A program made the position numbers and the translations under genes. Below are positions 1 through 64,000 of a stretch of DNA of 64,000 bases, piece by piece. This stretch comes from Catenulispora sp. MAP5-51. GTDB taxonomy: Bacteria > Actinomycetota > Actinomycetes > Streptomycetales > Catenulisporaceae. The stretch covers positions 62,001 to 126,000 of the forward strand of contig NZ_JBGCCH010000009.1 of assembly GCF_041261205.1 (NCBI RefSeq), written 5' to 3'. The notes under the pieces are model-generated. The model was not told the origin of the DNA. It saw nothing but the letters and a program-made list of their open reading frames with translations, and ran no database searches. Within the stretch, counting starts at the first letter, position 1; each line of letters opens with the position of its first letter.

Positions 1-483
1 GACAACCAAGGAGCACCGCTGCCGGACCGCGAACTCGTCCAGTTCCTGACCCTGTTCGTGGTGCTGGCGACCCTCATCGTCCAGGGCCTGACCCTGCCGC
101 CGTTGATCCGGCGGCTCGGCGTCGAGGCGAAGGACGAGGAGCGCGAGGACGCCTTCGCCTACTGCAGCGCGATGGGCACCGCCGCCAACGCGGGCCTGGC
201 GCGCCTGGACGAGCTGGAGGCCACGCTCCCCGACCCGGCCGTGGACCGGATGCGGGGCCAGGCGCAGTGGCGCGGCGAGCGGGCGAAGAAGTACGCGATG
301 CAGGTGGCCTCCGGCAGCCCGAGCGCCAGCGCGGCGGCGGTCGACGACGCGCGGCGCTCGATGCTGGACGCCGAGCGTGCGGCGATCGAGCATTTGCGGG
401 ACATGCGCGAGATCAACGACGACGTCTACCGGAGGGTCCTGCACCAGTTGGACCTCGAAGAGGCCTACATGGAGCGGCGATAG
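1..483 (+). CDS. Na+/H+ antiporter, CPA1/NhaP-like, C-terminal part
   Basis: The reading frame is open from the first base, so this is the 3' end of a gene that starts outside the window. The first visible residues form a hydrophobic segment ending in QGLTLPPLIRRLGV, which is typical of the last membrane helix of CPA1-type sodium/proton exchangers. About 115 residues of charged, helix-forming cytoplasmic tail follow, rich in Glu, Arg and Ala, as in bacterial NhaP-type exchangers with a regulatory tail. Only the final helix and the tail can be judged, so ion specificity is unknown. It converges with the NRAMP-type gene 16 bases downstream, without an obvious terminator hairpin. Confidence 0.8.
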   Translation, partial: DNQGAPLPDRELVQFLTLFVVLATLIVQGLTLPPLIRRLGVEAKDEEREDAFAYCSAMGTAANAGLARLDELEATLPDPAVDRMRGQAQWRGERAKKYAMQVASGSPSASAAAVDDARRSMLDAERAAIEHLRDMREINDDVYRRVLHQLDLEEAYMERR

Positions 484-499
484 CCGATCGGATGGTCAA

Positions 500-2152
500 T
501 CAGTGCCCGAGCATCATCGAGACCAGCTTGACCGCCACCAGCACCGTGGCCACCGCCAGGTAGGTCCGCAGGACGGCCAGCCCGACGCGCGTCCCGGCCG
601 AGAACCGCACCTGCCCGAGCTCCTTCAGCGGCGGCGTCCGCCAGTCGTCGCGTCCCGAGCGGTCGACGGCCACGGCCCCTGACACCCGGCCGGCTCGCAG
701 GGCCTTGACGCCCAGCCAGCCGCCGAACGCCAGCGCGACCAGCAGGCAGCCGGCGAGGATCGCCTCGATCTGCCCGGCGGTGATGTTCTGGTCCAGGACC
801 GAGCCGGTCAGCACCAGCGACAGCGCCACCAGAACCGCGATCACACCGCCGGTGAACACGGTGGTCTTGCGGCTGTTGACCCAGGGCCCGAGGACTTCCT
901 TGTCCACGCACAGCAGCAGCAGGTACACCGAGGCCGAGGGCAGCAGCACGCCGGCCAGCGCCTGGACCCCGACGGTCAGCACGCCCTGCACGTGGTCGCT
1001 GGCCACCAGCACGATGGTCGCGGCGAAGGCGATGATGCCGGCGTAGACCGCGTAGAAGCCCTTGGCCTGCTTCACGCCGCGGTGCAGGGAGTGGTTGATC
1101 TTCAGGCAGTCGCCCATCGCGTAGGCGGTGGACAGCGAGACCGCGAAGGCGCCGATGATCGAGGCGTCCAGCAGGGCCACCGCGAACATGTCGCCCAGGA
1201 CCCGGCCGCCGTAGACGGTCAGGCCGCGCGCCACGTCGGCGGCGTCGGTGAAGGAGCCGCCCAGGTGGGCCGCGGCCACCGCGCCCAGGCCGATCGTCGC
1301 CGCCGCGCCGACCACGACCACCACGATGCCCAGGCCCAGGTCGGCCTTCTCGTACTTCATGAAGCGCGGGGTGATGCGCTTGTCGATGACGTAGCTCTGC
1401 TGGAAGAACAGCTGCCAGGGCGCGACCGTGGTGCCCACGATGCCGATCACGACCAGCATCACGGTGGCCATCTGGCCCGAGCCGCCGGGCAGGACCGGGG
1501 TGACGAAGCCGTGCGCCATGGTGCCGGCGCTCGGGTGCGCCATGATCGAGATCGGGATCAGCAGCAGCGAGCCCACGCACAGCGTCAGCGCGATCCGCTC
1601 GAACCGCTGGAACGACCCGCTCATCGCGGCCGCCACGATGACCAGCGCGGCCATGATGACCGACGGCACCTTCGGCAGGCCCAGGTAGCTGGTCGCCAGC
1701 GTGATGCCGATGAATTCGGTGACCAGTGTCAGGGCATTGAGGATGAAGAGGTCGATGACGCTGAACGCGCCCCAGAACTTCCCGAAGCGCTCGAAGATGA
1801 GCCGGGCGTGCCCGACGCCGGTGACGGCGCCCAGGCGCAGCACCATCTCCTGGTTCACGTACAGGACCGGGACCAGCAGCAGGAGCGTCCACAGCAGCTT
1901 GGTGCCGTAGTCGTGGCCGGCCTGGCCGTAGGTCGCGAAGGCGCCGGCGTCGTTGTCGCCGACCATCACGATCAGCCCGGGGCCGACGATCGCCAGCAGG
2001 GTCTTGAGCTTGGCCGACAGGCCGGTGCGAGCGTCGTGGTCGCCGAGCTTGATGGTGCCGAACGCACCTTTGATGTCGCCGACGTGTGCGTCGTCAAGCA
2101 CTGCGCCGTGGTGCGTCTCGCGGATTTCGCTGTTCAGCGTGGCCGTGGTCAT
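500..2152 (-). CDS. NRAMP-family divalent metal transporter, probably the Mg2+-type (NRMT-like)
   Basis: This 550-residue protein has about 11 hydrophobic segments and the SLC11/NRAMP fold signature GPGLIVMVGD in the first helix. The family metal-site motif DPGN reads D68-A-G-A71 here, and the Met-Pro-His motif of helix 6 reads A244-P-W. The aspartate is kept, but the Asn and Met ligands that suit Mn2+/Fe2+ are lost. From what I recall of NRAMP-related magnesium transporters, such changes mark that branch. The M-box riboswitch in the leader independently supports magnesium as substrate. The start is an ATG preceded by GGGGGTG. The N-terminus of about 45 residues is polar and longer than in canonical members. 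Confidence 0.85.
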   Translation of the reverse strand: MTTATLNSEIRETHHGAVLDDAHVGDIKGAFGTIKLGDHDARTGLSAKLKTLLAIVGPGLIVMVGDNDAGAFATYGQAGHDYGTKLLWTLLLLVPVLYVNQEMVLRLGAVTGVGHARLIFERFGKFWGAFSVIDLFILNALTLVTEFIGITLATSYLGLPKVPSVIMAALVIVAAAMSGSFQRFERIALTLCVGSLLLIPISIMAHPSAGTMAHGFVTPVLPGGSGQMATVMLVVIGIVGTTVAPWQLFFQQSYVIDKRITPRFMKYEKADLGLGIVVVVVGAAATIGLGAVAAAHLGGSFTDAADVARGLTVYGGRVLGDMFAVALLDASIIGAFAVSLSTAYAMGDCLKINHSLHRGVKQAKGFYAVYAGIIAFAATIVLVASDHVQGVLTVGVQALAGVLLPSASVYLLLLCVDKEVLGPWVNSRKTTVFTGGVIAVLVALSLVLTGSVLDQNITAGQIEAILAGCLLVALAFGGWLGVKALRAGRVSGAVAVDRSGRDDWRTPPLKELGQVRFSAGTRVGLAVLRTYLAVATVLVAVKLVSMMLGH

Positions 2153-2524
2153 GGGAACACCCCCTGCTGCCGAGTAGGAGCGGCTGGTCGGGTGGCACGC
2201 GTCTGCCCCGCCGGCAGCGGTGGGGCCTGGTCGGGCCCCGGTGCGGCCGGGTGGTGGCAGAGATCTGGTGCGGGTTAACGCGCGCCGAGGAAAGGACGGT
2301 GGGCTGGGTTGTGCGCGATGAGGGGCCGACTGTGGCCCGACCTACTACCGGATTTCATCGCCAACCACCTCCCTGCCCGCCGCGGCGCCGCGGCGCCTGT
2401 GTCTTGCCCGGATCCGCCTTCGCGGCGGATCGGTCCTACTCGACACCTCGGGGAGGAATACCCGGGAGGGTCAGCGGCAGCCGCCATTCCACGGCAAAGC
2501 CACGACCAAGTCCCGGCCACCTCT
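2153..2524 (-). other. Long 5' leader between riboswitch and NRAMP-type gene
   Basis: About 370 bases separate the M-box aptamer from the transporter start codon. I see no convincing gene in it. Read on the minus strand it contains an 8-bp perfect hairpin with a 5-base loop (2411-2431) and a 14-base self-complementary GC block (2384-2397), either of which could serve as the switching part of the riboswitch. The open frames here have neither a supported start nor recognisable protein sequence. Confidence 0.5.
2411..2431 (-). terminator. Hairpin in riboswitch leader, possible attenuator
   Basis: On the minus strand GATCCGCC pairs perfectly with GGCGGATC around a GCGAA loop. It lies about 95 bases past the aptamer and before the transporter gene. 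No U-tract follows, which is common for actinobacterial terminators, so its role in premature termination is an inference. Confidence 0.4.
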
Positions 2525-2675
2525 CTCGTCAGAGCTTCGGCACTTCACGGCGTAGCGTCAGCTGCGCAGCCACTTGGGATCACCCCTTAAGCCGAGGAGA
2601 TCTGTCCTGATCCGGAGGGTCTCTCGACCGATGGGATCAGTGGCCTTTGTCCGTGAAGACGCCTCACCGAACGAG
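2525..2675 (-). promoter_or_regulatory. M-box (ykoK-type) magnesium riboswitch
   Basis: On the minus strand the RNA shows conserved M-box blocks in order: CUCGUUCGGUGAGGCG, GGCCACUGAUCCC, GGUCGAGAGACC, CUUAAGGGGUGAUCCCAAGUGG, GCCGUGAAGUGCCGAAGCUCU. It is closed by P1, with 2670-2675 (CUCGUU) pairing 2525-2530 (GACGAG). Spacing and order match the Rfam M-box layout as I know it. It senses Mg2+ and normally lowers expression of transporters when Mg2+ is plentiful. The only gene downstream on this strand is the NRAMP-type transporter. Confidence 0.93.
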
Positions 2676-2918
2676 GTGTCCTAACGGAAACAAAGGATCC
2701 TCTCGGGACGCGGGGCGTGTCAACTCGCCTCGTCACAGGTGGGTAACGATATGGCAACGGCGGCAACTTAATGGAGGGTGCCTCGCGTTTGCGGGTATCA
2801 GTGTTTACCTGTTGTGTGCTGGTGCGATCCGTCTGTGGGGTCCGGGAGCCGGATTTATTACAAACCCCGGGAGCGGCGCCGACGCTGTGTCTCGGGACGC
2901 CCCGCATAGCATGCAAGG

Positions 2919-3476
2919 ATGTTTAGAGAGCCGATCACTACGGCGCGCTTGGTGCTGAAACCCTTAGCGGAGTCCGACGCCGACGATATGGCGGGGGTAC
3001 TTGCTGCCCCTGAGCTCTATACGTTCATCGGAGGAGAGCCGCCGACGGTCGAGGGTCTGCGGGCCCGCTATGCGCGGCTGGCGGTAGGGCGTTCGCCCGA
3101 CGGTTCGCAAGAATGGGTGAACTGGATCGCCCGGCGCGTGGAGGACGGCGCGGCGGTCGGCACCGTGCAGGCGACGGTCGTCGACGACGGCGCGCGCGCC
3201 GACGTGGCGTGGGTGGTCGGCGCGGCGTGGCAGGGCCGCGGATACGCCGTCGAGGCGGCGTCGGCGCTGGTCGCCTGGCTGCGGGAGCGGGGCGTGGCGG
3301 AGATCGGCGCGAACATCCACCCCGGGCACGCGGCCTCGGCGCGGGTCGCCGAGCGGATCGGCCTGGCCCCGACCGGGGAGCTCGACGACGAGGGCGAGCA
3401 GATCTGGCGCGCGCAGGCGGGCACGCCGGGAGAGAAGCTGGACGAGGAACCCGAACGGACGGAGAAGACCCGGTGA
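2919..3476 (+). CDS. GNAT family N-acetyltransferase
   Basis: This 185-residue protein has the layout of RimJ/RimL-like acetyltransferases: TARLVLKPL at the N-terminus, a central beta-sheet region, and the acetyl-CoA pyrophosphate loop in GAAWQGRGYAVEAA (about residues 101-114). A HPGHAASARVAERIGL segment follows, matching the late GNAT helix that starts with a conserved Asn/His and ends at the substrate side. The last 25 residues are charged and probably disordered. Its stop overlaps the GTG start of methionine aminopeptidase (GTGA), so the two are translationally coupled. The acceptor substrate is unknown. A protein N-terminus would fit the neighbour but is only a guess. Confidence 0.85.
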   Translation: MFREPITTARLVLKPLAESDADDMAGVLAAPELYTFIGGEPPTVEGLRARYARLAVGRSPDGSQEWVNWIARRVEDGAAVGTVQATVVDDGARADVAWVVGAAWQGRGYAVEAASALVAWLRERGVAEIGANIHPGHAASARVAERIGLAPTGELDDEGEQIWRAQAGTPGEKLDEEPERTEKTR

Positions 3477-4240
3477 TCGAGCTGAAGACGCCGCAGGAGA
3501 TCGACAAGATGGCGGTCACCGGCCGGTTCGTGGGCGAGACCCTCGCCGAGCTGGCCGAGCTGGCCAAGCCCGGCCTGAACCTGATGGACCTGGAGCAGCG
3601 CGCCAGGCGCCGCGTCAAGGAGCGCGGCGCGGTCTCGTGCTACTGGGACTACGCGCCCTCCTTCGGCCGCGGCCCGTTCCGCAACGTCATCTGCCTGTCG
3701 GTGAACGACGCCGTCCTGCACGGCCTGCCGCACAAGTACACGCTGCGCGACGGCGACGTCCTGACCCTGGACTTCGCGGTGTCGATCGACGGCTGGGTCG
3801 CCGACGCGGCCCGCACGGTGATCGTCGGCACCGCCGACCCGGAGGACGCCCGCCTGGTCGAGTCCACCGGCGTCGCCCTGGAGGCCGCCATCGCCGCCGC
3901 GCTCCCGGGCAACAAGCTCGGCGACATCAGCGCGGCCATCCACGCGGTCGCGACCGAGTACGGCTACCCGGTCAACATGCAGTTCGGCGGCCACGGCCTG
4001 GGCCACACCATGCACGAGGACCCGCACGTGGCCAACGCCGGCCGGGCCGGCCGTGGCCTGGTCCTGCGCCCGGGGCTGACGCTGGCGCTGGAGCCGTGGT
4101 GGTCGGCCACCTCCAGCGAGATCTACACCGACCCCGACGGCTGGACGCTGCGCTTCCAGGACGGCTCGCGCGGCTCGCACTCGGAGCACACCATCGCGAT
4201 CACGGAGGAGGGCCCGCGGGTGCTGACGCGGGTGGACTGA
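3473..4240 (+). CDS. map: Methionine aminopeptidase, type I
   Basis: This 255-residue cytoplasmic enzyme removes the initiator methionine from nascent proteins. All five metal ligands of the pita-bread fold are visible: D100 (LTLDFAV), D111 (VADAART), H174 in GGHGLGHTMHEDP, E207 (LALEP) and E238 (HSEHT). The second active-site histidine is H181. The start is the GTG at 3473 because GGAG lies 8 bases upstream and it overlaps the preceding stop. The frame stays open further upstream, but that part is only a shadow of the acetyltransferase. The N-terminus has no zinc-finger or SH3-like extension. A perfect hairpin follows the stop. Confidence 0.95.
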   Translation: MIELKTPQEIDKMAVTGRFVGETLAELAELAKPGLNLMDLEQRARRRVKERGAVSCYWDYAPSFGRGPFRNVICLSVNDAVLHGLPHKYTLRDGDVLTLDFAVSIDGWVADAARTVIVGTADPEDARLVESTGVALEAAIAAALPGNKLGDISAAIHAVATEYGYPVNMQFGGHGLGHTMHEDPHVANAGRAGRGLVLRPGLTLALEPWWSATSSEIYTDPDGWTLRFQDGSRGSHSEHTIAITEEGPRVLTRVD

Positions 4241-4266
4241 CCGGCCGCGGCAGCGGGGGTCTCCAG

Positions 4267-4293
4267 AACGGCGCCGGTTCGACCGGCGCCGTT
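4267..4293. terminator. Bidirectional terminator hairpin
   Basis: AACGGCGCCGGT and ACCGGCGCCGTT form a perfect 12-bp stem around TCG. It sits between the ends of map and the convergent esterase gene and can serve both. Confidence 0.75.
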
Positions 4294-4318
4294 CGCGCGG
4301 GTCAGGCCAAGAACTTGA

Positions 4319-5587
4319 TCAAGCCAAGAACTCGACCTCGGGGAAGGCCGGCGAAGGCCGGTCGAGCAGGTGGTCGTCGTGCCCGCGGATGAAGCGGTCG
4401 AAGTACGCGCGCACGTAGGTCCGCGCGGCCAGCACCGACCGGACCGGGTCGATCGTGCCGATCAGCAGCTCCACCTGGCTCGGCGGGAAACCGACCGCGG
4501 CGGCGGCCTCGGGGACCAGGGACTGCAGGTCGGTGTAGGAGTTGTGCGCGGCGTCGGCGAGCCGGAGCAGCTTGTGCCAGCCGCGCAGGTGCGACCACGT
4601 CTGGACCCAGGTCGGGTCGTCGGTGAAGTCGTGCAGCTGCGAGCACATGAACAGGAACGGCCGGTTCAGCCCCGCCGCCAGCACCGGGCCGTACAAGGAG
4701 CCGTCGAGGTTGATCCCGGCGCGGATCCGGCGGTCGTCGAGCATCGCCCACGCGGTGGTGGCGCCGCCCATGGAGTGCCCGAACATCCCTACCCGGGACA
4801 GGTCCAGCACCTCTGCCAGGCCGTGCGGCAGCGCGCGGTGCTCCACGTCGGGATTGCAGCCGGCGGCGATCGCGTGCAGCTGGTCCAGGACGAACAGGGC
4901 GTCGGCGCTGCGCACGGAGACGGCTTCGGTGTTGATCGGCAGTGTGTCCGGCGGGATCGTGCGCGGTTCGACGCGGCCGTCCGGGAACTCCACTTCCGCG
5001 CTGTCGTGGGTGTGGTCGATGGTGACGACGACATAGCCGTGGCTGACGAGCTCCTCGGTGAGCGTGGTGCAGGTGTCGCGGTCCCCACCGGAGCCCGGAG
5101 AGAACAGCAGTACCGGACGCGGTCCGCCCCGCAGGTCGGCGGATGCGCCGTCATGGCCGTGCGTCCAGGGGACGGACAGGACGCCCGACGGGATCGCGTT
5201 GTCCTGGATGTACGCCGTCCACGCGTTGGCCGGCAGCCACGGCACGAGCGCGTGGCCCTCGACGTCGCGGGCCGGATACCAGATGCCGATCATCAGCTCG
5301 CGCGGCGGATGCGAGGGCACCCACGGGTCGCGGCGTGAACGGTCGATCAGGTGCAGGGCGACGTTCCCGACCTTGTGCGGGCCGGTCGGCGCGGGCAGCG
5401 TCAGCTGAACGGGGTCGGCGGACGCGGTCTCGGGCGCGGCGTCGGGAGCGGTGGCGGCGCGCGCCGGTGCGGCGACCAGCGTCGGGACGACGGTGCCGAG
5501 CCCGAGCGCGGCCAGGCCGGCCAGGGCGGCACGCCGCCCGGGCGCGAAGCCGGGCTGCGAGGCGGAGGACGAAGTGGTAGTCATCAC
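4319..5587 (-). CDS. Secreted alpha/beta hydrolase, PAF-acetylhydrolase/chlorophyllase-like
   Basis: This 422-residue protein has a Tat-type signal: an arginine pair in PGRRAALAGLAALGLG followed by an Ala-rich cleavage region near residue 44. The mature part is an alpha/beta hydrolase. The nucleophile elbow is GHSMGG, the likely acid is in INLDGSLYG, and the histidine is in DAAHNSYTD. VLLFSPGSGGDRD supplies the oxyanion region. This is the arrangement of platelet-activating-factor acetylhydrolase-like esterases. The natural ester is unknown. Two adjacent ATGs (5587 and 5584) are possible starts. It diverges from paaA with 124 bases between them, so the palindrome there might also affect it. 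Confidence 0.85.
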   Translation of the reverse strand: MMTTTSSSASQPGFAPGRRAALAGLAALGLGTVVPTLVAAPARAATAPDAAPETASADPVQLTLPAPTGPHKVGNVALHLIDRSRRDPWVPSHPPRELMIGIWYPARDVEGHALVPWLPANAWTAYIQDNAIPSGVLSVPWTHGHDGASADLRGGPRPVLLFSPGSGGDRDTCTTLTEELVSHGYVVVTIDHTHDSAEVEFPDGRVEPRTIPPDTLPINTEAVSVRSADALFVLDQLHAIAAGCNPDVEHRALPHGLAEVLDLSRVGMFGHSMGGATTAWAMLDDRRIRAGINLDGSLYGPVLAAGLNRPFLFMCSQLHDFTDDPTWVQTWSHLRGWHKLLRLADAAHNSYTDLQSLVPEAAAAVGFPPSQVELLIGTIDPVRSVLAARTYVRAYFDRFIRGHDDHLLDRPSPAFPEVEFLA

Positions 5588-5644
5588 AGAACTCTGATTT
5601 ACCAGACGGCGGCCCCGGCCGCGGTCCTCCGTGCGTCCTCCCTG

Positions 5645-5674
5645 TTGACACCGCCGCCATCCCGGCGGGACGAT
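5645..5674 (+). promoter_or_regulatory. Putative paa operon promoter
   Basis: A perfect TTGACA -35 box (5645-5650) is followed after 18 bases by GACGAT (5669-5674), a weak -10. It lies just upstream of the palindrome and about 40 bases before paaA, in keeping with a sigma-70 type promoter that an operator at 5679-5692 would block. Confidence 0.5.
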
Positions 5675-5678
5675 GGAA

Positions 5679-5692
5679 ACCGAACGTTCGGT
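5679..5692. promoter_or_regulatory. PaaR-like operator palindrome
   Basis: ACCGAACGTTCGGT is a perfect 14-bp palindrome 19 bases before the paaA start. It fits the core ACCGNNCGNNCGGT that I recall for the TetR-family phenylacetate repressor PaaR of Corynebacterium glutamicum. No paaR gene lies in this window. The effector would be expected to be phenylacetyl-CoA. Confidence 0.65.
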
Positions 5693-5711
5693 CGGTTGAG
5701 AGGTGGGTGCC

Positions 5712-6725
5712 GTGACGGCCCAGGCCAGGACGCAGGACGCGGCGGCAGCCGTGCCGGAGCTTCAGGAGCGCTTCGACGGGCTGATCGCCGCCGACGAGCG
5801 GATCGAGCCGCGGGACTGGATGCCCGAGGCCTACCGCAAGACGCTGGTGCGCCAGATCGCGCAGCACGCGCACTCCGAGATCATCGGGATGCAGCCGGAG
5901 GGCACCTGGATCACCCGGGCCCCCTCGCTGCGGCGCAAGGCGATCCTGCTGGCGAAGGTGCAGGACGAGGCCGGGCACGGCCTCTACCTCTACGCGGCGG
6001 CCGAGACCCTCGGCGTGGACCGCGCCGACCTGCTCGACGCGCTGCACACCGGCCGCCAGAAGTACTCCTCGATCTTCAACTACCCCACCCTGACCTGGGC
6101 CGACATCGGCGCCATCGGGTGGCTGGTGGACGGCGCGGCGATCATCAACCAGATCCCGCTCCAGCGCTGCTCCTACGGCCCCTACGCGCGGGCCATGGTG
6201 CGCATCTGCAAGGAGGAGTCCTTCCACCAGCGCCAGGGCTTCGAACTCCTGTACGACCTCGCGCACGGCACGCCCGAGCAGCACGCGATGGCCCAGGACG
6301 CGCTGGACCGCTGGTGGTGGCCCTCGCTGATGATGTTCGGCCCGCCGGACGCCGAGTCCTCGCACTCCGCGCAGTCCATGGCCTGGCGCATCAAGCGGCA
6401 CTCCAACGACGAGCTGCGCCAGCGCTTCGTCGACATCAGCGTCCCGCAGGCCGAGGCGCTGGGCCTGACCATCCCGGACCCGGACCTGCGGTGGAACGAG
6501 GAGCGCGGGCACCACGACTTCGGCGTGATCGACTGGACCGAGTTCCAGGAGATCCTCGCCGGCAACGGACCGTGCAACCGGCAGCGCGTCGCGACGCGCG
6601 TGCAGGCGCACGAGGACGGCGAATGGGTACGGCAGGCGGCGTTGGCATACGCGGCCAAGCACAGTAACGGTGAGCACAGTGACGGCAAGCACAGTGACGG
6701 CGAGAGGAACGTGGCGGCGGCATGA
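5712..6725 (+). CDS. paaA: 1,2-phenylacetyl-CoA epoxidase, catalytic subunit PaaA
   Basis: PaaA is the di-iron oxygenase subunit that epoxidises the aromatic ring of phenylacetyl-CoA with O2. The ferritin-like helices carry the metal-binding signatures [10 protein letters not shown] and [31 protein letters not shown] near the N-terminus is strongly typical of PaaA. I prefer the GTG at 5712, with GAGAGGTGG 7 bases upstream, over the GTG at 5703. The C-terminus has an odd tail of three similar HSxGxx units ending in ERNVAAA, not part of the fold. The stop overlaps the paaB ATG. It is the first gene of paaABCDE. Confidence 0.95.
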
Positions 6726-7006
6726 GTAGCGGTCTGCCTCTGTGGGAGGTCTTCATCCGCGGGCGGCGTGGGCTGTCGCATCAGCACGTCGGGAGCGTGC
6801 ACGCGTCGGACGCGGAGATGGCGCTGCGCAATGCGCGGGATCTCTATACGCGGCGCGGCGAAGGCGTCTCCATCTGGGTCGTCCCGGCCGCCGCGGTCTC
6901 CGCGTCCTCCCCGGACGAGAAGGAGCCGTTCTTCGACCCGGCCGCGGACAAGGTGTACCGGCATCCGACGTTCTACCGGATCCCGGAAGGCGTGAAGAAC
7001 CTGTGA
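6722..7006 (+). CDS. paaB: Phenylacetyl-CoA epoxidase subunit PaaB
   Basis: PaaB is a small, 94-residue structural subunit of the multicomponent epoxidase, needed to join PaaA-PaaC units. The protein starts [20 protein letters not shown] and contains the family stretch [19 protein letters not shown], followed by a conserved aromatic end ([14 protein letters not shown]). Both ends overlap neighbours (ATGA with paaA, GTGA with paaC), so the three subunits are translated in a coupled way. Confidence 0.95.
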
Positions 7007-7773
7007 CCGCCGTCACGGAATCCACTCCGTTGGTCGCGAAGTACGCGCTCCAGCTGGGCGACGACGCGCTGATCCTGTCGCACCGGCTGTCGGAGTGGTG
7101 CTCGCACTCCCCGGAGCTGGAGGAGGACGTCGCGCTGGCGAACCTCGCCCTGGACCTGCTGGGCCAGGCGCGGACGCTGCTGACGTACGCGGGCTCGCTG
7201 GAGGGCGCCGGGCGCTCCGAGGACGACCTGGCGTTCCTGCGCACGGAGCGGGACTTCCGCAACGTGCTGCTGGTGGAGCAGCCCAACGGCGACTTCGCGG
7301 TGACGATCGCCCGGCAGCTGTACTTCGCGACGTACCAGAGCGAGCTGTACGCCGCCCTGTGCGCCTCGACGGACCCCGAACTGGCCGCACTCGCCGCGAA
7401 GGCGGTGAAGGAGGTCGCGTACCACCGCGACCACGCGGTGCAGTGGACACTTCGCCTCGGCGACGGCACCGAGGAGAGCCACCGCCGGATGCAGGCGGCG
7501 CTGGACCAGCTGTGGCCGTACACGGCGGAGCTGTTCGCGTCGGACCCGGTGGTGGCGGCCCTGGCGGAGAGCGGTGTCGCGGTGGACCCGCGCACGCTGC
7601 GGCCCGCCTGGGAGGCGGCGGTGGCCGGCGTGGTCGAGGCCGCGACGCTGGCGATGCCGACCGACGGCTGGCAGCCGCGCGGCGGGCGCGAGGGGCGGCA
7701 CGGCGAGGGGTTCGGGTTGCTGCTGGGAGAGATGCAGGCTCTGCATCGGCAGTATCCCGGGGCTAGCTGGTAG
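7003..7773 (+). CDS. paaC: Phenylacetyl-CoA epoxidase subunit PaaC
   Basis: PaaC is the non-catalytic ferritin-like partner that forms the heterodimer with PaaA. The 256-residue protein has the family helices LGDDALILSHRLSEWCSHSPELEEDVALAN (given here as one block with positions about 17-46) and VAYHRDHAVQWTLRLGDGT. The true start is the GTG at 7003, which overlaps the paaB stop. The frame is open further upstream only as a shadow of paaB. The last helix ends LHRQYPGASW, as in other PaaC proteins. Confidence 0.93.
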   Translation: MTAVTESTPLVAKYALQLGDDALILSHRLSEWCSHSPELEEDVALANLALDLLGQARTLLTYAGSLEGAGRSEDDLAFLRTERDFRNVLLVEQPNGDFAVTIARQLYFATYQSELYAALCASTDPELAALAAKAVKEVAYHRDHAVQWTLRLGDGTEESHRRMQAALDQLWPYTAELFASDPVVAALAESGVAVDPRTLRPAWEAAVAGVVEAATLAMPTDGWQPRGGREGRHGEGFGLLLGEMQALHRQYPGASW

Positions 7774-7841
7774 CGAGCTGATTTTCGGATCGGTTCGGTC
7801 CGGTGGCGAACAGTGGCATGAGCGAGGCGGAGGTGGTGACG

Positions 7842-8381
7842 ATGGTGGTCGAGGAGCGTACGGCGCTCGATCTGGCGGAGCTGGAAGCCGCCGCATCAGC
7901 CGTGCCGGATCCGGAGCTGCCCGTGGTGACCCTCGGCGACCTGGGCATCGTCCGCGGCGTGGCGCTGCTCGACGACGGCGCGGTCGAAGTGCGCATCACC
8001 CCGACCTTCGTCGGCTGTCCCGCGACCGAGGCCATCGCCGCGGATGTGCGCGCGGCCGTCGGGGCCCGTGTGTCCGGCACCGAAGTGCGTACGCGCATGG
8101 TCATGTCGCCGCCCTGGTCCACCGACTGGATCAGCGAGGACGGCCGCCGCAAGCTCGCCGAGCACGGCATCGCGCCGCCGAGCGGCCGGGCCCGTGCTGC
8201 TCGTCCCGCCGGTCCGGTCGCGGTGACGATCGGGCTGCGTCGCGAGACCGAAACCCAGACCTGCCCCCATTGCGGCAGCACCGAGACGCGCGAGCTCAGC
8301 GCGTTCGGCAGCACGCCGTGCCAGTCCTTGCGTGCCTGCCGGGCGTGCGGGGAGCCCTTCGGGGCGATGAAGTCCCTTTGA
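7842..8381 (+). CDS. paaD: Phenylacetyl-CoA epoxidase maturation protein PaaD
   Basis: PaaD is a MIP18/DUF59-type protein thought to help assemble metal centres of the epoxidase system. The domain appears as VPDPELPVVTLGDLGIVRGV, with FVGCPATE carrying the conserved Cys. A C-terminal zinc ribbon follows (CPHCG and CRACG separated by about 20 residues). I choose the ATG at 7842 because GGCGGAGGT lies 7 bases upstream. In-frame GTG 7803 and ATG 7818 would add up to 13 residues without better signals. Three copies of AGTCCCTT lie across its stop codon (8370-8404). Confidence 0.9.
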   Translation: MVVEERTALDLAELEAAASAVPDPELPVVTLGDLGIVRGVALLDDGAVEVRITPTFVGCPATEAIAADVRAAVGARVSGTEVRTRMVMSPPWSTDWISEDGRRKLAEHGIAPPSGRARAARPAGPVAVTIGLRRETETQTCPHCGSTETRELSAFGSTPCQSLRACRACGEPFGAMKSL

Positions 8382-8415
8382 TCGAGTCCCTTCTCGAGTC
8401 CCTTGTGAGAGTGCT

Positions 8416-9471
8416 GTGACCATGCTTCCTGTCGTCGGGTTGGACCGGCTCACCGATGACGCCGTGCGTGTCGTGTTCGGCGTGCCGTCGGGGGAGCGCG
8501 AGGCCTACCGCTTCACGCCGGGGCAGCACGTCACCGTGCGGCTGGAGCTCGGCGGGGTCGAGGCCCGGCGGGCCTACTCGCTGTGCGCCGCGCCGTGCGG
8601 CGATGACGCCGAGGCGCGCCTGAGCATCGCGGTCAAGGAGCTCGGGCCCGGCGGGTTCGGGGAGGTCGCGGCGCGCAAGCTGGGCGTCGGGGACCTCGTC
8701 GACGTGCTGGTGCCGGCGGGGCGGTTCGTCTTGCAGGACGGGGCCGAGCATGTCGGGATCGTCGCCGGCAGCGGGGTGACGCCGGTCCTGGCCATGGCCG
8801 AGGCCGCGCTGGCTCGCGGGGATCGCTTCACACTGATCTACGGCAATCGCACCGCCGCCTCCGTCATGTTCCTGGAGGAGCTCGCCGACCTCAAGGACCG
8901 CTACGCCGAACGGCTGATGGTGCTGCACGTGCTCTCCCGGGAGCCTCGGGAGGCGCCGCTGCTGACCGGGCGGATCGACGCCGAGCGGCTGCCGGAGCTG
9001 CTCGCCGCGGCGGCGCCGGGGCCGGACGCGCACTACTACCTGTGCGGGCCGATGGCGCTGGTCGACACCGCGAAGCAGGTGCTGGCCGAGCGCGGCGTGG
9101 CCCGCGGGCACGTGCACTTCGAGCTCTTCCACGCCGAGGACGCGCCGCCGCCGGCCGCCTACGCCGAGACCGCCAAGGTGCTGGCCGACGGCGACGTCGA
9201 GGTCACGGTCACCCTCGGCGGCCGCCGCACCGAGCTGGCCATGTCCAAGGACGACGACTCGGTCCTGGCCGCCGTCCTCAAGGCCCGCCCCGACACCCCC
9301 TACTCCTGCACCGGCGGCGTCTGCGGCACCTGCCGCGCGAAGATCGTCCAGGGCGAGGTCGCGATGGCCCACGACTACGCCCTGGAGCCGGAGGAGAAGG
9401 CCGAGGGCTTCGTCCTGGCCTGCCAGTCCCGCCCCCTCACCCCGGCTGTGGAGCTCGACTTCGACGCCTGA
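8416..9471 (+). CDS. paaE: Phenylacetyl-CoA epoxidase reductase PaaE
   Basis: PaaE passes electrons from NADPH to the PaaA di-iron centre. Domain order is: FAD-binding barrel (RRAYSLCAAP around residue 57), NAD(P)-binding fold (GIVAGSGVTPVLAM about 113-126, then YYLCGPM about 208), and a C-terminal plant-type 2Fe-2S ferredoxin with CTGGVCGTC plus a distal CQS. The length of 351 residues is normal. The first GTG (8416) is 6 bases before an in-frame ATG, and either may start. It ends the operon and is convergent with the flavohemoprotein gene 10 bases away, with no clear terminator between them. Confidence 0.95.
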   Translation: MTMLPVVGLDRLTDDAVRVVFGVPSGEREAYRFTPGQHVTVRLELGGVEARRAYSLCAAPCGDDAEARLSIAVKELGPGGFGEVAARKLGVGDLVDVLVPAGRFVLQDGAEHVGIVAGSGVTPVLAMAEAALARGDRFTLIYGNRTAASVMFLEELADLKDRYAERLMVLHVLSREPREAPLLTGRIDAERLPELLAAAAPGPDAHYYLCGPMALVDTAKQVLAERGVARGHVHFELFHAEDAPPPAAYAETAKVLADGDVEVTVTLGGRRTELAMSKDDDSVLAAVLKARPDTPYSCTGGVCGTCRAKIVQGEVAMAHDYALEPEEKAEGFVLACQSRPLTPAVELDFDA

Positions 9472-9480
9472 GCGGGCCCG

Positions 9481-10914
9481 CTAAGAAGCCTGCGAGATCA
9501 GCCAGTCGTCGATCGTCTGCGCGGTCCGCACCTGGCCGACGGCCTCGTCCCGCCATCCGTTGTCCTTCCGCCAGCCCCCGCCGCGGGAGGCTGAGGCGGC
9601 CCAGGAACCGGCCGGCCCGGCGGCGGCCGTCGGCACGCCCTGCTGCCCGCCGTCGGCGTCAGGGGCCTCCGTCACGGCCGTTCCCGGCCCCGCAGGGGCC
9701 GGCGGGGGCACCGGCACGCCCTGCCCCGCCCCGGGCTGCCACAGGCCGTCCATGCCGCCGTACGCGTCGAACCTGATGCTCGCCAGGGGGACGTTCAGTT
9801 CCTGAAGCCGCGCGATGGTCGCCCGGACCATCGGCACGGAGCCCGACACGTACACGTCGTGGTCGGCCCAGTGCTCGAAGAACTCGCCGTGGCGCGCCAC
9901 CACGTCCGGCAGCATCCCGCGCTCTCCGGGGTAGCGCGCATCGTGCGACACCGCCGTGACCACCGACAGCCACCGGCGCCGGTACGCCAGCTGTTCGAGC
10001 TCTGCCAAGTCGTAGAGCTCGTCGTCATGCCGTGCGCCGAAGAACAGCCGCACCTGCCGGGTGGTGTTCCACTTCGCCATGTCCTCGACCATCGCCTTGA
10101 TCGGCGCCATTCCGGTGCCTCCGGCGATGCATAACAGGTCCCGCATAGAGGTCGTGTTGCAGACCGTCGTCCCCGCCGGCGGGCCCAGGCGGACGATGTC
10201 CCCGACGTTCGTGTGGTTCACCAGCGCGTTGGACACCCATCCCGCGGGCACCTTGCGGACATGCAGCGTCAGAGTGTTGTCGGGCCGGGGTGCGTTGGCG
10301 ATCGAGAAGTGCCGCCACACGCGGGGCCAGCGCTGCGTCTCCAGCGTCAGGAACTGCCCTGGGCGGAACGGATAAGGGGCGTCCGGCGCCAGCGTCACTA
10401 CAGCGATGTCCGGAGTACGCCGCTCGTGGGCGACCACGCGGGCGGTCCACCAGGCCGGCGCCAAGTGCGCGTCCTCTTCGGCCGCCTCGATCATCGTCCC
10501 GGCGATGAGCTGGTACGCCGCCAGCCAGGCGGCGTCCATGTCGGGAGTCCAGGCGGTGCCCGCATAGCGTTTCAACGCTGATATGAGGCACCGCCAGACC
10601 GCTTCGTAGTGTTCCGGGCGCGCGCCGTACTTGCGGTGGTCGCGGCCCAGCTCCCTGAGATAGCCGGCCAGCCCTTCGGGGTGCTCGGCCTGGCCCACGA
10701 TGCGGACCAGGGCCTGGAACAGGCGGTCGCGCTGGGCGTCCATCATCGGCGGGAACATGTCCCGCAGCGCCGGGTACTCCGTGAAGACCAGCGCGTAGAA
10801 GTGGGCGACGACCTTGTCGGAGTCGTCGGCGACCAGTGCGAAGCTGTCCCGGAGCAGTGCCGGGACGCGTGCCGGGTCCAGGTCGGTACTGCTCGCCGCT
10901 GCCTGCCGCGCCAT
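9481..10914 (-). CDS. Flavohemoprotein (globin plus FAD/NAD reductase) with C-terminal extension
   Basis: The globin domain occupies roughly residues 1-145: Tyr40 at the B10 position (HFYALVF), Phe54 at CD1, and proximal His93 (GRDHRKYGARPEHY). The reductase domain follows, with RHFSIANAP for FAD and CIAGGTGMAPIKAM for NAD(P)H. This layout supports nitric oxide dioxygenase or reductase chemistry in the cytoplasm. About 80 residues rich in Pro, Gly and Ala extend beyond the usual end and finish in RTAQTIDDWLISQAS. I choose the ATG at 10914 with GGGGGCGG upstream, not the TTG five codons earlier. A perfect 24-base inverted repeat lies 30 bases upstream. Confidence 0.88.
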   Translation of the reverse strand: MARQAAASSTDLDPARVPALLRDSFALVADDSDKVVAHFYALVFTEYPALRDMFPPMMDAQRDRLFQALVRIVGQAEHPEGLAGYLRELGRDHRKYGARPEHYEAVWRCLISALKRYAGTAWTPDMDAAWLAAYQLIAGTMIEAAEEDAHLAPAWWTARVVAHERRTPDIAVVTLAPDAPYPFRPGQFLTLETQRWPRVWRHFSIANAPRPDNTLTLHVRKVPAGWVSNALVNHTNVGDIVRLGPPAGTTVCNTTSMRDLLCIAGGTGMAPIKAMVEDMAKWNTTRQVRLFFGARHDDELYDLAELEQLAYRRRWLSVVTAVSHDARYPGERGMLPDVVARHGEFFEHWADHDVYVSGSVPMVRATIARLQELNVPLASIRFDAYGGMDGLWQPGAGQGVPVPPPAPAGPGTAVTEAPDADGGQQGVPTAAAGPAGSWAASASRGGGWRKDNGWRDEAVGQVRTAQTIDDWLISQAS

Positions 10915-10943
10915 CTCTGCCGCCCCCAAAGCCTTCCGCCGGG

Positions 10944-10967
10944 CTCCGTGACCCCTGCGTCACGGAG
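10944..10967. promoter_or_regulatory. Inverted repeat upstream of flavohemoprotein gene
   Basis: CTCCGTGAC and GTCACGGAG form a perfect 9-bp inverted repeat around CCCTGC, 30 bases before the flavohemoprotein start. It is a good candidate operator. It resembles, but does not match, a CRP/FNR-type GTGA-N6-TCAC site, because the half-sites are 8 bases apart here. Confidence 0.5.
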
Positions 10968-11128
10968 TGCATACCCTGCGCAAGCGATTACCTTAGGCTC
11001 CGGAGGCGTCGCGGAACGTTGAAGTCCGGTGGAAGTCCGGTGTGATTGGGGAGGGAATGTCCGCTATGGCGCGGGAGAAAGTCCTGGAAGTCCGCCAGGA
11101 GTCCGGGGCCCTCGGCGCGGCAGCCGCG

Positions 11129-11572
11129 CTAGCGGGAGGGTTCTTGGCGCATCAGGGTCACGCGGCGGCTCAGAATGGCCTCCGCGGTGGCGCGTCCGTC
11201 CGGCCAGCGGCGGACGGCGATCCAGTCGTCGGTGAGGGGTCGTCGGAGGGGGTCGGCTGCCATGGAGAGCAGCAGGTTGGAGCCGTAGGTTGCTCTGAGC
11301 GCGCCGGTGGCGGATTCGGCCGAACACCCGCCCTCGCCGGCCTCCGTGACCAGCGCCGGTATGAGGTCGGCGCCGGCGGCTTCCTGCAGGATCGAGAAGG
11401 CCTTCTGGTGGCCCTCCGTCCAGCCCAGCGCCCGGAGCCGCTGCGAGCCCATCGGAGCTGCGGTTGACACGTATGCTGTCCCAGCTTTCACTGTTCTGTC
11501 CGGTTCTATCGACCGGGTTTCAGGTCCATCGCCTGTCCCGGTATCTACCGAAATCCCGGAAGATCGCTTCAT
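11129..11572 (-). CDS. Hypothetical protein
   Basis: This gene of about 147 codons is not recognised. From about residue 41 (MGSQRLRALGWTEGHQ) the codons are strongly G/C-ending, as in neighbouring genes, and the protein looks globular, with helices and a short DDWIAVRRWPDGRATAEAILSR segment. The first 40 codons are much less biased, so translation may really begin at the ATG at 11452 or the GTG at 11470, though neither has a clear Shine-Dalgarno. The ATG at 11572 has GGAGG 10 bases upstream. It lies just downstream of and in the same direction as the YihY-type gene. Confidence 0.5.
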   Translation of the reverse strand: MKRSSGISVDTGTGDGPETRSIEPDRTVKAGTAYVSTAAPMGSQRLRALGWTEGHQKAFSILQEAAGADLIPALVTEAGEGGCSAESATGALRATYGSNLLLSMAADPLRRPLTDDWIAVRRWPDGRATAEAILSRRVTLMRQEPSR

Positions 11573-11616
11573 GGTACGTACGCCTCCGACAGCTTGTCGC
11601 CGGAGTTTTTCGCAGC

Positions 11617-12672
11617 TCAGTCCTCGGTAGGAAACTCCTCCGGAACCGGGGTGGTGGCATCCCGCTGAGCCGCGACGCGCTGGCGCAGTGCCAGCCTCGC
11701 AAGCCACAACCGCCGCGAGGGCCACACTTGTTCCACGGCCGCGTTCAGCGCCGCGCCGAGGAGTACGGCCAGCGCCGTCACGTACAGCCAGACCAGGATC
11801 GCCACGGCCGCGGCGAGTCCTCCGTACAGCGAGTTGGTCGAGTTCGTGTCCGAGAAGGTGTTGGACACGTAGTCCCGCAGCAGCGCCGATCCGCCGAGCC
11901 ACAGCAGCAGCGCCAGGACGGTGCCCGGCAGGTCCTGCGACCACGGCGTGCGCACCGGCACGGCCAGGTGGTACAGCGTGTTCAGGAACGCCGCCAGCAC
12001 GGTGAGCATCAGCGGCCAGTACACCGCGTGGATCAGGTCGGTGATCGGCGGGAACGCGCTGACCAGCAGGTCCGGCCCGATCACCAGCAACGGGAGCGCC
12101 ACCGAGCCCAGGAGCAGGCCCAGCATGTACATGCCGAACGCCAGCAGGCGGGTCCGCACTATGCCGCGGCGGCCCGACAGCCCGTAGGCGATCGTGATGG
12201 TGTCGACGTACACGTTCATGGCGCGCGACCCGGCCCACAGCGCCAGCAGGAAGCCGATGGAGATCAGCTCCGGGTGGCCGTTGGAGGTCAGGTTCGTCAG
12301 CAGTCCGTCGAGCTTCTGCACGCCCGGGCCGGACAGCATGGTGGCGGCCGCGCCGTCGATGTGGTGCTTGATCTCGTTGATCCGCGCCGCGCCGATCCAG
12401 CCGTTCAGATAGCCCAGGGTGCCGGCCAGTCCGATCGCCAGGGGCGGCAGCGAGAGCAGCGCGAAGAACGCCGCCTCGGCCGCCAGCCCGGTGATCCGGT
12501 AGCGCATGCAGATCGCGAAGGTGATCCTGGTGACGGACCACCAGTTGCGTGCTTGCGCGCGAAAGCGCTCGCGCATCGCCGGCCGAGGCTGCTCGGCCTG
12601 GTCCGACTGCTCCGAGGCGCCGGTGACGGCATCGGAGCCGGAGCCTGCGGGCAGGTCCAGCACTGGGCGCAT
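11617..12672 (-). CDS. YihY/BrkB family inner membrane protein
   Basis: About six hydrophobic segments and the family signatures GLAAEAAFFALLSLPP and a late GGLAAAVAILVWLYVTALAVLLGA identify the YihY/UPF0761 family (formerly called ribonuclease BN-like or BrkB). These are integral membrane proteins of unknown transport or lipid-related function. I choose the ATG at 12672, where GAGGA lies 7 bases upstream. An in-frame GTG at 12705 would add 11 residues but lacks a ribosome binding site. The N-terminal 45 residues are polar and the C-terminus is highly charged. Confidence 0.85.
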   Translation of the reverse strand: MRPVLDLPAGSGSDAVTGASEQSDQAEQPRPAMRERFRAQARNWWSVTRITFAICMRYRITGLAAEAAFFALLSLPPLAIGLAGTLGYLNGWIGAARINEIKHHIDGAAATMLSGPGVQKLDGLLTNLTSNGHPELISIGFLLALWAGSRAMNVYVDTITIAYGLSGRRGIVRTRLLAFGMYMLGLLLGSVALPLLVIGPDLLVSAFPPITDLIHAVYWPLMLTVLAAFLNTLYHLAVPVRTPWSQDLPGTVLALLLWLGGSALLRDYVSNTFSDTNSTNSLYGGLAAAVAILVWLYVTALAVLLGAALNAAVEQVWPSRRLWLARLALRQRVAAQRDATTPVPEEFPTED

Positions 12673-12815
12673 GCGCGGGTCCTCGGGTCCGACGGGTGGG
12701 TTCACGGGCGACCGGGTCGTTGTTACTTACTGGTAGCGAACAGAAGGATCGGGTACTACGTTAACGGCAGCACGACCCAGCACCAGCATCACGCCGAAAC
12801 GGAGATGACCGGCCC

Positions 12816-14468
12816 ATGCCCGAAGGCACCCTCGTCGGCCCCGCCGACGAGCCCCTGAACCAGGTTCCGCCGCTGGCCGGGTACAACGCCTACACCGCCG
12901 ACCCGTCGCTGGTGGGCGCCGTTTCACGGCTGTTCGGCACGGGTTCGGCCACCGACACCGAGCTGACCGGGCTCGGCGCGCTCGCCGGGTCCTTCGAGGC
13001 CCGCGAGTGGGGCCGGCTGGCCGAGGCGAACCACCCGGTGCTGCGGACCCACGACCGCTACGGCGCCCGCATCGACGAGGTCGAGTTCCACCCGGCCTGG
13101 CACAACCTGATGACCGTGGCCGTGAGCCACGGCATCGCCGCCGCGCCGTGGCTGGAGGACGCCGGCACCATGCGGCACACCGCCCGCGCCGCCAAGATGC
13201 TGGTCTGGGGCCAGACCGAGGGCGGCCACCTGTGCCCGGTCTCGATGACCTACGCGGCGGTCCCGGCGCTGGCCGCCGACCCGATGCTGGCCGCGGAGTG
13301 GACGCCGCGCCTGGCGTCCAGGAGCTATGACTTCGGCCTGCGCGACCCCGCCACCAAGGCCGGCTGCCTGGCCGGCATGGGCATGACCGAGAAGCAGGGC
13401 GGCTCCGACGTCCGGGCCAACACCACCAGGGCGACGCCGGCCGCCGGCTCGGACCGCGAGTACACGCTGATCGGCCACAAGTGGTTCACCTCCGCCCCGA
13501 TGTGCGACGTGTTCCTGGTGCTGGCCCAGGCTCCCGGCGGCCTGACCTGCTTCGTGATCCCGCGCGTGCTGCCGGACGGCACCCGCAACTCCTTCCGCCT
13601 GCAGCGCCTGAAGGACAAGCTGGGCAACCGCGCGAACGCCTCCTCGGAGGTCGAGTTCCACAACACCCGCGCCTGGCGTCTCGGCGACGAGGGCCGCGGC
13701 GTGGCCACCATCATCGAGATGGTCGCCATGACCCGGCTGGACTGCGTCACCGGCTCCGCCTCGCTGATGCGCGCGGCGCTCGCCGAGGCCGTGCACCACA
13801 CCCGGCACCGCATGGCCTTCGGCAAGCTGCTCGCCGACCAGCCCTTGATGCGCAACGTGCTGGCCGACCTGGCCCTGGAGTCCGAGGCGGCGACCCTCAC
13901 CTCGCTGCACCTGGCCGCGGCCACCGACGCCGGCTCCGACGAGGCCGCGCGCAAGTTCCGCCGGATCGGCCTGGCCGTGGCGAAGTTCTGGGTCACCAAG
14001 CGCTGCGCGCCGTTCGCGGCCGAGGCCCTGGAATGCCTCGGCGGCAACGGCTACGTCGAGGAGTCCGGCATGCCGCGCCTGTACCGGGAGGCGCCGCTGA
14101 ACTCCATCTGGGAGGGCTCCGGCAACGTCAACGCGCTGGACGTGCTGCGCGCGCTGGCCAAGGAGGCCGGGGTGTGGGACGCGTTCTGCGCCGAGGTCGG
14201 CACGGCGCGCGGTGCGGACGCCCGCTTCGACGCGGCGTTCAAGGAACTCAAGGACGAGGTGGCCTCGGTGGACGAGGCGGGGGCTCGCCGGTTCGTGGAA
14301 CGGATGGCGTTGATGCTTCAGGGCTCTTTGATGCTGCGCTACGCGCCGGCCGAGAACGCCGACGCCTTCGTGGCCTCGCGGCTCGCCGGAGACTGGGGCC
14401 GCAGCTTCGGGACGCTGCCGCGCGGGCTGGAGATCGAGAAGATCGCCGGGCGCGCGCTGGCCGTCTGA
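12816..14468 (+). CDS. Acyl-CoA dehydrogenase, AidB-like
   Basis: The 550-residue protein aligns by eye along its whole length with E. coli AidB: NQVPPLAGYNAYTADP at the start, EVEFHPAWHNLM, LCPVSMTYAAVP, GMGMTEKQGGSDVRANTT (flavin/substrate region, about 188-205), LKDKLGNRANASSEVEF, and RLYREAPLNSIWEGSGN. AidB is a flavoprotein induced by alkylation damage in E. coli. The family also shows isovaleryl-CoA dehydrogenase activity. DNA protection cannot be inferred for this one. It is divergent from the YihY-type gene with a 143-base gap in which I see no strong operator. Confidence 0.88.
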   Translation: MPEGTLVGPADEPLNQVPPLAGYNAYTADPSLVGAVSRLFGTGSATDTELTGLGALAGSFEAREWGRLAEANHPVLRTHDRYGARIDEVEFHPAWHNLMTVAVSHGIAAAPWLEDAGTMRHTARAAKMLVWGQTEGGHLCPVSMTYAAVPALAADPMLAAEWTPRLASRSYDFGLRDPATKAGCLAGMGMTEKQGGSDVRANTTRATPAAGSDREYTLIGHKWFTSAPMCDVFLVLAQAPGGLTCFVIPRVLPDGTRNSFRLQRLKDKLGNRANASSEVEFHNTRAWRLGDEGRGVATIIEMVAMTRLDCVTGSASLMRAALAEAVHHTRHRMAFGKLLADQPLMRNVLADLALESEAATLTSLHLAAATDAGSDEAARKFRRIGLAVAKFWVTKRCAPFAAEALECLGGNGYVEESGMPRLYREAPLNSIWEGSGNVNALDVLRALAKEAGVWDAFCAEVGTARGADARFDAAFKELKDEVASVDEAGARRFVERMALMLQGSLMLRYAPAENADAFVASRLAGDWGRSFGTLPRGLEIEKIAGRALAV

Positions 14469-14474
14469 ACGGCC

Positions 14475-14762
14475 TCAGTTCACGACCAGATCCGTGTACT
14501 CGGGGTGCTTCTCGATGTACGCGGCGACGAACCAGCACCGGGGCGCGACCTTCAGGCCGCGCTCCCGCACGTCGTCCAGCGCGGCCTTCGCCAGCTTCCC
14601 GCCGATGCCCCGGCCCTCGAACTGCGGCTCCACCACGGTGTGCGGCATGACGGCCACGCCGTCCTGCACGGTGTAGGCCAGGATGCCCGCCAGGGCCCCG
14701 CCTATCCGCGCTTCGTAACGCTTGCGCTCCTTGTTGTCGAGCACCGTGACCTCGTCGCTCAC
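14475..14762 (-). CDS. Small GNAT-like acetyltransferase (COG2388 type)
   Basis: This 95-residue single-domain protein has a short acetyl-CoA loop, EPQFEGRGIGGKLAKAALDD (about residues 45-64), and the C-terminal CWFVAAYIEKHPEYTDLV. That is the signature of the minimal YjdJ/Gcn5-related family. Members bind acetyl-CoA, but substrates are mostly unknown. It converges with the AidB-like gene with 6 bases between the stops, and it is divergent from the pseudouridine pair. Confidence 0.85.
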   Translation of the reverse strand: MSDEVTVLDNKERKRYEARIGGALAGILAYTVQDGVAVMPHTVVEPQFEGRGIGGKLAKAALDDVRERGLKVAPRCWFVAAYIEKHPEYTDLVVN

Positions 14763-14868
14763 AACCCGCCTCCGGTTCCCTCTACGATCTTCAGTAGTGT
14801 TCGCATGAGCGTAACCGGGACGGCGTCTATGCCCGTCTTTCGTGCCCGTCGGGCTGCAGGAGGCAGAA

Positions 14869-15810
14869 GTGACAGTGGACGGCGTGGGGCTCCGGATTCA
14901 CCCCGAAGTGATCGAGGCGCTGGAGTCGGACACCCCGGTCGTGGCGCTGGAGTCGACGATCATCAGCCACGGGCTGCCGCGTCCGGACAACCTGCGGGTG
15001 GCGCGCGAGATCGAGCAGACCGTGCGCGACAGCGGCGGGGTGCCGGCCACCATCGCGGTGGTCGAGGGCAAGCCGTGCGTCGGGTTGTACGACGAGGAGC
15101 TGCGGCTGATCGCCGAGTCCGACGACGTCGTCAAGCTCGGCGTGCGCGACCTGGGCGTGGCCGCGGCCAAGGGGCTGCACGGCGCGACGACCGTGGCGGC
15201 CACCGCCTCTTTGGCGGCTCAGGCCGATATCGACGTCTTCGCCACCGGGGGCCTGGGCGGCGTGCACCGGCAGGCGCGCGACACCTGGGACGAGTCCGCG
15301 GACCTGACCGCGCTGTCCCGGATCCCGATGGCGGTGGTGTGCGCCGGCGTGAAGTCGATCCTGGACGTGCCGGCGACGCTGGAGCGCCTGGAGACCCTGA
15401 ACGTCCCGGTGTTCGGCTACCGCACCACCCAGTTCCCCGGCTTCTACCTCGCCGACTCCGGCCACGCGCTGGAGTGGAGCTTCGACTTCGCCGAGGAGGT
15501 CGCCGAGGCGGTGCTGCAGCACTGGCAGCTGGCCTGGCCGGCGGTGTCCAGCGGCGTGCTGATCGCCAACCCGATCCCGGTCGAGGAGCAGCTGGACCCG
15601 GCACTGCACGACCGGATCCTGAACGAGGCGCTGGCCGCGGCGGAGAAGGAAGGGATCGCCGGCAAGGACGTCACGCCGTTCCTGCTGGAGTTCTTCCACC
15701 GCGAGACCGGCGGGGAGTCGCTGCGCGCGAACGTGCTGCTCGTCAAGCGCAACGCCGAGCTCGCCACCCGGATCGCGGCGGAGATCATCAGCGCCGCGCC
15801 GAACCAGTAG
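14869..15810 (+). CDS. psuG: Pseudouridine-5'-phosphate glycosidase
   Basis: PsuG reversibly cleaves pseudouridine 5'-phosphate into uracil and ribose 5-phosphate. The 313-residue protein shows the family core: [19 protein letters not shown] near the start, [32 protein letters not shown] with the catalytic lysine region, [10 protein letters not shown], and [17 protein letters not shown]. The GTG at 14869 is preceded by AGGAGG 5 bases away. A longer GTG start at 14842 is less likely. Directly downstream lies a PfkB-type kinase that can provide its substrate. Confidence 0.93.
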
Positions 15811-15824
15811 CAGCGGACGGCACG

Positions 15825-16736
15825 GTGCCCATGGCAGCGGCGGCGCCGATCCTGGTGATCGGCGACCTGATGGTGGACGTCGTGGCGCGCCTGGACGGGC
15901 CGCTGGTGGCGGCCTCGGACAGCCCCGGGCGCATCGCGATGCGCGGCGGCGGCTCGGCGGCCAACACGGCCTGCTGGCTGGCCGCCACCGGGGCCGAGGC
16001 GCTGTTCGTGGGCTGCGTCGGCGACGACCTGCCCGGCCGCGAGGCCGCCGAAGCGCTGCACACGGCCGGGGTCCGCACCGTGCTGAAGGTGGACCCCTCC
16101 CGCCCCACCGGCACGGTGGTGGTCCTGGTCGACCCCACCGGCGAGCGCACGATGGTCCCCGACCCCGGCGCCAACTGCGCGCTCACCCCGATGGACCTGC
16201 CGAAGGACGAGTTCGTCCCGGGCCGGCACCTGCACCTGTCCGGCTACACGATCCTGAACCCGGCCAGCCGCGCCGCCGGCGTCGCGGCCCTGGACCTGGC
16301 CCGCCGCCGCGGCATGACCACCTCGGTGGACGTGGCCTCGGCCGGCCCGCTGGCCGCGGTCGGCCCGGACCGCTTCCTGGACTGGATCGGCGACCCGTTC
16401 ATGCTGATCGCCAACCGCGACGAGGCCGCGGTCCTGACCGGCATCGACGACGACCCGGTGGCCGCCACCAGGGCCCTGACGGAGCTGTGCGACCAGGTGG
16501 TGGTCAAGCTCGGCGCCGACGGTGTGGTCCGCCACGACGCCCTGTTCGACCGCACCATCCGGGTCCCGGCCGAGCGGCTGGCGCCGGGACAGCTGATCGA
16601 CACCACCGGCGCCGGCGACGCCTTCGCGGCCGGCTACCTGGCCGCGTGGATGCGGGACGAGGACCCGGAGGAGGCGCTGGCGGCCGGGTGCCGGCTGGCG
16701 GCGCGGGTGATCCGGCGGGTGGGCGGGCGCCCTTAG
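15825..16736 (+). CDS. PfkB-family carbohydrate kinase, probable pseudouridine kinase
   Basis: This is a ribokinase-like enzyme of about 303 residues. It has the N-terminal sugar-binding motif RGGGSAANTACWLAATGAE and the C-terminal DTTGAGDAFAAGYLA with the catalytic aspartate. Location 15 bases after psuG suggests it phosphorylates pseudouridine before PsuG splits it, like PsuK. Sequence alone cannot exclude another nucleoside or sugar. Two starts are possible, GTG 15825 or ATG 15831. I use the first because GGACGG lies at a suitable distance. Confidence 0.8.
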   Translation: MPMAAAAPILVIGDLMVDVVARLDGPLVAASDSPGRIAMRGGGSAANTACWLAATGAEALFVGCVGDDLPGREAAEALHTAGVRTVLKVDPSRPTGTVVVLVDPTGERTMVPDPGANCALTPMDLPKDEFVPGRHLHLSGYTILNPASRAAGVAALDLARRRGMTTSVDVASAGPLAAVGPDRFLDWIGDPFMLIANRDEAAVLTGIDDDPVAATRALTELCDQVVVKLGADGVVRHDALFDRTIRVPAERLAPGQLIDTTGAGDAFAAGYLAAWMRDEDPEEALAAGCRLAARVIRRVGGRP

Positions 16737-16757
16737 GGGACTGGCATCCTTGAGCCG

Positions 16758-17159
16758 GTGTCCTTCCTCCAGCTGACCGCGATCATCGTCGACGACTACG
16801 ACGAGGCGATCGACTTCTTCACCCGCGCCCTGGGCTTCGAACTTGCCGAGGACTCGCCGTCGACCACCAATGACGGCCGCCCCAAGCGCTGGGTCGTCGT
16901 CCGTCCGCCCGGCGGCCAGACCGGTTTGCTGCTCGCCCGCGCGGACGGGGAGCGGCAGACTGCTGCGGTCGGCGAGCAGTACGCCGGCCGGGTCGGGCTG
17001 TTCCTGCAGGTCGATGATTTCGACGCAGGCTACGCGCGGATGCTGGCCGAGGGCGTCGAGTTCGTCGGCGAGCCGCGGAGCGAGGCGTATGGACGGGTCG
17101 TGGTCTTCCGTGACATCGCCGGGAACCGCTGGGATCTGTTGGGTCCGGCGGCAGTCTGA
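16758..17159 (+). CDS. VOC (glyoxalase/dioxygenase) superfamily protein
   Basis: The 133-residue protein has the two beta-alpha-beta-beta-beta units of vicinal oxygen chelate proteins: TAIIVDDYDEAIDFFTRALGF at the start and VFRDIAGNRWDLLGP at the end, with LFLQVDDFDAGYARMLAEGVEF in the middle. The first metal ligand His is not present in its usual place, so it may be a binding protein rather than a lyase. It uses a GTG start and lies 21 bases after the kinase, possibly co-transcribed. Confidence 0.8.
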   Translation: MSFLQLTAIIVDDYDEAIDFFTRALGFELAEDSPSTTNDGRPKRWVVVRPPGGQTGLLLARADGERQTAAVGEQYAGRVGLFLQVDDFDAGYARMLAEGVEFVGEPRSEAYGRVVVFRDIAGNRWDLLGPAAV

Positions 17160-17172
17160 CGCGCCGGAGTCC

Positions 17173-17487
17173 TCAGCTCGTGCCAGGCAGCAACGGCCTC
17201 ATGAAGCTGCGCTCGTACCGCAGCACACAGCCGCTCTCGTCCCTGATCTTGTCGGCGGCGATGAAATCGGGATGGTGGCCGAACAGCTTCCGGTACTCCT
17301 CGTACGCCGCGAGGCTCGGGAAGCTGAACAAAGCCAGGGCTTTGTCGCTCGCGCCCTCGGCGGGCAGGAAGTAGCCGTGATGCGTTCCGCCGTGGGCGTC
17401 GACCAGCTCCATCCAGCGGGTCGCGAACTTCTCGAAGGCGTCGGTCTTCTGCGGATCGATGACGTACTCGACTACACAGGTGATCAT
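17173..17487 (-). CDS. NIPSNAP family protein
   Basis: This 104-residue ferredoxin-like (dimeric alpha/beta barrel) protein has MITCVVEYVIDPQKTDAFEKF at the N-terminus and HHGYFLPAEGASDKALALFSFPSLAAYEEYR in the middle, both typical of bacterial NIPSNAP proteins (shown here as positions about 1-21 and 36-66). No enzymatic activity is established for this family. It ends 14 bases from the convergent VOC gene. Confidence 0.8.
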   Translation of the reverse strand: MITCVVEYVIDPQKTDAFEKFATRWMELVDAHGGTHHGYFLPAEGASDKALALFSFPSLAAYEEYRKLFGHHPDFIAADKIRDESGCVLRYERSFMRPLLPGTS

Positions 17488-17515
17488 GTTTCCAACGTAA
17501 CCAGCGCAGGCGTTT

Positions 17516-18175
17516 CTAATCGGACTCGCCGACGTGGAACTCCTTGCGGGCCGCCACGAACGTCGACACCGTCCAGCACACCGCCGTCGCCGCGACCACC
17601 AGTACCGCCGGCAGCAACGGCAGCCGCGCGCCCCGGTCGCTCGGGGTGATGCCGCGGATGGCGGCGTTGACCGGGGAGCCGGCGGCGACCAGCACGGTGA
17701 TCGCCAGGATGCCCGCGACGGGGATGGCCCAGGAGGCGCGCACCAGGATCGGCGGGTTGCACAGGGCGCCGACCGCGCTGCCGGCCACGGCGCACAGCAC
17801 CATCGTCAGCAGGCCCGCAGCCAGGGCGGTCGTGGGACGGACGGTGCCGACCGCGGACACCATCGCCGCCGCGCCGCCCGCGGCCAGGACCAGGCCCCCG
17901 ATCGCCGCCGCCGCCAGCGCCGCGAGGCGCGGGCGGCGCGGGCCCACGGCGCCGGCCACGCAGTGCCGCGCCGCCTCGGGTTCGGCGGTCAGGGCGGCGC
18001 GCGTCAGCCAGGCCACGGAGGGGACCAGGCCGGCTCCGGCATAGCCGAGCGCTTCGCCGATTTTCGCCGAACCCTGTGTTCCGATGCTCACGATCGCGGC
18101 ATAGAAGATCGTCGCCGGGAGCCAGCGTCCGGAGCGCATGAGGAGCGCCGCGTAGTAGCGGATCAGCGCGGGCAT
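17516..18175 (-). CDS. Integral membrane protein, probable ABC transporter permease
   Basis: The 219-residue protein has about six hydrophobic helices separated by short polar loops and ends in a charged EFHVGESD tail. It has no strong family motif that I recognise. Its position 6 bases after an ABC ATPase gene on the same strand makes it the likely membrane partner of that ATPase. The substrate is unknown. Confidence 0.65.
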   Translation of the reverse strand: MPALIRYYAALLMRSGRWLPATIFYAAIVSIGTQGSAKIGEALGYAGAGLVPSVAWLTRAALTAEPEAARHCVAGAVGPRRPRLAALAAAAIGGLVLAAGGAAAMVSAVGTVRPTTALAAGLLTMVLCAVAGSAVGALCNPPILVRASWAIPVAGILAITVLVAAGSPVNAAIRGITPSDRGARLPLLPAVLVVAATAVCWTVSTFVAARKEFHVGESD

Positions 18176-18181
18176 CAGGAC

Positions 18182-19072
18182 TCAGGCCTCCTTGGCCGCG
18201 CGGATTTGAGCGCCGGCCTGGGATACAGCGACGATGTGTACCTCGGGGCCGAGGGCCAGAAGACGTCTCAGGACCTCGTCCGAATGCGCCGCGTCGACCA
18301 CGATCCGGTGCCCGCCGGTGATGACCCCGGGCTCCGGAGACTTTGGAAGCGCCGAAAGTGCCGAAAGTGCCGAAGACTCCGGAAGCCCTGGAAGGCTCGG
18401 CAGCAGTTCGGCCAGCGAGACCGTGCCCGGGATTCCCGTCACCTCGATCGCCGTCCGGTCGGTCGCGACCGCCTGCTGCGAAGCGTGCAGCGCCGCGTCC
18501 CGCACCAGCCACCGCTCGTCCGTGGTGTCGGCCAGCCGCGCCGGATCGTGGTCGACGAACACCACGCAGGCCCCGTCCTCGGCCCGCTCCCGCACCACCG
18601 CCGCCAGTTCCTCGCGCGCGGCGGTGTCCAGGCCGGTCCAGGCCTCGTCGAGGACCAGCAGCCGCGGATCGCCGAGCAGCGCCTGCGTCACCGCGATCTT
18701 CTGCGAGGTCCCCTTCGACAGCTCCTTCATCGCGGTTCCGGCGAACTGCTCCGCCCCGAACCGCTCCAGCCATCGCGAGCCCTGAGACGCCGGGACGCCG
18801 CGCATCCGCGCGTGGTGCCGCAGGTACTGCTCCGTGGTGAAGGGCAGCGCCGAGGGAAAACGTTCCGGCACGTATCCCGTCGAGGGCCGCTCGCTCACCG
18901 TGCCGCGGGACGGCTCCGCGATCCCCGCGATCACCCGCAGCAGCGTCGATTTCCCGCTGCCGTTGTGGCCCTGGATCCGCACGACCCGTCCGGGCCGCAA
19001 TTCCAGCCGCACATCACGCAGCACCCACGGTCCGCCGATCCGGTACCGCTTGCCGATCCCGTCGAGAAGCAC
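18182..19072 (-). CDS. ABC transporter ATP-binding protein
   Basis: The 296-residue ATPase has Walker A GHNGSGKST (residues 35-43), a signature LSKGTSQK, Walker B LLVLDEAWTGLD, and an H-loop in VVFVDHDP. The signature departs from LSGGQ, as is usual in simple two-gene exporters. About 80 residues after the nucleotide-binding core are Ser/Leu-Pro-rich, followed by a small C-terminal domain. The GTG start at 19072 lacks a strong ribosome binding site. It forms a two-gene unit with the membrane protein downstream. Confidence 0.85.
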   Translation of the reverse strand: MLLDGIGKRYRIGGPWVLRDVRLELRPGRVVRIQGHNGSGKSTLLRVIAGIAEPSRGTVSERPSTGYVPERFPSALPFTTEQYLRHHARMRGVPASQGSRWLERFGAEQFAGTAMKELSKGTSQKIAVTQALLGDPRLLVLDEAWTGLDTAAREELAAVVRERAEDGACVVFVDHDPARLADTTDERWLVRDAALHASQQAVATDRTAIEVTGIPGTVSLAELLPSLPGLPESSALSALSALPKSPEPGVITGGHRIVVDAAHSDEVLRRLLALGPEVHIVAVSQAGAQIRAAKEA

Positions 19073-19160
19073 GGATCCAGTGTGCCCGCATCACCGTTCG
19101 CTGCGCTGTTCGCAAAGCCCTGCCAAGGTGCCCGCGGCGAGCGCCGGCGAGTCCGTTTCG

Positions 19161-20054
19161 CTACACCACCAGCCGCAGATGGCGCTCGGCCGCCCGGATC
19201 CGGACCGTCTGCCCCCAGCCCAGGGCCAGCCGGTCGGCCTCGATCCCGTCGCCGAACACCACCAGCGACTCGCCCTCGATCCGGACCGTGAGCTCCTGTC
19301 CGTCCGGAAGCAGTCCTTCCGTCAGCGAAGCCCCGGTCGTGGGGGAGGGCCACGCCTCCCGCACGAACCACCCCAGCTCCGGGTCCGTCGGCCCCGGCAG
19401 CGTGATCTGCCGGGCCCGCTGCCGGGCGATCGACAGCAGCCAGCCGGTGGCGCCGGTCCCGGAGCCGACCAGCAGCCCCGAGGAGGAGTGGTGCTCCTCC
19501 TCGCCCGCGGGCGTGCTCAGCAGGTACCGCGCGGACTGGTGCCCGGAGTGGCCGAGGTAGACCTCGTTCAGGGCCAGCAGCGACTCCCCGTCGTCGGTGG
19601 CGGCCGAGACCATGGTGCGGGACTCGAAGCGGGCCTTGCCGGCGCCGATCCCGGCGAGCAGCGGCTCGAAGTCCTTGGGGGAGTGGCGGACCAGGACCCC
19701 CATGTTGCGTCCCGGGTCCGGATCGATCCCGATCACCGGCTGGCCGGCCAGGTACTTCGCGGTGTTGGCGACCAGGCCGTCCTGGCCGACCACCACCACG
19801 ACGTCCTCCGGCTCGAACAGGAACCGCGGGAGGTCGGAGCGTTCGACGGTCCCGCGGCGCCACTCCCTGGGGATGGCAGCGGAGACCGCCTGGACCGCGC
19901 CGCTGAGCATGTCGTGCCGCTTCTTCACCGAGGACAGCGAGACCCCGCGGCGCTTCTGGACGAACTCCGCCTGCCCCCAGGTGCCCTGCTCGGCGACGAT
20001 CTCGTCCCGCTCGCTGTGCCGGTGGACGACGACCACCCGCGGTGCCACGGACAC
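19161..20054 (-). CDS. NAD kinase-like protein
   Basis: The 297-residue protein resembles ATP-NAD kinases: the nucleotide loop reads GQDG (residues 90-93, usually GGDG) with the catalytic aspartate kept, [10 protein letters not shown] follows the position of the usual NE/D motif, and [19 protein letters not shown] matches the diphosphate-binding GTGxTGW turn. The altered loop and the histidine-rich [10 protein letters not shown] insertion suggest changed substrate use. Its start is 4 bases from the stop of the SPFH gene, so the two are a coupled pair. Confidence 0.7.
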
Positions 20055-20057
20055 GGC

Positions 20058-21185
20058 TCAGGACTCCCCGCCGTGCGCCCCGGCGCCGGCCGGGCCGTTC
20101 GCCAGCTTGGACAGCAGCCCGGTCACCACGTCCGGGGTCAGGTTCACCGTCCCGATCTCCGGCAGCTGGCCGGCGAACTCGCGCAGCGCCAGCGCGAACA
20201 GCACGTTCCGGTCCAGCCCGGCGTACGCCGCCAGCTTCGCCGCCTCGTTCTCGGCCTGGGCCGCGCCGACCGCGCGCAGGTCCTCGACGTTCGCCGAGGA
20301 GCGGGTCCGCAGCGCGTCGGCGTCCGCCTCGGCGACGATCCGGGCCCGCTCGGCGTTGGACGCCGTGGCGATCCGGGCGCGGTCGGCCTCGCCCTCGGCC
20401 GCGATGCGGGCGCGGTCCGCGTCGCCCTCGGCGGCGATCCGCGCCGCGGCCGCCTGCTCGGTCGCCCTGCGCCGCGCGTTGGCGCCCTCCTGCGCGACCA
20501 GCTGCTCCTCGCGCGTGGCCAGCTCGATCTTGCTCTGCAGCTCGTTCTCGGTGATCGCGCGCTCGCGCTCGACGGCCAACGCCCGGCGCTCGAACCCGGC
20601 GCGGTCCGCCTCCTGCTGGATCAACTCCCGGGTCGGGGTGCGCAGCGCGCGCTCCACGTCCGCCTCCGGCTTCACCGCGACCACGCGGACGCCGAGCACG
20701 CCGATGCCGGTCTCGGCCAGGCGCTCGTCGGCGGCCAGGCCGGTGGTGACCCGCTCCTGGACCGCCGCGGTGCCCGAGGCCAGCGTGTCGGCCAGCTCCA
20801 GGGTGGCGACCAGGGTCAGCGCGTGCTGCTGGGCCAGTTCCGTGAGCAGGGTGGCGACCTGCTCCAGCGGGGTGGTGCGCCACTGGCCGGAGACCGGGTC
20901 CACCGAGAAGTCCAGACGGCGGGTGGCCACCGTCGGGTCGACGAAGCGGTAGGTCATCGAGGCCTGGACGGTGACGTCCTGGAAGTCCTTGGTGCGCGCG
21001 TGGAACAGCATCGGCAGCTCGCGGTCGTCCACCGGCACCTCGGCCAGCACCGCGGTCAGCGGCCGGAACCAGAACGCCTGGCCGGTGCCCTCGTGCGCGA
21101 CCTCGCCGCGCCGCAGGTGCACCACGTGGTTGGTCGGGCTGCCCCGGAAGTGGCTCCAGAAAAGCCGCCTGGTGATGTCCGCCAT
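20058..21185 (-). CDS. SPFH/Band 7 domain protein
   Basis: The 375-residue protein has an SPFH core (RGSPTNHVVHLRRGEVAHEGTG and VDPVSGQWRTTPLEQVATLL; about residues 14-170) followed by a long Ala/Glu/Arg coiled coil (about 185-320) with 11-residue repeats of the type ARIAAEGDADR. No N-terminal membrane anchor is visible, so membrane contact, if any, must be peripheral. The start is the ATG at 21185 with GGGGGAG upstream. The frame runs on upstream without support. SPFH proteins scaffold membrane microdomains or assemblies. The coupled NAD-kinase-like gene may use this scaffold. Confidence 0.8.
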   Translation of the reverse strand: MADITRRLFWSHFRGSPTNHVVHLRRGEVAHEGTGQAFWFRPLTAVLAEVPVDDRELPMLFHARTKDFQDVTVQASMTYRFVDPTVATRRLDFSVDPVSGQWRTTPLEQVATLLTELAQQHALTLVATLELADTLASGTAAVQERVTTGLAADERLAETGIGVLGVRVVAVKPEADVERALRTPTRELIQQEADRAGFERRALAVERERAITENELQSKIELATREEQLVAQEGANARRRATEQAAAARIAAEGDADRARIAAEGEADRARIATASNAERARIVAEADADALRTRSSANVEDLRAVGAAQAENEAAKLAAYAGLDRNVLFALALREFAGQLPEIGTVNLTPDVVTGLLSKLANGPAGAGAHGGES

Positions 21186-21247
21186 TTCTCCCCCTGCACA
21201 TCGAAGCGTGGAACGATGCTGCGACGCTAGCCCGTCGCCACCCTTAT

Positions 21248-21285
21248 CGTCAAGTTGACGAGATATGATGGACATCGCAATGTCC
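21248..21285. promoter_or_regulatory. Two palindromes between SPFH and GntR genes
   Basis: CGTCAAGTTGACG (21248-21260) is an inverted repeat with a single central base, and GGACAT-CGCA-ATGTCC (21270-21285) is a second perfect one. Both lie between divergent SPFH and GntR genes. They are candidate operators for the GntR protein or promoter parts. TATGAT (21264-21269) between them may be a -10 box. Confidence 0.45.
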
Positions 21286-21410
21286 GCATACTCGACCCAC
21301 AGGCCCGCGCGACGCCCCGACCTGCGGGTGATCATTCCGACGGGTGACATCGGCCCGACTATCGGCTAAGAATCCTCAAGTCCGCCCGCGGTGCGGCCGA
21401 CGACAACAAC

Positions 21411-22262
21411 ATGAGCATTCCTACACACATGACCGGGACCGCCGCGCCCGTCGACACCCTTCCCGCCCCGAACCCCGTCGCCAACACGCTGGCGGCGGCC
21501 GCCGGCGGCTCCATCGGCGACTCCTACCTGTCCCTGCGCGCCGGCACCCAGGCCCGCGGCCTGCACGGCCAGCTGGTCCAGCAGCTCGGCCGGATGATCG
21601 TGGCCGGCGAGCTCGGCGCGGACCGGCCGCTGGTGCCCGAGGAGATCGGCCGCCGCTTCGAGGTCTCGCGCACCGTGGTCCGGGAGTCGCTGCGGGTGCT
21701 GGAGGCCAAGGGCATGGTGACCGCCCGGCCCAACGTCGGGACCCGGATCCGGCCGGTCCCGGAGTGGAACCTGCTGGACCCGGACGTGATCGAGTGGCGC
21801 GCGGCGGGCGTGGCGGGCCTGGACCAGTGCCGCGAGCTGGCCGAGCTGCGCTGCGCGTTCGAGCCGCTGGCCGCGCAGCTGGCCTCGGGCCGGCTCTCCG
21901 AGGCCGCCGCGGTCCGGCTCTCGGAGCTGGCCGTGCTGCTCAAGCAGGCCGCCGCCAACGGCGACCAGCCCGGCTACGCCAAGATCGACGGGGAGTTCCA
22001 CGCGCTGCTGGTCGCCGAGTGCCCGAACCGGATGGTGGAGCACCTGGCGCGGGTGGTGACCGGGGCCGCCGAGAGCGCGGGCATGCGGCGCCGCTCCTGC
22101 GGGCCGATGAGCGACGGCGGCGCGGCGGCGCACCAGCGGCTGGCCGACGAGATCACGGCCGGCGACGGCGCGGCGGCGGCCAGTGTGATGCGCGCCATGC
22201 TCGCGGCGCAGCTGGAGGAGCAGGCTCCGGCCTACGGCCTGCCCGGACAGCGCGGCCAGTGA
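21411..22262 (+). CDS. GntR/FadR-family transcriptional regulator (FCD domain)
   Basis: The protein has an N-terminal extension of about 50 residues, then a winged helix with VPEEIGRRFEVSRTVVRESLRVLEAKGMV (about 87-115) and an FCD ligand domain with ELRCAFEPLAAQLA, a conserved FH in GEFHALLVAECPN, and HQRLADEITAGD. FCD regulators usually bind small organic acids through a metal. The ligand is unknown here. It is divergent from the SPFH/NAD-kinase-like pair. Whether it controls them is inferred only from the palindromes between them. Confidence 0.88.
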   Translation: MSIPTHMTGTAAPVDTLPAPNPVANTLAAAAGGSIGDSYLSLRAGTQARGLHGQLVQQLGRMIVAGELGADRPLVPEEIGRRFEVSRTVVRESLRVLEAKGMVTARPNVGTRIRPVPEWNLLDPDVIEWRAAGVAGLDQCRELAELRCAFEPLAAQLASGRLSEAAAVRLSELAVLLKQAAANGDQPGYAKIDGEFHALLVAECPNRMVEHLARVVTGAAESAGMRRRSCGPMSDGGAAAHQRLADEITAGDGAAAASVMRAMLAAQLEEQAPAYGLPGQRGQ

Positions 22263-22602
22263 ACAGCCGGTGATCGAGCAGATCCGGTAGCGTCACATCA
22301 GATCGTGATCAGTGGTGCGGGGCACCGCCGTGTCGGGGGACGCCGAGAGGCGTTCTGGAGGCGGTGCCCGCCGATTACCGGCTAACCGGTGCCGGGGGAA
22401 TACATCGGCGTGCCACAATGCTATGTCGCGTGCAATGCGGAACGACCGGGTGCGACCGGCCGGATCCGCGGCGCGATCGGAATCTTCCACACGAACCCGA
22501 CACAGAGCAAGACGGCCCGGACGCGTGAACACCGCGCGGACGGACCGTATCCCGGCTCACGTCGGAAGCGGGTGGTTGCCATCCAGTAGCGAGAGGGTTT
22601 TC
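22263..22602 (+). promoter_or_regulatory. hrdB upstream region with SigR-like promoter
   Basis: These 340 bases before the principal sigma factor hold no credible gene. GGAAT (22397-22401), 18 bases and GCT (22420-22422) resemble the SigR promoter consensus GGAAT-N18-GTT that drives a stress promoter of hrdB in Streptomyces coelicolor. A second promoter nearer the gene would be expected, but I cannot point to convincing boxes. Confidence 0.4.
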
Positions 22603-24288
22603 GTGTCGGCCAGCACTTCCCGTCCACTGCCCGCCGAGATCGCCGAGTCCGCCCACCTCGTGGCGCTCATCGAGCGGGGCAGGGCGCAGGGACACATTGC
22701 CGCAGACGAGGTGCGGCAAGCCTTTGAAGAGGCGGACATCCCGATGGCCAAGGCCAAGAGCGTCATGCGGGCCCTGACCACCGTGCTGCACGAGGAGGGC
22801 GTGGACCTGACGGTCAACGCCACGCAGAGCGCCGGGGTCGCGCGCAAGCGCGTCGCCGCGGCGAGCAAGACCGCGGCCAAGAAGACGACCACGGCCACCG
22901 CGGCCAAGGCGACGACGGTCAAGAAGGCCGCCGCCAAGACCGCGGCCCCGGGTGTCGCGGCCGCCAACGGCGCCTCCGGCGACGAACTGACCGAGGCCGG
23001 TTCGGCCGCGGCCAAGAAGGCCGCCGCGGCGAAGAAGACCGCGGCCAAGAAGACGGCCGCCTCCGCGGCCGGCGCCGACGGCGAGTCGGGCACCGGCCCG
23101 GCCAAGAAGGCCGCGGCGAAGAAGGGCGCGCCGGCCAAGAAGGCGGCGGGCAAGAAGGGCGACGGCGAGGACGGCGAGGACGCCGAACTCGAGGAAGACG
23201 TCGACCTGGAGATCGAACTCGACGACGAGGACGGCCCCGACATGGAGGTCGCCGCGACGGACGAGAGCGAGGAGACCTCCGAGACCGACGGGGCCACCCC
23301 CGGCGAGGACAAGGAGGAGGGCTTCGTCCTGTCGGACGACGAGGACGACGCCCCGGCCCAGCAGGTCGCCTCCGCCGGTGCCACCGCGGACCCGGTGAAG
23401 GACTACCTCAAGCAGATCGGCAAGGTCCCGCTGCTCAACGCCGAGCAGGAGGTCGAGCTCGCCAAGCGCATCGAGGCCGGCCTGTTCGCCGAGGAGAAGC
23501 TGAACGACGGCGAGCCGCTGACCCCGGAGTTCCGGCGCGAGCTGGACATCATCGCCGAGGACGGCCGCCGGGCCAAGAACCACCTGCTGGAGGCCAACCT
23601 CCGCCTGGTGGTCTCCCTGGCCAAGCGCTACACCGGCCGCGGCATGCTGTTCCTGGACCTGATCCAGGAGGGCAACCTGGGCCTGATCCGCGCGGTGGAG
23701 AAGTTCGACTACACCAAGGGCTACAAGTTCTCGACCTACGCGACGTGGTGGATCCGTCAGGCCATCACCCGCGCCATGGCCGACCAGGCGCGGACCATCC
23801 GCATCCCGGTCCACATGGTCGAGGTCATCAACAAGCTGGCCCGCGTGCAGCGCCAGATGCTCCAGGACCTGGGCCGCGAGCCCACCCCGGAGGAGCTGGC
23901 CAAGGAGCTGGACATGACGCCCGAGAAGGTCGTCGAGGTCCAGAAGTACGGCCGCGAGCCGATCTCCCTGCACACCCCGCTCGGCGAGGACGGCGACAGC
24001 GAGTTCGGCGACCTCATCGAGGACTCCGAGGCGGTCGTCCCGGCCGACGCGGTGTCGTTCACCCTCCTGCAGGAACAGCTGCACTCGGTCCTGGACACGC
24101 TCAGCGAGCGTGAGGCCGGCGTGGTGTCCATGCGCTTCGGGCTGACCGACGGCCAGCCCAAGACGCTGGACGAGATCGGCAAGGTCTACGGGGTCACGCG
24201 CGAGCGGATCCGGCAGATCGAGTCCAAGACGATGTCCAAGCTGCGGCACCCGTCGCGCTCGCAGGTGCTGCGGGACTACCTGGACTAG
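22603..24288 (+). CDS. hrdB: RNA polymerase principal sigma factor HrdB/RpoD
   Basis: The 561-residue protein starts at GTG 22603 (GAGAGG 6 bases upstream) with [16 protein letters not shown], nearly the same opening as Streptomyces HrdB. Residues 1-75 form a helical domain, about 80-185 are Lys/Ala repeats, about 185-260 are very acidic, and the conserved core begins at [11 protein letters not shown] (about 264). Region 2 includes [20 protein letters not shown] and [14 protein letters not shown]. The region 4 helix-turn-helix is [20 protein letters not shown]. It is longer than the S. coelicolor protein through the low-complexity arm. A 22-bp terminator hairpin follows. Confidence 0.97.
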
Positions 24289-24298
24289 TCAGTAGCGA

Positions 24299-24346
24299 CA
24301 GCGAAAAGTGCGGCCGCCCCGGAAGGGGCGGCCGCACTTTTCGCTG
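24299..24346. terminator. Strong hairpin terminator after hrdB
   Basis: A perfect 22-bp stem (24299-24320 with 24325-24346) encloses a GGAA loop 10 bases after the hrdB stop. The base of the stem has an AAAAG/CTTTT run, giving the transcript a short U stretch. Confidence 0.85.
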
Positions 24347-24400
24347 AGCTCACTCGTTCGGATGAGCCTGTGTGCGAGGCCAAGGCCTGCGCGTTTGCCC

Positions 24401-24426
24401 CGGATATTATACAGGCGTAATATCCG
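24401..24426. promoter_or_regulatory. Operator palindrome of the HigBA-like module
   Basis: CGGATATTA and TAATATCCG are perfect 9-bp inverted arms separated by TACAGGCG. The right arm contains TAATAT (24418-24423), which with TTGCCC (24396-24401) 16 bases earlier makes a likely promoter. The A/T-rich site stands out from the surrounding sequence and suits autoregulation by the XRE antitoxin. Confidence 0.65.
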
Positions 24427-24461
24427 CAGAAAGGTAGACGTTCGCGAGCTACGGCTTGGAG

Positions 24462-24809
24462 ATGGTTCCTGAGGTCCGGGCTTGGCCGCATGAGTTGCGC
24501 AGGACCGATCGCTCGACGGCGCTGCTTGTGGGGCAAGCCATTTCGATGCTGTTGGAAGCCGGACCGGAACTCGGCCGACCATTGGCGGATCGCATCCACG
24601 GTGCGACGTTGCACAATCTCAAAGAGCTCCGTCCGGGATCGGCGGGGCGAAGTGAGGTGCGGATCTTGTTCGTCTTCGACCCGCGGCGCCGCGCGGTGCT
24701 TCTGGTCGCGGGGGACAAGACGGGGCAGTGGAATGCTTGGTATCGCGTCGCCGTACCGCTGGCGGAGGCCCGCTACGCCGTGTATCTGAAGGAGCGAGAA
24801 GGGCGATGA
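24462..24809 (+). CDS. HigB/RelE-like toxin (Gp49 family)
   Basis: About 115 residues with the family run ISMLLEAGPELGRPLADRIHG, NLKELRPGS, SEVRILFVFDPRRRAVLLVAGDKTGQW (about 66-92) and a C-terminal YLKEREGR. Proteins of this type are ribosome-dependent mRNA endonucleases. The toxin gene comes first and overlaps the antitoxin by ATGA, typical of higBA. The start is unclear: ATG 24462 or TTG 24456, neither with a good ribosome binding site. Third codon positions are less GC-rich than in hrdB or parE, consistent with acquisition. Confidence 0.85.
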   Translation: MVPEVRAWPHELRRTDRSTALLVGQAISMLLEAGPELGRPLADRIHGATLHNLKELRPGSAGRSEVRILFVFDPRRRAVLLVAGDKTGQWNAWYRVAVPLAEARYAVYLKEREGR

Positions 24810-25153
24810 GCACCCACAGCTATGACCGGCAGGGGTTCCTCGATGAGTTCTTCCCCGAAGCCCAGGACCAGGTTGAGATCGCCGCGGGCATGGAGCGGTT
24901 GCGGGCGGAGCAGCGTGCCTTCCGCCTCGCCGAGATGCGCCGGCGGATGGGGTTGACCCAGGTCGAGGTGGCTGAACGGATGGGGATCAGCCAGGGGCGT
25001 GTCTCCGCTATCGAGCACGCCAAAGACGGGGCCACCGAGCTGCGCACGCTGGCTGCGTACGTCGAGGCGCTGGGCGGTCGCCTGGAGATCGTCGCCGACT
25101 TCGGTGACGAGCGCTTGGCCTTCTCGGAGCCGGGCGACATGACCGCGGCATGA
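24806..25153 (+). CDS. HigA-like antitoxin, XRE family
   Basis: The 115-residue protein has a helix-turn-helix LAEMRRRMGLTQVEVAERMGISQGRVSAIEH (about 39-69) followed by a short dimerisation tail with LRTLAAYVEALGGRLEIVADFGDE. The N-terminal 35 residues (FLDEFFPEAQDQ) should bind the toxin. The ATG at 24806 overlaps the toxin stop, and the frame upstream is a shadow of the toxin gene. It likely binds the palindrome at 24401-24426. Confidence 0.88.
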   Translation: MSTHSYDRQGFLDEFFPEAQDQVEIAAGMERLRAEQRAFRLAEMRRRMGLTQVEVAERMGISQGRVSAIEHAKDGATELRTLAAYVEALGGRLEIVADFGDERLAFSEPGDMTAA

Positions 25154-25206
25154 CCAACGGTGATGTGGCACACGCTCTCTGCGATCGTGTGTGACTCAGC
25201 TCACAA

Positions 25207-25245
25207 CGAAGGCCCCGGTTCCGTCATGCGGAACCGGGGCCTTCG
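25207..25245. terminator. Bidirectional terminator hairpin
   Basis: A perfect 17-bp stem (25207-25223 with 25229-25245) with TCATG loop lies between the end of the antitoxin gene and the convergent small zinc-ribbon gene. Confidence 0.8.
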
Positions 25246-25319
25246 GCAAGAGCAGTAGCCGTTATCGGATCGTCCGTTACAGGTCTACGCAATCGGGCCG
25301 GGTAATGCTGCGCTTCAGG

Positions 25320-25550
25320 TCAGCGCTCTTCCTCGGCGGTGGTCTGCTTCGTCTCCACCAGCTGGTCGGAGAAGTCGTGTATCTCGATGGCGACCTTCGC
25401 CAGGCTCTCGTTGTACTTCTTGCCGTGGTGGGCGCAGAAGAGAAGCTCGCCGCCACCCAGGACGACGCGCACGTAAGCAGCGGCCCCGCAGCGGTCGCAG
25501 CGGTCGGAGGCCTTGAGCGGCTCAGTCGGAGTCAAGACTGCAGTGGTCAC
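25320..25550 (-). CDS. Small zinc-ribbon-like protein (DUF7455 type)
   Basis: The 76-residue protein has SDRCDRCGAAAYVRVVLGGGELLFCAHHGKKY (about 15-46) with a CxxC and a CAHH pair that could bind one zinc ion, then a short acidic tail. Such proteins are widespread in actinobacteria next to the hrdB/parE genes. The function is unknown. The start is GTG 25550 with AGGTG 5 bases upstream. Confidence 0.85.
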   Translation of the reverse strand: MTTAVLTPTEPLKASDRCDRCGAAAYVRVVLGGGELLFCAHHGKKYNESLAKVAIEIHDFSDQLVETKQTTAEEER

Positions 25551-25882
25551 GGTCGCACCTGCTTTCTGTGTGGTACCCGGAACAACATCAAAGCAGGCGT
25601 TCGGTGTTCCCGCGCAAGTGATTCGGCGTCGAAAGCGTCACGTTCGCTGAGAGCGTACGGGGAAAGGGGTCGAACCGTGAGGAAACTCAACGTTCGGTGT
25701 CAGTATCGGCACGTAGCGTGAGGCTTCGTGGCTCAGAGTGTTGCGCCGGTCACATGGACTCGCCGGGGGGAAGCTCCCGGTACGCTGGCCCTGCCGTCGC
25801 TACCATTGATGCGAAACTGTGTTCGAGTGACGAGAGTCGATCACGGATCGACAAGATCGACAAGGGAGAGGAAGGTCCGCAA
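25551..25882. other. Intergenic region between DUF7455 gene and parE
   Basis: About 330 bases between divergent genes. It should hold promoters for both. I see no hairpin, no small gene with support, and only a weak partial match to an SOS box at 25811-25826, which I do not call. Confidence 0.5.
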
Positions 25883-28012
25883 GTGAGTGCGCAAGGCAGG
25901 CCCGCGCCGTCCGCCGACAAGGACGGCTCCTACACCGCGCGGCACCTCCTTGTCCTCGAGGGACTCGACGCGGTCCGCAAGCGGCCGGGCATGTACATCG
26001 GCTCGAACGACGGCCGTGGTCTCATGCACTGTCTGTGGGAGATCATCGACAACTCGGTCGACGAGGCGCTGGCCGGTTTCGGGGACCAGATCGAGGTCAT
26101 CCTGCACAAGGACGGCTCGGCCGAGGTCAGGGACCAGGGCCGCGGCATCCCGGTGGACGTGGAGCCCAAGACCGGCCTGTCCGGCGTCGAGGTCGTGATG
26201 ACCAAGCTGCACGCCGGCGGCAAGTTCGGCGGCGGCTCCTACGCCGCCTCCGGCGGTCTGCACGGGGTCGGCGCCTCGGTGGTGAACGCCCTCAGCTCCC
26301 GCGTCGACATGGAGGTCGACCGGGCCGGCACGGTCCACGCGATCTCCTTCCAGCGCGGCATCCCGGGAGTGTTCGACGGCGACGGGCCGGACGGCAAGTT
26401 CAAGCCCGAGTCGGGGCTGCGCAAGGTCGGCAAGGTCTCGCGCGCGCTCGTGCCCAAATCGGCCGATGGCCGGCGCGCCGCGCCCACCGGCACCCGCACC
26501 CGCTTCTGGCCGGACCGGCAGATCTTCCTGAAGGACGCCGAGTTCGTCCTGGACGAGCTGCACTCCCGCGCGCGGCAGACCGCGTTCCTGGTGCCGGGCC
26601 TGACCATCAAGGTGGTCGACGAGCGCGACGGCGGTCACATCGAGGAGGTCTTCTCCTACGCCGGCGGCATCTCGGAGTTCGTGGAGTTCCTGGCGCCGGA
26701 CCGCCCGATCACCGACACGCTGCGCTTCACCGGCTCGGGCAAGTTCACCGAGACCGTCCCGATGCTGGACGACCAGGGCCACATGACCCCGGCGGACATC
26801 GAGCGCGAGCTGTTCGTGGACGTGGCGCTGCGCTGGGGGACCGAGTACGACACCGTGGTCCGCTCCTTCGTGAACATCATCGCCACCCCCAAGGGCGGCA
26901 CCCACCTCGACGGCTTCGGCCGCGGTCTGCTGAAGGCGGCCAACGAGCAGCTGCGGGCGGCCAAGCTGCTGAAGGTCAACGACGACGACGTGATCCGCGA
27001 CGACGTCTTCGAGGGCCTGACCACGGTGGTCACCGTCCGGCTGGCCGAGCCGCAGTTCGAGGGCCAGACCAAGGAGGTCCTGGGCACCCCGGCGGCGAAG
27101 CGGATCGTGGCGCGGGTCGTGGAGAACTCCTTCAAGGAGTTCCTGACCTCGGCCAAGCGCAACGACAAGCCGATGGCCCGCGGCGTCCTGGAGAAGATCG
27201 CCAACGCCGCCCGCACCCGGATCACCGCGCGCCAGCACAAGGAGGCGCAGCGCCGCAAGAACGCGCTGGAGACCTCGGCGCTGCCGGCCAAGCTGGCCGA
27301 CTGCCGCTCCGACGACGTGGACCGCTCCGAGATGTTCATCATCGAGGGCGACTCGGCGATGGGCTCGGCCAAGGCCGCGCGCAACTCCGAGTTCCAGGCG
27401 CTGCTGCCGATCCGCGGCAAGATCCTGAACGTCCAGAAGTCCTCGATCGCCGACATGCTGAAGAACGCCGAGTGCGCGTCCATCATCCAGGTCGTCGGCG
27501 CGGGCTCGGGCCGGTCGTTCGACATCGACCAGGCGCGCTACGGCAAGGTGATCCTGATGGCCGACGCCGACGTCGACGGCTCGCACATCCGCTGCCTGCT
27601 GCTGACGCTGTTCCACCGGTACATGCGCCCCATGCTGGAGGCCGGCCGCGTCTACGCCGCCGTCCCGCCGCTGCACCGCATCGAGGTGATCGGCGCGGGC
27701 CGGGCGAAGAACGAGTACATCTACACGTACTCGGACAACGAGATGCGCCGCACGGTCGCCGAGCTGCTGAAGAAGGGCAAGCGGATCAAGGAGCCGATCC
27801 AGCGCTACAAGGGTCTGGGCGAGATGGACGCCGACCAGCTGGCCGAGACCACCATGGACCCGCGCCACCGGACCCTGCGCCGCATCACCGTGGCCGACGG
27901 CGAATCCGCCGACAAGGCCTTCGACCTGCTGATGGGCAACGACGTGGCGCCCCGCCGCGAGTTCATCATCAACTCGGCCGCGGTCCTGGACCGATCCCGG
28001 ATCGACGCCTAA
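25883..28012 (+). CDS. parE: DNA topoisomerase IV subunit B
   Basis: This 709-residue type IIA topoisomerase ATPase subunit works with ParC (36.7-39.1 kb) in decatenation. The GHKL ATPase shows EIIDNSVDEALAGFG, DQGRGIPVD and GGLHGVGASVVNALS. The TOPRIM domain shows EGDSAMGSAK and DADVDGSHIRCLLL, and the C-terminus has QRYKGLGEMDADQL. The start is GTG 25883 with GGAAGG 7 bases upstream. The longer open frame lacks support. It lacks the long insertion of some GyrB proteins. A P-loop/WD40 gene follows after 3 bases. Confidence 0.95.
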   Translation: MSAQGRPAPSADKDGSYTARHLLVLEGLDAVRKRPGMYIGSNDGRGLMHCLWEIIDNSVDEALAGFGDQIEVILHKDGSAEVRDQGRGIPVDVEPKTGLSGVEVVMTKLHAGGKFGGGSYAASGGLHGVGASVVNALSSRVDMEVDRAGTVHAISFQRGIPGVFDGDGPDGKFKPESGLRKVGKVSRALVPKSADGRRAAPTGTRTRFWPDRQIFLKDAEFVLDELHSRARQTAFLVPGLTIKVVDERDGGHIEEVFSYAGGISEFVEFLAPDRPITDTLRFTGSGKFTETVPMLDDQGHMTPADIERELFVDVALRWGTEYDTVVRSFVNIIATPKGGTHLDGFGRGLLKAANEQLRAAKLLKVNDDDVIRDDVFEGLTTVVTVRLAEPQFEGQTKEVLGTPAAKRIVARVVENSFKEFLTSAKRNDKPMARGVLEKIANAARTRITARQHKEAQRRKNALETSALPAKLADCRSDDVDRSEMFIIEGDSAMGSAKAARNSEFQALLPIRGKILNVQKSSIADMLKNAECASIIQVVGAGSGRSFDIDQARYGKVILMADADVDGSHIRCLLLTLFHRYMRPMLEAGRVYAAVPPLHRIEVIGAGRAKNEYIYTYSDNEMRRTVAELLKKGKRIKEPIQRYKGLGEMDADQLAETTMDPRHRTLRRITVADGESADKAFDLLMGNDVAPRREFIINSAAVLDRSRIDA

Positions 28013-28015
28013 GCG

Positions 28016-30640
28016 ATGGCGGCGGGCGGGGGGCCGGCGGCACCGAGCACGGTGCTGCCCGCCGGGCGCGGCGGCGTCTGCCGCGCGGTGGTGGGCTGGC
28101 TGACCGAGCCGGCCCCGGAACGCGACGCGGGCCCGGCGCCCCGGCTGCTGCTGGTGACCGGCCCGCGCGGCGCGGGCAAGACGTTCACCCTGGCCTGGGC
28201 CTCCTCGGAACTGGCGGTCCTGGCCGAGGCCGCCGACGACGAGCGCTTCGCCTGGGTCTCCGCGCGCGGGCTGACCCCGCGCGTGCTGGCCTGGCAGCTG
28301 GCCGGACAGCTCGGGGTGACGGTGGCGGACGCCGCCGGGCTCGCGACGGCTGTCGCTGGGCGGCTGCGGGGGAGCGGTGCGGGGGAGGATTCGGGGAAGG
28401 CTGGGAAGTCCGGAGGGTCGGGCTTCGGGCCGGGGATCGCGGACGGGGTTTCGGCTGATGGGCTGAGCGGTGCTGCCGGCGGCGGTGCGGTCGGTGGTGG
28501 CGCGGCTGGCGGGAATGCTGCCGGTGGCGGTGCAGCTGGCGGCAGTGCTGCGGGTGGTGGCGCGGCCAGCGGGAGTGCCGCCGGTGGTGGCGCTGCCGGT
28601 GATGGTGCCGCTCGTAGTGGCGCGGCCGGGCAGGATGCTGAGGCCGAGGTTGAGGCCAAGGTGGAGGCTGAGGCCGCCGGATCGAGTTGCGACAGCCGCC
28701 ACCCCGCTGCCGCCCGCGTGTCGGCGAGCCGATCGGCGACCTGGGACCTGTCGGCCAGTGCCGCCGAGGCGCTCCATGAGGTCGGGCGCTGGTCGCGGGT
28801 CACGATCCTGATCTCCGAACTCGATCTCGCCGGGCACCTGCGCGACGGCTCGGCGCGCGAAGCCGTGCTGGCGCAGCTGATCGCGCCGCTGCTGGCGGTG
28901 CCGGGCGTGCGGCTGATCGTGGAGTCGGCGCATCCGGACGTGGCGGACGCCGCGGCCCGCGCCGACAGCTCCGCGACCGTCATAGACCTGGGCGAGCATC
29001 GCTGGACCGACCGCGCCGAGTTCGCGGCCTGGCTGGACGACCTGGTGCCCTCCGGCGGCGCCGCGGCCCCGCAGGCGTACCCGAACCCCACCAAGGCCCG
29101 CGAGATCCTGAGCCTGGCCTCCAAACGCCACGCCGGCCTGCTCGCCGCCAGCGACGAACGGCCCTGGAAGCTGGCGGCGGTCCCGTTCGACATCGCGTTC
29201 CGCGAGGGCATCGCCGACCAGATCGTCCTGGAGCCGGCCAACCTGGTCCTGGTCCAGCAGCCGGCCCTGTCCACCGCCATCGACGCCCTCGGCAGCGCCG
29301 TGGCCCCCGGCACCCGCGCGGCCTGGCGCGTGGCAGGCCAGGCCCTCACGAACTCGACCACCGTCCCGGAACGCGCGGCCATCCTGCACGGCGCGGCCCT
29401 GGCCGTCGGCGATCACGCCCTGGCCGAAGCGGTCGCGCCCTACACCAGCGGCAACCGCCCCTCCGACGGCGCCCCCGTCGGCGACCCGATCCCCTGGCTG
29501 ACACGCTGGGCCGGCTGGCGTCCCCTGCCGCCGGACACGCCGCGGCAAATGCCCTGGCCGGGACCGGTGGCGGCGCTGGCCGTGGCGGCGGGCTCGCCGG
29601 GCATCACAGCGAACATCGCCGAGTCGGTCGCTGCTCTGTCTGCCGCTGATGGTTCCGCTGCCGGCTCGCCGATAGCCGGTGCGACCGCTGCTCCGCCTGT
29701 GCCCGCTGCCAGTACTGCCGGCGCTGCCAGTGCTGCTGCTGCCGGTACTGCCGCTGCCGCTGCCGAGCAGGCTCCCGGCCCGACCGTCACCGTGCCGGCA
29801 CCCGCCCCCGCCCCCGCAGCCGACGTGCACCACGCCGGCCCCGCGATCCTCCTCACCCCCGTCGCGGCCTCCCCGGCCGGCGCTTGGCTCCCCGACCCGG
29901 AGCCCACGCCGCCGGAGGTGCTGGTCGCGATAGACGACCTCGCTCGCGCCTATCGCCTGGATCCGCGGAGCGGCCGGATCGTCGGGCGGCCGGCGTCGCC
30001 GGTGATGGTGAAGGCGCGGGCCGCCGCCGTGGTCGACGCCTCGCCGAGCCTGGTGCTCACCGACTCCAGCCGGCGGCTGGCCGCGCTGGGGCCGACCGCG
30101 CCGCGCAAGGCTGTGGCGGCGGTGCGCGACGTGCTGCCCGATACCGCCGTGACGGCGGTGGCGGTGGCTCGGGACGCGCTCGTGTTCGGGGCGGGCGACG
30201 GCCGGGTGCACGTCTGGGACGTCGACACCGAGGAGCTCATCGCCGATCCCGAGGACCAGCACTCCGGGGCGGTGACCGCGGTGTCGGCCATCTGGATGCC
30301 CGACATGGATGTGCTGTTCGCGCTTTCCGGCGGCCAGGACGGGACGTTCCGCCTGTGGGCCGTGCCCGCCGACGCCAGCCTGCTGCCGGTGGAGGACCGC
30401 GGCGTGCCGGTCACGGCGATCGCCGCCGCGATCACGGAGGCCGGCCCGGTCGCGGCGGTGGCGTGGGCCGACGGCTGCCTCACCGTGTGGGACCTCGAGG
30501 ACGCCCGCACCGGCCGGCCGATCCCGCTCGGCTGGGCGCCCAAGGCCCTGGCGCTCGGGGCCGACGGGCTGCTCATCGCCGCCGGCGACGACGGGCTGAT
30601 CGCGATCGACCTGCACCTCGGCGACTTCTTCGAGGACTGA
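28016..30640 (+). CDS. P-loop ATPase with WD40-like C-terminus
   Basis: The 874-residue protein has a Walker A GPRGAGKT (residues 49-56), AWVSARGLTPRVLAWQLAGQLG beyond it, and a possible Walker B in RVTILISELD (about 261-270). Residues 155-204 are ten Gly/Ala pentapeptides, and about 540-610 is another Ala/Pro linker. Residues about 700-874 form three to four WD40-type blades (GRVHVWDV, GTFRLWAV, GCLTVWDL). The layout resembles STAND-type signalling ATPases. It starts 3 bases after the parE stop, so it is translationally coupled to topoisomerase IV. Its function is unknown. Confidence 0.75.
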   Translation: MAAGGGPAAPSTVLPAGRGGVCRAVVGWLTEPAPERDAGPAPRLLLVTGPRGAGKTFTLAWASSELAVLAEAADDERFAWVSARGLTPRVLAWQLAGQLGVTVADAAGLATAVAGRLRGSGAGEDSGKAGKSGGSGFGPGIADGVSADGLSGAAGGGAVGGGAAGGNAAGGGAAGGSAAGGGAASGSAAGGGAAGDGAARSGAAGQDAEAEVEAKVEAEAAGSSCDSRHPAAARVSASRSATWDLSASAAEALHEVGRWSRVTILISELDLAGHLRDGSAREAVLAQLIAPLLAVPGVRLIVESAHPDVADAAARADSSATVIDLGEHRWTDRAEFAAWLDDLVPSGGAAAPQAYPNPTKAREILSLASKRHAGLLAASDERPWKLAAVPFDIAFREGIADQIVLEPANLVLVQQPALSTAIDALGSAVAPGTRAAWRVAGQALTNSTTVPERAAILHGAALAVGDHALAEAVAPYTSGNRPSDGAPVGDPIPWLTRWAGWRPLPPDTPRQMPWPGPVAALAVAAGSPGITANIAESVAALSAADGSAAGSPIAGATAAPPVPAASTAGAASAAAAGTAAAAAEQAPGPTVTVPAPAPAPAADVHHAGPAILLTPVAASPAGAWLPDPEPTPPEVLVAIDDLARAYRLDPRSGRIVGRPASPVMVKARAAAVVDASPSLVLTDSSRRLAALGPTAPRKAVAAVRDVLPDTAVTAVAVARDALVFGAGDGRVHVWDVDTEELIADPEDQHSGAVTAVSAIWMPDMDVLFALSGGQDGTFRLWAVPADASLLPVEDRGVPVTAIAAAITEAGPVAAVAWADGCLTVWDLEDARTGRPIPLGWAPKALALGADGLLIAAGDDGLIAIDLHLGDFFED
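28478..28627 (+). repeat. 15-bp tandem repeat encoding Gly/Ala pentapeptides
   Basis: Ten in-frame degenerate 15-base units encode GGGAA-like pentapeptides (GGGAV, GGGAA, GGNAA, GGSAA, SGSAA, GDGAA, RSGAA). Copy-number change would keep the reading frame. Confidence 0.85.
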
Positions 30641-30644
30641 CCCC

Positions 30645-31304
30645 CTACCCCAGCAACCCCTCCCGCAGCGCCGCGATCTCCTCCGCGCTCACCCCGTGCG
30701 CCAACAGGTACCCCTCGGCGCTCCCGAACCGCTCGCGCACGTGCGCCAGCGACCCGGTGATCAGCTCCTCGGTGATCACGTGCTGGTAGATCACATCCCC
30801 CGGATCCGCCGACAGCCGCGCGTGCGACAGCAGGTAGTCCGCGACGATCTCCTTCTCCGCGACCCCGAGCACGTCCAGCACCAGCGCGACCAGCACCCCG
30901 GTCCGGTCCTTGCCCGCCGTGCAGTGCACCAGCGCCGGCAGCGCGCCGGGACGCGCCAGCGCGTGCACCGCGTCGGCGAACGCCTCGCCGCTGTCGTCCA
31001 GCCAGGCCAGGTACAGCTCGAAGAACGTCCCCGCGCCCTCGTTCTCCAGGCTCGGTGCCACGTTCACGCGCTCGACCGCCAGCTCGCCCAGGGCGTCCGG
31101 CCACGCCGCGATCTCGAACGACTGCCGCAGGTCCACCACCGTCCGCAGCCCGATCGAGGCCAGCCAGGCCAGGTCGGCGTCGGTCGGCCGGTTCAGGCGG
31201 GCCGAGCGCAGCAGCCGCAGCGGCTGTACCACCGCCCCCGAGCCCGTCGGTATTCCCCCGATGTCGCGTGCGTTCTTGATGCCGGTCAGCGGCAGGTCGC
31301 TCAT
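30645..31304 (-). CDS. Tyrosine-protein phosphatase (MptpB-like)
   Basis: The 219-residue protein has the phosphatase loop HCTAGKDRTG with C128 and R134, in the form found in actinobacterial triple-specificity phosphatases of the Mycobacterium PtpB type. NARDIGGIPT and the RSARL segment near the N-terminus also match that family. The start is ATG 31304, two bases upstream of the stop of the preceding gene on this strand. It lacks a signal peptide. It ends 4 bases from the convergent P-loop/WD40 gene. Substrates could be phosphotyrosine proteins or phosphoinositides. Confidence 0.88.
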   Translation of the reverse strand: MSDLPLTGIKNARDIGGIPTGSGAVVQPLRLLRSARLNRPTDADLAWLASIGLRTVVDLRQSFEIAAWPDALGELAVERVNVAPSLENEGAGTFFELYLAWLDDSGEAFADAVHALARPGALPALVHCTAGKDRTGVLVALVLDVLGVAEKEIVADYLLSHARLSADPGDVIYQHVITEELITGSLAHVRERFGSAEGYLLAHGVSAEEIAALREGLLG

Positions 31305-31305
31305 G

Positions 31306-32310
31306 TCACCGGATCTTATCGACGGTGTCCACCCACAGCTCAAGAGGTGTGCCGTCGGCTTTCCCGCAGCTTTCCGGACGCGGAACGGCGGCCAAAGCGC
31401 CGGTGACCGACACCGCGAAGGCCCGGCCGTCCGGGTGCTCGACGACCGCCGTCCACGCCGGCTCCGGATCCGGGGCGGTCTGCGTCACCGCCACCACGTC
31501 CAGCGCGTCCTGCGCGGTCTCGCCGAGCGCCGAGCGCACCGCCAGTTCGGCGACCTGCCCGGCCCGCGGCCAGGTCGACCGGCCCCGGCAGTTCGCCACC
31601 GCCATCCGGCCGTGCCGCGCGTCGGCCAGCACGGAGACGGCCGAGGCCGCGTCCAGCCGGCCGTAGGAGTACCCGGACGGCAGCACGACAGCGGTCGGCG
31701 CGAACCGGTGTCCGCCCAGGTGCGTGATCTCCCATACCGCCGGGAACGCGGCGTCCGCCCCCGGCCCCGAGGCCGAGTCCAGCGCCTCGGCGGCGACCGC
31801 CACCTGGCGGCCGCGTGTCGCGCAGCAGGCGTCGCGCTTGCCGTTGGTGCAGACCCCGAGCAGCGGTGTGCCGGGGAATTCGGCGTCCAGCGCCGCCACC
31901 GCGCGCCGGTCGCCGGCGCCCAGCGCGGTGAAGTCGATCTTCAGCAGGTCGGTGGGGTACTCGACCACCCCGCTGGCCAGCCACGTGCGCTTCGGGTGGG
32001 TCGAGGCGGCGAACCAGCGGCGGTGGCGCGGCGCGGCGTCGTGGTGGTCCTCGACCCGGCGGATCAGGGCCAGTCGGACGCCGGTCCCGGCCGTGCGCCC
32101 CTCCAACTCGGCGCCCAGCGCCGGGTCCAGACGGCTCTCGGTGACGGCGGCCCGCCCCCAGGGTCCGGGCTGCTCCACCAGCACCCACGCCGTGGCCTCG
32201 GCACCCGTGCCGGCCAGCGGCTCGTCCAGCTCGCGGGACAGCACCGAACACGCGTGGGGCTGGGGAGCCGGAAGTTGATCGTCGCGCATGCCCCCGACCA
32301 TAACGCCCAT
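31306..32310 (-). CDS. Sucrase/ferredoxin-like family protein
   Basis: A protein of about 334 residues with a thioredoxin-like ferredoxin region: LLGVCTNGKRDACCATRGRQVA carries three cysteines (C, seven residues, CC), and EITHLGGHRFAPTAVVLPSG adds the conserved His. The family (PF06999 as I know it) is thought to hold an iron-sulfur cluster. The sucrase name is historical. The start ATG 32310 has GGGGGTG upstream. ATG 32289 is also possible. The long frame before it is an antisense shadow of an 18-base repeat. It is co-directional and contiguous with the phosphatase gene. Confidence 0.8.
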   Translation of the reverse strand: MGVMVGGMRDDQLPAPQPHACSVLSRELDEPLAGTGAEATAWVLVEQPGPWGRAAVTESRLDPALGAELEGRTAGTGVRLALIRRVEDHHDAAPRHRRWFAASTHPKRTWLASGVVEYPTDLLKIDFTALGAGDRRAVAALDAEFPGTPLLGVCTNGKRDACCATRGRQVAVAAEALDSASGPGADAAFPAVWEITHLGGHRFAPTAVVLPSGYSYGRLDAASAVSVLADARHGRMAVANCRGRSTWPRAGQVAELAVRSALGETAQDALDVVAVTQTAPDPEPAWTAVVEHPDGRAFAVSVTGALAAVPRPESCGKADGTPLELWVDTVDKIR

Positions 32311-32407
32311 CGCGCACCCCCACACCGTTCGCTTTTGTGCGGAGCCGGGTTCACGATGGTGGTGGCGACACAGATCGGGGGGTGCTCCGAACAGCGAGGT
32401 GCGCACC

Positions 32408-33226
32408 ATGACGGAGAGTTCCGAGCAGGCCCAGAGTTCCGAGCAGGCCCAGAGTTCCGAGCAGGCCCAGAGTTCCGAGCAGGCCCAGAGTTCCGGGCAG
32501 ACCCAGAGTCCCAAGCCCGCAGCGGCAGACAGCGACGAGGCGTTCCTGGATGCCGGCCCCGAGGCCCGTCGTTACGGCTTCCCCGCCGTCCATGGCCACG
32601 AAGTGATCGCGCTGCGCACCGTCGCGCGCGAGGACTGGGAGTCCTCGGCACCGGGGCGGATGCAACTGCTCCGATGGCGCAAGGGCTCCGGCGCGCTGGT
32701 CCGCGACCTGCCGTTGAGCCGGCTCTATGTCTGGGCCCGCGCGGGCCGGATCAGCTTCGGCGGCGCCGACGGCCGGACCGTGGACGTGGTGCTGCTCGGC
32801 GAGCCCGAGACCGAGGGCCTCAAGCTCGGCGCGCCGTGGCCGCCGAACCACGACCGCGCCCGCACCGCGTCCAACCTGGCGCACGGCGCGGTCACCGACC
32901 TGAAGAACACGGTCACCTTCCCGGTCTCCTTCCCGCGCATGATGCGGGTGAGCGGCGAGCGCAACGCGGTGCTGGACTCGATCGTCGCCTGGTGTCAGCG
33001 CGAGGTGCCGGACATCCACATCATGCGGGGCTGGCTGCGCGGCTCCGAGGGACCCTCGCGGCACCAGATCAAGGGCGTGCCGCACAAGGGTCTGCTCGGC
33101 GAACCCGGCTGGCTGCCGGACACCGTCGGGGCGCACCCGGCCGGATGGTCACCGTTCCATAACGACCGCAACGGAGGCAGTGAGCCGGCTCGTCCTAACG
33201 CGCATGAGCACCCTTCAGGAGCTTGA
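32408..33226 (+). CDS. Hypothetical protein with N-terminal SSEQAQ repeats
   Basis: The 272-residue protein is not recognised. Residues 4-33 are five copies of SSEQAQ (the last SSGQTQ), a disordered polar arm. The rest looks globular, with VIALRTVAREDWESSAPGRMQLLRW, LSRLYVWARAGRISFGG and HNDRNGGSEPARP. No membrane segment or cofactor motif is visible. It overlaps the next gene (an ABC ATPase) by 47 bases, so the two are likely co-expressed. Confidence 0.7.
   Translation: MTESSEQAQSSEQAQSSEQAQSSEQAQSSGQTQSPKPAAADSDEAFLDAGPEARRYGFPAVHGHEVIALRTVAREDWESSAPGRMQLLRWRKGSGALVRDLPLSRLYVWARAGRISFGGADGRTVDVVLLGEPETEGLKLGAPWPPNHDRARTASNLAHGAVTDLKNTVTFPVSFPRMMRVSGERNAVLDSIVAWCQREVPDIHIMRGWLRGSEGPSRHQIKGVPHKGLLGEPGWLPDTVGAHPAGWSPFHNDRNGGSEPARPNAHEHPSGA
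32417..32506 (+). repeat. Five 18-bp tandem repeats in coding sequence
   Basis: The unit AGTTCCGAGCAGGCCCAG occurs four times exactly and a fifth time with two changes. Near-identity of the copies suggests recent expansion by slippage. The frame is kept with any copy number. Confidence 0.95.
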
Positions 33227-34169
33227 GCTCGCGGCGGCACGGCCGAAAGAGGTCTACGGCGAGGACGCCAAGATCGTCTGCGACAACCTGGTCCGGATCT
33301 ACAAGACCGACGGCATCGAGGTCCAGGCTCTGCAGGGCCTGGACCTCCTGGTGCGGGCCGGGGAACTGGTCGCTATCGTCGGCGCCTCCGGCAGCGGCAA
33401 GTCCACGCTGCTGAACATCCTGTCCGGGCTCGACACCCCCACCGCCGGCGTCGCCAGGGTCGGCGGATACGACCTGCTCACCATGAAGGGCCGCGACCGT
33501 CTGCGTTATCGGCGCGAGACGGTCGGCTTCATCTGGCAGCAGACGGCGCGCAACCTGCTGCCCTACCTCAACGCCGCCGACAACGTCGCGCTGCCGATGG
33601 GCTTCGCCGGCAAGAAGCGCAAGTACGCCCGGCGCCGCTCCGGCGAGCTGCTGGACCTGCTGGGCGTCGGCTACTGCGCCGCCCGGCGCCCGGGGCAGAT
33701 GTCCGGCGGCGAGCAGCAGCGGGTGTCGATCGCGGTGGCGCTGGCCAACGACCCCGAGGTGGTGTTCGCCGACGAGCCGACCGGCGAGCTGGACTCGGCG
33801 ACCAGCCAGCAGGTGTTCGACGCGCTGCGCACCGCGAACGAGGAGCTGGGGGTCAGCATCGTGGTGGTCACGCACGACCACGAGGTGACCGACCAGGTGC
33901 AGCGCACCGTGGAGATCCGCGACGGCCGCACCTCCACCGAGGTCCTGCGGCGCGGCGCCGGCGGCGCGCCGGCCGAGCAGTTCGCGGTCCTGGACCGCGC
34001 CGGCCGGGTACAGCTGCCGAAGGAGTACGTTGATGACCTCCGCATGAAGGACCGGGTGCGGCTGGCGAAGAGCCCTGATCACATCGGGGTCTGGCCGGAC
34101 CTGGCGCGCGGGGCTGAGGGTTCTATGGGTTCTGAGAGTGCCGGCGGTTCCATGGACGAGAGGGCGTAG
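33180..34169 (+). CDS. ABC transporter ATP-binding protein, MacB/LolD type
   Basis: The ATPase shows Walker A GASGSGKST, Q-loop in FIWQQTARNLLPYL, signature MSGGEQQR, Walker B VVFADEPTGELD and H-loop VVVTHDHE. This is the subgroup that works with FtsX/MacB-like permeases on lipids, peptides or antibiotics. About 75 residues extend past the core. The start may be GTG 33180 (GGAGG only 2 bases away) or ATG 33204 (no ribosome binding site). A second ATPase follows at once, but no permease gene is in the window nearby. Confidence 0.85.
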   Translation: MSRLVLTRMSTLQELELAAARPKEVYGEDAKIVCDNLVRIYKTDGIEVQALQGLDLLVRAGELVAIVGASGSGKSTLLNILSGLDTPTAGVARVGGYDLLTMKGRDRLRYRRETVGFIWQQTARNLLPYLNAADNVALPMGFAGKKRKYARRRSGELLDLLGVGYCAARRPGQMSGGEQQRVSIAVALANDPEVVFADEPTGELDSATSQQVFDALRTANEELGVSIVVVTHDHEVTDQVQRTVEIRDGRTSTEVLRRGAGGAPAEQFAVLDRAGRVQLPKEYVDDLRMKDRVRLAKSPDHIGVWPDLARGAEGSMGSESAGGSMDERA

Positions 34170-34173
34170 TCCG

Positions 34174-34920
34174 GTGGGGGACATGATCGAGGTCGAGGGG
34201 CTCCGCCGGACGTTCGGTTCGGGGGAGAACGCCGTGCACGCGGTCGAGGACGTGTCGTTCACGGTGCCCGAGGGTCAGCTGTGCGCGATCGTCGGCCGCT
34301 CCGGCTCGGGCAAGACGACGCTGCTGAACCTGATCGGCGGGCTGGACAAGCCCGACGCCGGCCGGATCGCGGTGGACGGCAAGCAGCTCGCCGGCCCCGG
34401 GCGCAACCTGGGGGAGAAGGAGCTGGCGGCGCTGCGCCGGGACCTGTTCGGCTTCGTGTTCCAGTCCTTCGCGCTGATCCCGATCCTGTCGGCGGCCGAG
34501 AACGTCGGCATCCCGCTGCGCCTGCGCCGGACCCCGGTGGCCGAGCGGGAGCAGCGCGTGGAGCTGCTGCTCAACATGGTCGGCCTGGGCGAGCACACCA
34601 AGCAGCGCCCCGGGGAGATGTCCGGCGGCCAGCAGCAGCGCGTGGCGCTGGCCCGGGCGCTGGCCAACTCGCCGCGGGTGCTGATCGCCGACGAGCCCAC
34701 CGGCCAGCTGGACTCCGAGACCGGCCGCGCGGTGATGCGGCTGCTGCGCGCGGTGGTCGCCGCGGAGAACGTGACCGCGCTGGTGGCCACCCACGACCCG
34801 CTGATGATGGAGCTCGCCGACCGGGTCATCACCGTCGGGGACGGCAGGCTGCTCGCGGACTCCGACGGCGACGCCGAGGGCGCCGGCGCGGGTGTCGGCG
34901 TTGCGGGCGTGGGGGCTTAG
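34174..34920 (+). CDS. ABC transporter ATP-binding protein, MacB/LolD type (second)
   Basis: The 248-residue ATPase has Walker A GRSGSGKTT, Q-loop FVFQSFALIPIL, signature MSGGQQQR, Walker B VLIADEPTGQLD, and LVATHDP. It starts 4 bases after its sister gene (GTG 34174, GAGAGGG 9 bases upstream). The C-terminus ends in a Gly/Ala/Val tail. The two ATPases differ clearly, so they probably form a heterodimer, or each serves its own permease encoded elsewhere. A hairpin terminator follows. Confidence 0.88.
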   Translation: MGDMIEVEGLRRTFGSGENAVHAVEDVSFTVPEGQLCAIVGRSGSGKTTLLNLIGGLDKPDAGRIAVDGKQLAGPGRNLGEKELAALRRDLFGFVFQSFALIPILSAAENVGIPLRLRRTPVAEREQRVELLLNMVGLGEHTKQRPGEMSGGQQQRVALARALANSPRVLIADEPTGQLDSETGRAVMRLLRAVVAAENVTALVATHDPLMMELADRVITVGDGRLLADSDGDAEGAGAGVGVAGVGA

Positions 34921-34982
34921 CTCCGGCAGACTCACTGAGCTCACAACGCAATCCCCGGTTTCCGGGTAAAAGTACACATACC

Positions 34983-35017
34983 CCGGACCCCTCGGCGGAC
35001 CCCGAGGCGCGGTCCGG
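34983..35017 (+). terminator. Hairpin terminator after ABC ATPase genes
   Basis: CCGGACC (34983-34989) pairs GGTCCGG (35011-35017), and CCTCGG (34990-34995) pairs CCGAGG (35002-35007), with a 3-base bulge. It stands 63 bases after the stop. Confidence 0.6.
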
Positions 35018-35054
35018 TCCGGCTGTGGCGATCCTTCCGTGTCACCGCCGATGA

Positions 35055-35153
35055 GGAAGCACCGCCGTCCGCGGGGACTCCGGCCCCGCCACACAGGGGC
35101 CGGGGAGACGACCTCCCGCCGCGTGCCTCGGGCCGCGGGACGGCGGTGCTTCC
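35055..35153. repeat. Nested 99-base inverted repeat, possible structured RNA
   Basis: Outer arms of 16 bp (35055-35070 with 35138-35153) are perfect. Inside is CCGGCCCC/GGGGCCGG (35080-35087 with 35096-35103, loop 8) and an alternative GGGAG/CTCCC hairpin (35103-35117). It lies between two convergent genes. It may be a large bidirectional terminator or a small structured RNA. I cannot decide from sequence. Confidence 0.55.
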
Positions 35154-35164
35154 GCCTTTCCCCG

Positions 35165-35968
35165 TCAGTCTGATGAGTGGACGAGTTCGTCGGCGACCTG
35201 GCTGAAGGCCCGCACCCGGGCCGTCTCCCGGTCCCCGTGCCACATCAGGCACCATTCGACCGGCGGTGCGTCGCGGATCGGTATGTAGATCACGTCGGGC
35301 CGCGGGTAGTAGCGCCGCGTCTGCGCGCCGACCTCGGCGACTCCGCGCCCGGCTCCGACGAGCGTCAGCGTCTCCTGAAGCGTTGCCTGCGGCTCGATAA
35401 GCGTCGTCCGCGCCACATCCGCGAGTGAGACCGTCTCGCGGCGCGCGTAGGGATGCCCCAGCGCCACCGCGAGCATCCGCGTCTCGCTCACCAATGTCGG
35501 GCCCTGAGCCAGTCCCGGTGTCCGGATACTGAGAACCAGGTCGGCCTCGTCGTCGTTGAGCCATGGCTCCACATCGCCGAACTGCGCCTCGCGGAGCACC
35601 ACTTCGCAGTCCGGATGCCGTTTGCCGAACGCCTCCGTCGCCCCGACCAGCAACTGCCCGCCGGCCGCCCCGACGAACGCCACCCGCAGCGTCCCGCTGA
35701 CGCCGCGGCCGGCCTCGATCGTCCGCGTGACGGCCTCGGTGATCGCGGTCCAGGCCGGGCGCGCCTCGGCGTACAGGGCTCGGCCCGCCGGGGTCAGCTC
35801 GACGTGGCGGCTGGTGCGGTGGAAGAGCCGGACGCCGAGGCGGCGCTCCAGCTTCGCGATGGTCTGGCTGACCCGGGCCGGGGAGACGTGCAGCAGCTCG
35901 GCGGTGCGGCCGAAGTGCAGCTGCTCGGCCAGGGTGAGGAAGGTGTCGAGCTCGTGGCGTTCCAGCAT
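35165..35968 (-). CDS. LysR-family transcriptional regulator
   Basis: The 267-residue protein begins with the winged helix LDTFLTLAEQLHFGRTAELLHVSPARVSQTIAKLERRLGVRLFHRTSRHVELTPAG (positions about 7-63) and continues with a periplasmic-binding-like effector domain. It is about 30 residues shorter than most LysR proteins, mainly in the second half. It is divergent from an NTF2-like gene with 89 bases between starts, and a LysR-type palindrome sits between them. The effector is unknown. Confidence 0.9.
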   Translation of the reverse strand: MLERHELDTFLTLAEQLHFGRTAELLHVSPARVSQTIAKLERRLGVRLFHRTSRHVELTPAGRALYAEARPAWTAITEAVTRTIEAGRGVSGTLRVAFVGAAGGQLLVGATEAFGKRHPDCEVVLREAQFGDVEPWLNDDEADLVLSIRTPGLAQGPTLVSETRMLAVALGHPYARRETVSLADVARTTLIEPQATLQETLTLVGAGRGVAEVGAQTRRYYPRPDVIYIPIRDAPPVEWCLMWHGDRETARVRAFSQVADELVHSSD

Positions 35969-35982
35969 GGCCGTCGGATCCG

Positions 35983-36005
35983 ATCGTTAAGCGTGACTTA
36001 CCGAT
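35983..36005. promoter_or_regulatory. LysR-type operator
   Basis: ATCGTTAAG-CGTGA-CTTACCGAT is a 23-bp inverted repeat with one mismatch, in the divergent gap between the LysR gene and the NTF2-like gene. It contains the T-N11-A pattern of LysR sites. Confidence 0.6.
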
Positions 36006-36057
36006 CATGACACAAGCGGCCCTTGGCCGGCCCGGCGTGGCGGCCGACCATGAAGGC

Positions 36058-36522
36058 ATGGACATCACGATCAACGAACTCCGCGACCGCCTGGAAATCG
36101 CCGACGCGCTCTACCGTTTCGGCCTCGGCCAGGACACCCAGGACCCGGACTTGTTCGCCTCCGCCTGGACCGAGGACGCCGAACTGGACTTCCGTCCGGC
36201 GGCGGCCAAGTGGGGCGGCACCCCGCCGGTCATGGTCGGCCGGGACACGATCGTCACCACGATCCTGACCGGTTTCGCCGGCCGCGTGGACACCACGCAC
36301 CAGGTGACGAACGTGCGCACGGAGGTCGACGGCGACACCGCGCACGCCACCGCGCTGGTCGAGGCCCAGCATCTGCTCACCGCCGACCACGGCACGCACG
36401 CGCTGCTGAAGAACCCTTACACCGTCGAGCTGGTGCGCGACGGCTCCCGCTGGCTGATCCGCCGGATGCGCATCGAGAACACCTGGTTCACCGGCGATCC
36501 GGTGGCGATCTTCGGGGGCTGA
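36058..36522 (+). CDS. SnoaL/NTF2-like protein
   Basis: The 154-residue protein has the cone-shaped alpha+beta fold signature of SnoaL-like enzymes: ELRDRLEIADALYRFGLGQD at the N-terminus, SAWTEDAELDFRP, TTHQVTNVRTEVDGDTA, and RWLIRRMRIENTWFTG. Relatives include dehydratases and cyclases with His/Asp pairs. The substrate is unknown. ATG 36058 is preferred because relatives begin at this point. ATG 36007 would add 17 unsupported residues. Its stop codon lies in a heptanucleotide tandem repeat. It is probably controlled by the divergent LysR regulator. Confidence 0.8.
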   Translation: MDITINELRDRLEIADALYRFGLGQDTQDPDLFASAWTEDAELDFRPAAAKWGGTPPVMVGRDTIVTTILTGFAGRVDTTHQVTNVRTEVDGDTAHATALVEAQHLLTADHGTHALLKNPYTVELVRDGSRWLIRRMRIENTWFTGDPVAIFGG

Positions 36523-36560
36523 CGGCTGACGGCTGACGGCTGACGGCTGACGGCTGACGG
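36519..36560 (+). repeat. Heptanucleotide tandem repeat (CTGACGG)6
   Basis: Six exact copies of CTGACGG begin with the last bases of the NTF2-like gene, and the first copy supplies its TGA stop. Every frame of the array meets TGA within 21 bases, so slippage could alter at most the final residues. Confidence 0.95.
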
Positions 36561-36578
36561 CCGCCAGGAGACGCGAAA

Positions 36579-36614
36579 CGGCTGTGGCCGCCCCACGAGG
36601 GGCGGCCACAGCCG
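36579..36614. terminator. Bidirectional terminator hairpin
   Basis: A perfect 16-bp stem (36579-36594 with 36599-36614) with ACGA loop stands between the NTF2-like gene and the convergent end of parC. Confidence 0.8.
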
Positions 36615-36664
36615 CTCGCACAGCCTTCAAGCGCTTTCAGGCCCTTCGGGACCCTTCCGCGGAC

Positions 36665-39127
36665 CTACCCCGCGGCCGCCGGGCTCGTCACGAACCCGAT
36701 CGGCACCTCCACCGGCGTCCCCGAACCGTCGCGCCGGGGGTCCAGACCGGGCAGCGGGGTCGGCGTCCCGTTCTCCGTGCACGCGTAGACCGGCGCGTTC
36801 ACCGCCCACGCGGCCACCAGCCGGTGCTCGCCCTTCAGGAAGCGCTGGCAGCGCACGCCGCCGGTGGCCCGGCCCTTGGTCGGGTACAGGTCGTACGGCG
36901 TGGCCTTGATCGTGGTCGCGGTGTCGACCAGGGCGTCGTCCGAACCGGCCATGGAGATCACCAGGCCGTCCTGGCCCGGGTCGACCGCGCCGAAGAAGAT
37001 CACCGAGGCGTCGTCGCCGAGCGTGATGCCGGCCATGCCGCCGGCCGGGCAGCCCTGCGGGCGGACCAGGGCGGCCGAGTACTTCAGGAGCTGCGCGTCG
37101 TCGGTGATGAAGACCAGCTCCTCCTCTCCGGTGCGCAGTTCCGTGGCGCCGATCAGGGTGTCGCCGTCCTTGAGCGTGATCACCTCGAAGGTGTCGCGGT
37201 TCCTCGGATAGTCCGGGACCACCCGCTTGACCACGCCCTGGAGCGTGCCCAGGGCCAGGCCCGGGGACTCGGGGTTCAGCGAGCACAGGCACAGCACGCG
37301 CTCGTCCTCGTCCAGCCGGACGAACTCCGACACCGGGGCGCCGCCGGCCAGGCTCGGCGCCGCCTTCGCGGCCGCCTCCGGCAGCACCGGCAGGTCGATC
37401 ACCGGGAACCGGATCAGCCGGCCGGCCGTGGTCACCGCGCCGACCTCGCCCCTTATCGTCGAGGTCACGAGCGAGGCGACGGCGTCGTTCTTGCCGCGCT
37501 CGCCGCCGGTGCCGATCTTCGTCGCGCCGGAGGCGGTGCGGGCCAGCAGGCCGGTGGCCGACAGCAGGACCACCACCGGGTCGTCGCTGATCTCCAGCGG
37601 CCGGGCCTCGAACACCGGCAGCGCGCCCTCGACCAGCACGCTGCGGCGCGGGGTGGCGAACTGCTTGGAGATGGCGGCCAGCTCGTCGGAGACCACCTTG
37701 CGCAGCAGGGTGTCGGACTCCAGGATCGCCGTCAGGTCCCTGATCTCGCCGGTCAGCTTGTCCCGCTCGGACTCCAGCTCCAGGGAGTCGAAGCGGGTCA
37801 GGCGGCGCAGTGGGGTGTCCAGGATGTACGTGGCCTGCTTGTCCGACAGCGCGAACGCGGCCATCAGGTTATCCTTGGCCGCCGCCGCGTCGTCGCTCTC
37901 GCGGATGATGCGGATCACCCGGTCGATGTCGATCAGCGCGATCAGCAGGCCCTCGACCAGGTGCAGCCGGTCCATCCGCTTGGTGCGGCGGAACTCGGTG
38001 CGCCGCCGGACCACCTCGAAGCGGTGGTCCAGGTAGACCTCCAGCAGCTCCTTCAGGCCCAGCGTGAGCGGCTGGCCGTCGACCAGCGCCACGTTGTTGA
38101 TGCCGAAGGACTCCTCCAGCGGCGTGAGCTTGTACAGCTGTTCCAGGACCGCCTCGGGGTTGAACCCGGCCTTGATCTCGATGACCAGCTTCAGGCCGTT
38201 GAACCGGTCCGAGAGGTCCTTCAGGTCGGTGATGCCCTGGATCTTCTTGGCCTGCACCAGCTCCTTGACCTTGCCGATCACCTTCTCCGGGCCGGTGTTG
38301 AAGGGCAGCTCGGTGACCACGATGCCCTCGCGGCGCGCGGTGACCTTCTCGATCTTGGCGGTGGCGCGCATCTTGAACACGCCGCGGCCGCTCTCGTAGG
38401 CGTCCCGGATGCCCTGCTCGCCGATGATCTGGCCGCCGGTGGGCAGGTCCGGGCCCGGGACGAACCGCATCAGGTCGTCCAGGGTGGCGTTCGGGTGCTT
38501 GATCAGGTGCCGGGCCGCGGCCACCACCTCGCCGAGGTTGTGCGGCGCCATGTTGGTGGCCATGCCGACCGCGATCCCGGCCGCGCCGTTGACCAGCAGG
38601 TTCGGGAAGGCCGCCGGCAGAACCTGTGGTTCCTGTTCCTGGCCGTCGTAGTTGGGCCCGAACTCGACCGTGTCCTCGTCGATGGAGTCGGTCATTATCA
38701 TCGCCGCGGGCGACAGCCGGGCCTCGGTGTACCGCATGGCGGCCGGCGGGTCGTCGCCGCCGAGCGAGCCGAAGTTGCCGTGCCCGTCGACCAGCGGGAT
38801 GCGCATCGCCCACGACTGCGCCATGCGCACCAGCGAGTCGTAGATCGCGGTGTCCGAGTGCGGGTGCAGCTTGCCCATCACGTCGCCGACGACGCGCGCG
38901 CTCTTGACGTACCCGCGGTCCGGCCGCAGGCCCATGTCGTTCATCTGGAACAGGATGCGGCGGTGGACCGGCTTGAGTCCGTCGCGCGCGTCGGGCAGGG
39001 CGCGCGAGTAGATGACCGAGTACGCGTATTCCCGGTACGAGTCGGAGAGCTCGTCGGCGACGTCCACGTCGATGATGCGCTCTTCGAAGTCCTCGTCGGG
39101 CTCGGGTGTGGTGCTGCGGCGTGCCAT
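36665..39127 (-). CDS. parC: DNA topoisomerase IV subunit A
   Basis: The 820-residue breakage-reunion subunit partners ParE. The catalytic tyrosine is Y133 in [12 protein letters not shown]. The quinolone-resistance region reads [17 protein letters not shown]. The C-terminal half carries beta-pinwheel blades but no QRRGGKG GyrA box, which supports topoisomerase IV rather than gyrase. The start is ATG 39127 (AGGAG 10 bases upstream). The frame continues upstream without support. parE and parC are about 9 kb apart and on opposite strands, as in Streptomyces-like chromosomes. Confidence 0.95.
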
Positions 39128-39334
39128 CTTCGTGCGGCTCCTGCTTCTCGCGCGGCGATGCGGGTGACGCCCTATTGTTGCGCGTCGCTCCGACACCTGG
39201 GCGCAGGAGGGCGTACCCGTCCGCTGTCCGCCCACAGCGATCGTCGGCAACAATCGGGAGATAACGCCCCGGCCCGTCACGCTTCAGTGGGGCATGAGGC
39301 CCGCATGCGGGCCCGCAAGTGTCAGGATGGACTC

Positions 39335-39988
39335 ATGCCCAACTCCAAGCCGCCCACCCCGTCGAACCTCATCGCCGCCATCGAGCGCAGCGGCTACTAC
39401 CCCGCGCTGGTGGCCGAGGCGGTCGAGGACGCGGTCGGCTCCGAGGCGGTGCTCGGCCACCTCGTGCACCAGGAGACCACCTTTGACGCCGACGAGGTGC
39501 GAAGGCACGTCACCGTGCTGGCCGTGACCCCGACGCGGCTGATCGCCGGGCACACCGACGAGTACGGCTCGGACGACCCGATGGCGCCGGTGCCGCCCGG
39601 CTCGCCGGAGTCGGCGGCCGGGGCCAAGGCCTACGCCACCACCTCCACCGAGACCGTGCCGCTGCACCGCATCTCCTCGGTCGTGGTCAGCCGGGTCGTG
39701 GAGGACCCGGCCAACCACAAGCCCGGCACCCCGCCGCGCGAGGTGGTCCTGACCATCGGCTGGGGCGTGGTGAGCCGGCTGGACCTGGAGCCGGCCAACT
39801 GCGGCGACCCGCACTGCGACGCCGACCACGGCTACACCGGCACCGCCACCGCCGACGACGTCATGATCCGGGTCTCGGCCGAGGCCGACGGCGCCGACGC
39901 GGTCGCCGAGACGCTCTCCTTCGCCCGCGCGCTGACCAACGTCGTCACCGACACCGGTACCGCCGGCGGCGCCCGGACCGGGCGCTAG
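39335..39988 (+). CDS. DUF5998 family protein
   Basis: The 217-residue cytoplasmic protein belongs to a conserved actinobacterial family of unknown function found beside the phosphodiesterase and sulfurtransferase genes that also follow here. Visible features are IERSGYYPALVAEAVEDAVGSE near the N-terminus, HRISSVVVSRVVEDP in the middle, and a CGDPHCDADHGYTG motif (C, His, Asp) that could bind a metal. ATG 39335 has AGGA 7 bases upstream. ATG 39305 is an alternative, but it lies inside a 16-base palindrome (39298-39313). Confidence 0.8.
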   Translation: MPNSKPPTPSNLIAAIERSGYYPALVAEAVEDAVGSEAVLGHLVHQETTFDADEVRRHVTVLAVTPTRLIAGHTDEYGSDDPMAPVPPGSPESAAGAKAYATTSTETVPLHRISSVVVSRVVEDPANHKPGTPPREVVLTIGWGVVSRLDLEPANCGDPHCDADHGYTGTATADDVMIRVSAEADGADAVAETLSFARALTNVVTDTGTAGGARTGR

Positions 39989-40002
39989 AGGCGCCGAGCC
40001 GC

Positions 40003-41193
40003 GTGATCCTGCCCGCCGCCTCCGGCCCCGCCGGCTCCGAGATCGTCCTGCCCGCCTACGGCCGAGGCGCCCTGTCCGACCTGCTCCCGGCGGTCCTGGC
40101 CGCGCTCGGGGTGCCGGACGCGCCGAACCCGCTGGGCCTGGCCCCGACCCGCCGCGCCTGCGTCTTCCTGGTGGACGGCATGGGGGCCCGGCTGATCGAG
40201 CACAACGCCGAGGTCGCGCCGTTCCTGGCCCGCGCCCTGCGGGCCGGCCGCGACCTGACCGCCGGCTTCCCCTCCACCACCGCGGCCAGCATCGGCTCGC
40301 TGGGCACCGGCCTGCCCTCCGGGGCCAGCGGCATGCTCGGCTACCGGGTGCTGGTCCCCGGCACCTCGCAGATGATCAACCTGCTCCGCTGGGACGCGCC
40401 GGTCGACCCGGTCCAGTGGCAGCCGCACGAGACCCTCTTCGAGCGGGCCGAGCGTGAGGGGATCGAGGTCACCCAGGTCACCGCGCCGCGCTTCCAGGAC
40501 TCCGGCCTGACCCGCTCGGTACTGCGCGGCGGCGCCTTCTCCGGCGCCGAGTCGCTGCCCAACCGGGTGGCCGGCGCGCTGCACATCCTCGACGACGCCG
40601 CCGACCGCGACGCCCGGGCCCTGGTGTACCTCTACTACGCCGACCTCGACGCGGCCGGCCACCTCAACGGCGTGGACTCCGAGAGCTGGCGGCAGCAGCT
40701 GGCGGTGGTCGACGCCACGGTCCGCGAGCTCGCCGACCGCCTCCCGGCCGGCACCGCGCTCTACGTCACCGCCGACCACGGCATGGTCGACATCCCCGCC
40801 GACCGGCGCGTCGACGTCGACGAGGATCCCGAGCTGCAGGTCGGCGTCCGGCTGCTGGGCGGCGAGGGCCGGGCGCGGCACGTCTACGCCAGGCCCGGCG
40901 CGGCGCGCGACGTGCTGCAGATCTGGCGCGAGGCGCTGGAGGACGTGGCCATCGTCCGCTCCCGCCAGGAGGCCGTCTACGAGGGCTGGTTCGGCCCGCC
41001 GGAGAGCGTGGACGACCGGCTCGCGCCGCGCATCGGCGACGTGGTCGCGGCCCTGCTGGAGGACTGGGCCGTGGTCGCCACGCGCCGGGAGAAGCTGGAG
41101 TCCCGGCTGCTGGGCATGCACGGCTCGCTGTCCGCGGCCGAGCAGGAGATCCCGCTGCTGGTGTTCGGGCCGGACGGGGCCTCCGGCTGGTAG
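40003..41193 (+). CDS. Alkaline phosphatase superfamily phosphodiesterase/pyrophosphatase
   Basis: The 396-residue protein shows the metal-binding landmarks of nucleotide pyrophosphatase/phosphodiesterases: VFLVDGMGARL with the first aspartate, GFPSTTAASIGSLGTG with the nucleophilic Thr, YYADLDAAGHLNG, and VTADHGMVDIP. No signal peptide is visible, so it acts inside the cell. It uses a GTG start and follows the DUF5998 gene by 14 bases, forming an operon with it. The physiological substrate is unknown. Confidence 0.88.
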   Translation: MILPAASGPAGSEIVLPAYGRGALSDLLPAVLAALGVPDAPNPLGLAPTRRACVFLVDGMGARLIEHNAEVAPFLARALRAGRDLTAGFPSTTAASIGSLGTGLPSGASGMLGYRVLVPGTSQMINLLRWDAPVDPVQWQPHETLFERAEREGIEVTQVTAPRFQDSGLTRSVLRGGAFSGAESLPNRVAGALHILDDAADRDARALVYLYYADLDAAGHLNGVDSESWRQQLAVVDATVRELADRLPAGTALYVTADHGMVDIPADRRVDVDEDPELQVGVRLLGGEGRARHVYARPGAARDVLQIWREALEDVAIVRSRQEAVYEGWFGPPESVDDRLAPRIGDVVAALLEDWAVVATRREKLESRLLGMHGSLSAAEQEIPLLVFGPDGASGW

Positions 41194-41226
41194 ATCCGGG
41201 CTCGGATCAGTGCCAGGATGTCGCCC

Positions 41227-42114
41227 ATGCGCCAAGCCCCCGCCCCGCCCCTGATCGACGCCGATCAGCTCGCCGCCGACCTCGCCTGCGGCACCGCGCC
41301 GATCCTGATCGACATCCGCTGGAAGCTCGGCGAGCCCAGCGAATACGGGCACGGGGTGTATCTGCGGGGGCACATCCCCGGCGCGCGCTACGTCAGCCTC
41401 GACCAGGACCTGGCCGAGCACCCCGAGGCGCCGGTCGGCCCCCGGGGCCGGCACCCGCTGCCGGACCCGGAGCGCTTCGCCGCCGCGATGCGCGCCGCCG
41501 GCGTCCGCGCCGACCTGCCGGTCGTCGTGTACGACGACGGCGACAGCACCCAGGCCGCCCGCGCCTGGTGGCTGCTGCGCCACCACGGCCACCCCGACGT
41601 CCGGGTGCTCGACGGCGGGTTCGCCGCCTGGCGCGCGGCCGGCCGCACGGTCGAGGAGGGCGAGCCGCAGACCCAGGCCGCCGAGGGCGATTTCCGGGCG
41701 TCCGGGGACGGCCTGTTCACCGTCCTGGACCACGACGGCGCCGCCGCGGTCGCCGCGCACGGGACGCTGCTCGACGCCCGCGCCGGCGCGCGCTACCGCG
41801 GCGAGACCGAGCCGATCGACCCGGCCGCCGGGCACGTCCCCGGCGCGGTGTCGGCGCCGACGGCCGAGAACGTGGCGGCCGACGGCCGGTTCCTGGCTCC
41901 GGGCGAGCTGGCCGAGCGGTTCGCCAAGCTGGGCGTCATGCCGGAGCACGAGGCGGAGGTGGCCGTCTACTGCGGCTCCGGGGTCACCGCGACACACGAG
42001 ATCCTGGCGATGGCCGTGGCCGGGATCGATCCGGAGACGGTGGCGTTGTACGAGGGCTCATGGAGCGGGTGGGCGTCCGACTCGTCACGGCCTGTCGCTA
42101 CCGGCGGGGACTGA
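41227..42114 (+). CDS. Thiosulfate/3-mercaptopyruvate sulfurtransferase
   Basis: Two rhodanese domains are present. The first (LIDIRWKLGEPSEYGHGVYLRGHIPGA onward) has an Asp (VVYDDGDST) where the active Cys would be, as usual. The second holds the catalytic cysteine near residue 249 in AVYCGSGVTATHE. It transfers sulfane sulfur to cyanide or thiols. I choose ATG 41227, with AGGA 8 bases upstream. ATG 41218 is three codons earlier. Gene order with the two genes before it is conserved in actinobacteria. Confidence 0.9.
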   Translation: MRQAPAPPLIDADQLAADLACGTAPILIDIRWKLGEPSEYGHGVYLRGHIPGARYVSLDQDLAEHPEAPVGPRGRHPLPDPERFAAAMRAAGVRADLPVVVYDDGDSTQAARAWWLLRHHGHPDVRVLDGGFAAWRAAGRTVEEGEPQTQAAEGDFRASGDGLFTVLDHDGAAAVAAHGTLLDARAGARYRGETEPIDPAAGHVPGAVSAPTAENVAADGRFLAPGELAERFAKLGVMPEHEAEVAVYCGSGVTATHEILAMAVAGIDPETVALYEGSWSGWASDSSRPVATGGD

Positions 42115-42176
42115 GACGGAGCTCACCAGCTCATACGGCCGGCGGTGTTGACCGACCCTCACTGTCCGCTGCTAAT

Positions 42177-42210
42177 TTAGGCATGCCTTACTTCGCTAAG
42201 GCGTGCCTAA
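42177..42210. promoter_or_regulatory. IdeR/DmdR-type iron box, double
   Basis: TTAGGCATGCCTTA-CTTCGC-TAAGGCGTGCCTAA is a 34-bp inverted repeat with one mismatch in the arms. Each half resembles the DtxR/IdeR consensus TTAGGTTAGSCTAACCTAA. A TTGACC -35 box lies at 42148-42153 and the -10 region overlaps the first arm, so iron-loaded regulator would block transcription of efeUO. Confidence 0.8.
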
Positions 42211-42241
42211 TTTCTTAGTGGACCAGAAGGGGCGGGGCGCG

Positions 42242-44413
42242 GTGCTGTCGGATGCCTTCCCGAGTTTCCTGATCGGACTCCGAGAAGGATTGGAAGCCGG
42301 GCTCGTCGTTTCCATCCTGCTCGCCTCGCTGGCCAAGGCCGGCCGCAAGGACCGGGCCGGCTCGGTGTGGCTGGGCGTGGCCGCGGCGGCCGCGCTGAGC
42401 CTGTCGTTCGCCGCCGTGCTCACCTTCACCTCCGCGCACCTGCCGCCCAAGGCGCAGGACGTGTTCGGCGGCGCGATGGCGCTTCTGGCGGTCGCGTTCG
42501 TGACCACGATGGTGTTCTGGATGCGCCGGGCCAGCGCCTCGATGTCCGGGGACCTGAAGGCCAAGCTGGCCGCCGCGCTCGGGGCCAGCGCCGGGATGCT
42601 GGTCTTCACCGCGTTCGCCGCGGTGGCGCGCGAGGGCCTGGAGACCGCGCTGTTCCTGTGGACCACGGCCCAGACCGCGCACGACAAGAGCGGTCCGGCG
42701 GTCGGCGCCGTCACCGGCATCGCGGTCGCGGCGCTGCTGTGCTGGGGCCTGTACCACCGGGCGCTGAAGCTGAACCTGGCGAAGTTCTTCAAGGTCACCG
42801 GGTTCGTGCTGGTGGTCATCGCGGCCGGCGTGCTCGCCTACGGGCTGACCGACCTGCAGGAGAGCGGGGCGGTCGGCGGGTTCACGTCCTACGCCTGGGA
42901 CCTGACCGCGCATCTGGACCCGAACGCCTGGTACGCCCAGCTGGTCGCCGGGACGCTGAACCTGACGCCGAAGATGACGTGGCTGTCGGTGGTCGGGTAC
43001 GTGGCGTACCTGGTGCCGGTGATGTTCTTCTACCTGCGGACGCCGGTCGCGGCTAAGCCGAAGCCGAAGCCGGTTGCCCAGCCTGCCCAGCCTGCTCAGC
43101 CCACACAGCCCACACAGCCCGCTCAGCCCACACAGACCGCCGAGGCGGCCGCGCCGGCTCAGGCCCCTGAAGCCGCCGAACCGGTTGCCACCCCGGCCGC
43201 CTCGGCTCCCGTTCCCGCCTCCGCCCCCGCGCCGTCCCGCAGGCCGACGCCGCGCTGGGCGCTGGGCACCGCGGTGATCGCCGTCCCGGCGGTGGCGGCG
43301 GTCGCGGTGATCGTCGCCGTCGGACCCGGCTCGGGCACCAAGGGCGCGCAGACCATCGAGGTCTCGGCGGCGTCCTGCGGCAAGGGCTTCGACGGCCTGA
43401 CCACCGGCGAGCACACGTTCCAGATGAAGAACACCGGCGACGTGGCCGCCGAGGTCTACCTGCTGGACCCCTCGACCAGCGCCGTCTACGGCGAGATCGA
43501 GGGCCTGGCGCCCGGCACCACCCGGCCGCTGACCGCGACCATCGGCACCGGCACGTACGCCTGGCGCTGCGTCCCGAACGGCAAGGACGCGGTCACCTCC
43601 GAGGCCAAGCGCGCCAGCGGCACCGGCGGCTCCACCACCGCGGTCGTGCCGATCACCGAGAAGGACCTGGACGCCCCGCTGGACCAGTACCGCGCCTATG
43701 TCACCGACCACCTGAACGAACTGGCCGGCTACACCGACACGCTCAAGCAGGACGTGGACTCCGGCGACCTGGCCAAGGCCAAGCAGGACTGGCTGACCGC
43801 GCACCTGGCGTACAACCGCCTGGGCGCCGCGTACGGCACCTTCCAGGACTGGGACGCCAAGATCGACGGCCGCGCCGACGGCCTGCCCGACAAGACCCAG
43901 GACAAGGACTTCACCGGCTTCCACCGCCTGGAGTACGGCCTGTGGCACGGCGAGGCGGCGGCGAGCCTGGCCCCGGTCGCCGACCAGCTGGACAGCGACG
44001 TCCACGGCCTGATCGGCGACTGGCCCAAGCAGGACTTCGACCCCGCCGACCTCCCGCTGCGCGCCCACGAGATCCTCGAGAACACCCTGCAGTTCCAGCT
44101 CACCGGCGACGCCGACTACGGCTCCGGCACCACCCTGGCCACCGCCGACGCCAACCTGGCCGGCACCCGCGAAGTCCTGACCGTGATCCGCCCCCTGGTC
44201 CAGGCCCGCGACCCGCAAGGGCTGACCCAGATCGACGCCTGGCTCGACCGCTTCGGCACCGCCGTCGACACCGCGAAGCAAGCCGACGGCACCTGGACCC
44301 CGGTGGCGCAGCTGGACCCCGCCGCGCGCCAGAAGCTGAACGGCACCCTGGGGGAACTGCTGGAGCAGCTGTCGGTGGTGCCGGACCTGCTGGAGATCCG
44401 GAAGGCGACGTGA
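42242..44413 (+). CDS. efeUO: Fused iron permease EfeU and lipoprotein-like EfeO
   Basis: One 723-residue protein joins two components of the ferrous iron system. Residues 1-270 are the FTR1-type permease EfeU with seven helices and two REGLE iron motifs (R14-E18, R130-E134). About 272-337 is a Pro/Gln/Ala linker, 338-360 an extra membrane helix, 370-460 the EfeO cupredoxin domain with C379 and C443, and 475-723 the M75 domain with HRLE (561-564). The linker and helix put EfeO outside the membrane. The GTG start at 42242 follows AAGGGGCGGGGC. Normally these are separate genes. Confidence 0.92.
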   Translation: MLSDAFPSFLIGLREGLEAGLVVSILLASLAKAGRKDRAGSVWLGVAAAAALSLSFAAVLTFTSAHLPPKAQDVFGGAMALLAVAFVTTMVFWMRRASASMSGDLKAKLAAALGASAGMLVFTAFAAVAREGLETALFLWTTAQTAHDKSGPAVGAVTGIAVAALLCWGLYHRALKLNLAKFFKVTGFVLVVIAAGVLAYGLTDLQESGAVGGFTSYAWDLTAHLDPNAWYAQLVAGTLNLTPKMTWLSVVGYVAYLVPVMFFYLRTPVAAKPKPKPVAQPAQPAQPTQPTQPAQPTQTAEAAAPAQAPEAAEPVATPAASAPVPASAPAPSRRPTPRWALGTAVIAVPAVAAVAVIVAVGPGSGTKGAQTIEVSAASCGKGFDGLTTGEHTFQMKNTGDVAAEVYLLDPSTSAVYGEIEGLAPGTTRPLTATIGTGTYAWRCVPNGKDAVTSEAKRASGTGGSTTAVVPITEKDLDAPLDQYRAYVTDHLNELAGYTDTLKQDVDSGDLAKAKQDWLTAHLAYNRLGAAYGTFQDWDAKIDGRADGLPDKTQDKDFTGFHRLEYGLWHGEAAASLAPVADQLDSDVHGLIGDWPKQDFDPADLPLRAHEILENTLQFQLTGDADYGSGTTLATADANLAGTREVLTVIRPLVQARDPQGLTQIDAWLDRFGTAVDTAKQADGTWTPVAQLDPAARQKLNGTLGELLEQLSVVPDLLEIRKAT

Positions 44414-44467
44414 GCGGAGCCTGACACCCGCCGCCCACCGCCGACTTCTGTAGAAGAAAGCTTTGAG

Positions 44468-45826
44468 ATGACCGAGCAGAACCAGACGCCCGAGGCCGAC
44501 AAGCCGGTTTCGGCTGCCGCGAGCGAGACGTCGGCCGCCGCCGAGCAGCAGCCCGGCGCCGCCCAGCCGGCCACCTGCCCCTTCGACCACACCGCCTTCG
44601 CCCGCCGCGCGATGCTCAAGGGCGCGGCGGCGGGTGTCGCGGGTGCGGCCGTGGTCGGCGCCACCGGCTTCGCCATGAACAAGGCCGCCGCCGACACCAC
44701 CCCGGCCAGCTCTGCCGGCACCGGCTCGGGCCGGGTCCTGCCCTTCCACGGTGCGCACCAGCAGGGCGTCACCACGCCGGCGCAGAAGCACATGACCCTC
44801 GCCGTGTTCGATGTCATCGCCGCCGACAAGGGCGAGCTGACCGCGCTGTTCCAGACCCTCACCGAGCGGGCCCGCTTCCTCGCCACCGGCGGCACTCCGC
44901 CGGACCTCGGGGTCGGCGCGCCGCCGTCGGACAGCGGCATCCTCGGGCCCACGGTGCCCGCCGACGGGCTCACCTTCACGCTCGGGGTCGGGGCCTCGCT
45001 GTTCGACGGGCGCTATGGGCTCGCGGACAAGAAGCCCGCGCGGCTGACGCCGATGAAGACCTTCCCGAACGACAACCTGAACGCGGCCGAGTGCCACGGC
45101 GACCTGTCGCTGCAGATCTGCGCCGACAGCCAGGACACCGTCGTGCACGCCATCCGCGACATCGCCAAGCACACCCGCGCCGGTATGCAGCTGAAGTACC
45201 GGATCGACGGCTGGGCCAACGAGCCGCGTCCCACCGGTGCGCAGCGGAACCTGCTCGGCTTCCACGACGGCATCGCCAATCCGGCCACCGAGCACGAGTT
45301 CGACTACCTGGTCTGGGTGCAGCCCGGCGGGCCGGAGCCGGCCTGGACCGCCGGCGGCAGCTACCAGGTGGTGCGCCGGATCCGGATGCTCGTCGAGTTC
45401 TGGGACCGGGTCTCGCTGCTGGAGCAGGAGAAGATGATCGGACGCCGCCGGGACACCGGCGCTCCGCTGGACGGCGGCGCGCAGACCGACATCCCGCAGT
45501 ACGCCAAGGACCCCAAGGGCGCCAACATCCCGCTGGACGCGCACATCCGGCTGGCCAACCCGCGCACGGCGGAGACCGACCGGAACCGGATCCTGCGGCG
45601 CGGCTACAACTACGACCGCGGCTTCGACAACGTCGGCGACCTCGACATGGGCCTGGCCTTCGTCGCCTACCAGCAGGACATCCAGCGGCAGTTCGAGTTC
45701 GTGCAGACCAAGCTGATCGACGAGCCGCTGGTGGACTACATCTCGCCGGTCGGCGGCGGCTACTTCTTCGTGCTGCCGGGCGTGAAGGACGCCTCCGACC
45801 ACTTCGGGAGCGGCCTGCTGGCCTGA
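44468..45826 (+). CDS. efeB: EfeB, deferrochelatase/DyP-type heme peroxidase
   Basis: The 452-residue exported peroxidase has a Tat signal ([21 protein letters not shown], positions about 44-64) after a 40-residue polar start. The GFHDG motif (264-268) holds the distal aspartate D267, and the proximal heme ligand is H359 in [11 protein letters not shown]. In EfeUOB systems it oxidises Fe2+ or releases iron from heme outside the membrane for EfeO/EfeU. It starts 54 bases after efeUO and should share its iron-regulated promoter. Confidence 0.95.
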
Positions 45827-45899
45827 GCCGGGCCCGGCCCGCGCCGGGGCGCCGCATATTCGGTGGCAGGCTCGCACACCCTGTGCATAGCCTGCCCCC

Positions 45900-47132
45900 A
45901 TGCCCATCGAGATCAAGGTCGGCGACGCCTACGGCGACGCCTTCAGCGACGCCGTGGACGTCGCCTTCAGCCGCCCCGGCGACCGCGGCCGCGGCGCCTT
46001 CCGCCGAGAGCTGTTCGCCGCCGACATCGCCGCCGGCCGGATGATCGCCGCCTACGACGGCGACCGCGTGGTCGGCACGTTCGCGAACTACCAGAACACC
46101 GTGACGGTCCCCGGCGGCGCCGCGATCCCGGCCGCGGCGGTCTCCTCGGTCAGCGTCGCGCAGTCGCACCGCCGCCGCGGCATCCTGTCCTCGATGATGG
46201 CCTCGGCCCTGCGGCAGTCCGCGGACGCCGGCGAGCCGCTGTCGATCCTGATCCCCGCCGAATGGCCGATCTACGGCCGCTTCGGCTACGGCCACTCCAC
46301 CGACGAGGTCCGCTACCGCTTCGACAGCAAGCGCTGCGCCCCCGCACGGCCCCTGCCGGGCACCGTGGACTACGCCTCGGCCGGGGAGTGGCTCCAGGAG
46401 GCCCCGGCCGTCTACGACCGCCTCCGGGCCGCGACGCCCGGCGCGATCGAGCGCCGCAACCAGTGGTGGGAGCGCGAAGCGGGGCTGCTGACCCACGACG
46501 GCAAGCCGACCGACAAGGACCAGCTGTTCGCGCTGTACCGGGACGAGTCGGGGACGGTGCGCGGCAGCGCCTGCTACGAGGTCAAGGCGGGCGGCTGGGA
46601 GGGCTTCATCGCCGACGACAGCGCCACGGCCTACTTCGCCGCCGAGGGCCCGGTGGCTCGCGTCCGGCTGCTCCAGTTCCTGTGGGAGCAGGACTGGATC
46701 ACCACCTTCGACGTCCACAAGTTCCCGGCCGACGACAGCTGGCGCCACCTGATGGCCAACCCGCGCTTCGCCCGCGAGACGGCGCGCTACGACGTCCTGT
46801 GGACCCGCGTGCTCGACGTCGTGGCGGCGCTGGGAGCGCGCACCTACGAGGGTGAGGGCCGGCTGGTTTTGGCCGTGACCGACCCCGCCGGCTACGCCGA
46901 AGGCGTGTACGCCCTCGAAGGCGGCCCGAGCGGCGCTTCGGTGAAGCGCACCACTGAGACTCCCGACCTGACCCTGCCGGTCCAGACCCTCGGCGCTCTC
47001 TACTTCGGCCACCACGCGGCCACCGCGCTGGCCCGGGTCGGCGAGGCCACCGAGGAGAAGGCGGGAGCGCTCGCGGTCGCGGACCGGATGTTCAAGACCG
47101 CGATCCCGCCCCACTGCGCGACCTGGTTCTGA
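45900..47132 (+). CDS. Eis-like GNAT acetyltransferase
   Basis: The 410-residue protein has the Eis arrangement: an N-terminal GNAT domain with VSSVSVAQSHRRRGILSSMM (the acetyl-CoA loop, about 82-101), a second degenerate GNAT domain, and a C-terminal SCP2-like domain ending in HCATWF, the buried C-terminal carboxylate that serves as catalytic base in Eis. Relatives acetylate aminoglycosides, other amines and proteins. The true target is unknown. It follows efeB by 73 bases with its own hairpin terminator. Confidence 0.88.
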   Translation: MPIEIKVGDAYGDAFSDAVDVAFSRPGDRGRGAFRRELFAADIAAGRMIAAYDGDRVVGTFANYQNTVTVPGGAAIPAAAVSSVSVAQSHRRRGILSSMMASALRQSADAGEPLSILIPAEWPIYGRFGYGHSTDEVRYRFDSKRCAPARPLPGTVDYASAGEWLQEAPAVYDRLRAATPGAIERRNQWWEREAGLLTHDGKPTDKDQLFALYRDESGTVRGSACYEVKAGGWEGFIADDSATAYFAAEGPVARVRLLQFLWEQDWITTFDVHKFPADDSWRHLMANPRFARETARYDVLWTRVLDVVAALGARTYEGEGRLVLAVTDPAGYAEGVYALEGGPSGASVKRTTETPDLTLPVQTLGALYFGHHAATALARVGEATEEKAGALAVADRMFKTAIPPHCATWF

Positions 47133-47169
47133 TCGGCCGGCGGGGATCCGTGGTTGTGGTCCGGCCGAT
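47132..47169 (+). terminator. Hairpin terminator after Eis-like gene
   Basis: ATCGGCCGG (47132-47140) pairs perfectly with CCGGCCGAT (47161-47169), with a 20-base loop. It begins at the last base of the stop codon. Confidence 0.6.
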
Positions 47170-47173
47170 GGCG

Positions 47174-47626
47174 CTAGTCCGTCGGCCCCGGCTTCGTGGC
47201 CCGCTCGTCGATCTCCATCCAGGACTGCGGGCGGGCCACCGGTACGAACCCGGCCTTGGCGTACGTCGAGTGCTTGTCCTTGGTGGCGAGCAGGAACCGG
47301 TTGATCCCGATGGCCTTCAGGTCCGCCACGATCTCCCGGGACAGCCACGGCCCGACGCCCTTGCCCCGGTAGGCCTCGTCGACGTAGACGTCGCAGAAGT
47401 ACGCGAAGGTCGCGTGGTCGGTGACCACCCGCGTGACGCCGACCATGGTCTCCCGGTCGGCGTAGACCCCGTAGACGTGCGAGCCCTTCAGCGAGCGTTC
47501 GACGGCCTCGCGCGGCCGCCCCACGCCCCACCAGGACTCCTCGGAGATCCAGCGGACCACCTTGCCGGCGTCGACCAGCGCCGGGTCGTCGCTGATGAAC
47601 AGACCGTCCTCGCGCGTCACTTCCAT
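47174..47626 (-). CDS. GNAT family N-acetyltransferase
   Basis: The 150-residue protein has the acetyl-CoA loop DEAYRGKGVGPWLSREIVAD (about 82-101), preceded by FAYFCDVYVDEAY and followed by ATKDKHSTYAKAGFVPV, the typical late GNAT helix. Such short COG0456-type enzymes often act on small amines, but nothing here shows the substrate. It converges with the Eis-like gene. Confidence 0.88.
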   Translation of the reverse strand: MEVTREDGLFISDDPALVDAGKVVRWISEESWWGVGRPREAVERSLKGSHVYGVYADRETMVGVTRVVTDHATFAYFCDVYVDEAYRGKGVGPWLSREIVADLKAIGINRFLLATKDKHSTYAKAGFVPVARPQSWMEIDERATKPGPTD

Positions 47627-47680
47627 GATGGAAAGTCGATCACACCGCCGGTGCCCGGGCCAAAAGCCAAAGACGCGAAA

Positions 47681-47713
47681 GTGGCCCGATCTCAGTCAGC
47701 GAGATCGGGCCAC
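47681..47713. terminator. Hairpin terminator after sepH
   Basis: GTGGCCCGATCTC and GAGATCGGGCCAC form a perfect 13-bp stem with a 7-base loop, 12 bases past the sepH stop on the minus strand. Confidence 0.8.
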
Positions 47714-47724
47714 CGTGACGAGAA

Positions 47725-48921
47725 TCAGTCGCGGCCCTTCTGCTTGCCGCGGCGCGAACCGAAGACGATCTCGTCCCACGACGGCACCGTGGCCCGTCGG
47801 CCCGGCCGCACGCCGTCGGCCTCGGCCTGGCGGTCGGTGGTGCCGATCATCCGCTCCCGGTGCGGGGAGGTGGTGCGGGGACCGAAGATCGCGTCGTCGA
47901 AGGCCGAGCCGGCCGACTGTCCGGCGACCGCGGCGATCGGCGCGGGGGCCCGGCTGTCGGCGGCGTCCAGGAAGTCGAAGTCCTCTTCGGGGCTCGCGGT
48001 CGGGCTCGGGACGTTCTGGACGCCCGCGGTGCCGTTGGCGGCGGCCTGGGCGGACATCCCGGCGGCGGCCGAGGCCGAGGCCGGCATCGAGGACGGGTGC
48101 CGCTCCACCGACGCGGTCCGCTCGGCGGCGGTGCGCTCGCGGTCGCGCTCCCGTTCCCGTTCGCGCTCCATCACCGAGCCGGAGCCGTTCGAAGAGCTCT
48201 CCGCCGGGCGCCGGCGGGCCTCCAGGTGCACCAGCGAGCCGCCGGCCGAGGAGCCGTTGGCAGCCGGCGCGGGGCCGGGCACCACGGTCCCGCCGGAGAG
48301 CACGGAGGCGGCGACGAACGGGAACATCGGCTGGGAGTCGGCGATCGCGGCGGCGTCGGAGGACAGCAGGCGCGCCTCGTCGTCCTCGGGCGTCACCAGC
48401 CGGCGCGGCGGGTCGAAGGCCCACAGCGCCTCGTACGTCTCGCCGGAGATCTTGTAGATGGCCTGCACGGTCCACGTGCCGTCGTCGCGCCGCCAGGAGT
48501 CCCAGCGCACGGCGGCCGGATCCTCGGCGCCGCGCTTGGCCAGGCGCTCGCCGACGATCTCCCCGAGCTTCTGCCCGTGGTTCTCGCCCTGGCGGCGCAC
48601 CTGGGTGTTCTGAGCCTTTTCCGCCATGAAGGCGCGCTCGGCGAGGATCGGTCCCTCGAACCGGCGGATGCGCTCCACGGAGATGCCGCAGGCGCTGGCG
48701 ACCTCCTGCGCGGTCGCGCCCGCGCGAATACGGGCCTGGATGTCGCGCGGGCGGAGCTGCCCCTCTGCCTCTATCTCGATCTGGCCCAGCCGGGCCCGAT
48801 CGCCGCGGACGGCGGCCCGCAGACGCTCGTCGATGGTCAGATGGAATTCCTGGCCGTCGTTAGAGCGCAGCACAAGTCGCTGACCGTCGCTGGTGACGGC
48901 CATGACGCGGAGCTCAGTCAC
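47725..48921 (-). CDS. sepH: Cell division protein SepH (DUF3071)
   Basis: SepH binds FtsZ and stimulates its assembly in actinobacteria. The 398-residue protein begins VTELRVMAVTSDGQRLVLRS and has the DUF3071 domain with the helix-turn-helix GATAQEVASACGISVERIRRFEGPILAERAFMAEKAQ (positions about 70-106) and WDSWRRDDGTWTVQAIYK. A disordered C-terminal half follows, with an Arg/Glu run near 255-270, ending in the basic SRRGKQKGRD. The GTG start at 48921 is preceded by GGGAGG 7 bases away. It has its own terminator. Confidence 0.93.
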   Translation of the reverse strand: MTELRVMAVTSDGQRLVLRSNDGQEFHLTIDERLRAAVRGDRARLGQIEIEAEGQLRPRDIQARIRAGATAQEVASACGISVERIRRFEGPILAERAFMAEKAQNTQVRRQGENHGQKLGEIVGERLAKRGAEDPAAVRWDSWRRDDGTWTVQAIYKISGETYEALWAFDPPRRLVTPEDDEARLLSSDAAAIADSQPMFPFVAASVLSGGTVVPGPAPAANGSSAGGSLVHLEARRRPAESSSNGSGSVMERERERERDRERTAAERTASVERHPSSMPASASAAAGMSAQAAANGTAGVQNVPSPTASPEEDFDFLDAADSRAPAPIAAVAGQSAGSAFDDAIFGPRTTSPHRERMIGTTDRQAEADGVRPGRRATVPSWDEIVFGSRRGKQKGRD

Positions 48922-49123
48922 GAGCGGACCTCCCTTCGACGAGTGCTGCCAGCTAGACCGTACTGCATCGACACGCCGTCCGGGTACGGGAAACGGATGA
49001 GGTCGCCCGGACAGCAAGGGTTGTCGGTCATTTGTCGTACGCCGTCCAGTTGTGGGATGTCAGTTCTGTGATCCCCCGCAGGAGCAACCGTCCCGCCTTG
49101 AACCGGGTACATTCCCAGACATC

Positions 49124-49804
49124 ATGGTCGCCAATCCTCATCTTCCGGTTCTTCTCGACCTCCTGGGAGTCTTCGCCGCGGCCGTCGCGGGGGCTTTCGC
49201 GGGTCTGCGCAAGGGCCTTGATCTGGTCGGCATCCTGGTCATCGCGGTCGCCTCATCACTCGGAGGAGGGATGATCCGGGACGCCCTGATCGGGGCCACC
49301 CCGGTGGCCGCGATCGCCGACTGGCGCTATTTCGCCGTGGCACTCGGAGCGACCGTGGTGGTGCTCCTGGTGACCAGCCGCCGAATGAGTGATTCGAAAC
49401 TGAAATCAGCGATCGAGGAAGTGCGGAGAAGGACAGTCCGCTATGACCACGTCGCAGTGGTCGCCGATGCCTTGACCCTCGGCTTGTTCGCGGTCTCCGG
49501 AACTCTCAAAGCATTGGATTACCATCTGCCGACCTTCCAGGCCGCGCTGCTCGGCACGCTGACCGCGGTCGGCGGCGGAGTGGTCCGGGACGTACTGGTC
49601 AACGAGGTCCCGATGGTGCTGCAGCGGGAGCTGTACGCGGTGCCGGCCTTCGTCGGGGCGCTGCTGTTCGGGCTGCTGGAGGGGCACGGGATGGCGGTGC
49701 AGGTGTACCTCGCCGCGGCCGGCTCGGTGGTGATCACGGCGGGGATCCGGCTGGTGTCCGTCTGGCGGGACTGGCACGCGCCCCGCCCCGGCGCTGTCGC
49801 ATAG
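49124..49804 (+). CDS. TRIC-type channel / UPF0126 membrane protein
   Basis: The protein of about 226 residues has seven hydrophobic helices with the internal duplication of the TRIC family: AFAGLRKGLDLVGILVIAVASSLGGGMIRD in the first half (about 22-51) and GLFAVSGTLKA with LGTLTAVGGGVVRDVL in the second. The GGGxxRD turns are the family hallmark. Prokaryotic members form trimeric monovalent cation channels. ATG 49124 lacks a Shine-Dalgarno, and TACATT lies just upstream (49108-49113), so the transcript may be leaderless. A longer frame start at 49052 adds polar residues without support. Confidence 0.88.
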   Translation: MVANPHLPVLLDLLGVFAAAVAGAFAGLRKGLDLVGILVIAVASSLGGGMIRDALIGATPVAAIADWRYFAVALGATVVVLLVTSRRMSDSKLKSAIEEVRRRTVRYDHVAVVADALTLGLFAVSGTLKALDYHLPTFQAALLGTLTAVGGGVVRDVLVNEVPMVLQRELYAVPAFVGALLFGLLEGHGMAVQVYLAAAGSVVITAGIRLVSVWRDWHAPRPGAVA

Positions 49805-49887
49805 AGCCGGGGAGAGGCGCCCTGATACATGTTTCCTACGTAAGACTTCTCACAGGGTGAATCTCATCAGTCGATCACCTTTACGTC

Positions 49888-50988
49888 TCAGTTCACGACG
49901 TGAGTCGTCCAGTTCGCCCGGTTCGTGCCGAGCGAGGTGATCCGGTCCAGCAGCCCCTGCGCGCCGCCGACGGACGCCAGGGGGTCCGGGCCGGACTGCG
50001 CCGGGTCGTCCTGCACGCAGATGTGCAGTCCCTCCGAGTCCTTGCAGGTGTTGGGGGTAGGGACCGCCTTTTGCACCGGGATCCCGAGCTTGGCCGCGAG
50101 ATTGGGGTCCGCGTGGACCGGGTCGGGGTCCTTCTGGCCGGTCGGCGCCACCGTGATGCTGAAGTAGCGGCCCGTCCCGGGACCTGCGTTCCCGGAGTGG
50201 TAGGACATGCCCGCGGTGAAGCCGCCGCTGCCGACCGTCAGCGGGTCGTTCAGGTTGGTCTCGCCGAGGGTGACGTCCGCCGGCATGCCCTCGATGTGGA
50301 TCGGCAGGGCCACCGCGGTGTCCTCGGCGCGCACCGAGTCGGCGATCTTGAGCAGCTGCGCCTTCAGGTCGCTCCGGGGCTGGAGATTGCCGGTGAGGGA
50401 GAACCAGGATCCGGATGCGGTCTGCCAGGTCAGTCCCACCTCGCTCGGGATGGACGGAGTGTCCCCGGCGGTGACGAGGTAGTAGGCGTTCGAGCTGCCG
50501 GTGACGCTCGCCGGCGCCTTCGACTGGCCCGCCGCCAACGGCGGCTCGGCGGCCCACTTGAGCAGCACCACGTTGTACGCGTCCGCGGCCAGGATCCCCG
50601 TGGCCGCGTGCAGCTTGGCGCTCGCGGTCACGCTGTAGCCGTAGTCGGCGCCGGCCATGCGGGCCGAGGTCTGGAAGCCGTCCGGCAGCCAGCCGAACTT
50701 CGCCGGCGCGGTCAGCGGGTCCGTGCCGGTGAAGGTGTGCCCGGCCGCCGCGCTGGTCTGCTGCGGCGAGCTGCCCGGCTTGGCCGGCGATGTGCCGCCG
50801 AGCCCGTTCACCACCAGCGCGCAGGCCGCCACCACTGCCACGCCGCCGCCGATCGGGGCCAGCCGGGCGGTGAGCATCCGGCGCCGGCCTTCGGCGCGGG
50901 CCTTGCCGATGTCGACGGTGCTGAGCGGGGCGCCGGCGTACTCGGCCTCCGCGAGATCGTCGAGCGAGGTCTTCAGGTCGTGGGTCAT
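49888..50988 (-). CDS. Membrane-anchored partner protein of sigma factor, hypothetical
   Basis: The 366-residue protein has a short cytoplasmic N-terminus (about 1-42), one membrane helix (about 43-64, APIGGGVAVVAACALVVNGL), and a large outer domain of about 300 residues without a clear family. The N-terminus is too short for a zinc anti-sigma domain. Its ATG overlaps the stop of the SigE-family sigma gene by one base, so it is co-translated and may tether or sense for it. Two cysteines (TCKDSEGLHIC) could form a disulfide outside the cell. Confidence 0.7.
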   Translation of the reverse strand: MTHDLKTSLDDLAEAEYAGAPLSTVDIGKARAEGRRRMLTARLAPIGGGVAVVAACALVVNGLGGTSPAKPGSSPQQTSAAAGHTFTGTDPLTAPAKFGWLPDGFQTSARMAGADYGYSVTASAKLHAATGILAADAYNVVLLKWAAEPPLAAGQSKAPASVTGSSNAYYLVTAGDTPSIPSEVGLTWQTASGSWFSLTGNLQPRSDLKAQLLKIADSVRAEDTAVALPIHIEGMPADVTLGETNLNDPLTVGSGGFTAGMSYHSGNAGPGTGRYFSITVAPTGQKDPDPVHADPNLAAKLGIPVQKAVPTPNTCKDSEGLHICVQDDPAQSGPDPLASVGGAQGLLDRITSLGTNRANWTTHVVN

Positions 50989-51533
50989 CAGTTCGCCTCC
51001 ATGACGGGGATCAGGTTTGGATCGAGGAGGGAGCGCAGGTTCGCCAGGCCCCGGGAGGACTGGCTCTTCACGTTGCCCGTCGAGCAGCCCATGACCTGGG
51101 CGGTCTGCTCGACCGACATGTCGCAGTAGAAGCGCAGCACCACCGTCGCGCGCTGGCGCGGCGGGAGCTTGGCCAGCGCGGTCTTGAGGTCCAGCCCCAG
51201 GTCCAGGTCGCCGGTGAGCGCGGCCCGGTCCGGATCGGGATCGGCGGCGGTCTCGCCGCCGCCGCCGAAGCGGTGCAGGATCGTCCACTTCGCCCAGCCG
51301 GACCGCTGCTCGGCCAGGTAGGTGTTGACCAGTGTGCGGCGTGCGTAACCGTCGAGGTTGTCGGCGCGGCGGGCCTTGTGCCAGTACGCGTAGAGCTTGG
51401 TGATCGCACTCTGGACCAGGTCGTCGGCCCGGTGCCAGTCCCCGCACAGCAGGAAGGCGACCCGGCGCAGCCAGGCTTGGCGCGCGCTGACGTACTCGGT
51501 GAACTCGGCGTCGCGGTCAGGCTGCTTCGCCAT
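50988..51533 (-). CDS. SigE-family ECF sigma factor
   Basis: The 181-residue sigma factor has region 2 AFLLCGDWHRADDLVQSAITKLYAYW (about 27-52) and region 4 LPPRQRATVVLRFYCDMSVEQTAQVMGCSTGNVKSQSSRGLANLR (about 123-167), the pattern of the actinobacterial SigE subfamily of small two-domain sigma factors. The start is ATG 51533 with GGGGAAG upstream. It is coupled to the membrane partner downstream. TGTCCGGACA (51556-51565), a 10-bp palindrome, lies just upstream and may be part of its control. Confidence 0.93.
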   Translation of the reverse strand: MAKQPDRDAEFTEYVSARQAWLRRVAFLLCGDWHRADDLVQSAITKLYAYWHKARRADNLDGYARRTLVNTYLAEQRSGWAKWTILHRFGGGGETAADPDPDRAALTGDLDLGLDLKTALAKLPPRQRATVVLRFYCDMSVEQTAQVMGCSTGNVKSQSSRGLANLRSLLDPNLIPVMEAN

Positions 51534-51631
51534 AGGCTTCCCCCTCTGGAATAGGTGTCCGGACAGTCACCTGATGCGCTCGGACGCGCGGGGGGTTGCA
51601 CAAAGAAGCCGCACCTGGCCGTGACCTCGGC

Positions 51632-51748
51632 CTACGGGGTGCGGTAGTAGTAGATGTGGTGCGGCGGCCACGGACCCCCGGCTGCCGCCGTCGCGGGCGG
51701 GCCACTGGTGTGCTCCGGTACCCAGTGGGCCGCCCGCTCCTTCTTCAC
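51632..51748 (-). CDS. Possible small protein, 38 residues
   Basis: This minus-strand frame from GTG 51748 encodes KKERAAHWVPEHTSG and ends PPHHIYYYRTP. Third codon positions are about 90 percent G/C, as in real genes here, but no ribosome binding site precedes the GTG. It lies in the 250-base gap upstream of the SigE-type gene. It may be a short gene or chance. The rest of this gap shows nothing else I can name. Confidence 0.25.
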   Translation of the reverse strand: MKKERAAHWVPEHTSGPPATAAAGGPWPPHHIYYYRTP

Positions 51749-51789
51749 GGCGTCGTCGCGGTGCCGCGTTACCGCGTTACTGCGTTCGG

Positions 51790-52599
51790 TCAGTCGATGA
51801 CCAGGTCGATCTGCGGCTGGTCGGCGCCCAGGTCCAGGTAGCACTGCCCGGGCTCCACGTACTCGGTCCCGCCGGGGCCGTTGATGTGGATCCCGGTGAA
51901 CACCGCCACGTGCGCCGGCTGCGCCGACCCCTCCCGCAGCACGGTGATGACCTTGTGCGTGTCGGCGGTGATGACGTCGCGCACGATCCGGGTCAGCCCG
52001 GCCAGGTCCGGCAGCTCGCCCTGGGGCAGGAACGGCGGGATCCGGTCGCGGAGCATGCCCTGCTCCGGGTCGGCGACGTCCAGGAAGGGGTAGTCGCCGG
52101 TCGGGGCGTTGTCGCCGCGCAGCTCGTCGTGCAGGGCCATCAGGGCGCCGCAGGTGTGCGAGACGCCGGGCACGCCGGGGCGCTCCACGTTCCCGATCAC
52201 GCCGTGGGCGTCGATGCCGATGTGCGGCAGCGCCACCAGCACGAAGCGGCGCACGCCGTCCTCGACCGGGGCGTGGCCCGAGGCGGCCAGGATGCCGGTG
52301 CGGCCCAGGACGAACATCCCGGCCAGGCCCGCCATGTTGAAGCCGGCGCCCCAGGCGTCCTGCACGCGGGCGGTGATGGTGACCGCGAGCTCGTCGCGGC
52401 AGGTCGCGATCAGCGGCAGGGAGTTGGCGGCGTGGAAGCCGTGCGGCGCGAGCAGCTCGCGGGTGGCGCGCACGAAGCCGGTCGCCGGGACCGCGGCCGG
52501 GAAGGTGGTGCGCAGGACCTTCGAGGCGGCGGTCGGGGTGCTCGTCGTGCTGGTGGTGCTGGTGGTGCTGGTCTCTGGGTTCACGGGCACAGTATCCAT
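51790..52599 (-). CDS. LCIB/C-type beta-carbonic anhydrase homologue
   Basis: The 269-residue protein matches the limiting-CO2-inducible protein B/C domain: LPLIATCRDELAVTI with C67 and an adjacent R68/D69, LPHIGID with H126, and SHTCGALMALHDEL with C150. Two Cys and one His are the zinc ligands of beta-carbonic anhydrases, so the metal site is complete. Near the N-terminus is a short Thr/Ser repeat made of ACC/AGC codons (52549-52578). ATG 52599 is used. A GTG 15 bases upstream is an alternative. Activity would be reversible hydration of CO2 in the cytoplasm. Confidence 0.8.
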   Translation of the reverse strand: MDTVPVNPETSTTSTTSTTSTPTAASKVLRTTFPAAVPATGFVRATRELLAPHGFHAANSLPLIATCRDELAVTITARVQDAWGAGFNMAGLAGMFVLGRTGILAASGHAPVEDGVRRFVLVALPHIGIDAHGVIGNVERPGVPGVSHTCGALMALHDELRGDNAPTGDYPFLDVADPEQGMLRDRIPPFLPQGELPDLAGLTRIVRDVITADTHKVITVLREGSAQPAHVAVFTGIHINGPGGTEYVEPGQCYLDLGADQPQIDLVID

Positions 52600-52679
52600 T
52601 GGGACGATTGTCACCAGGTCCGATCGTTCCAGCCAGCGGCCACCCGGGTGAGCGTGCTCACAAGGAGGCGCCCCCCGGG

Positions 52680-52709
52680 TTGGTGAAGCGCGGCGGCACC
52701 GACTAGAGT
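52680..52709 (+). promoter_or_regulatory. Putative acnA promoter
   Basis: TTGGTG (52680-52685) and TAGAGT (52704-52709) are separated by 18 bases and lead into the palindrome at 52708, giving a transcription start about 35 bases before the aconitase gene. Confidence 0.45.
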
Positions 52710-52727
52710 CTCTTGATGTCGAGATAC
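52708..52727. promoter_or_regulatory. Palindromic operator before aconitase
   Basis: GTCTCTTGATGTCGAGATAC is a 20-bp imperfect palindrome with symmetric core TCTYGANNTCRAGA. It lies 23 bases before the acnA start, over the expected transcription start. I recall similar TCTTGA-TCAAGA motifs before citric-acid-cycle genes in Streptomyces, but I cannot name the regulator with certainty. Confidence 0.55.
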
Positions 52728-52750
52728 TTTCCGCAAGCGAGAGCTGGGCC

Positions 52751-55402
52751 ATGGCAATGACCTCCAAGAACAGCTTCGGCGCCCGCGACACCCTCGCGGT
52801 GGGCGCGCAGTCGTACGAGATCTTCCGCATCGGGGCCGTCGAGGGCTCCGAGCGCCTCCCCTTCAGCCTGAAGGTGCTGCTGGAGAACCTCCTGCGCACC
52901 GAGGACGGGGCCAACGTCACCGCTTCCCAGATCCAGGCCCTGGGCCAGTGGGACCCGAACGCCGAGCCGGACACCGAGATCCAGTTCACGCCGGCGCGCG
53001 TGATCATGCAGGACTTCACCGGCGTGCCCTGCGTGGTGGACCTCGCCACCATGCGCGAGGCCGTCGCCGAGCTCGGCGGCGACCCGGCGAAGATCAACCC
53101 GCTGGCCCCGGCCGAGCTGGTCATCGACCACTCGGTGATCGCCGACGTCTTCGGCCGCCCGGACGCCTTCGAGCGCAACGTCGAGATCGAGTACGGCCGC
53201 AACCGCGAGCGCTACCAGTTCCTGCGCTGGGGCCAGACCGCCTTCGACGAGTTCAAGGTGGTCCCGCCCGGCACCGGCATCGTGCACCAGGTGAACATCG
53301 AGCACCTGGCCCGCGTGGTCTTCGACCGGAACGGCCAGGCCTACCCCGACACGCTCGTCGGCACCGACAGCCACACCACCATGGTCAACGGCCTGGGCGT
53401 GCTGGGCTGGGGCGTGGGCGGCATCGAGGCCGAGGCCGCGATGCTCGGCCAGCCGGTCAGCATGCTCATCCCGCGCGTGGTCGGCTTCAAGCTGCACGGC
53501 GAGCTGCCCCCCGGCGCCACCGCCACCGACCTGGTGCTCACCATCACCGAGATGCTGCGCAAGCACGGCGTGGTCGGCAAGTTCGTGGAGTTCTACGGCG
53601 CCGGCGTGGCCGCCGTCCCGCTGGCCAACCGCGCCACCATCGGCAACATGTCGCCGGAGTTCGGCTCCACCTGCGCCATCTTCCCGATCGACGACGAGAC
53701 CATCAGCTACCTCAAGCTCACCGGCCGCCCGGCCGAGCAGCTGGCGCTGGTCGAGGCCTACGCCAAGGCCCAGGGCCTGTGGCACGACGCGGACCGCGAG
53801 CCGTCCTACTCCGAGTACCTGGAGCTGGACCTGGCCACCGTGGTCCCCTCGATCGCCGGCCCGAAGCGCCCGCAGGACCGCGTCGCGCTGTCCCAGGCGA
53901 AGGACAAGTTCGCCGAGGTCCTGCCGACCTACGCCGCGCAGGGCACCAAGCCGACCCCGGTCACGATGGAGGACGGCACCCAGGTCGTCATCGACAACGG
54001 CGCGGTCGTGATCGCCTCGATCACCTCCTGCACCAACACCTCCAACCCGCAGGTGATGATCGGCGCGGCGCTGCTGGCCAAGAACGCGGTGGAGCGCGGC
54101 CTGCACACCAAGCCCTGGGTCAAGACCACCCTGGCGCCCGGCTCGAAGGTCGTCTCCGACTACTACGAGCGCGCCGGCCTGACCCCGTACCTGGACAAGC
54201 TCGGCTTCAACCTGGTCGGCTACGGCTGCGTCACCTGCATCGGCAACTCCGGCCCGCTGCCGGAGCCGGTCAGCAAGGCGGTCAACGAGGCGGACCTGGC
54301 GGTGGTGTCGGTGCTCTCCGGCAACCGCAACTTCGAGGGCCGCATCAACCCGGACGTGAAGATGAACTACCTCGCGTCCCCGCCGCTGGTCGTCGCCTAC
54401 GCCATCGCCGGCAGCATGGACTTCGACTTCGAGAACGAGCCCCTGGGCTTCGACGGCGACGACAAGCCGGTGTTCCTCAAGGACATCTGGCCCTCCACCC
54501 AGGAGATCCAGACCGTCATCGAGGGCTCCATCACCGCCGAGATGTTCGCCAAGGACTACTCCGACGTCTTCCACGGCGACGAGCGCTGGCGCTCGCTGCC
54601 CACCCCGACCGGCAACGTCTTCGAGTGGGACGCGGACTCCACCTACGTCCGCAAGCCCCCGTACTTCGAGGGCATGGCCGCCGAGCCGTCGCCGGTGGCG
54701 GACATCCACGGCGCGCGCGTCCTGGCCAAGCTCGGCGACTCGGTGACCACCGACCACATCAGCCCGGCCGGCTCCATCAAGGCCGACAGCCCGGCCGGCA
54801 AGTACCTGGCCGAGCACGGCGTGGGCCCCCGCGACTTCAACAGCTACGGCTCCCGCCGCGGCAACCACGAGGTCATGATCCGCGGCACCTTCGCGAACAT
54901 CCGCCTGCGCAACCAGCTCCTGGACGGCGTCGAGGGCGGCTTCACGAAGAACCTGCTGACCGGCGAGCAGGCCGCCATCTACGACGCCTCCCAGGCGTAC
55001 CAGGAAGCGGGCATCCCGCTGGTGGTCCTGGCCGGCAAGGAGTACGGCTCGGGCTCCTCCCGCGACTGGGCCGCGAAGGGCACCGCGCTGCTGGGCGTCA
55101 AGGCCGTCGTCGCCGAGAGCTACGAGCGCATCCACCGCTCCAACCTGATCGGCATGGGCGTCGTCCCGCTGCAGTACCCGGCCGGCCAGAGCGCCGCCTC
55201 GCTCGGGCTGACCGGCGAGGAGACCTTCGAGATCACCGGTCTGGAGGCGCTGAACGACGGCGCGACTCCGCGGACGGTGAAGGTGAAGGCCGGCGACGTC
55301 GAGTTCGACGCGGTCGTGCGCATCGACACCCCCGGTGAGGCGGACTACTACCGCAACGGCGGGATCATGCAGTACGTGCTGCGGAACCTGCTGAAGAAGT
55401 AG
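52751..55402 (+). CDS. acnA: Aconitate hydratase A
   Basis: The 883-residue 4Fe-4S enzyme interconverts citrate and isocitrate in the TCA cycle. Cluster ligands are visible: the first Cys in [11 protein letters not shown] and two in [13 protein letters not shown]. Other landmarks are [21 protein letters not shown] and the swivel-domain [12 protein letters not shown]. The length fits the AcnA/IRP type. ATG 52751 and ATG 52757 are both possible. The first is used although spacing is imperfect. A strong hairpin ends the gene. Confidence 0.97.
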
Positions 55403-55420
55403 GCGAAACAGAGTTCTGAG

Positions 55421-55456
55421 AGGCAGCCCTCGGCCCGGTCGGGTCGGGGGCTGCCT
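55421..55456 (+). terminator. Hairpin terminator after acnA
   Basis: A 16-bp stem with two G-U pairs (55421-55436 with 55441-55456, loop GGTC) begins 18 bases after the acnA stop and ends just before the next gene. Confidence 0.8.
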
Positions 55457-55469
55457 TATGCTCCCGGGC

Positions 55470-55829
55470 ATGATTGACGATCAAGTGGCCGCAGCGGTGA
55501 ACGAGCACGTCCGGGCCTTCAGCAAGGGGGACCTGCCGGCGCTCATGGCCGGATTGGCGGACGACACGGTGTGGATCACCGGCCGGACGACGGTGCGCGG
55601 CCGCGCGGAACTGGAGCCCTTCTTCCGCGAGGCGATAGCCGGCCTGCACCCGGCGCTCCGGGTGCAGAACCTGCTCGTCGACGGGGACCGGGCGGCCTGC
55701 CAGATGACCGAGACGCTGGTGTGGGACGGGACCGAGCAGTCCTTCGCGATCGCCGCGTTCTTCAAGCTGCGCGACGGATTGATCGTGGCGGCGAAGGTCT
55801 ACCGCGAGGGGACGGCCGAGCTTGACTGA
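55470..55829 (+). CDS. SnoaL/NTF2-like protein
   Basis: The 119-residue protein has an NTF2-like fold: VNEHVRAFSKGDLPALMAGLADDTVWITGRTTVRGRAELEPFFREA (about 10-55) and FAIAAFFKLRDGLIVAAKVYREG near the end. It belongs to a group of ketosteroid-isomerase-like proteins with unknown substrates. ATG 55470 is preferred because the in-frame ATG 55458 touches the acnA terminator. It converges with a small acidic gene. Confidence 0.75.
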   Translation: MIDDQVAAAVNEHVRAFSKGDLPALMAGLADDTVWITGRTTVRGRAELEPFFREAIAGLHPALRVQNLLVDGDRAACQMTETLVWDGTEQSFAIAAFFKLRDGLIVAAKVYREGTAELD

Positions 55830-55846
55830 ACCCCGATCAACCCCGA

Positions 55847-56332
55847 TCAACCCACCCGCCGCAACTCCTGCGCGGCGACCAAAGCCCAATGCTCGTCAGG
55901 CCCCGAAGCCGCGCGCGTGAACCACATCCGCGCTTCGGCCGCATCGCGTCTCCGGAAGGCGATGACGCCGAGGAACACCGTCGCCGCCGGCGCCGTGTCG
56001 GGGTCGCCGATGGCGGCCACCGCGAGGAAGGACAGCCGGGCGCCGGCTAGGTCGCCTTCGCTGTAGGCGTACATCGCGCCGTCGAAGAAGGCGCGGGCCT
56101 CCTTGCGCAGGACGCGCGGGACCGTCGGGGACAGGGAGCGGGCTATCGCCGCGTGGGCGCCGAGGTTCTGGCCGCTCGCGTAGCGCTCATCGGGTTCATC
56201 GGGCTCATCGGGATCATCGGGATCGTCGTTCTCGCCGGTCGCGGGGTCGGTCTCGGGTTCGTCGAGCGGGTGCTCGGAGCCCAGCGGTATGAAGGGTTCG
56301 TCGGGGTCGTCAGGGTCGCCATCCGAGGACAT
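55847..56332 (-). CDS. Hypothetical acidic protein with TPR-like helices
   Basis: The 161-residue protein starts with about 50 residues of Asp/Pro/Glu repeats (DPDDPDEP units). About 105 residues of helical hairpins follow that resemble tetratricopeptide-type repeats (ARAFFDGAMYAYSEGDLAGARLSFLAVAAIG, RRDAAEARMWFTRAAS). I do not recognise the family. It is divergent from the DUF1800 gene with 47 bases between starts. Confidence 0.65.
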   Translation of the reverse strand: MSSDGDPDDPDEPFIPLGSEHPLDEPETDPATGENDDPDDPDEPDEPDERYASGQNLGAHAAIARSLSPTVPRVLRKEARAFFDGAMYAYSEGDLAGARLSFLAVAAIGDPDTAPAATVFLGVIAFRRRDAAEARMWFTRAASGPDEHWALVAAQELRRVG

Positions 56333-56379
56333 GCCGTCTTCTTACCCTCCGTTTAGGCCCGCTCCCCGATTCTGGGGGT

Positions 56380-57666
56380 GTGAGCATCGACCAGAACAGA
56401 TCCGCCGTCGCGCACTTGTTGCGGCGGGCCGGGTTCGGCGCGAGCGGAGCGGAGATCGACGCCGCCGCCAAGGCCGGGTACGAGGCGACCGTGACCGCGC
56501 TGCTGGCGCCGGCGGGTGCCGATCCCGGTGCCGCGGCCACGCCGATGCCGGACTTCCCGGCGATGAAGGTGGCCAAGAAGGGTTCCGCGCCGGACGACTA
56601 CCGGATGGTGGGGTGGTGGCTGGCGCGCATGGCCGCGGTCACCCAGCCACTGGTGGAGAAGCGCACCTTCTTCCTCCACGGGCACTTCGCCACCTCCGTC
56701 CAGAAGGTGAAGAGCCCCGGCTTCATGCTCGAGCAGAACCAGACCATGCGGACGCTCGGCGGCGGTGACTTCGGCGCGCTCGCCCACGCGATGGTGCGGG
56801 ACCCGGCGATGATGCTGTGGCTGGACAGTGCCGGCAACACGAGCAAGGCGCCGAACGAGAACCTGGCGCGCGAGCTGATGGAGCTGTTCACGCTCGGCGT
56901 CGGCAACTACACCGAGGACGACGTCCGGGCCGGTGCTCGCGCTCTCACCGGCTGGCGGCTGGACGCCGGCGGCAAGGCGACGCTGGTGCCCAGGCTGCAC
57001 GACGACACCCCCAAGACCATCCTGGGCAAGACGGCCGACTTCGACGACACCTCGTTCGTCGACTGGATCCTGCAGCAGCCGGCCTCGCCGAAGTTCGTCA
57101 CCGGCCGCTTCTGGGACCGCTTCGGCATGCCCGGCCCGATCCCGGCCGACGTCTCCGGCCGCCTGCTGGCCGCCTACGGTCCGAACCGCGACGTCACCGC
57201 GCTTCTCAGAGCCCTGTTCCTGGACCCGGTCTTCCGCGGCCCGCAGGCGCGCTACGCCTTGGTGAAACAGCCGACCGAGTACGTCGTCGGCGTTCTCAGA
57301 GCCCTGAACATCAAGGTGGACGCGAGCCAGGACGCCAAGGACGCGGCAGCCCTGCGCACCGCCCTCGACGGCCTGGGGCAGATGCCCTTCTACCCGCCGA
57401 ACGTCGGCGGCTGGCCGGAGGGCACGGCCTGGCTGACCACGGCCGCGGCGCAGACCCGGTTCGTCTTCGCGCAGTGGGCCGTGGCCAAGGGCGACCTGTC
57501 GCAGGTCCAGAACAGCAGCCCGTCGCAGCGGATCGACGCCGTCGCGCACCTGCTCGGGGTGGACGCGTTCAGCGACCGGAGCACGGCCGCCCTCACCGAG
57601 GTCGTCGCCGACCCCCGGCAACTGGTCACCCTGGCGCTGATCGCGCCGGAGTACCTCGCCAACTGA
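56380..57666 (+). CDS. DUF1800 family protein
   Basis: The 428-residue protein shows the family pattern: HLLRRAGFGASGAEIDAAAKAGYEA at the start, WLARMAAVTQPLVEKRTFFLHGHFATS, ARELMELFTLGVGNYTEDDVRAGARALTGW (about 167-196), and GQMPFYPPNVGGWPEGTAWLTT. DUF1800 genes usually precede DUF1501 genes, as here, and the pair is thought to act in the envelope. No signal peptide is visible in this partner. GTG 56380 is the start. Confidence 0.9.
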   Translation: MSIDQNRSAVAHLLRRAGFGASGAEIDAAAKAGYEATVTALLAPAGADPGAAATPMPDFPAMKVAKKGSAPDDYRMVGWWLARMAAVTQPLVEKRTFFLHGHFATSVQKVKSPGFMLEQNQTMRTLGGGDFGALAHAMVRDPAMMLWLDSAGNTSKAPNENLARELMELFTLGVGNYTEDDVRAGARALTGWRLDAGGKATLVPRLHDDTPKTILGKTADFDDTSFVDWILQQPASPKFVTGRFWDRFGMPGPIPADVSGRLLAAYGPNRDVTALLRALFLDPVFRGPQARYALVKQPTEYVVGVLRALNIKVDASQDAKDAAALRTALDGLGQMPFYPPNVGGWPEGTAWLTTAAAQTRFVFAQWAVAKGDLSQVQNSSPSQRIDAVAHLLGVDAFSDRSTAALTEVVADPRQLVTLALIAPEYLAN

Positions 57667-57711
57667 CGGCCGACGGCACCGACAGCACCGACGGAACCTA
57701 AGGATTCGACC

Positions 57712-59043
57712 ATGGACACAGTGACCCGCCGCCGCTTCCTGGAGTTGTCCGGCGTCATGTCCACCGGCGCGTTCGCGGCGGCCTGCTCCAGCTCGCACGG
57801 CCACCCGGTGGGCGCCCCGAAGCTGACCCCGAGCGGCCCGCAGACCTCCGGCGCGCAGCTCGGCGCGGCCGCGCAGCACGCGCCGCTGGCGCCGGGCCAG
57901 GGCGTCCTGGTCCTGGTGACGCTCTACGGCGGCAACGACGGCCTCAACACGGTCATCCCGTACGCCGACCCGGCCTACAACTCCTCCCGCCCCGATCTGG
58001 CCTACAGCGCGAGCCAGGTGCTCGACCTGGGCGAGGGCCTGGGCTTCAACCCGGCGATGACCGGCCTGCACCAGATGTGGCAGCGCAAGCTGTGCGCGGT
58101 GGTCCGCGGCGTCGGCTATCCGCAGCCGAACCACAGCCACTTCGTCTCCATGGACATCTGGCAGACCGCCACGCCCGGCGACCCCACCAACTCCGGCTGG
58201 CTCGGCCGCTGGCTCGACGCCCAGCCCGATGACCAGATGCGGGCCCTGAAAGCGGTCTCCGTCGGCGGCACGCTCCCGCCGCTGCTCGGCGGGACCAAAA
58301 CCGCGGGAAGCTCGCTGCCGATCGGCCAGTTCCGGCTGCCCAAGCCCGGACCGCTGGACACCGGCTTCACGGGGCTGGGGCAGCCGTCGGCGCAGGACTC
58401 CGCCGTGGCCGCGTACGCCGCCCGGGACGTCGCCGACCTGTTCACCGTCGCCAAGACCTTCACCCCGGCGCTGGCCTCGGCGGCCGACGCCGCGGGAGCC
58501 AAGGGAGCCGCGGGCGCCAAGGGCACGAAGGGAGCCAAGGCCGCCGCCCCCGCCAAGGCCGCCAAGAGCTCAGCGCTGGCTCAACAGCTGGACATCGTCG
58601 CCGAGTGCATCAACGCCTCGGTCCCGACCCGCGTCTACAGCGTCAGCCTCGGCGGCTTCGACACGCACAGTGCCGAGAAGGGCACGCAGTCGGACCTGTG
58701 GGGCGAGGTCGACAAGGCGGTCGTCGACTTCCAGAACGCCATCGCCGCCGGACCGCACGGCAAGAACGTCGTCACGATGCTGTACACCGAGTTCGGCCGC
58801 CGGGTGCGGGCCAACGCCAACCAGGGCACCGACCACGGCACCGCCGGTCCGGTCCTGCTCCTCGGCGAGCCGGTGAACGGCGGCTTCTACGGCGCGCAGC
58901 CCTCGCTGGCCGACCTGGACGACGGCGACCTGAAGTTCAGCACCGACTTCCGCAGCGTCTACGCCACCGTGCTGGACAAGGTCCTCGGCGCCGACCCGGC
59001 GCAGATCCTCGGGCAGGACCAACCCCGCATCGCCTTCCTGTGA
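57712..59043 (+). CDS. DUF1501 family protein, Tat-exported, lipoprotein-like
   Basis: The 443-residue protein has a twin-arginine signal (TRRRFLELSGVMSTGAFAAAC, positions 5-25) ending in a lipobox-like Cys. The family features are VLVTLYGGNDGLNTVIPY, HSHFVSMDIWQTATPG and TEFGRRVRANANQGTDHGTA, an alkaline-phosphatase-like fold. A Lys/Gly/Ala stretch of AKG-type repeats (about 262-283) interrupts the fold. It lies 45 bases after the DUF1800 gene. The substrate is unknown. Confidence 0.88.
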   Translation: MDTVTRRRFLELSGVMSTGAFAAACSSSHGHPVGAPKLTPSGPQTSGAQLGAAAQHAPLAPGQGVLVLVTLYGGNDGLNTVIPYADPAYNSSRPDLAYSASQVLDLGEGLGFNPAMTGLHQMWQRKLCAVVRGVGYPQPNHSHFVSMDIWQTATPGDPTNSGWLGRWLDAQPDDQMRALKAVSVGGTLPPLLGGTKTAGSSLPIGQFRLPKPGPLDTGFTGLGQPSAQDSAVAAYAARDVADLFTVAKTFTPALASAADAAGAKGAAGAKGTKGAKAAAPAKAAKSSALAQQLDIVAECINASVPTRVYSVSLGGFDTHSAEKGTQSDLWGEVDKAVVDFQNAIAAGPHGKNVVTMLYTEFGRRVRANANQGTDHGTAGPVLLLGEPVNGGFYGAQPSLADLDDGDLKFSTDFRSVYATVLDKVLGADPAQILGQDQPRIAFL

Positions 59044-59157
59044 CGGTCGGCGGTCGGGCAGGTTTCTTCCCGACCGTGCAACCGGGCCCCGCACTCGCCG
59101 GTGTCTTTCCCAGACGCGGTGATCAGAACGCCGGGCGAGACAGAAGGCGGGGGCGGG

Positions 59158-59751
59158 GTGGCCGATTCACGAAGCACAGACTTCGGAGTGTTCTACGCGG
59201 CGACGGTGAATCGTGTGGCCGGGTACTTGTACGTCGTGCTCGGCGACAGGGCCGAGGCTGAGGACGCGGCGCATGAAGCGTATGCGCGGGCCTGGCAGCG
59301 CTGGTCCAAGGTCCGCGACTACGACGATCCCGAGGCGTGGGTGCGGACGGTCGCGTACCGGGTCGCGGTGAACTCCTGGCGCAAGGCGAAGAACCGCCTT
59401 GTCGCGCATCGCCGGAGCGAGAGTGTCGGCCGGCGAGACCATGCGGATCCCTCTGGGCTCTCGAGCGATCGTCTCGTGCTTGTCGAGGCGCTGCGGAAGA
59501 TTCCCCGGGAGCAGCGGCAGGCCTTGGTGCTGTTCTACGTGCAGGGCCTCAGTATCGCGGAGATCGCGCACGAGACCGGTGCGCCGCCGAACACCGTCAA
59601 GGCGCGGCTCGCTCGCGGGCGGAAGGCTGTCGCTCCCTATGTCTCGGAGCTCAGCGACGATGCCGACGCCGACGCCGAGCGAGCCGCTACGACGCCTTCT
59701 GCGAAATCCGCCGGTGCCAAGTCCGGAAAGGAAGTGATCTCCAATGCCTGA
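59158..59751 (+). CDS. SigE-family ECF sigma factor (second)
   Basis: The 197-residue sigma factor has region 2 LGDRAEAEDAAHEAYARAWQRW (about 28-49, with the EDAAHE pattern) and region 4 IPREQRQALVLFYVQGLSIAEIAHETGAPPNTVKARLARGRKAV (about 117-160). The GTG at 59158 is used. GTG 59101 would add 19 residues of Gly-rich sequence. Its end overlaps the next gene by 8 bases. The third-base GC content is lower than in nearby genes. It follows the DUF1501 gene on the same strand. Confidence 0.9.
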   Translation: MADSRSTDFGVFYAATVNRVAGYLYVVLGDRAEAEDAAHEAYARAWQRWSKVRDYDDPEAWVRTVAYRVAVNSWRKAKNRLVAHRRSESVGRRDHADPSGLSSDRLVLVEALRKIPREQRQALVLFYVQGLSIAEIAHETGAPPNTVKARLARGRKAVAPYVSELSDDADADAERAATTPSAKSAGAKSGKEVISNA

Positions 59752-61135
59752 GAACCTCGTTTCAGCTCTTGAGGCCCTGGTCGCCGACGGCCGGGAGCGA
59801 ATCCGTCCGCTTCCGGAAGCGTCGGTCGTCGCGCGCGGCCGGTCGCGGCAGAGGCGGCAGCGTCTCACCGTTGTCACGTCGGCGGTCGGTGTCGTCGCGG
59901 TCACCGCCGGGCTCGCGATGGGGATCACCGGGAGCGGGTCCGCCGCGCCGGCGAACCCTGTGCCGACGCCTGTGCCGAAGCCGGTCGTGGCACCGCTCGA
60001 CGCGAGTTTGTTCCTCGCCGGCCCCGACCTTCCCGACGAGTCCACGTTCCAGTGGAAGGTGGCGCCGAATCCGGGGCGGACCGATGACGGGCTCGAATAC
60101 CCGATCTGCGGGACCGGTGGGGCGAAGGGGCCGGTGACCGCGCTGCGCGCCGAGCGGGCGCGCACCTTTCTGTACTCGTCGACCGAGACGATGAGTGACA
60201 GCAGCGAGACCCTTTATCAGTACCCGTCCGAGGCCGCCGCGCGGGCCGACTACACGGCGCTCGTGCCTGACGCTGCCGTGTGCGCACAGCATCCCATCGC
60301 CGGTTCCGGGGCGGGAGGCGACGACGGCCGCCTGACCGCGTCGACGACCGACGGTTTCGCCTGGGTGCAGACCGCTCCGTTGCCGGGGCCTCCGGCGCCT
60401 TCCATGACTCAGCACATCATGGTCGTCCTGTCCGGGACCACGATCGGGGTCTACGGCTACGTCGACAGTGCTGAGAAGACGATGCCGCAGTACAACACGG
60501 CCGACGATCCGCAGGCGCTGGCGCGGATGGCCGCGAGCCTGCGGAATCCGGGCTCCGGGCAGGTGTCGGGCCCGGCGCCGGCTCCGAGTAGCGCCTTCCT
60601 CGCCGCCGCGCAGATTCCGTTCGGGACCGGTCCGGGAGCCGATCATGGCTGGACGCAGTTGCCGGTGGTGCCTGCGGTCAGCGGAAAGGCGGCCGCGGTC
60701 AGTCTGTGCGGGTCGGATTTCACGGATGTCGTCGGCGGGGTCGGGTCGACCGAGGCGACGCGCGCGTTCGAGGCACCGACGGGGCCGGCCGGGGCGGCTG
60801 GACCTGACGCGCACGAGGTCATCCATTCGTTCCCGGACGCCCGGTCGGCGTCGGCGGCCTTCACTCAGGCACAGAAGCTCATCGGGCCTCAGCAGTGCCA
60901 CAAGAGCGACCCGGGTGGCATGAGCTACGACTACAGCGTCGCGGCCGGGGTGGTCATCGGGTCCGGCTACTCGACGGGGATCAACGACGGAACGGCCGGG
61001 ACCACCCACGAGTTCATCGTGGTCAAGGGGACGTATGTGGCTCAGTTGACCGTCATCTTCAGCAACCCCCAGCCTGCCGGGGCCCGGGGCGACACCGCGC
61101 AGATCCTTGCCCAGATGGCGGCGAGGCTGCCGTAG
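59744..61135 (+). CDS. Membrane-anchored sigma-partner with duplicated outer domain
   Basis: The 463-residue protein has a 40-residue basic N-terminus, one membrane helix (about 41-62), a Pro-rich stalk, and two similar outer domains (about 85-275 and 290-463). Each begins with a SxFLA..P segment, contains two cysteines that may pair (C120/C184 region, then two in the second copy), and has a YPSEAAARADY or FPDARSASAAF helix. The pattern recalls sensor domains of PknH type. It is coupled to the sigma gene by an 8-base overlap, so it is a likely anti-sigma or sensor. Confidence 0.75.
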   Translation: MPENLVSALEALVADGRERIRPLPEASVVARGRSRQRRQRLTVVTSAVGVVAVTAGLAMGITGSGSAAPANPVPTPVPKPVVAPLDASLFLAGPDLPDESTFQWKVAPNPGRTDDGLEYPICGTGGAKGPVTALRAERARTFLYSSTETMSDSSETLYQYPSEAAARADYTALVPDAAVCAQHPIAGSGAGGDDGRLTASTTDGFAWVQTAPLPGPPAPSMTQHIMVVLSGTTIGVYGYVDSAEKTMPQYNTADDPQALARMAASLRNPGSGQVSGPAPAPSSAFLAAAQIPFGTGPGADHGWTQLPVVPAVSGKAAAVSLCGSDFTDVVGGVGSTEATRAFEAPTGPAGAAGPDAHEVIHSFPDARSASAAFTQAQKLIGPQQCHKSDPGGMSYDYSVAAGVVIGSGYSTGINDGTAGTTHEFIVVKGTYVAQLTVIFSNPQPAGARGDTAQILAQMAARLP

Positions 61136-61150
61136 CCGGGAGCCGGGAGC

Positions 61151-61192
61151 CGGCGGCGTCGGCCGGGGGATCTCCCCCGGCCGACGCCGCCG
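61151..61192 (+). terminator. Long hairpin terminator
   Basis: A perfect 20-bp stem (61151-61170 with 61173-61192) with a two-base loop starts 15 bases after the sigma-partner gene. The remaining 190 bases before dxs hold no gene. TAGACT (61322-61327) may be a -10 box for dxs. Confidence 0.85.
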
Positions 61193-61380
61193 ACGTCTGT
61201 TCGAACCGTCGTTCGTCTGGCGCTCGGCGGAGAGCCGCATTCGGGTGAACACCCTGCGCGGGCCATGTGAAGATCATGTAGAAGGAGGCGGGAAGCGCCA
61301 GGGCGGCGCTCAGGCCGGGCTTAGACTCTCTGCCGTATAACTGGAAGCCCGGAGCGTCGTTTCAACTGAAGGAGGATCGG

Positions 61381-63330
61381 GTGGCACTGCTGGAGGCGAT
61401 CCAGGGTCCGCGCGATCTGGACAAGCTCAGCTCCGAGCAGCTCGCTGAGCTCGCCTCGGAGATCCGCGCTTATCTGATCCCGACCGTGGCGAAGACGAGC
61501 GGGCACATCGGCCCGAACCTGGGAGTGGTGGAGCTCACCATCGCTTTGCACCGGGTCTTCGACTCGCCCAAGGACACCATCCTGTGGGACGTCGGCCATC
61601 AGGCCTACGTGCACAAACTCCTCACCGGCCGCCAGGACCTGTCCTCGCTGCGGCACTCCGGCGGCCTGTCGGGCTACCCGGCCCGCGCCGAGTCCGAGCA
61701 CGATGTGATCGAGAACTCGCACGCCTCCACCGCGCTGGCCTACGCCGACGGCATCGCCAAGGCGCACCAGGTGCGCGGCGTCACCGACCGCCAGGTGGTG
61801 GCGGTGATCGGGGACGGCGCCCTGACCGGCGGCATGGCCTGGGAGGCGCTGAACAACATCGCCGCGGCCAAGGACCGCCCGGTGATCATCGTGGTCAACG
61901 ACAACGAGCGCTCCTACTCCCCGACCATCGGCGGGCTGGCCGACCACCTGGCGACCCTGCGCACGACGCAGGGCTACGAGCGCTTCCTGGAGTGGGGCCG
62001 GGGCATGCTCGGCCGCACCCCGGTGATCGGCGCCCCGCTGTACGAGGCGCTGCACGGCGTCAAGAAGGGCCTGAAGGACGTCGTCGCCCCGCAGGGGATG
62101 TTCGAGGACCTGGGCCTGAAGTACGTCGGCCCGGTCGACGGCCACGACCTCGCCGGCATGGAGGCCGCGCTGCGCCGGGCCCGGCACTACGGCGGCCCGG
62201 TGATCGTGCACGCGATCACCCGCAAGGGCGAGGGCTACCCGGCCGCCCGCAACAACGTCAACGACCAGCTGCACCAGGTCGCCGTGGACAGCGACCCGGA
62301 GACCGGCCAGCCGCTGGTCCCGGCCGGCAAGTCCTGGACCTCGGTGTTCGCCGACGAGATGGTCAAGATCGGCGCGGAGCGCGAGGACGTGGTCGGCATC
62401 ACCGCCGCCATGCTGCACCCGGTGGGCCTGGCCAAGTTCGCCGAGCGCTTCCCGGACCGGATCTTCGACGTCGGCATCGCCGAGCAGCACGCGGTGACCT
62501 CCGCGGCCGGCATGGCCTACGCCGGCCTGCACCCGGTGGTGGCGATCTACGCGACCTTCCTCAACCGGGCCTTCGACCAGGTCCTGATGGACGCCGCGCT
62601 GCACAACGCCGGTGTGACCTTCGTCGCCGACCGGGCCGGGGTCACCGGCAACGACGGCGCCAGCCACAACGGCATGTGGGACATGTCGATCTTCCAGGTG
62701 GTGCCCCGGCTGCGCATCGCCGCCCCGCGCGACGGCGCCCAGCTGCGGGCCCAGCTGCGCGAGGCGGTGGCCGTGGACGACGCCCCGACCATGATCCGCT
62801 TCTCCAAGGGCGCGGTCTGCCAGGACATCCCGGCGGTGGCCAAGGCCGGCTCGATGGACGTGCTGCGGAGCACCGCGGGTACCGGGCTGGCTCCGGACGT
62901 GCTGATCGTCAGCGTCGGGGCGATGGCGCAGGTCTGCCTGGACGTCGCCGAGCGGCTGGCCGACCAGGGCATCGGGGCCACCGTGGTGGACCCGCGCTGG
63001 GTCAAGCCGGTGGACCCGGCGGTGGTGATGCTGGCCGCCGAGCACCGGCTGGTGGTCACGGTCGAGGACAACGTCCGGGTCGGCGGCGTGGGCTGCGTGG
63101 TGGCCCAGGCGCTGCGGGACGCCGGCGTGCACACCCCGCTGCGCGACTTCGGCATCCCGGCGGAGTTCCTGGACCACGCCAACCGCGGCGAGGTGCTGGA
63201 GGAGATCGGCCTGACCGGGCAGCGCGTCGCGCACGAGGTCCTCGGTCTGGTCGCCGGGCTCGGCAGCAAGGCGTCGGCCGACGGCGCCGCTTCGTCCAAC
63301 GGCTCGGCACCCAAAGTAGCAGCACGGTAG
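61381..63330 (+). CDS. dxs: 1-Deoxy-D-xylulose-5-phosphate synthase
   Basis: The 649-residue thiamine-diphosphate enzyme makes DXP from pyruvate and glyceraldehyde 3-phosphate, the first step of the MEP isoprenoid pathway. Landmarks are [16 protein letters not shown] and [11 protein letters not shown] at the N-terminus, the TPP loop [16 protein letters not shown], then [17 protein letters not shown] in the pyrimidine domain. GTG 61381 has GGAGGA upstream. About 25 residues at the C-terminus are Ser/Ala-rich. A hairpin follows the stop. Confidence 0.97.
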
Positions 63331-63349
63331 CAGCCTGCTGACTTTAGGG

Positions 63350-63386
63350 GGTTACCTCCCCGGCCACCGTTGCGTGGGAGGTAACC
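63350..63386 (+). terminator. Hairpin terminator after dxs
   Basis: GGTTACCTCCC (63350-63360) pairs GGGAGGTAACC (63376-63386) exactly around a 15-base loop and is followed by TCTCTTT. Confidence 0.75.
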
Positions 63387-63419
63387 TCTCTTTCATGGGC
63401 GGCGAGGCGTAACAAGGCG

Positions 63420-64000
63420 ATGGTCGCGACAGACGCTCCCACCCGAACCGGGCCGGGCCTGAACGGGCCTCCTGATCCGGAGCCCTCAGGCGTTCGAAGA
63501 CTCTGGTGTTCCGCCCGCTTCCAACGGCTCTGGAACACCCCCCAGGCCTCGTGGACACGTGTCGTCCTTCTGTTCTTCGCAGTCGCCACCATCACCCACC
63601 TTCCGGGCTTCAGCCGCACCTTCTGGAATCCCGACGAGGGTTTCCTGGCCACCCAGGCCCGCGCGCTGAACACCGAGAACGGGCAGTTCTACCAGATCAT
63701 CGTCGACCGCAAGCCGCCCCTGCTGCCGTACGTCTACGCCTGGGTGTTCCGGCTCGTCGGCGACCACGGCCTGTCCACGCTGGTGGTGATCCGGGCGCTG
63801 GCGATCTGCGTCCACGTCGTCACCGCGATCCTGATCACCCAGATCGCCAAGCGCCGCTTCGGCCGGCACGGCGTCTGGGCCGGGCTGCTGTACCTGCTCG
63901 GCTCGGCGGGCCTCGCGCCGGAGGACTCCCAGGCGGCCTCGTTCGAGGTCTTCATGCTGCCGTGGACCTGCGCGGCCTTCCTGCTCGCCGACAGCGCCCG
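63420..64000 (+). CDS. GT39/ArnT-like membrane glycosyltransferase, N-terminal part
   Basis: The gene runs off the right edge. The first 193 residues begin with a polar 45-residue segment, then a hydrophobic helix (RVVLLFFAVATITHLPGF) and FSRTFWNPDEGFLATQARALNTENGQFYQ (about 65-93), where DEGF stands at the position of the catalytic acidic motif of ArnT/PMT-like GT-C enzymes. KPPLLPYVYAWVFRLVGDHG and further helices follow. These enzymes use a lipid-linked sugar donor. Start ATG 63420 has AAGG only 2 bases upstream. A five-codon frame (63395-63412) precedes it. Confidence 0.8.
   Translation, partial: MVATDAPTRTGPGLNGPPDPEPSGVRRLWCSARFQRLWNTPQASWTRVVLLFFAVATITHLPGFSRTFWNPDEGFLATQARALNTENGQFYQIIVDRKPPLLPYVYAWVFRLVGDHGLSTLVVIRALAICVHVVTAILITQIAKRRFGRHGVWAGLLYLLGSAGLAPEDSQAASFEVFMLPWTCAAFLLADSA

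Follow-up and report, generated by a model that had tools for sequence, protein, structure and literature searches.

A complete M-box aptamer ahead of an NRMT-type transporter gene in Catenulispora, with a conserved upstream open reading frame between them

What does a magnesium riboswitch control when the gene behind it belongs to the NRAMP superfamily, and by which route does it reach that gene? The question is raised by a locus of Catenulispora sp. MAP5-51 in the stretch of 64,000 nucleotides analysed here (the window; contig NZ_JBGCCH010000009.1, positions 62,001 to 126,000, numbered from its first letter), for which an earlier note, made from the letters alone, had read an M-box at 2525-2675 on the minus strand upstream of an NRAMP homologue. 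The M-box is a textbook terminator riboswitch. The parts that bear on the first half of the question are as follows.

2695..2723, minus strand: putative promoter, identified by eye, with a −35 box TTGACA (2723-2718) and a −10-like GAGGAT/AGGATC (about 2702-2695), 13 to 41 nt before the aptamer
2514..2682, minus strand: M-box (RF00380) magnesium riboswitch aptamer, from a covariance-model match and fold stability
2158..2166, minus strand: Shine-Dalgarno region of nrmT (CAGGGGGTG), from the sequence
500..2152, minus strand: nrmT, encoding a predicted NRAMP-related magnesium transporter of 550 aa with DAGA in helix 1 and TTVAPW in helix 6, from Pfam, structure matches, alignment and a tree

The whole window was scanned with all Rfam families (cmscan), and RF00380 was the single family above its gathering score, with a match at 2682-2514 on the minus strand that covered model positions 1-169 of 169 at 143.3 bits (cut-off, 44; E = 2.1e-32). 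The M-box is thus confirmed by the kind of covariance scan that had been suggested for it, with true limits of 2514-2682. Every base pair marked in the alignment was standard, those of P1 included, in agreement with the conserved blocks and closed P1 helix described from the letters. Folded alone, the aptamer had a z-score of −2.44 and was equalled in stability by 2 of 200 shuffles. One M-box was found in the 10.9-Mb genome. In a sample of 99 genomes, it was present in all 10 of the genus (source genome counted; 142.5 to 144.4 bits), and was not found in the 4 other members of the family; among the remaining 85 genomes of the order, 2 had one. It was also uncommon in wider samples (24/393 genomes of the class, 28/391 of the order and 38/396 of the phylum), in which stricter filters were applied and some weak matches were lost. 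Unlike the source genome with its one copy, five genomes of the genus had a second M-box together with a second NRMT gene (L014, L015, L017, L018 and L019), the second NRMT copies being 83 to 84% identical over the part compared. Paired M-boxes were also seen elsewhere, divergent in L068 (G448) and L190 and in tandem in L186.

TTGACA and GAGGAT were kept in all 9 same-genus copy-1 loci with upstream sequence (L011 is without such sequence), and on this conservation the transcript probably starts just ahead of the aptamer. A scan with an E. coli-type consensus, in which TATAAT was required, gave no promoter match here. Just 5′ of the −35 box, CGTTACCCACCTGTGACG (2731-2748, minus strand) was conserved with few or no changes across 9 copy-1 loci of the genus, L003 being the most divergent; it is possibly a regulator site or a piece of the divergent gene's promoter. 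The aptamer lies 361 nt from the nrmT start codon on the same strand. Upstream of it, a divergent gene (2919-3476) encodes a GNAT protein, and the open reading frame (ORF) after nrmT, 16 nt away, is convergent (plus strand, ending at 483) and gave no Pfam match, so that no further gene is seen for the switch to control. That the sole controllable gene is an NRAMP homologue, as the earlier note had it, was borne out, with a single NRAMP-superfamily ORF at 2152-500 (minus strand). Phenylacetate degradation genes lie at 5703-8400 of the window (plus strand), a PaaA/PaaC family gene at 5703-6725 being followed by more paa-like ORFs recognized by eye.

We next consider the transporter. Its product matched Pfam PF01566 (Nramp) at 239 bits and stayed below the cut-off of the NCBIfam MntH model PRK00701 (84.8 bits; cut-off, 430); its closest solved relative was EleNRMT (174.7 bits; next, 60.8 bits). 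We aligned it with 80 close relatives and with 27 Pfam matches of the class (those translated out of 50 listed PF01566 matches, with partial, weak and locus-less entries excluded). The window protein and all 80 close relatives carried DAGA in helix 1 and either TTVAPW or TTIAPW in helix 6, and 13 of the 27 Pfam matches carried DPGN with A-x-x-MPH. With DAGA/TTVAPW against DPGN/ATVMPH and an MntH score below cut-off, the product is not a canonical NRAMP/MntH. In a tree, the window protein and EleNRMT fell in one clade (SH-aLRT, 97) and the DPGN-type NRAMPs apart (99); the tree was made by a quick method with 19 of the 80 relatives and is open to long-branch joins, EleNRMT sitting on one long branch. 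According to PMC8806188, NRMTs carry DxxG and TxxA/T and NRAMPs carry DxxN and A/CxxM. The window protein matches TxxA, and its DAGA keeps the Asp and lacks the NRAMP Asn, Ala replacing Gly. By alignment and tree, the product belongs to the NRMT clade rather than to the canonical manganese and iron NRAMPs, and the set marks out a large subclade of NRMTs in which the metal site is altered to DAGA. The earlier reading as an NRAMP homologue accordingly holds for the superfamily (PF01566) and fails for an ordinary NRAMP, since the gene is an NRMT. The magnesium uptake role that it proposed appears to be the best reading of the product and is supported for two independent reasons, namely, the M-box and the protein itself, with its place in one clade with EleNRMT and its altered metal site. 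The genome encodes two CorA proteins above cut-off; the nrmT product is its only NRAMP-family match, and the MgtE membrane domain was not found in the genome. On these comparisons, the locus has a complete M-box right after a conserved promoter-like sequence, followed by an NRMT gene.

This pairing of aptamer and transporter is already known. Among at least 581 NRMT relatives in named genomes, an M-box lay upstream on the same strand for 46 of the best 80, and none was seen in the flanking DNA examined for 34 of the best 80. A 2014 paper (PMC4072509) had already reported NRAMP relatives under M-box control and shown that one of them transports magnesium, so that the pairing is of a known kind, and the surprise that the earlier note implied in a magnesium switch on an NRAMP gene is not new. 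Other arrangements were seen as well. In genomes of the order, an M-box also precedes MgtC, or a gene for an MgtE_N/CBS-domain protein with a second type of NRMT gene behind it. In leader family f2, which we infer to be Streptomycetaceae, a distant NRMT (31 to 34% identical to the window protein) stands farther 3′ of the M-box with one gene between them (L069, L070, L074, L075, L076, L078, L081 and L083). The intervening gene of L069 encodes an MgtE_N and CBS protein in which Pfam did not find the MgtE membrane domain, and five of the distant f2 NRMTs that were checked have the metal site DAAG/TTVSPY. An M-box and an upstream ORF (uORF) precede an MgtC-family gene in three f2 leaders (L064, L072 and L073; Pfam check for L064 and L072). 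NRMT relatives of Burkholderiales, Chromobacteriaceae and Bradyrhizobium (L209, L218, L223, L233 and others) were 57 to 62% identical and had DAGA and no M-box match, and these may reflect transfer with other control. In L241, a metagenome-assembled genome labeled Proteobacteria, an M-box was present before an NRMT relative.

The route from aptamer to gene concerns the remaining leader. Here, the earlier note had stopped at the M-box and the NRAMP-superfamily gene, both of which stand, and had overlooked a uORF and the rest of the leader, whose parts are as follows.

2450..2470, minus strand: C-rich candidate anti-Shine-Dalgarno with two CCTCCC copies, which can pair with the Shine-Dalgarno of the uORF (SD2), from the sequence and a consensus fold
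2365..2373, minus strand: SD2, GGGAGGTGG, strong, from the sequence
2275..2358, minus strand: conserved uORF of 27 codons, MKSGSRSGHSRPLIAHNPAHRPFLGAR, with its stop TAA at 2277-2275, from comparison of leaders
2323..2338, minus strand: GGGCC-ACAGUC-GGCCC hairpin lying in the uORF and belonging to a motif with nucleotide-level conservation, from consensus folds of the own-genus and f2 sets
2248..2326, minus strand: C-rich, G-poor stretch (C/G, 3.1) over the second half of the uORF, a candidate Rho-loading (rut) site, from shuffles
2277..2286, minus strand: 5′ arm of a putative long-range helix, at the uORF stop codon (GGCGCGCGTT), from a pairing test (window alone, P = 0.067 versus shuffles)
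2194..2203, minus strand: 3′ arm of this helix (GACGCGTGCC), 42 nt before the nrmT start codon, from a pairing test

The presence of such a uORF, taken as 15 to 50 codons with a Shine-Dalgarno and a start 50 to 190 nt after the aptamer, was assessed in the leaders of 119 M-box matches (90 of class Actinomycetes and 29 of other classes). It was found in all 10 same-genus copy-1 leaders and in 86 of the 90 class leaders versus 6.9 expected from dinucleotide shuffles of the same leaders; in the 29 leaders of other classes, there were 8 versus 3.3 expected in the same test, an expectation that controls for composition and not for common descent. Among the 86, L079 was judged spurious, its uORF segment being missing, and the curated set of 85 thus left out five of the 90 leaders, the others being L045, L112, L119 and L125. 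These four belong to family f6, which appears to be mainly mycobacterial judging from its PE/PPE genes (one PE gene was Pfam checked) and from PMC12810186; they keep the Shine-Dalgarno and roughly the motif and have no ATG, GTG or TTG, so that the start would be ATT, ACG or CTG (ATT would be needed in two of them). In a second set, partly overlapping in species, a uORF with a Shine-Dalgarno was found in 44 of 46 leaders, including those of Amycolatopsis, Arthrobacter and Sinomonas, and in the other two (L172 and L225), which failed the automatic Shine-Dalgarno rule, an ORF was visible. Across the class, the uORFs are mostly 20 to 30 codons long, with start, Shine-Dalgarno and open frame kept, and they precede NRMT, MgtE-domain, MgtC and PE genes. 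A loose G-[HD]-S-x-P motif recurs close to the N terminus of many peptides (SPGHSRP, SPGDSPYP and NEGHSPR), and three loci of another class (L088, with MESDPGHR, L093 and L087) have MESDPGH or similar in other codons. In four of the five second-copy leaders of the genus, the uORF is a different one (V-D-[SI]-P-S-...) and the upstream region differs as well. By this comparison of leaders, a uORF accompanies nearly all sampled class Actinomycetes M-boxes whatever gene follows, and this part of the leader is new. In a literature search whose coverage excluded most subscription papers, no description of an M-box uORF came up except in mycobacteria, and no experiments on this genus were found in the literature searched.

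A uORF family independent of the M-box was considered and rejected. An 18-base motif of the uORF occurred 23 times in 20 of 391 genomes of the order, versus 8 times for a reversed control pattern, and 21 of the 23 were in known M-box leaders. The match in L149 lies inside a coding gene and is apparently due to chance. In L150 (G587), a uORF-like segment bearing a Shine-Dalgarno occurs with no adjoining M-box match; the only M-box of that genome lies about 1 kb away, and the leader of that M-box (L079) lacks the uORF segment. No convincing case of a free-standing uORF family was found among the 391 genomes.

Between 2000 and 3000, a search of the minus strand gave no terminator-like site. When leaders were searched up to 200 nt from the aptamer, such sites were seen in none of the 15 from the genus (1.0 in shuffles), in 11 of the 90 class leaders (7.4) and in 15 of the 29 leaders of other classes (1.8). 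In a consensus fold of 10 same-genus leaders, the second CCTCCC copy (ACCUCCC in L004) was paired with GGGAGGU, and SD2 was paired in both states of P1. When a consensus was folded for 12 leaders (11 of f2 and the same-genus copy L019), the free 3′ strand of P1 paired with the anti-Shine-Dalgarno, which paired with SD2 when P1 was held. Equilibrium folding of the window leader gave a predicted SD2 accessibility that was unchanged by P1 opening (0.117 held, 0.111 free). Mean accessibility went from 0.125 to 0.255 in the own-genus leaders, not different from shuffled P1 strands (P = 0.64), and from 0.195 to 0.245 in f2, not above shuffled P1 strands (P = 0.28); there was no rise in f17 and f19. 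Only f6 showed a rise that agrees with a switch, from 0.197 to 0.38 (P = 0.0096 versus shuffled P1 strands). The C-rich stretch exceeded shuffles in all 10 same-genus copy-1 leaders (P ≤ 0.01; 100 shuffles each) and, with second copies counted, in 11 of 15 at the 0.05 level; in wider sets it did so in 7 of 29 (f2) and 3 of 38 (f6).

The end of the uORF may also be tied to the gene by the long-range helix. The best partner of this end lay 39 to 45 nt before the gene in 21 of 26 leaders and off this place in L019, L053, L071, L084 and L085. The helix is kept by changing sequences, including the unrelated GCAGCAG/CTGCTGC in paralogue leaders, and arms swapped between leaders never gave as good an average pairing (0/100). 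In aligned columns of structure-blind alignments, 86% of cells paired versus 83% after swapping (0.001), so that the covariation is modest. Taken singly, 12 of the 26 leaders had a helix that beat shuffles at 0.05, and the window missed this level narrowly (0.067). Masking of the uORF stop by a ribosome left the predicted accessibility of the nrmT Shine-Dalgarno unchanged (0.161 and 0.152; P = 0.84).

We propose, with a probability of about 0.72, that the locus encodes a magnesium-responsive OFF switch for a Mg2+ importer, acting on uORF translation and Rho ahead of nrmT. By analogy with the two families, the aptamer would close at ample Mg2+, with P1 formed and the transporter off, and at low Mg2+ P1 would open, the transporter would be made and Mg2+ would be imported. 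The output platform, translational and Rho-dependent in place of an intrinsic terminator, is the less certain part. With P1 closed, SD2 would be sequestered by the C-rich anti-Shine-Dalgarno and no ribosome would read the uORF; Rho could then load on the C-rich stretch in the second half of the uORF and end transcription before nrmT. With P1 open, ribosomes translating the uORF would mask the C-rich stretch and melt the helix between the uORF stop codon and the nrmT leader, upon which nrmT would be transcribed and translated. What is conserved would be uORF translation in cis and not a working peptide.

A small protein acting in magnesium homeostasis, as proposed for Rv1805A of Mycobacterium tuberculosis, is an unlikely alternative. 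The class-wide conservation of start, Shine-Dalgarno, open frame and length speaks for it, as does the recurrence of the G-[HD]-S-x-P-like N-terminal motif, in other codons at the three loci of another class; frame, stop and motif would be kept by a small protein too, which is a counterpoint to selection for translation only. In most groups, substitutions point the other way. Single-base changes in the uORF were fairly even over codon positions, and synonymous changes were tested in six groups covering 66 of the 85 curated rows (one row was in two groups), a test to which a short ORF gives little power. They numbered 7 versus 8.2 expected in the window's own group and 3 versus 3.5, 12 versus 10.3, 14 versus 11.9 and 6 versus 7.9 in four further groups; an excess was found in one group only (15 versus 9.5; P = 0.014), which favors the small protein there, and peptide-level selection was rejected as a general rule. 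Serine codons argue for a constraint on the RNA. AGT was used for 75 of 89 serines in codons 2 to 12 of the f2 uORFs and for 1 of 75 later, and for 34 of 57 and 0 of 18, respectively, in those of the genus, with 0 of 27 in nrmT itself; since the bias is confined to codons 2 to 12, the start-proximal motif seems to be under constraint as RNA. Farther on, the peptides drift and differ widely, with frame and approximate length kept, and the four same-genus paralogue leaders encode another peptide altogether. With no general synonymous excess, selection is probably for translating the uORF and not for its product. A further reading is a nascent chain that senses Mg2+ and makes the ribosome unstable when Mg2+ is low, as MgtL or MgtQ does in enteric bacteria; it was considered because many uORFs open with acidic and proline residues (MSPDDSPYP, MESDPG, MPDD and MDSSPG). 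MgtQ likewise has early Asp, Pro and Glu residues (PMC8092293), and magnesium import is again the function. The window peptide, however, lacks acidic residues throughout and is free of proline up to residue 12, and groups f17 and f18 lack acidic residues near the start; as a general rule the mechanism was rejected, and for this leader we consider it quite improbable.

Two other readings would leave the uORF aside or change the metal. An intrinsic-terminator switch of the textbook kind, with the uORF incidental, would suit the leaders of other classes, about half of which have a terminator-like site within 200 nt, and the 11 of 90 class leaders that have one (7.4 expected). The lack of any such site on the minus strand of the window region and in the 15 own-genus leaders, together with a uORF far more frequent than chance, makes this reading very unlikely here. 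An aptamer retuned to Mn2+ or Fe2+ ahead of an ordinary manganese transporter would accord with membership in the NRAMP superfamily, with the absence of another NRAMP-family match in the genome and with the transport of Mn2+ as well as Mg2+ shown for EleNRMT (PMC8806188). Against it stand a full-length, high-scoring M-box and a protein with the clade and metal site of NRMTs in place of DPGN/ATVMPH, and we regard it as extremely unlikely.

Extended to the class, the proposal is that M-boxes of Actinomycetes share one output stage, in which a gated uORF, via Rho and the stop-codon helix, gates the next magnesium gene (NRMT, MgtE-domain, MgtC or PE/PPE), and that Rv1805A is a member of this cis-acting module and not a dedicated small protein; we give this about even odds. 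The Rv1805A uORF peptide was described in 2026 as specific to mycobacteria (PMC12810186). On leader sequences, a cis-acting role in the switch seems to explain the uORF better than a mycobacterium-specific peptide does. If so, the M-box would have a second, class-wide actinobacterial output stage via translation of a leader ORF, the reported peptide would become a general regulatory part, and Streptomyces and Catenulispora, both harmless inhabitants of soil, could serve as models for dissecting the uORF-type M-box.

Compared with the classic M-box (ykoK; RF00380), such as that of the Bacillus subtilis mgtE leader, the window has the full aptamer at 143.3 bits with all pairs standard, but in its leader no intrinsic terminator was found and a uORF stands in its place. 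As in the window, the Clostridium acetobutylicum nrmT (Ca_c0685) has an M-box before a gene for an NRAMP-related Mg2+ transporter (PMC4072509); that paper places such genes mostly in Clostridia and Deltaproteobacteria, its main text does not contain the word Actinobacteria, and it describes a switch of the intrinsic-terminator type, of which none was found in the window leader. EleNRMT of Eggerthella lenta (PDB 7qia; PMC8806188) falls in the same clade as the window protein (97) and shares T-T-x-A-P-W in helix 6, but it differs in helix 1 (DAGG versus DAGA) and in length (a solved chain of 438 aa versus 550 aa). The closest likeness in the leader is to pe20 of M. tuberculosis, whose M-box, according to reporters, acts on a uORF with Rho-dependent termination (PMC12810186). 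In that leader, transcripts end mainly at a site 5′ of the uORF, and termination may therefore not depend on uORF translation (PMC12810186). The window gene, unlike pe20, is not of the PE/PPE kind, the peptide has another sequence, and there is an extra putative helix between the uORF stop and the gene leader. The two leaders share an M-box followed by a uORF with a strong Shine-Dalgarno, a C-rich anti-Shine-Dalgarno, which in the window is a candidate, and no intrinsic terminator (PMC12810186); the pe20-type trait of a Shine-Dalgarno-bearing uORF between aptamer and gene is thus present here, in the same place as the Rv1805A uORF.
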